A DNA stretch of 10,099 nucleotides from Candidatus Methylomirabilota bacterium (GTDB lineage Bacteria; Methylomirabilota; Methylomirabilia; Methylomirabilales; Methylomirabilaceae), in NCBI GenBank assembly GCA_016200385.1, contig JACQEV010000197.1, forward strand, positions 1 to 10,099, read 5' to 3'. Both the position numbers and the translations under genes were made by a program. The notes under the pieces were generated by a model. That model had not been told where the DNA came from, did not search any database, and saw only the letters and a program-made list of their open reading frames with translations. Below, piece after piece: positions 1-10,099 of the stretch (its first letter is position 1; each line of letters begins with the position of its first letter).

Positions 1-2058
1 CGCCTCGGGCGCTTTTAAATCCTTTCTGGCTCTCCGAAGGCGGGCTTCCCCCTTCCGCACGAGCCCCCTGACCTCCTTCAGCCCTCGCTCGATCCCCTTC
101 ACCCAGTCCTGCAGCGGCTTCAGGTAAGTCTCGTCATGGCACTCCAGACACTGCTTCGTCACGGCCTGGCGCGAATGCTTGACCTGGACGTTGTGGCATC
201 CGACGCAGTCCGTCAGCTCCGCGTGGTTGCCCGGTGTCGGCTCAACCCCCTCTACCTCGACGGTACCGGTGAAGAATGCTTCTTGGATCTTATGGCAGGC
301 AAGGCAGCGTTCGTTCTTGTTTCCAGCCTTGTGATGGCAGCTCAGGAAAGAATCCCTGGTCGCGGTAACTTCCTGGTGCTGCTCGGCAGAGTGACAGGCC
401 GTGCACGTGACCCCGAAGTCGGTCACATGGCGTACGTGGGGGACCGTCTCGGCTCCAAACTTCACCTCCTCCGGAGCTTCCACCCCCGCCTGTTTGTGGC
501 ACAGAACGGCGCAATAGCCGCCCCGGACGAGGGTCTCCTCTGAACTCTTCGCGGGCGGCTTCCCTATGGCCACCATAGACTCGTCCAGGTAGCTATTGGC
601 GACTTTCAGAAGGTCCGCGGCGAAGAAGACGTTATGAACCCCCTTGCCTCGCTTGACGAAGTTCACATTCTGGCTCGCGTCGGCGACCAACCTCCTGGCC
701 CTCGCCAACTGGGGGTGATTCGGCGCGGTCGCCGCCAGGGCCTGCTCCACCGGCACGAGCTTGCCCTTGACCGCAGTCGTCATGCTATCGATGGTCTTGG
801 ACCAGTTGTCCAGCATCCCCTTGTACTGCCCGCCGTGGCACTCCAGACAGGCACGCTCCGATGGCCGGAACGTCTGCCCGACGATTGCGGCCTCTGTGCT
901 TTCCCGCTCTGGCTCCACATGGCAGGCCACACACTCCACCCTCACTTGCAGCATGTGGCTGGGGATCATCGGCGTGCCTTTTCCCCCGATGCCCATGTAC
1001 ATCTGGAGAACCCCACGGTGGGTGGCCTGATGGCAGATCTTGCATTCGAGCTCGCGCTTTCCTCTGGGAGGGGGATGAGCCTCCGGCATTTTCTCTGCGG
1101 GCGGCCGCCCAAGGCCCCTCGGTTGAGCTTGTGCAATCCGGTCCGCTGCTTCGGCGCTGGTGGGCTCAGTTAGCCACTCCAGGAGCCAGCTCACAGTCAA
1201 CCCAATGGGGGGCGGGAGCTTGTGCCTGATCTCGCTGTGGCATCGGGTGCACTCGATGTTGTGCCTGGCCACGTGGAAATCATGGATGAATGGGGTGTCG
1301 GCGTACTTCTCGAGCTTCTCCGGCTGGTTGTGGCACGTGTAGCAGCGCTCTCTGGGGGCCTCCCCGTTCCCCTCGACCACATTGAGGTGGCACTTCACAC
1401 ATGCGACCCCACGCTTCACCAGCGAGTCGTGGTTGAAGGTGAAGGGACCCACCTCGATGTCTCCCTTAGGCGGAGTATGGCACAGGGGACAGCCGCCGAG
1501 GGGGTGAAACTCCCTCGGGGTCTTCATCCCCTTGAAGTGACAGAGGAAACAGGTAGTGACGGTGACCTCAATGTGATTCCCCACTACGATCTGGGAGTGG
1601 CAGCTCGTGCACCGGAGCTGCCGTCCTCTGCGCACTCCTTTCAGATGGGGCGCATGGTCAAAGATGATCTGTCGTTTGAAGGCGACCTTGCCCTCGAGCA
1701 GGCGGCGCTCATGGCAACCCGAACGAAGGCAGCTCGCGTCCTCTACCTCGGCGAAGGGCTTCGAGTTATAGGTCTGCGTTGCCCATTTCGCCACCTGGGC
1801 CAGGGCCTGGTATTTGACCCAGAGTGTCCCGCGAAGCTCAGGGGGATAGTGGCAATCAACGCAAGGGACGTTGTTGTGCTTGGAGGTCTTCCAGGCCTGG
1901 ACGTAGGGTTTCATGATATGGCAGGAGTTGCAGAGAAGCGGACTCGCACTGAGCTTGTAGAGCCCCGTGAGCGCGAGGCTACCAATGCCTAGAGCGATAG
2001 CCGTAGTGATCAAGGAGATGCGTCCCCACCAGCGCCGGGTGGGCCGCTGTTCAGCCAT
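1..2058 (-). CDS. NapC/NirT-type multiheme cytochrome c, ~17 heme sites (3' end outside window)
   Basis: The frame is open for 686 codons from ATG 2058 to the window edge with no stop, so the C-terminus is missing. AGAGG lies 5 nt before the ATG and overlaps the stop of the gene upstream. One N-terminal membrane anchor (residues 14-34) is followed by CNSCH (43) and CVDCH (66), with the spacing and M-K-P-Y context of NapC/NirT/NrfH quinol dehydrogenases. Thirteen more CXXCH motifs follow (150, 170, 190, 220, 239, 270, 339, 376, 404, 552, 585, 618, 637), plus a CX4CH at 110 and a CX3CH at 516. A lone S-C-H-H at 573-576 looks like a lost site. Helical, heme-poor segments lie at 410-510 and 643-683, the first with a G-V-H-N motif (473-476). 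Typical NapC/NrfH proteins carry only 4-5 hemes, so this is a greatly extended member. Inferred role: membrane-anchored electron transfer between quinol and periplasmic cytochromes. The specific partner is unknown. Confidence 0.88.
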   Translation of the reverse strand, partial: MAEQRPTRRWWGRISLITTAIALGIGSLALTGLYKLSASPLLCNSCHIMKPYVQAWKTSKHNNVPCVDCHYPPELRGTLWVKYQALAQVAKWATQTYNSKPFAEVEDASCLRSGCHERRLLEGKVAFKRQIIFDHAPHLKGVRRGRQLRCTSCHSQIVVGNHIEVTVTTCFLCHFKGMKTPREFHPLGGCPLCHTPPKGDIEVGPFTFNHDSLVKRGVACVKCHLNVVEGNGEAPRERCYTCHNQPEKLEKYADTPFIHDFHVARHNIECTRCHSEIRHKLPPPIGLTVSWLLEWLTEPTSAEAADRIAQAQPRGLGRPPAEKMPEAHPPPRGKRELECKICHQATHRGVLQMYMGIGGKGTPMIPSHMLQVRVECVACHVEPERESTEAAIVGQTFRPSERACLECHGGQYKGMLDNWSKTIDSMTTAVKGKLVPVEQALAATAPNHPQLARARRLVADASQNVNFVKRGKGVHNVFFAADLLKVANSYLDESMVAIGKPPAKSSEETLVRGGYCAVLCHKQAGVEAPEEVKFGAETVPHVRHVTDFGVTCTACHSAEQHQEVTATRDSFLSCHHKAGNKNERCLACHKIQEAFFTGTVEVEGVEPTPGNHAELTDCVGCHNVQVKHSRQAVTKQCLECHDETYLKPLQDWVKGIERGLKEVRGLVRKGEARLRRARKDLKAPEA

Positions 2059-2072
2059 CGATTCCTCTCCTC
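2059..2072 (-). promoter_or_regulatory. Short intercistronic gap with Shine-Dalgarno
   Basis: Fourteen bases separate the two large cytochrome genes. On the minus strand the stop TGA (2075-2073) runs directly into GAGAGGAGAGG, which ends 5 nt before the ATG at 2058. This supports co-transcription and probable translational coupling. Confidence 0.7.
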
Positions 2073-4214
2073 TCAGCTACTTAAGGGCTTCGACGTGTCG
2101 TCATGTGCCTGAGCCCTCGCTCCGGTCTCTGTCGCCAGGATCTCATCCAACTCGGCGGGATGCTCCTCGGCCATCTGCTCCCCGGTCAGCTTCCCAGACA
2201 GCCACACCCAACTCATCGGGTACACGTCCGGCCGGAAGATCACGCTATAGAAGTGCCAGACGAGTATGGCAAGCGTTGCCAGCCAAGCCTCATAGTAATG
2301 GATGACTGTGGCCACGTCGATGGTGAGAAGAGGCCAGCGCCGAAGGACCGCCGACTGGAACCACATGATGAAGCCGGTGGCGGCCATCACGAATGTGCCC
2401 CAGACCACCGCCCAGTACTCCAGCTTCTCAACATAGTTAAACCGCTGGAAGCGCGGCAGCGACTGGCGCCGGCCCAGGTTGAACGCCAACGTCCACAATG
2501 CCTCTTTCACGTCCCGGAACCCCGGCAGCATCGCCCGTAGCTGGGATCGTCCCCGCTGTGTGCCGAAGACATAGACCAGGTGATACACGGCTGCCAGGGT
2601 CAGGAGGACTCCCGCGATCCGATGGGTCCAGGCCCGGATAGCATAGCCCCGCTCGATCCAGACCAATGGTCGCGCCCACCAGCCCTCCGGGAATTTCAGC
2701 GCAAAGCCGCTGATTGCCAAGATCGTGAAGGTGGACAGCAGGACGAGGTGCTGGATACGCTCGTTGACCGTCAGGCGCTCAAAGAGCCGACCCGCTACCT
2801 CCGGGGCAACATGGGACCTCGCGCGCTCACCTAGCATGTCTGCCCGCCAGCGCTCTCGCAGGCGCGTCACGAAGTCCAGCCCGTTGTGCAGGCTCATTCC
2901 ACCGATCGTCACGAGAATGATCCCGAGATAGAGACGCCGGATCAGGGCCGCCAAAGGATGCTCCCCGAAGCCGGGCGCCACATGGATCTTTGCGCTGGCC
3001 AACTGAACGCCGGCACCTGGATGACACTGCCCACAGGTGCGTGGCAAGTTCAGCGGATTGATGGTGGAGTGAGGATTGGAGGAAGGGAGAATGTTGTGGG
3101 TCCCATGGCAACTCGCGCAGTTCGCCGCGACCCCTGATCCGCCCCGGACTGCGAGGCCATGAAAGCTTTCGGCATAGGTCTCAAGCCGGCCGCTCGGGAT
3201 CCCATACTTCTCAATGATCCCCTGTGCCTCGTGGCAACTCGAGCAGGTCTTGGACACGGCCGCGACGCTCACACGGGAGGCCGGATCGCGAGCCGCGGCG
3301 ATGGAGTGCTCCCCGTGACAGTCGGCACAGACCGGCGACTTGGTCACTCCATTTGTCACGGCGATGCCGTGGACGCTTTCGAGATATGCCTTCGCTTCCT
3401 TGGCGTGACACTGGCCGCAGGTCCGGGGGATATTGTCCCGATAGATGGACGACCTGGGATCATTCGCCCGTCGGAGGTCATGACTCTCGTGACAGTCGTT
3501 ACAGGTGGCGGCCTGTTTCCCGGCCGCCACGGCCCGAGCGTGGACGCTCTTTTGATACAGTTGATAGGCCTGCGGAATAGGGATCCGCCCGCGCTCCACG
3601 ATGGCGCGGTCGGCGTGGCAATGCCCGCAGGTCTCAGCGGTGCGAGAATGAAAGGTGGGCGATTGGGGATCTTTGTGACTGCGGAGGCGATGAGCCTCCC
3701 CATGACAATCGAAGCAGAGCGCGGCGTCCTGACTTCCCCTGGCAAGTGCTTTCGCATGGACACTTCCCAGGTATTCCCGTGTCACCTGCCCGTGACACTC
3801 CCGGCACGGCTCCGCCCCCAGCTCGGCAGCCCGCCTCATCGCATGGGTTCCATGACAGCTCTGGCACTCGACCTCCGCCTCCGCCGGCGCATGGATGCTG
3901 CCGGCAAAGACCTGTGACAACTTAACGTGACACTTCTGGCACGAGACCGGAGGGAGCTTCTCCTCGTGCGGGGTCTCCGTGATGCCCACATGACAGTCGG
4001 CACAGACCTGTGCTTTATGCGGGGACCGTGCCAAGGGAGCACGATCGACCTCGTCGTGGCAGCCTAGACACTCCTCGTCGGAGACGGGCGGCTCCTCGGA
4101 AACCGCCGCATACACATCCAGAACCCCGATCAGAAGGAGCGCGAGAAAACAACCCGCAATAACTTCTCCCCAGACCGGGAAACAGCGTTTCAAGTGAAAA
4201 ATGCGCAACCGCAA
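2073..4214 (-). CDS. 13-heme cytochrome c fused to cytochrome b561-like membrane domain (CbcL-like architecture)
   Basis: The protein has 713 residues. It has an N-terminal signal/anchor (about 15-37), thirteen CXXCH motifs (49, 71, 92, 117, 137, 167, 196, 238, 266, 296, 324, 366, 394), then a membrane domain with helices near 423-447, 486-505, 528-550, 597-620 and 636-660. Histidines placed for b-heme ligation include H443, H489, H531, H545, H639 and H654. The middle of the heme region repeats a unit of about 58-72 residues (T-C-G-x-C-H, a variable stretch, S-V/F-H-G/A, then a second CXXCH). A multiheme c domain fused to a HydB/b561-type diheme domain is the architecture of Geobacter CbcL, an inner-membrane quinone oxidoreductase, though with more hemes here. 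Inferred role: quinone/periplasm electron exchange. The start is uncertain: an in-frame TAG lies at about 24 bases upstream, and the first usable codon is TTG 4214 with only a weak G-rich ribosome site. TTG 4208 or 4193 are alternatives. Confidence 0.9.
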   Translation of the reverse strand: MRLRIFHLKRCFPVWGEVIAGCFLALLLIGVLDVYAAVSEEPPVSDEECLGCHDEVDRAPLARSPHKAQVCADCHVGITETPHEEKLPPVSCQKCHVKLSQVFAGSIHAPAEAEVECQSCHGTHAMRRAAELGAEPCRECHGQVTREYLGSVHAKALARGSQDAALCFDCHGEAHRLRSHKDPQSPTFHSRTAETCGHCHADRAIVERGRIPIPQAYQLYQKSVHARAVAAGKQAATCNDCHESHDLRRANDPRSSIYRDNIPRTCGQCHAKEAKAYLESVHGIAVTNGVTKSPVCADCHGEHSIAAARDPASRVSVAAVSKTCSSCHEAQGIIEKYGIPSGRLETYAESFHGLAVRGGSGVAANCASCHGTHNILPSSNPHSTINPLNLPRTCGQCHPGAGVQLASAKIHVAPGFGEHPLAALIRRLYLGIILVTIGGMSLHNGLDFVTRLRERWRADMLGERARSHVAPEVAGRLFERLTVNERIQHLVLLSTFTILAISGFALKFPEGWWARPLVWIERGYAIRAWTHRIAGVLLTLAAVYHLVYVFGTQRGRSQLRAMLPGFRDVKEALWTLAFNLGRRQSLPRFQRFNYVEKLEYWAVVWGTFVMAATGFIMWFQSAVLRRWPLLTIDVATVIHYYEAWLATLAILVWHFYSVIFRPDVYPMSWVWLSGKLTGEQMAEEHPAELDEILATETGARAQAHDDTSKPLSS

Positions 4215-4347
4215 CCCACGGTCACAAGCCCACTATGCGTAAGTTCACCAAGGACAAGCAAGGCAAGAGGTGACTTCCACAGCAAACTCTCATGCTGGCC
4301 CCAGGTTCAGACTTGGAGGCTATGCTCAGTCCCGCACAGAGGTGGGG
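4215..4347 (-). other. 133-bp intergenic region, no clear signal
   Basis: This is the widest gap in the cluster, between the triheme gene and the 13-heme/b561 gene. I see no strong hairpin with a T-run and no convincing -35/-10 pair. A poor candidate on the minus strand (TTGCTT ... CATAGT) is too weak to call. A 23-codon ORF (4222-4293) ends 7 nt before the TTG start of the next gene, but it lacks a good ribosome site. Confidence 0.5.
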
Positions 4348-4836
4348 CTACCCTTTTTTCTCTTCTTTGTGGCACTTCTGGCAGGTCTCCTTTTCCTTTT
4401 CCTTCTCCTTTACAGGATAGATTTTGAATGAATCGTCCCCGTTATGACACTTGCCGCATCGCTTCCCATCCACATAGGCCTTCATGTTCATATCGGGGGT
4501 CTTTCCCTTCTTGGTTTGGAAGAGTTTCTCTGGACCCTTGCCCTTATGGCAGGTGGCGCACTTCGCTTCCTTCGCTTTCGCCTCATACTTCGGGTCATAT
4601 TTGTACTTCTCGGCCTTCCCTGAGTGAATGTTGTGATCGAATGTCACCTTCCCCGAACTTAATTTGCCGTCCTCATCTTTCTCCTTCTGCTCAAAGGTAA
4701 AGGGGGCCGGGATCTTGGGCTTTTTCCCTGGTTTTTCTTCTATGTCGTCCTGGGCGAATCCATACCCCACAGAGAAAGCCACGCCCAGGAAGCACGGTAG
4801 GACCAGCGATGCGATCATCCCGGCTTTATGTTTCAT
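4348..4836 (-). CDS. Periplasmic triheme cytochrome c (c7-type triheme domain), Lys/Glu-rich
   Basis: The product is 162 residues from ATG 4836. A GTG one codon further upstream is rejected because it would sit only 2 nt from the GGAGG. A signal peptide (1-28, F-A|Q) precedes a charged linker, then F-D-H-N-I-H (66-71), CATCH (93), the M-N-M stretch (116-118), C-G-K-C-H-N-G (127-133) and CQKCH (152). The order F-x-H-x-x-H, CXXCH, M-x-M, CGxCHxG, CXXCH is the pattern of the c(7)-type triheme domain, repeated in some Geobacter-type multiheme proteins and related to class III cytochromes. H68 and H71 are candidate distal ligands. Likely a small soluble periplasmic electron shuttle. Codon use is more A-rich than in neighbours, driven by lysine and glutamate; the highly basic product could suit docking to acidic multiheme partners. 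The very strong ribosome site suggests high translation. Confidence 0.88.
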   Translation of the reverse strand: MKHKAGMIASLVLPCFLGVAFSVGYGFAQDDIEEKPGKKPKIPAPFTFEQKEKDEDGKLSSGKVTFDHNIHSGKAEKYKYDPKYEAKAKEAKCATCHKGKGPEKLFQTKKGKTPDMNMKAYVDGKRCGKCHNGDDSFKIYPVKEKEKEKETCQKCHKEEKKG

Positions 4837-4840
4837 CACT

Positions 4841-4849
4841 ACCTCCTTT
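4841..4849 (-). promoter_or_regulatory. Strong Shine-Dalgarno for the triheme cytochrome
   Basis: The minus strand reads AAAGGAGGT, a near-perfect anti-16S complement, 4 nt before ATG 4836. It is the strongest ribosome site in the window and decides the start over the GTG at 4839. Confidence 0.8.
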
Positions 4850-4864
4850 CATCTGAATGGTTTC

Positions 4865-4896
4865 CAACAAGGAACCCTCAACGGGTCCCCTTGTTG
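4865..4896 (-). other. Intercistronic mRNA hairpin over the stop of the diheme cytochrome gene
   Basis: On the minus strand CAACAAGG pairs with CCTTGTTG (8 bp). Inside that, ACCC pairs with GGGT around a 5-nt loop (GTTGA), with one G-U pair and one bulged base between the two stems. The stop codon (4880-4878) lies within the loop and inner stem. The sequence after the stem (GAAACCATTC) is not T-rich, so a Rho-independent terminator is unlikely. A role in mRNA processing or 3'-end stabilisation, setting different expression for the genes on each side, is inferred. Confidence 0.6.
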
Positions 4897-5534
4897 CGGT
4901 CAGCCGATGTCTTCAGGAATGTCACCAGGTCCACCATCTCATCCGCCTCGAAACGTGGATACTCTGTTCCCAACTGCTCCGCCTTGGCGCGCATCTTGGG
5001 AGCATGGTCCCAGACGCCTGTGGCCCAGTCGAGTGGGCTGTTGTACACGGTGCTGCGGCTCAGATCCGGGCCGACTCCAGCCCCCTCCCCAAAGAAGCGA
5101 TGACACTTCAGGCACCCCTTTTTCAAGAGGAGCACCTGGCCCCTTGCCACGCTCCCCGGCGGATCCGCGCCTGGCCGCGCGAGAAGGAAGGCAGCGAGAT
5201 CGGCCATCTCCTTCCTGCTGAGCGTCGGCCAGGCTTTTCCGCGTTCGGCGAACTGCAGTTGCATAGCCGGCGCATGATTCCACAACCGACCAGCCAGCTC
5301 AAGCAGTCCCTGCCGCCGCTGCAACGTTGCCAGGGGCGGGCCGATCTCCTTCGGTTTACCCGGCGGGACGTGGCACTGGATACACCGCTTCTCCTCGAAC
5401 AGGCGGTGTCCTTGTTCTCGGTCGCCTTCGGGTGACTCGGCCGACCATAAGAGATCGGCCGGCAGTAGGAGCAGCACCGCCATGAAGAGAATCGCTATGT
5501 TTGGCCTAATGAGCCTCTGCCCGATATCGCGCAT
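4878..5534 (-). CDS. Diheme class I cytochrome c, tandem-domain
   Basis: The protein has 218 residues, with a signal peptide or anchor at about 10-32. Two cytochrome c class I domains follow: one at 38-120 with C-I-Q-C-H (51-55), and one at 128-208 with C-L-K-C-H (141-145). Each domain carries a matching H-A-P-x-M element (87-91 and 177-181) whose methionine is the expected sixth ligand, and each ends in a helix of the form E-M-x-D-L-x-x-F-L. The halves therefore look like an internal duplication. Met-ligated class I cytochromes usually have a higher potential than the bis-His multihemes around them, so this is a plausible electron acceptor for the Rieske/cytochrome b complex in place of cytochrome c1. 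That role is inferred from context. Start ATG 5534 has only a weak ribosome site (GAG), which is odd beside its neighbours; see the candidate promoter just upstream. Confidence 0.88.
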   Translation of the reverse strand: MRDIGQRLIRPNIAILFMAVLLLLPADLLWSAESPEGDREQGHRLFEEKRCIQCHVPPGKPKEIGPPLATLQRRQGLLELAGRLWNHAPAMQLQFAERGKAWPTLSRKEMADLAAFLLARPGADPPGSVARGQVLLLKKGCLKCHRFFGEGAGVGPDLSRSTVYNSPLDWATGVWDHAPKMRAKAEQLGTEYPRFEADEMVDLVTFLKTSADRNKGTR

Positions 5535-5540
5535 GGGCGG

Positions 5541-5570
5541 ACTCTAATCCGCTCCGTTCACTCATGTCAA
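5541..5570 (-). promoter_or_regulatory. Candidate sigma70-type internal promoter before the diheme cytochrome
   Basis: On the minus strand TTGACA (5570-5565) matches the -35 consensus exactly. After an 18-bp spacer comes TAGAGT (5546-5541), matching 4 of 6 bases of the -10 consensus. A second TTGACA lies 7 bp upstream (5577-5572). The expected transcription start falls on or beside the ATG at 5534, which would give a leaderless or nearly leaderless mRNA. This fits the lack of a good ribosome site there. It rests on pattern only and could be chance. Confidence 0.3.
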
Positions 5571-5591
5571 TTGTCAACAGCGGGCGCATTG

Positions 5592-6863
5592 TTATCCGGA
5601 AGGTCCCCGACGATCGACTTCTCGGATCTTGAAGAAGAGCCCGATGAGCGCAGCCGCGATGACGAGCAGAGAGGCCGCCAGCCCCTTGCGGCGGAACTGC
5701 AACTGGACCATCAGCTCCTGGCCCTTCTTGACAGTCTTCTCTGCGATCACGACCGCAGGGGTGGTGAGGGTCTTGATCCTCTTCACTTTGACCAAATGTG
5801 TTTCCGCCCGGGCCTTGATCAGAGCGTCTTTCGCCTCAATGAGCTCAAATCGAGGAGGACCTACCTCCATGCCTGCGTGCTCCGCCCTGGTCAGGATCGC
5901 CTCGGCCCGGTCGATGCCTTTGGCGAGGTCCTGGAGAAGGGTCCGGATCTCGTTGGCCTTTTTGAGCTCCGAGGAGTTCTCCTCGTGGCACGTGGCGCAA
6001 GGGGTGTCCTTCCCTCCGGCCAGCAGCTCATCCGACGGCTTCAGAACCTCGTGATTGCCGTGGCACGTGACGCATGCGGGCTGCCCAAGATCGCTGAACG
6101 CCTCCTCGTGCACGCTCTTCGCAAACAGCTCCGCCACAGCAGCATGGCAGTTGCTGCAGACATTGGCCACCGAATCGACCCCAGGAGGAGTGGCGCCGTG
6201 GTTCCCGTGGCAGCTCGGGCAGGTGGGAGCAGAGATGTCACCCTTCTTGGTCAAGACCTCATAATGGATACTCTTCTCATAATTCTTCAACTGATCCGTA
6301 GGGATCTTGTAGTCTTTCATGTACTTGGCGTCAGCGTGACATCGGCTACAGGTCTCGGCAACCTGGATGGGATACGTCCAGGCCGCCTGGTCCTTGATGG
6401 CGCGAATGGCATGCACGTCATGGCAACTGATGCAGACGGCAACGTGTTTGTCACCCTCGCGCAGCTTTTGGCCGTGAACGCTGGTGTAGTACTCCTTCAC
6501 CTGGTCAGTCCGAATCTTTGGATTGAATTTCCGCATGTAGCGGGGATCACTATGGCACTTCCCGCAGAATGCTGGGATATCTTGCCGCTTCGGTTTACCG
6601 AGGAACCCTTTGGCGCGGCTGTGGCTGGCCTCCTTGTTGTCGAAGGCGGTGTGATCGCCCCCGTGGCAGTCCTGGCATTTGAGTCCTCGGATCATGTGGT
6701 AGTCATCAGCGATTTTCTTGACCGGACGGCTGAGGCGCTCTTCCTTCAACCCCTTGTGGCAGTCGATGCAGGCATGCATCGCTTCCGCAGAGGGGACGGG
6801 TAGCAGGAGACAGGGGGCGGCCATGAGAAATCCGAAAAGGGCGACTCGTAGGGCGATCCTCAT
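5592..6863 (-). CDS. 9-heme cytochrome c with coiled coil and C-terminal membrane anchor
   Basis: The start is set at ATG 6863: GAGG lies 5 nt upstream and overlaps the stop of the cytochrome b gene, and a clean signal peptide (1-28, S-A-E-A) follows. The longer frame begins with a TTG inside that gene. The 423-residue product has nine CXXCH motifs (32, 63, 100, 144, 172, 215, 236, 264, 289). A heme-free, charged, helical stretch (295-388, likely coiled coil) and one transmembrane helix (394-411) with a basic cytoplasmic tail (F-K-I-R-E-V-D-R-R) end the protein. The heme domain is thus held on the periplasmic side of the inner membrane from its C-terminus, the same topology as cytochromes c1 and f. 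Placed directly after cytochrome b, it is the best candidate for the c-subunit of this complex (inferred). Heme-pair repeats resemble those of the 13-heme protein at 2073-4214, suggesting common ancestry. Confidence 0.88.
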   Translation of the reverse strand: MRIALRVALFGFLMAAPCLLLPVPSAEAMHACIDCHKGLKEERLSRPVKKIADDYHMIRGLKCQDCHGGDHTAFDNKEASHSRAKGFLGKPKRQDIPAFCGKCHSDPRYMRKFNPKIRTDQVKEYYTSVHGQKLREGDKHVAVCISCHDVHAIRAIKDQAAWTYPIQVAETCSRCHADAKYMKDYKIPTDQLKNYEKSIHYEVLTKKGDISAPTCPSCHGNHGATPPGVDSVANVCSNCHAAVAELFAKSVHEEAFSDLGQPACVTCHGNHEVLKPSDELLAGGKDTPCATCHEENSSELKKANEIRTLLQDLAKGIDRAEAILTRAEHAGMEVGPPRFELIEAKDALIKARAETHLVKVKRIKTLTTPAVVIAEKTVKKGQELMVQLQFRRKGLAASLLVIAAALIGLFFKIREVDRRGPSG

Positions 6864-6870
6864 GACTGCC

Positions 6871-7959
6871 TCATTTGGGACCCGGTGCAAGGTACCCTAG
6901 AGCAGTGAACACGGCGATGTAGAGGATAATGCCGATCCCGGTCCATCGAAAAAGCGGGCTAGGCTCGCCCAGAGCGGCCCTTTTGTCGAGAAAGGGAACC
7001 AGGAAGAGGAACAGCCCGCCCAGGCCGAACCCCATGACTCCCAGGACTTCGCCATCAAACGGGCCGACCCTGGCCGGAATATACTTCAGCGTCTGAAACA
7101 TGAAGACGAAGTACCATTCCGGGCGGATGCCGGCAGGCGCGGACGCAAAGGGGTCAGCCTTCTGCCCAAGCTCCCATGGGTAGATCGCCGCCAGCGCAGC
7201 CAGCACTCCCAGTGCGGCGAACCAGCCGAAGAGGTCCCTCAGCAGGAAATTGGGGGCGAACGGCATCGTCCTGATCGGTTGCTGGGCAGAGGCCCGCTCC
7301 ACGTCCGGCGGAACGCTCATCCCCTGCTGTTGGACCAGGAACAGGTGGAGGCCAAGGATCAGCGTGGTCAGCAACGGCAGGATAGCGATGTGGAGCCCAT
7401 AGAAGCGCGAAAGGGTCCCGCCTGTGACCTCGTCGCCACCCCTGAGGAACCTGACCAGGGTATGACCGACGACCGGGACTTGGCCAGCCACGTTGGTCCC
7501 GACCTTGGTAGCGAAAAAGGAAAGGACATTCCATGGCAGGAGGTATCCGCTGAACCCAAACGTCAGGACGATGGCGAATAGGAGCATACCCGTCACCCAG
7601 GTCAGCTCCCGCGGTTTCCTGTAGGCTTGGGTGAGGTAGACGCTGAACAGGTGGATCATCATGGTCGCCACCATCAGGTTGGCGGACCAACTGTGGATCG
7701 ACCGGACAAGCCAGCCGAACTGGACCTCGGTCATGAGGAACTGGACGCTCTCGTACGCCTCCTCGGCGCTGGGCCGATAGTAAAAGGTCAAGAGGATCCC
7801 GGTCACGACCTGGATCACGAAAAGGAAGAGGGTCATCCCCCCGAAGTAGTACCAGATGGTGTGGTGGTGGACCGGGACGACCTTCTCCTGGAGGAGATGC
7901 CTGAATGCCCCGAGGTCAATCCGCTCCTCGAGCCAATCCACGACGCGGTTGACGCTCAT
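6871..7959 (-). CDS. Cytochrome b of Rieske/cytochrome b complex (b6 plus subunit IV fused)
   Basis: The 362-residue membrane protein has about seven helices (34-60, 81-108, 119-140, 183-208, 241-260, 303-322, 338-357). The first four match cytochrome b6 and the last three match subunit IV, here in one chain. The b-heme ligands are H89/H103 (13 residues between) and H190/H205 (14 between, the b6-type spacing rather than 13 of mitochondrial bc1). P-E-W-Y (280-283) marks the quinol-oxidising Qo site. The b6f cysteine that holds the extra heme c(n) is absent: the aligned F-Y-C-x-G-G is W-Y-Y-F-G-G here (36-41, Tyr38). It lies 6 nt after the Rieske stop and 7 nt before the 9-heme gene. The ribosome site is weak, consistent with translational coupling. 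Role: transmembrane quinol oxidation, or the reverse reaction, with the Rieske protein. Confidence 0.95.
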
Positions 7960-7965
7960 CCCACA

Positions 7966-8412
7966 CTACGCCTTCATGACAGTGATCTGGTCCCCCCGCA
8001 TCTTCACCTGTAGAGGGTCCAGGGGCCGGGGCGGCGGACCGCTGATGTTCTTCCCGTTCAGATCGTACACGCCGTTGTGGCAGGCACACCAGATGACCTG
8101 CCGATCTTCCCGATACTGCACCGTGCAGTCGAGGTGCGTACAGATCGCTGAAAAGGCCTTCAGCTCGCCAGCCGGCGTCTTGATGAGGAGCCCTGGCCGA
8201 CTTCCGAAACGGAAGACCCGCCCAGAGTTCACCTTCACCTCCGTGGCCTTCCAGGGGATGGTCACGCTGAACGAGGTCGGCTCTGCGAGCTTTGGCGGGC
8301 TCAGGTACTTTACGATCGGATAGAAGATAGAGATGAACAGCGCGCCAAGGCTTGTCCCGAGGAACAGATTCACCAATCGCCGTCCCTGATCAACCCGCTC
8401 TTCTATCTGCAA
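7966..8412 (-). CDS. Rieske 2Fe-2S protein of the cytochrome b complex
   Basis: The 148-residue protein has one N-terminal transmembrane helix (about 13-34) and a periplasmic Rieske domain. Cluster motifs are C-T-H-L-D-C (91-96) and C-A-C-H-N-G (109-114): C91, H93, C109 and H112 should bind the 2Fe-2S cluster, and C96/C111 should form the usual disulfide. A G-P-P-P-R-P-L loop (125-131) is typical of the fold. The open frame extends to 8706, but that part overlaps the HAO-like gene in another frame and is not coding. TTG 8412 is preferred because GGAGGG lies 7 nt upstream. GTG 8430 (154 residues) is the alternative; it overlaps the stop of a mini-ORF as GTGA. The residue after L in box 1 is Asp rather than the common Gly, which may affect the cluster environment. 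It transfers electrons from the Qo site of the adjacent cytochrome b to a c-type cytochrome. Confidence 0.93.
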   Translation of the reverse strand: MQIEERVDQGRRLVNLFLGTSLGALFISIFYPIVKYLSPPKLAEPTSFSVTIPWKATEVKVNSGRVFRFGSRPGLLIKTPAGELKAFSAICTHLDCTVQYREDRQVIWCACHNGVYDLNGKNISGPPPRPLDPLQVKMRGDQITVMKA

Positions 8413-8419
8413 AGTTACT

Positions 8420-8427
8420 CCCTCCTT
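8420..8427 (-). promoter_or_regulatory. Shine-Dalgarno deciding the Rieske TTG start
   Basis: The minus strand reads AAGGAGGG, ending 7 nt before TTG 8412. No comparable site precedes the GTG at 8430. Confidence 0.6.
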
Positions 8428-8471
8428 CACGCTCGAAAAGGGAAAGTCGGCCCACCCGACAACAGATTCAC
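8427..8471 (-). CDS. Possible 14-codon leader ORF before the Rieske gene
   Basis: In the 83-bp gap after the HAO-like gene, GGAAGGAG (8486-8479) stands 7 nt before a GTG (8471), which opens 14 codons encoding M-N-L-L-S-G-G-P-T-F-P-F-R-A and a TGA (8429-8427). The TGA overlaps an in-frame GTG of the Rieske frame (8430) in a GTGA arrangement. The good ribosome site suggests it could be translated and might couple or tune Rieske translation. It could equally be chance, and I recognise no product. Confidence 0.25.
   Translation of the reverse strand: MNLLSGGPTFPFRA
8446..8460 (-). other. Small hairpin between HAO-like and Rieske genes
   Basis: On the minus strand GTCGG and CCGAC pair around a GTGGG loop, followed by TTTCCCTTTT. 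The 5-bp stem is weak. It could act as a partial terminator or processing point between the first gene and the rest, but full termination is unlikely. Confidence 0.25.
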
Positions 8472-8495
8472 TTTCGTTCTCCTTCCGACCCCGAT

Positions 8496-9974
8496 CTATT
8501 TCTGCTCGCCATACCGGCTCTTGTAGAAATCCTGGATCTTCTGCAACTGGTCCTTGCTCATTCCCTCCTTGTGCCATTTGTGGCCAGGTTGGGAGTAGAC
8601 GTACTTGTCCAGGAGCTGCGTGGCCAACGGCTCGCCAGCCACCTGCTTCACCTCCGGGATGAAGTGCAAATAAAAGGTTTTCGCCACCTCGTAGATGCCG
8701 TGCCACCAGGCATAGTCCGGCCCGGACATGGAGGCGCCGTGGCGAGCCCGCCGCCCTTCGTGATGCCAGAGTTCATAGTAGATCCAGTCAAGCTTCTCAT
8801 CAAAGGGGGCCGGGGTAATCTTGCCGGCCTTGGTCAGCTCCTGCATGATCGCTGTGGCCGGCCGCGCGAACTTCTCGTTGTACAGATCCACGAGATTGTC
8901 AAACTGCTTGTAGAAGCCGGTCACCTGGCCGGTGGAGTGGCACTGGCTGCACACATCCTGCATCCGTTCCCGTCGCTGTTTCCAGGTCAGGACTTGGACA
9001 ACCTTACGGACCTTGCCATCTTTGGCCTTGATACTCTCCCCCACCTTCGGGAGCGGGACCCCCTCGGGCAGATCTTCCTTCCACAGATCCTCGAACACGA
9101 TCATGTTCAGTTTGGTGGAGATCGCGGGCCTGAGCGTCCAACTGATGCGTTCCCCTACGTCGTGGGTCACACCGAGGGTCGGGGTCGCGCTCATGTGGCA
9201 GGTCGCACAGGTTGGCGCCGCGGTATAGTCCACACCGACGGTCCACTTGTCGCGCTCGATATTCAGGTTGCGCTTATTGGCCTCCCAGAGGATCCCGTGC
9301 TTGGACTCCTGATAGACCTCGATCTGGGGATGGTCCGGTCCCAGATGACACTTCCCGCAGGTCTGGGGTTCCCGCGCCTGGGCCTTGGAAAAGCGATGTC
9401 GGGTGTGGCAGGCGCTGCAACTGCCCCAGCTCCCGTCAGGGTTAATCCTGCCGATGCCGGTGTTAGGCCAGGTCTCCGGGTCGAACTTACCCTCCGGCAG
9501 GACCCGGATGGTGGAGCCATGACACTGATAGCACCCGACGGCCACTGCCGGCGGGCCCCCGACCACCTCACCCAGGAAGTTATCCAACGACGCCAGGATC
9601 TGGCCGGCCTTGGCGTGATGGCTCCCCTTCTGCTCGTCCACCTCTTTCTGGTGGCAGCGGGCGCAGTCTTTGGGCGACACGATCACGGCAATCAGCTCCC
9701 CCTCGTGATCGAACGCGTCCGGATCCCCCTTCTCTGCCCGGTGACAGTCGAAGCAGTTCACCCCCTTCTGCCCGTGCGCTCCGAGACGCCACTCCTCGAC
9801 AAGGCCCACGTTCTGCGTGGTATGGCACTGGATGCACTCCCTGCCCTCCTCGGCCCCCCAGGTCGCGCGCGGGGGCTGGGCCAGAGCATCGTGTCTTCCC
9901 CGCCAAATCGAGGCGGCAAAGCCCATCAAGACGACGGCTGTTACGCATACAGCAAGAGGAAGGCTCCGCCTCAT
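8496..9974 (-). CDS. Octaheme cytochrome c of the hydroxylamine oxidoreductase (HAO) family
   Basis: The 492-residue exported protein has a signal peptide or N-terminal anchor (about 7-33). Eight CXXCH motifs lie at 47, 74, 104, 148, 186, 206, 256 and 342. Family marks are C-S-A-C-H-T-R-H-R-F (186-195), C-G-K-C-H-L-G-P-D-H-P-Q (206-217), S-K-H-G-I (224-228), C-A-T-C-H-M-S (256-262), H-D-V-G-E-R-I-S-W-T-L-R-P (271-283), R-H-G-A-S-M (411-416) and G-P-D-Y-A-W-W-H-G (418-426). The fourth motif (C-Y-Q-C-H, 148) corresponds by order to the catalytic heme. No C-terminal membrane helix is seen. HAO relatives oxidise hydroxylamine (to NO or nitrite) or hydrazine, or reduce nitrite; the direction depends largely on a tyrosine cross-link to the active heme, which I cannot assign without alignment. 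The start ATG 9974 has AGGGAG 7 nt upstream. It is first in the apparent operon, next to the Rieske/cytochrome b genes, implying quinone-linked catalysis. Confidence 0.88.
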   Translation of the reverse strand: MRRSLPLAVCVTAVVLMGFAASIWRGRHDALAQPPRATWGAEEGRECIQCHTTQNVGLVEEWRLGAHGQKGVNCFDCHRAEKGDPDAFDHEGELIAVIVSPKDCARCHQKEVDEQKGSHHAKAGQILASLDNFLGEVVGGPPAVAVGCYQCHGSTIRVLPEGKFDPETWPNTGIGRINPDGSWGSCSACHTRHRFSKAQAREPQTCGKCHLGPDHPQIEVYQESKHGILWEANKRNLNIERDKWTVGVDYTAAPTCATCHMSATPTLGVTHDVGERISWTLRPAISTKLNMIVFEDLWKEDLPEGVPLPKVGESIKAKDGKVRKVVQVLTWKQRRERMQDVCSQCHSTGQVTGFYKQFDNLVDLYNEKFARPATAIMQELTKAGKITPAPFDEKLDWIYYELWHHEGRRARHGASMSGPDYAWWHGIYEVAKTFYLHFIPEVKQVAGEPLATQLLDKYVYSQPGHKWHKEGMSKDQLQKIQDFYKSRYGEQK

Positions 9975-10076
9975 GATTAAGCTCCCTATCCCGGCGAACG
10001 TTTACGATCCGGCTTGAGTTCGACGCCTCAGAACACAATGACCGTGTGCGCAACCATCTCTTCCACAACAACACAA
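9975..10076 (-). other. Leader region of the cytochrome operon
   Basis: About 100 bp lie between an apparent upstream terminator and the first ATG, so the operon promoter should be here. A clear ribosome site, AGGGAG (9987-9982), stands 7 nt before ATG 9974. I see no convincing sigma70 or sigma54 promoter, which suggests either a divergent promoter or an alternative sigma factor. Confidence 0.45.
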
Positions 10077-10099
10077 GAGGCTCTCATAGGGAGAGCCTC
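10077..10099 (-). terminator. Likely Rho-independent terminator of the upstream gene
   Basis: GAGGCTCTC and GAGAGCCTC form a perfect 9-bp stem around a 5-nt loop. On the minus strand it is followed by TTGTGTTGTTGTGG, a T-rich but interrupted tail. It would end a minus-strand gene lying beyond the right edge, just upstream of the cytochrome operon. The window stops exactly at the stem, so possible use in the plus direction cannot be judged. Confidence 0.6.

Follow-up and report, generated by a model that had tools for sequence, protein, structure and literature searches.

A multiheme gene block that recurs in the methane-oxidising Ca. Methylomirabilis oxyfera and its congeners is preceded, in one MAG, by a gene for an octaheme protein of the HAO family (HAO8), which stands where most of these relatives carry MtrA and MtrB. 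The best explanation, in which we have moderate confidence, is a composite respiratory cluster: a quinol-oxidising block of the Methylomirabilota combined with a reductive, epsilonHao-type HAO8, which would allow quinol-driven reduction of nitrite (or hydroxylamine) via Rieske/cytochrome b.

Gene content of the window

The window, i.e., the whole stretch of DNA analysed (10,099 bp), was taken as one entire contig (G000:C370:1-10099) of MAG G000, which has a completeness of 81% and was placed in the M. oxyfera genus. Eight minus-strand genes occupy 96% of it (Table 1). A first-pass annotation had described eight consecutive electron-transfer genes, among them an HAO-family octaheme protein, Rieske/cytochrome b, a CbcL-type fusion and a NapC-type protein, with about 52 candidate c-heme sites and a link to quinone. 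Open reading frames, Pfam and NCBIfam matches confirmed the genes and their assignments, and the heme count was reproduced: 50 canonical CxxCH motifs plus one CxxxCH and one CxxxxCH give 52 candidates. Across six frames the sequence has 50 CxxCH motifs, whereas 50 mononucleotide shuffles averaged 0.66 and never exceeded 3.

Table 1. Predicted features of the window, in gene order starting upstream of HAO8
Feature	Length (aa)	Position	Strand	CxxCH motifs	Domain matches and remarks
Terminator-like hairpin, 9 pairs		10077..10099	-		~100 bp upstream of HAO8, at contig end
HAO8, HAO-family octaheme protein	492	8496..9974	-	8	PF13447/PF13435
Rieske 2Fe-2S protein	~148	7966..8412	-	0	PF00355
Cytochrome b	362	6871..7959	-	0	PF00033 + PF00032
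MHC9, nonaheme cytochrome c		5592..6890	-	9	Multiheme families
Diheme class-I cytochrome c	218	4878..5534	-	2	PF00034 in two stretches
Triheme c7-type cytochrome	163	4348..4839	-	3	PF14522
CbcL13, 13-heme N-terminal part + b561-type membrane domain	713	2073..4214	-	13	Multiheme families, PF01292 at 485-661
NapC17, NapC/NrfH-type N-terminal part, then multiheme chain	686	1..2058	-	15, plus CxxxCH and CxxxxCH	PF03264 + multiheme families

From strand, spacing and synteny, we infer a single operon for the eight genes. The hairpin upstream of HAO8 hints that the unit starts with this gene; such terminator-like sites were found by consensus match only, 27 compared with 6.9 expected in shuffles. Neither Rfam families nor tRNAs were detected in the window, and it contains neither NapA nor AmtB. 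Bin contamination is unlikely for this contig, because the cytochrome b groups as sister to 11 members of the genus (tree support 95/91) and GC content along the window is 54-64%.

The quinone link is supported by intact cofactor sites. In the Rieske protein, the 2Cys-2His cluster ligands are present (CTHLDC...CACHNG); its TTG start at 8412 was chosen by a Shine-Dalgarno-like stretch and by relatives of 151 aa, the reading frame being open to 8706. The cytochrome b fuses a b6-like N-terminal half and a subunit-IV-like C-terminal half in one chain, with two b-heme His pairs (89/103 and 190/205) and PEWY at 280, which we take as the rule for the Qp site of Rieske/cytochrome b complexes; this quinol-oxidation site is thus intact. 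The YC of b6, whose cysteine binds heme cn, reads YY, and no covalent heme cn is predicted because the chain lacks any cysteine.

MHC9, the multiheme neighbour of Rieske/cytochrome b in relatives as well, has a hydrophobic C-terminal stretch; its start codon is uncertain, and the listed reading frame overlaps the cytochrome b gene. NapC17 scored 34.9 bits for PF03264 (cut-off, 24.1), and its heme number far exceeds that of tetraheme NapC. The contig end truncates this gene, which has no stop; uncut genus relatives have 731-732 aa and 16 CxxCH.

Conservation of the block in the genus

Genes for Rieske, cytochrome b, MHC9, triheme and CbcL-like proteins form a cluster that recurs in the genus, followed by a NapC-like gene in 6 of 12 loci. 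Gene order is the same in M. oxyfera, with identities of 73% for Rieske, 79% for cytochrome b, 66% for the nonaheme protein, 54% for CbcL and 72% for NapC. Between MHC9 and the triheme gene, where the window has the diheme gene, neither M. oxyfera nor the other genus relatives have one; some order or class relatives do (L081-L083). Upstream, M. oxyfera has MtrA-MtrB_PioB and the window has HAO8. MtrA/MtrB are also located upstream of the block in genus relatives, with MtrB preceding Rieske in 9 of 12 genus loci.

We observed the layout with HAO8 plus the block in a single MAG; another genome of the phylum (G018), the only further one with a close match, is represented by a fragment cut by a contig end. 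HAO8 was found beside MHC9 in none of 39 other MHC9 loci (within 9 kb), and 9-, 13- and 17-heme proteins were detected at none of 36 HAO8-type loci (within 8 kb). We rejected one conserved eight-gene system because none of the other loci examined showed an overlap between HAO8 and MHC9 neighbourhoods; the block in the window is composite. The first-pass view of the eight genes as one set was therefore not upheld: in these other loci HAO8 stands apart from the 9-, 13- and 17-heme genes, although not from Rieske/cytochrome b as such.

The whole set might instead serve extracellular electron transfer, an option also raised in the first-pass annotation, or another acceptor, with HAO8 a mere relay or an enzyme for a non-nitrogen substrate. 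This proposal fits the relatives that carry MtrAB: MtrB adjoins the MHC9 module in 12 of 39 loci, and an ArrA/PhsA-like molybdoenzyme is found near the same place in genus relative L070. In addition, the best solved match of HAO8, PDB 4qo5, is titled hypothetical multiheme protein. It fits G000 less well, as searches of this MAG (81% complete) recovered neither MtrA, for which the query lacked a same-tool positive control, nor MtrB, and the window has no MtrB_PioB porin beside an MtrA-like decaheme; MtrAB could be located past the contig end or in the 19% of the genome that is missing. Residues of the HAO8 active-site region are invariant across 28 family rows, and NapA and AmtB neighbours occur elsewhere (see below). 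Both observations speak against this explanation, which we consider unlikely.

The octaheme protein HAO8

Sequence and predicted fold place HAO8 in the octaheme HAO family. The 28-row alignment shows no variation in any of the 24 heme Cys/His columns, and the N-terminal end has a hydrophobic stretch (a putative signal or anchor). A Foldseek search with the HAO8 model (pLDDT 68.9, TM ~0.4) gave 11 matches at E<=0.001, all of the HAO family. The closest solved structure in both sequence and fold, 4qo5, which we take to be the octaheme cytochrome of the archaeon Ignicoccus hospitalis, was followed by HAO, reducing HAO-like proteins and HDH. Identification of PDB 6h5l as Kuste4574 was rejected, as the Foldseek table gives Kustc0457/0458. 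We also rejected HAO8 as the known Methylomirabilis HAO: the HAO-like protein of M. oxyfera (L025/L064) is 29% identical (blastp) and belongs to another clade. Homologs of HAO8 with 80 and 75% identity occur in named NC10 MAGs (P0023 and P0068), and two closer ones, P0001 and P0002, are 97 and 96% identical.

The cross-link tyrosine of oxidative HAO and HDH (heme 4, P460) is absent from HAO8. This question rests on alignments because the structure model does not position residues near heme 4 reliably enough. For the HAO alignment and tree, rows needed exactly 8 CxxCH and a heme-5 motif; partial or odd genes (e.g., L013, L016, L136, L143, L149, L152 and L135 with its longer HAO) were excluded from both. 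NeHAO Tyr467 aligns to HAO8 Trp423 or Trp424, the alignment being ambiguous by one column, and the nearest Tyr is residue 421. HAO8 has Trp424 at the tyrosine position and Met416 eight residues earlier. Of 57 aligned rows, 56 have Trp in the tyrosine column and one has a gap; eight residues before it, 52 rows have Met and the other five His. A Trp/Met signature of this kind has been reported for Campylobacterota-type reductive Hao (PMC8940962). The signature points to HAO8 as a reductive epsilonHao type, which probably reduces nitrite.

The first-pass annotation had allowed either oxidation or reduction of a nitrogen compound; the signature favours the latter. Were HAO8 to oxidise hydroxylamine or another reduced nitrogen compound, the multiheme proteins would pass electrons to the quinone pool, as the hydroxylamine:ubiquinone redox module does in nitrifiers. 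Membership in the HAO family, the label 'hydroxylamine dehydrogenase' on several relatives and the presumed bidirectionality of CbcL-type proteins (PMC6295460) agree with this direction. However, we regard it as improbable given the missing tyrosine, the HAO8 partners elsewhere, which include nitrate reductases and quinol dehydrogenases, and the failure to find a pmoA/amoA-type gene in G000, such a gene being present in 10 of 15 genus genomes. Searches for NirS gave weak matches only, and those for PF00115 one oxidase and one weak match.

HAO8-type loci in other genomes

Among 36 HAO8-type loci, NrfD-type genes were present at 10, NapA-like genes at 8 (one scoring above its NCBIfam cut-off, 1014 vs 904 bits) and AmtB, an ammonium transporter, at 1. 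Rieske and cytochrome b genes occurred at 6 loci, the pair being of another lineage than that of the window; the cytochrome b of L141, which comes from an HAO8 locus, forms a long branch beside five HAO-linked rows (90/86). No queried partner gene was detected at 15 loci, some with short flanks. These 15 loci, the lack of HAO8 beside the block in the 39 other loci and the 83-bp gap between HAO8 and rieske could indicate a chance neighbour, an independent gene for detoxification of NO, nitrite or hydroxylamine, but the shared strand, the close spacing and the Rieske/cytochrome b genes at those 6 loci make this explanation doubtful.

Comparison with known systems

The parallel to anammox Kuenenia drawn earlier was supported. 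In K. stuttgartiensis, Kuste4569-4574 are described as a Rieske/cytochrome b complex with an HAO-like subunit proposed as nitrite reducer (PMC12954380, PMC12485887). Both systems have Rieske, a b6-type cytochrome b, a multiheme protein replacing c1/f and an HAO-like octaheme protein. In Kuenenia, b6 and subunit IV are separate, and both heme cn and an NAD(P) oxidoreductase are present. The cytochrome b of the window is a single cysteine-free fusion, none of the eight genes encodes an NAD(P) oxidoreductase subunit, and CbcL-, c7- and NapC-type proteins are added.

A path from quinol through Rieske/b to Hao was already proposed for Caldithrix abyssi (PMC5317091). There, as in the window, Rieske/cytochrome b (Cabys_2558-2557) adjoins a tyrosine-less epsilonHao (Cabys_2556); the Caldithrix Hao lies within a nitrate reductase (nap) locus, on the opposite side of the Rieske-cytochrome b pair, and the excerpted description mentions no nonaheme/CbcL/NapC block (PMC5317091).

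A quinol-linked reductive Hao is common to epsilonHao/reverse-HURM systems and to our reading of the window. Those systems have Hcp downstream and use another quinol donor, whereas the window has Rieske/cytochrome b. In nitrite ammonification of this type (Nautilia and others), Trp likewise replaces the tyrosine, with Met eight residues before it (PMC8940962). Finally, CbcL13 resembles the CbcL/MtrH/MtoC family of quinol oxidases or quinone reductases, reported to have 3 to 23 heme motifs (PMC6295460), in joining a multiheme N-terminal part to a b-type membrane domain, with 13 hemes vs nine in Geobacter CbcL.

Discussion

Pairing of Rieske/cytochrome b with Hao is already known from Kuenenia and Caldithrix; new here are the cluster that hosts the pair and the module that was exchanged. 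In the composite cluster that we favour, the Qp site would oxidise quinol, and one electron would pass from the Rieske centre through the nonaheme protein, standing in for cytochrome c1/f, and small c-type carriers to HAO8. This periplasmic enzyme would reduce nitrite, the product being ammonium, hydroxylamine or NO. The second electron would move through the b hemes and drive proton translocation. CbcL13 and NapC17 would be additional points of entry at the membrane, presumably with different potentials.

We tentatively extend this idea to a possible broader scheme, in which the Rieske/b-nonaheme-CbcL block is a general quinol-side hub and end modules (the MtrAB conduit, an ArrA/PhsA-like molybdoenzyme or an octaheme Hao) are plugged in at one genomic place. 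The Hao swap might then yield proton-translocating nitrite ammonification in an NC10 bacterium without genes for methane oxidation and the outer-membrane conduit. The different neighbours at this place suggest that such respiratory clusters are able to take different end enzymes.

Electron delivery from Rieske/cytochrome b to octaheme nitrite-converting enzymes is still a proposal for anammox bacteria and Caldithrix. A second lineage of Hao-adjacent Rieske/cytochrome b complexes, apparently joined independently, offers comparative support and a new test case. If our reading is true, nitrite respiration in some NC10 bacteria may proceed with neither NirS nor NO dismutase, and gene clusters interpreted as systems for extracellular electron transfer could, given another end module, serve soluble acceptors.

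Gene content of the window

The window is a 10,099-bp contig (C370) of a 2.21-Mb MAG (G000) that is 81% complete, so that no single absence in it is proof. The eight genes account for 96% of the window. They encode 50 CxxCH motifs (mean of 0.66 in shuffled sequence), one CxxxCH and one CxxxxCH. Pfam and NCBIfam matched the assignments of the first-pass annotation, and the electron-transfer block that it described is indeed present. A terminator-like hairpin lies ~100 bp ahead of HAO8, right where the contig ends, and weakly suggests that the unit begins with HAO8.

Genes of the window, all on the minus strand
Gene	Position	Strand
HAO8 (octaheme, HAO family)	9974-8496	minus
Rieske	8412-7966	minus
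Cytochrome b	7959-6871	minus
MHC9 (nonaheme)	6890-5592	minus
Diheme cytochrome	5534-4878	minus
Triheme cytochrome	4839-4348	minus
CbcL13 (13 hemes, b561-type domain)	4214-2073	minus
NapC17 (NapC type)	from 2058, runs off contig	minus

We infer that the MAG and M. oxyfera share a genus, in agreement with the cytochrome b tree, which places the window as sister to 11 members of that genus (support 95/91). An aa3/caa3-type oxidase is encoded in the MAG: subunit I scores 608 bits, under its NCBIfam cut-off (671), and subunit II exceeds its own. Neither a pmoA-type gene, present in 10 of 15 genus genomes, nor more than weak NirS matches were found in this 81% complete MAG.

Identity and distribution of HAO8

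HAO8 is an octaheme HAO-family protein. All 11 Foldseek matches at E≤0.001, obtained with a mediocre model (pLDDT 68.9), are HAO-family; 4qo5 ranks best, followed by the reducing Kuenenia complex Kustc0457/0458. Tyr467 of Nitrosomonas HAO, which we take to be the cross-linking residue, aligns with Trp423 or Trp424 of HAO8 (residue counted on an alignment bridged via the M. oxyfera HAO-like protein). Among 57 rows of the family alignment, column 424 is Trp in 56 (one gap) and column 416 is Met in 52. PMC8940962 reports Trp at the tyrosine position of Hao proteins, with Met eight residues earlier, and holds that an absent cross-link predicts reductive catalysis; PMC12758564 gives this reductive/oxidative rule too. 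In the HAO-like protein of M. oxyfera itself (L025:1471-2757, G005; assumed to be Damo_2473), the residue at this position is likewise Trp (Leu in another alignment) and not Tyr, although such a protein is described in PMC6094997 as equipping the cell for hydroxylamine oxidation.

Close HAO8 homologs (E≤1e-60) occurred in two of 95 phylum genomes, and the family profile detected only the window MAG. The second homolog (G018) is a fragment truncated by its contig end; upstream of it lies a pyruvate:ferredoxin oxidoreductase gene. Since the MHC9 contig of G018 is cut inside cytochrome b, a layout shared with the window is possible but unproven. Database matches included Ca. Methylomirabilis sp. 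(P0023, 80% identity) and Ca. Methylomirabilales (P0068, 75%). Other matches bear the names Nitrospira, Pseudolabrys, Stellaceae and Rhizomicrobium, so transfer of the gene between lineages is probable. In addition, P0001 and P0356, apparently from one contig (each has a longest contig of 41,442 bp), are a 97% identical HAO8 and a short (425 aa), 83% identical CbcL homolog.

The MHC9 block in relatives

Of 388 sampled genomes, 67 carry MHC9; within the genus it was found in 12 of the 14 members besides the window MAG. Forty stretches around it were taken, and rescoring recovered MHC9 in 39. Counting same-strand genes up to 9 kb away, these 39 loci contained cytochrome b (36), Rieske (33), CbcL-like (25), triheme (20), NapC17-like (16), MtrA (13), MtrB (12) and diheme-like (5) genes, and HAO8 in none. 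The eight-gene block of the window is composite. All 12 genus loci had CbcL-like and triheme genes, and 10 had Rieske, contig ends cutting the other two; NapC17-like genes were present in just six. The M. oxyfera order is MtrA, MtrB (PF11854, E=6e-114), Rieske, cytochrome b, MHC9, triheme, CbcL and NapC.

MtrB, of the MtrA-MtrB outer-membrane conduit, stands upstream of Rieske in nine of the 12 genus loci; in two more (L071 and L084) a contig end interrupts the locus. In the twelfth (L070:1561-7717, G004), an MtrB further upstream is separated from Rieske by an ArrA/PhsA-like molybdoenzyme and NrfD together with two cytochromes, one monoheme and one of the four-heme class-I-repeat kind; this molybdoenzyme set is a further end module in about this position. 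L075:959-7943 (G008, same genus) carries two tandem MtrA-MtrB pairs upstream of Rieske, the second porin being only 31-36% identical to M. oxyfera MtrB. MtrA and MtrB queries gave no match in the 81% complete window MAG. The MtrB query matched 11 of 15 genus genomes, and in the remaining four (G000, G006, G010 and G011), three of them only 80-83% complete, pmoA was not found either. These four may be a non-methanotrophic subgroup.

Neighbors of HAO8-type genes

We scored 36 HAO8-type loci (13 of them from named sources), several from close relatives such as Desulfomonile, on the same strand within 8 kb. Neighbors were NrfD (10), NapA-like (8; one NapA beats the NCBIfam cut-off and the other tested proteins fall under it), Rieske with cytochrome b (6), a pentaheme membrane protein (3) and an ammonium transporter (1; PF00909, E=1e-125). 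Fifteen loci, some with short flanks, had no queried partner. MHC9, NapC17, MtrB and CbcL13 were found in none.

In five loci, Rieske (by Pfam in all five) and then cytochrome b (by blastp) directly precede the HAO gene. All five of these cytochromes b group in a single clade (100/97) that excludes the MHC9-type cytochrome b of the window, and the HAO tree needs three changes for the Rieske/b label, so the window pairing looks like a separate one, with another Rieske/cytochrome b lineage.

In L141 (G136, region 1-9343), an HAO8-type gene is followed by genes for a Pyr_redox_2/Fer4_20 protein, Rieske-like protein, cytochrome b, 10-heme protein and NapA-like enzyme, a layout reminiscent of the NAD(P)-linked Rieske/b complex of Kuenenia. 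In L144:4020-9637 (G298), two ammonium-transporter-like genes directly precede the HAO8-type gene, and downstream of it comes a pentaheme membrane protein; related pentaheme proteins (30-31%) occur in L149 and L151.

Proposed electron path and implications

The window retains the Rieske ligands, the PEWY motif and both b-heme His pairs, with spacings of 14 and 15, so judging from these sites the complex should oxidize quinol. Its cytochrome b lacks the cysteine that serves heme cn in b6. High-potential Rieske proteins usually have CHGS; the window motif is CHNG and that of a Thermus protein CHGG, and CHNG may reflect a lower potential suited to menaquinol. MHC9, which has a hydrophobic stretch at its C-terminus, would stand in place of cytochrome c1/f. 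Electrons would then pass to HAO8, which, from its sequence, probably reduces nitrite. Possible products are ammonium, hydroxylamine and NO; one ammonium-transporter neighbor and the nitrate reductase neighbors elsewhere favor ammonification.

The idea of a Rieske/b-HAO pairing is not new. The HAO-like subunit of Kuenenia Kuste4569-4574 has been proposed as a nitrite reducer (PMC12954380; PMC12485887), the latter noting that Kuste4574 activity is without experimental evidence. The nap locus of Caldithrix abyssi combines Rieske and cytochrome b with an epsilonHao that lacks the tyrosine, and the same electron path is among those proposed for it (PMC5317091). Within Methylomirabilota, titles and abstract openings of open-licence literature yielded no description of an HAO gene beside a Rieske/Cbc-type cluster, and Rieske and bc1 are absent from the main text of the M. 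lanthanidiphila paper (PMC6094997).

The initial interpretation is partly supported: an HAO-family octaheme protein does stand beside Rieske/cytochrome b, but the eight genes are not one conserved system. The strongest new points include a modular exchange, seen in one MAG whose contig ends just upstream of HAO8, in which HAO8 occupies the position held by MtrAB in most genus relatives and, in one of them, by a molybdoenzyme as well. They also include a putatively reductive Hao and a Rieske/cytochrome b complex that were apparently paired independently.
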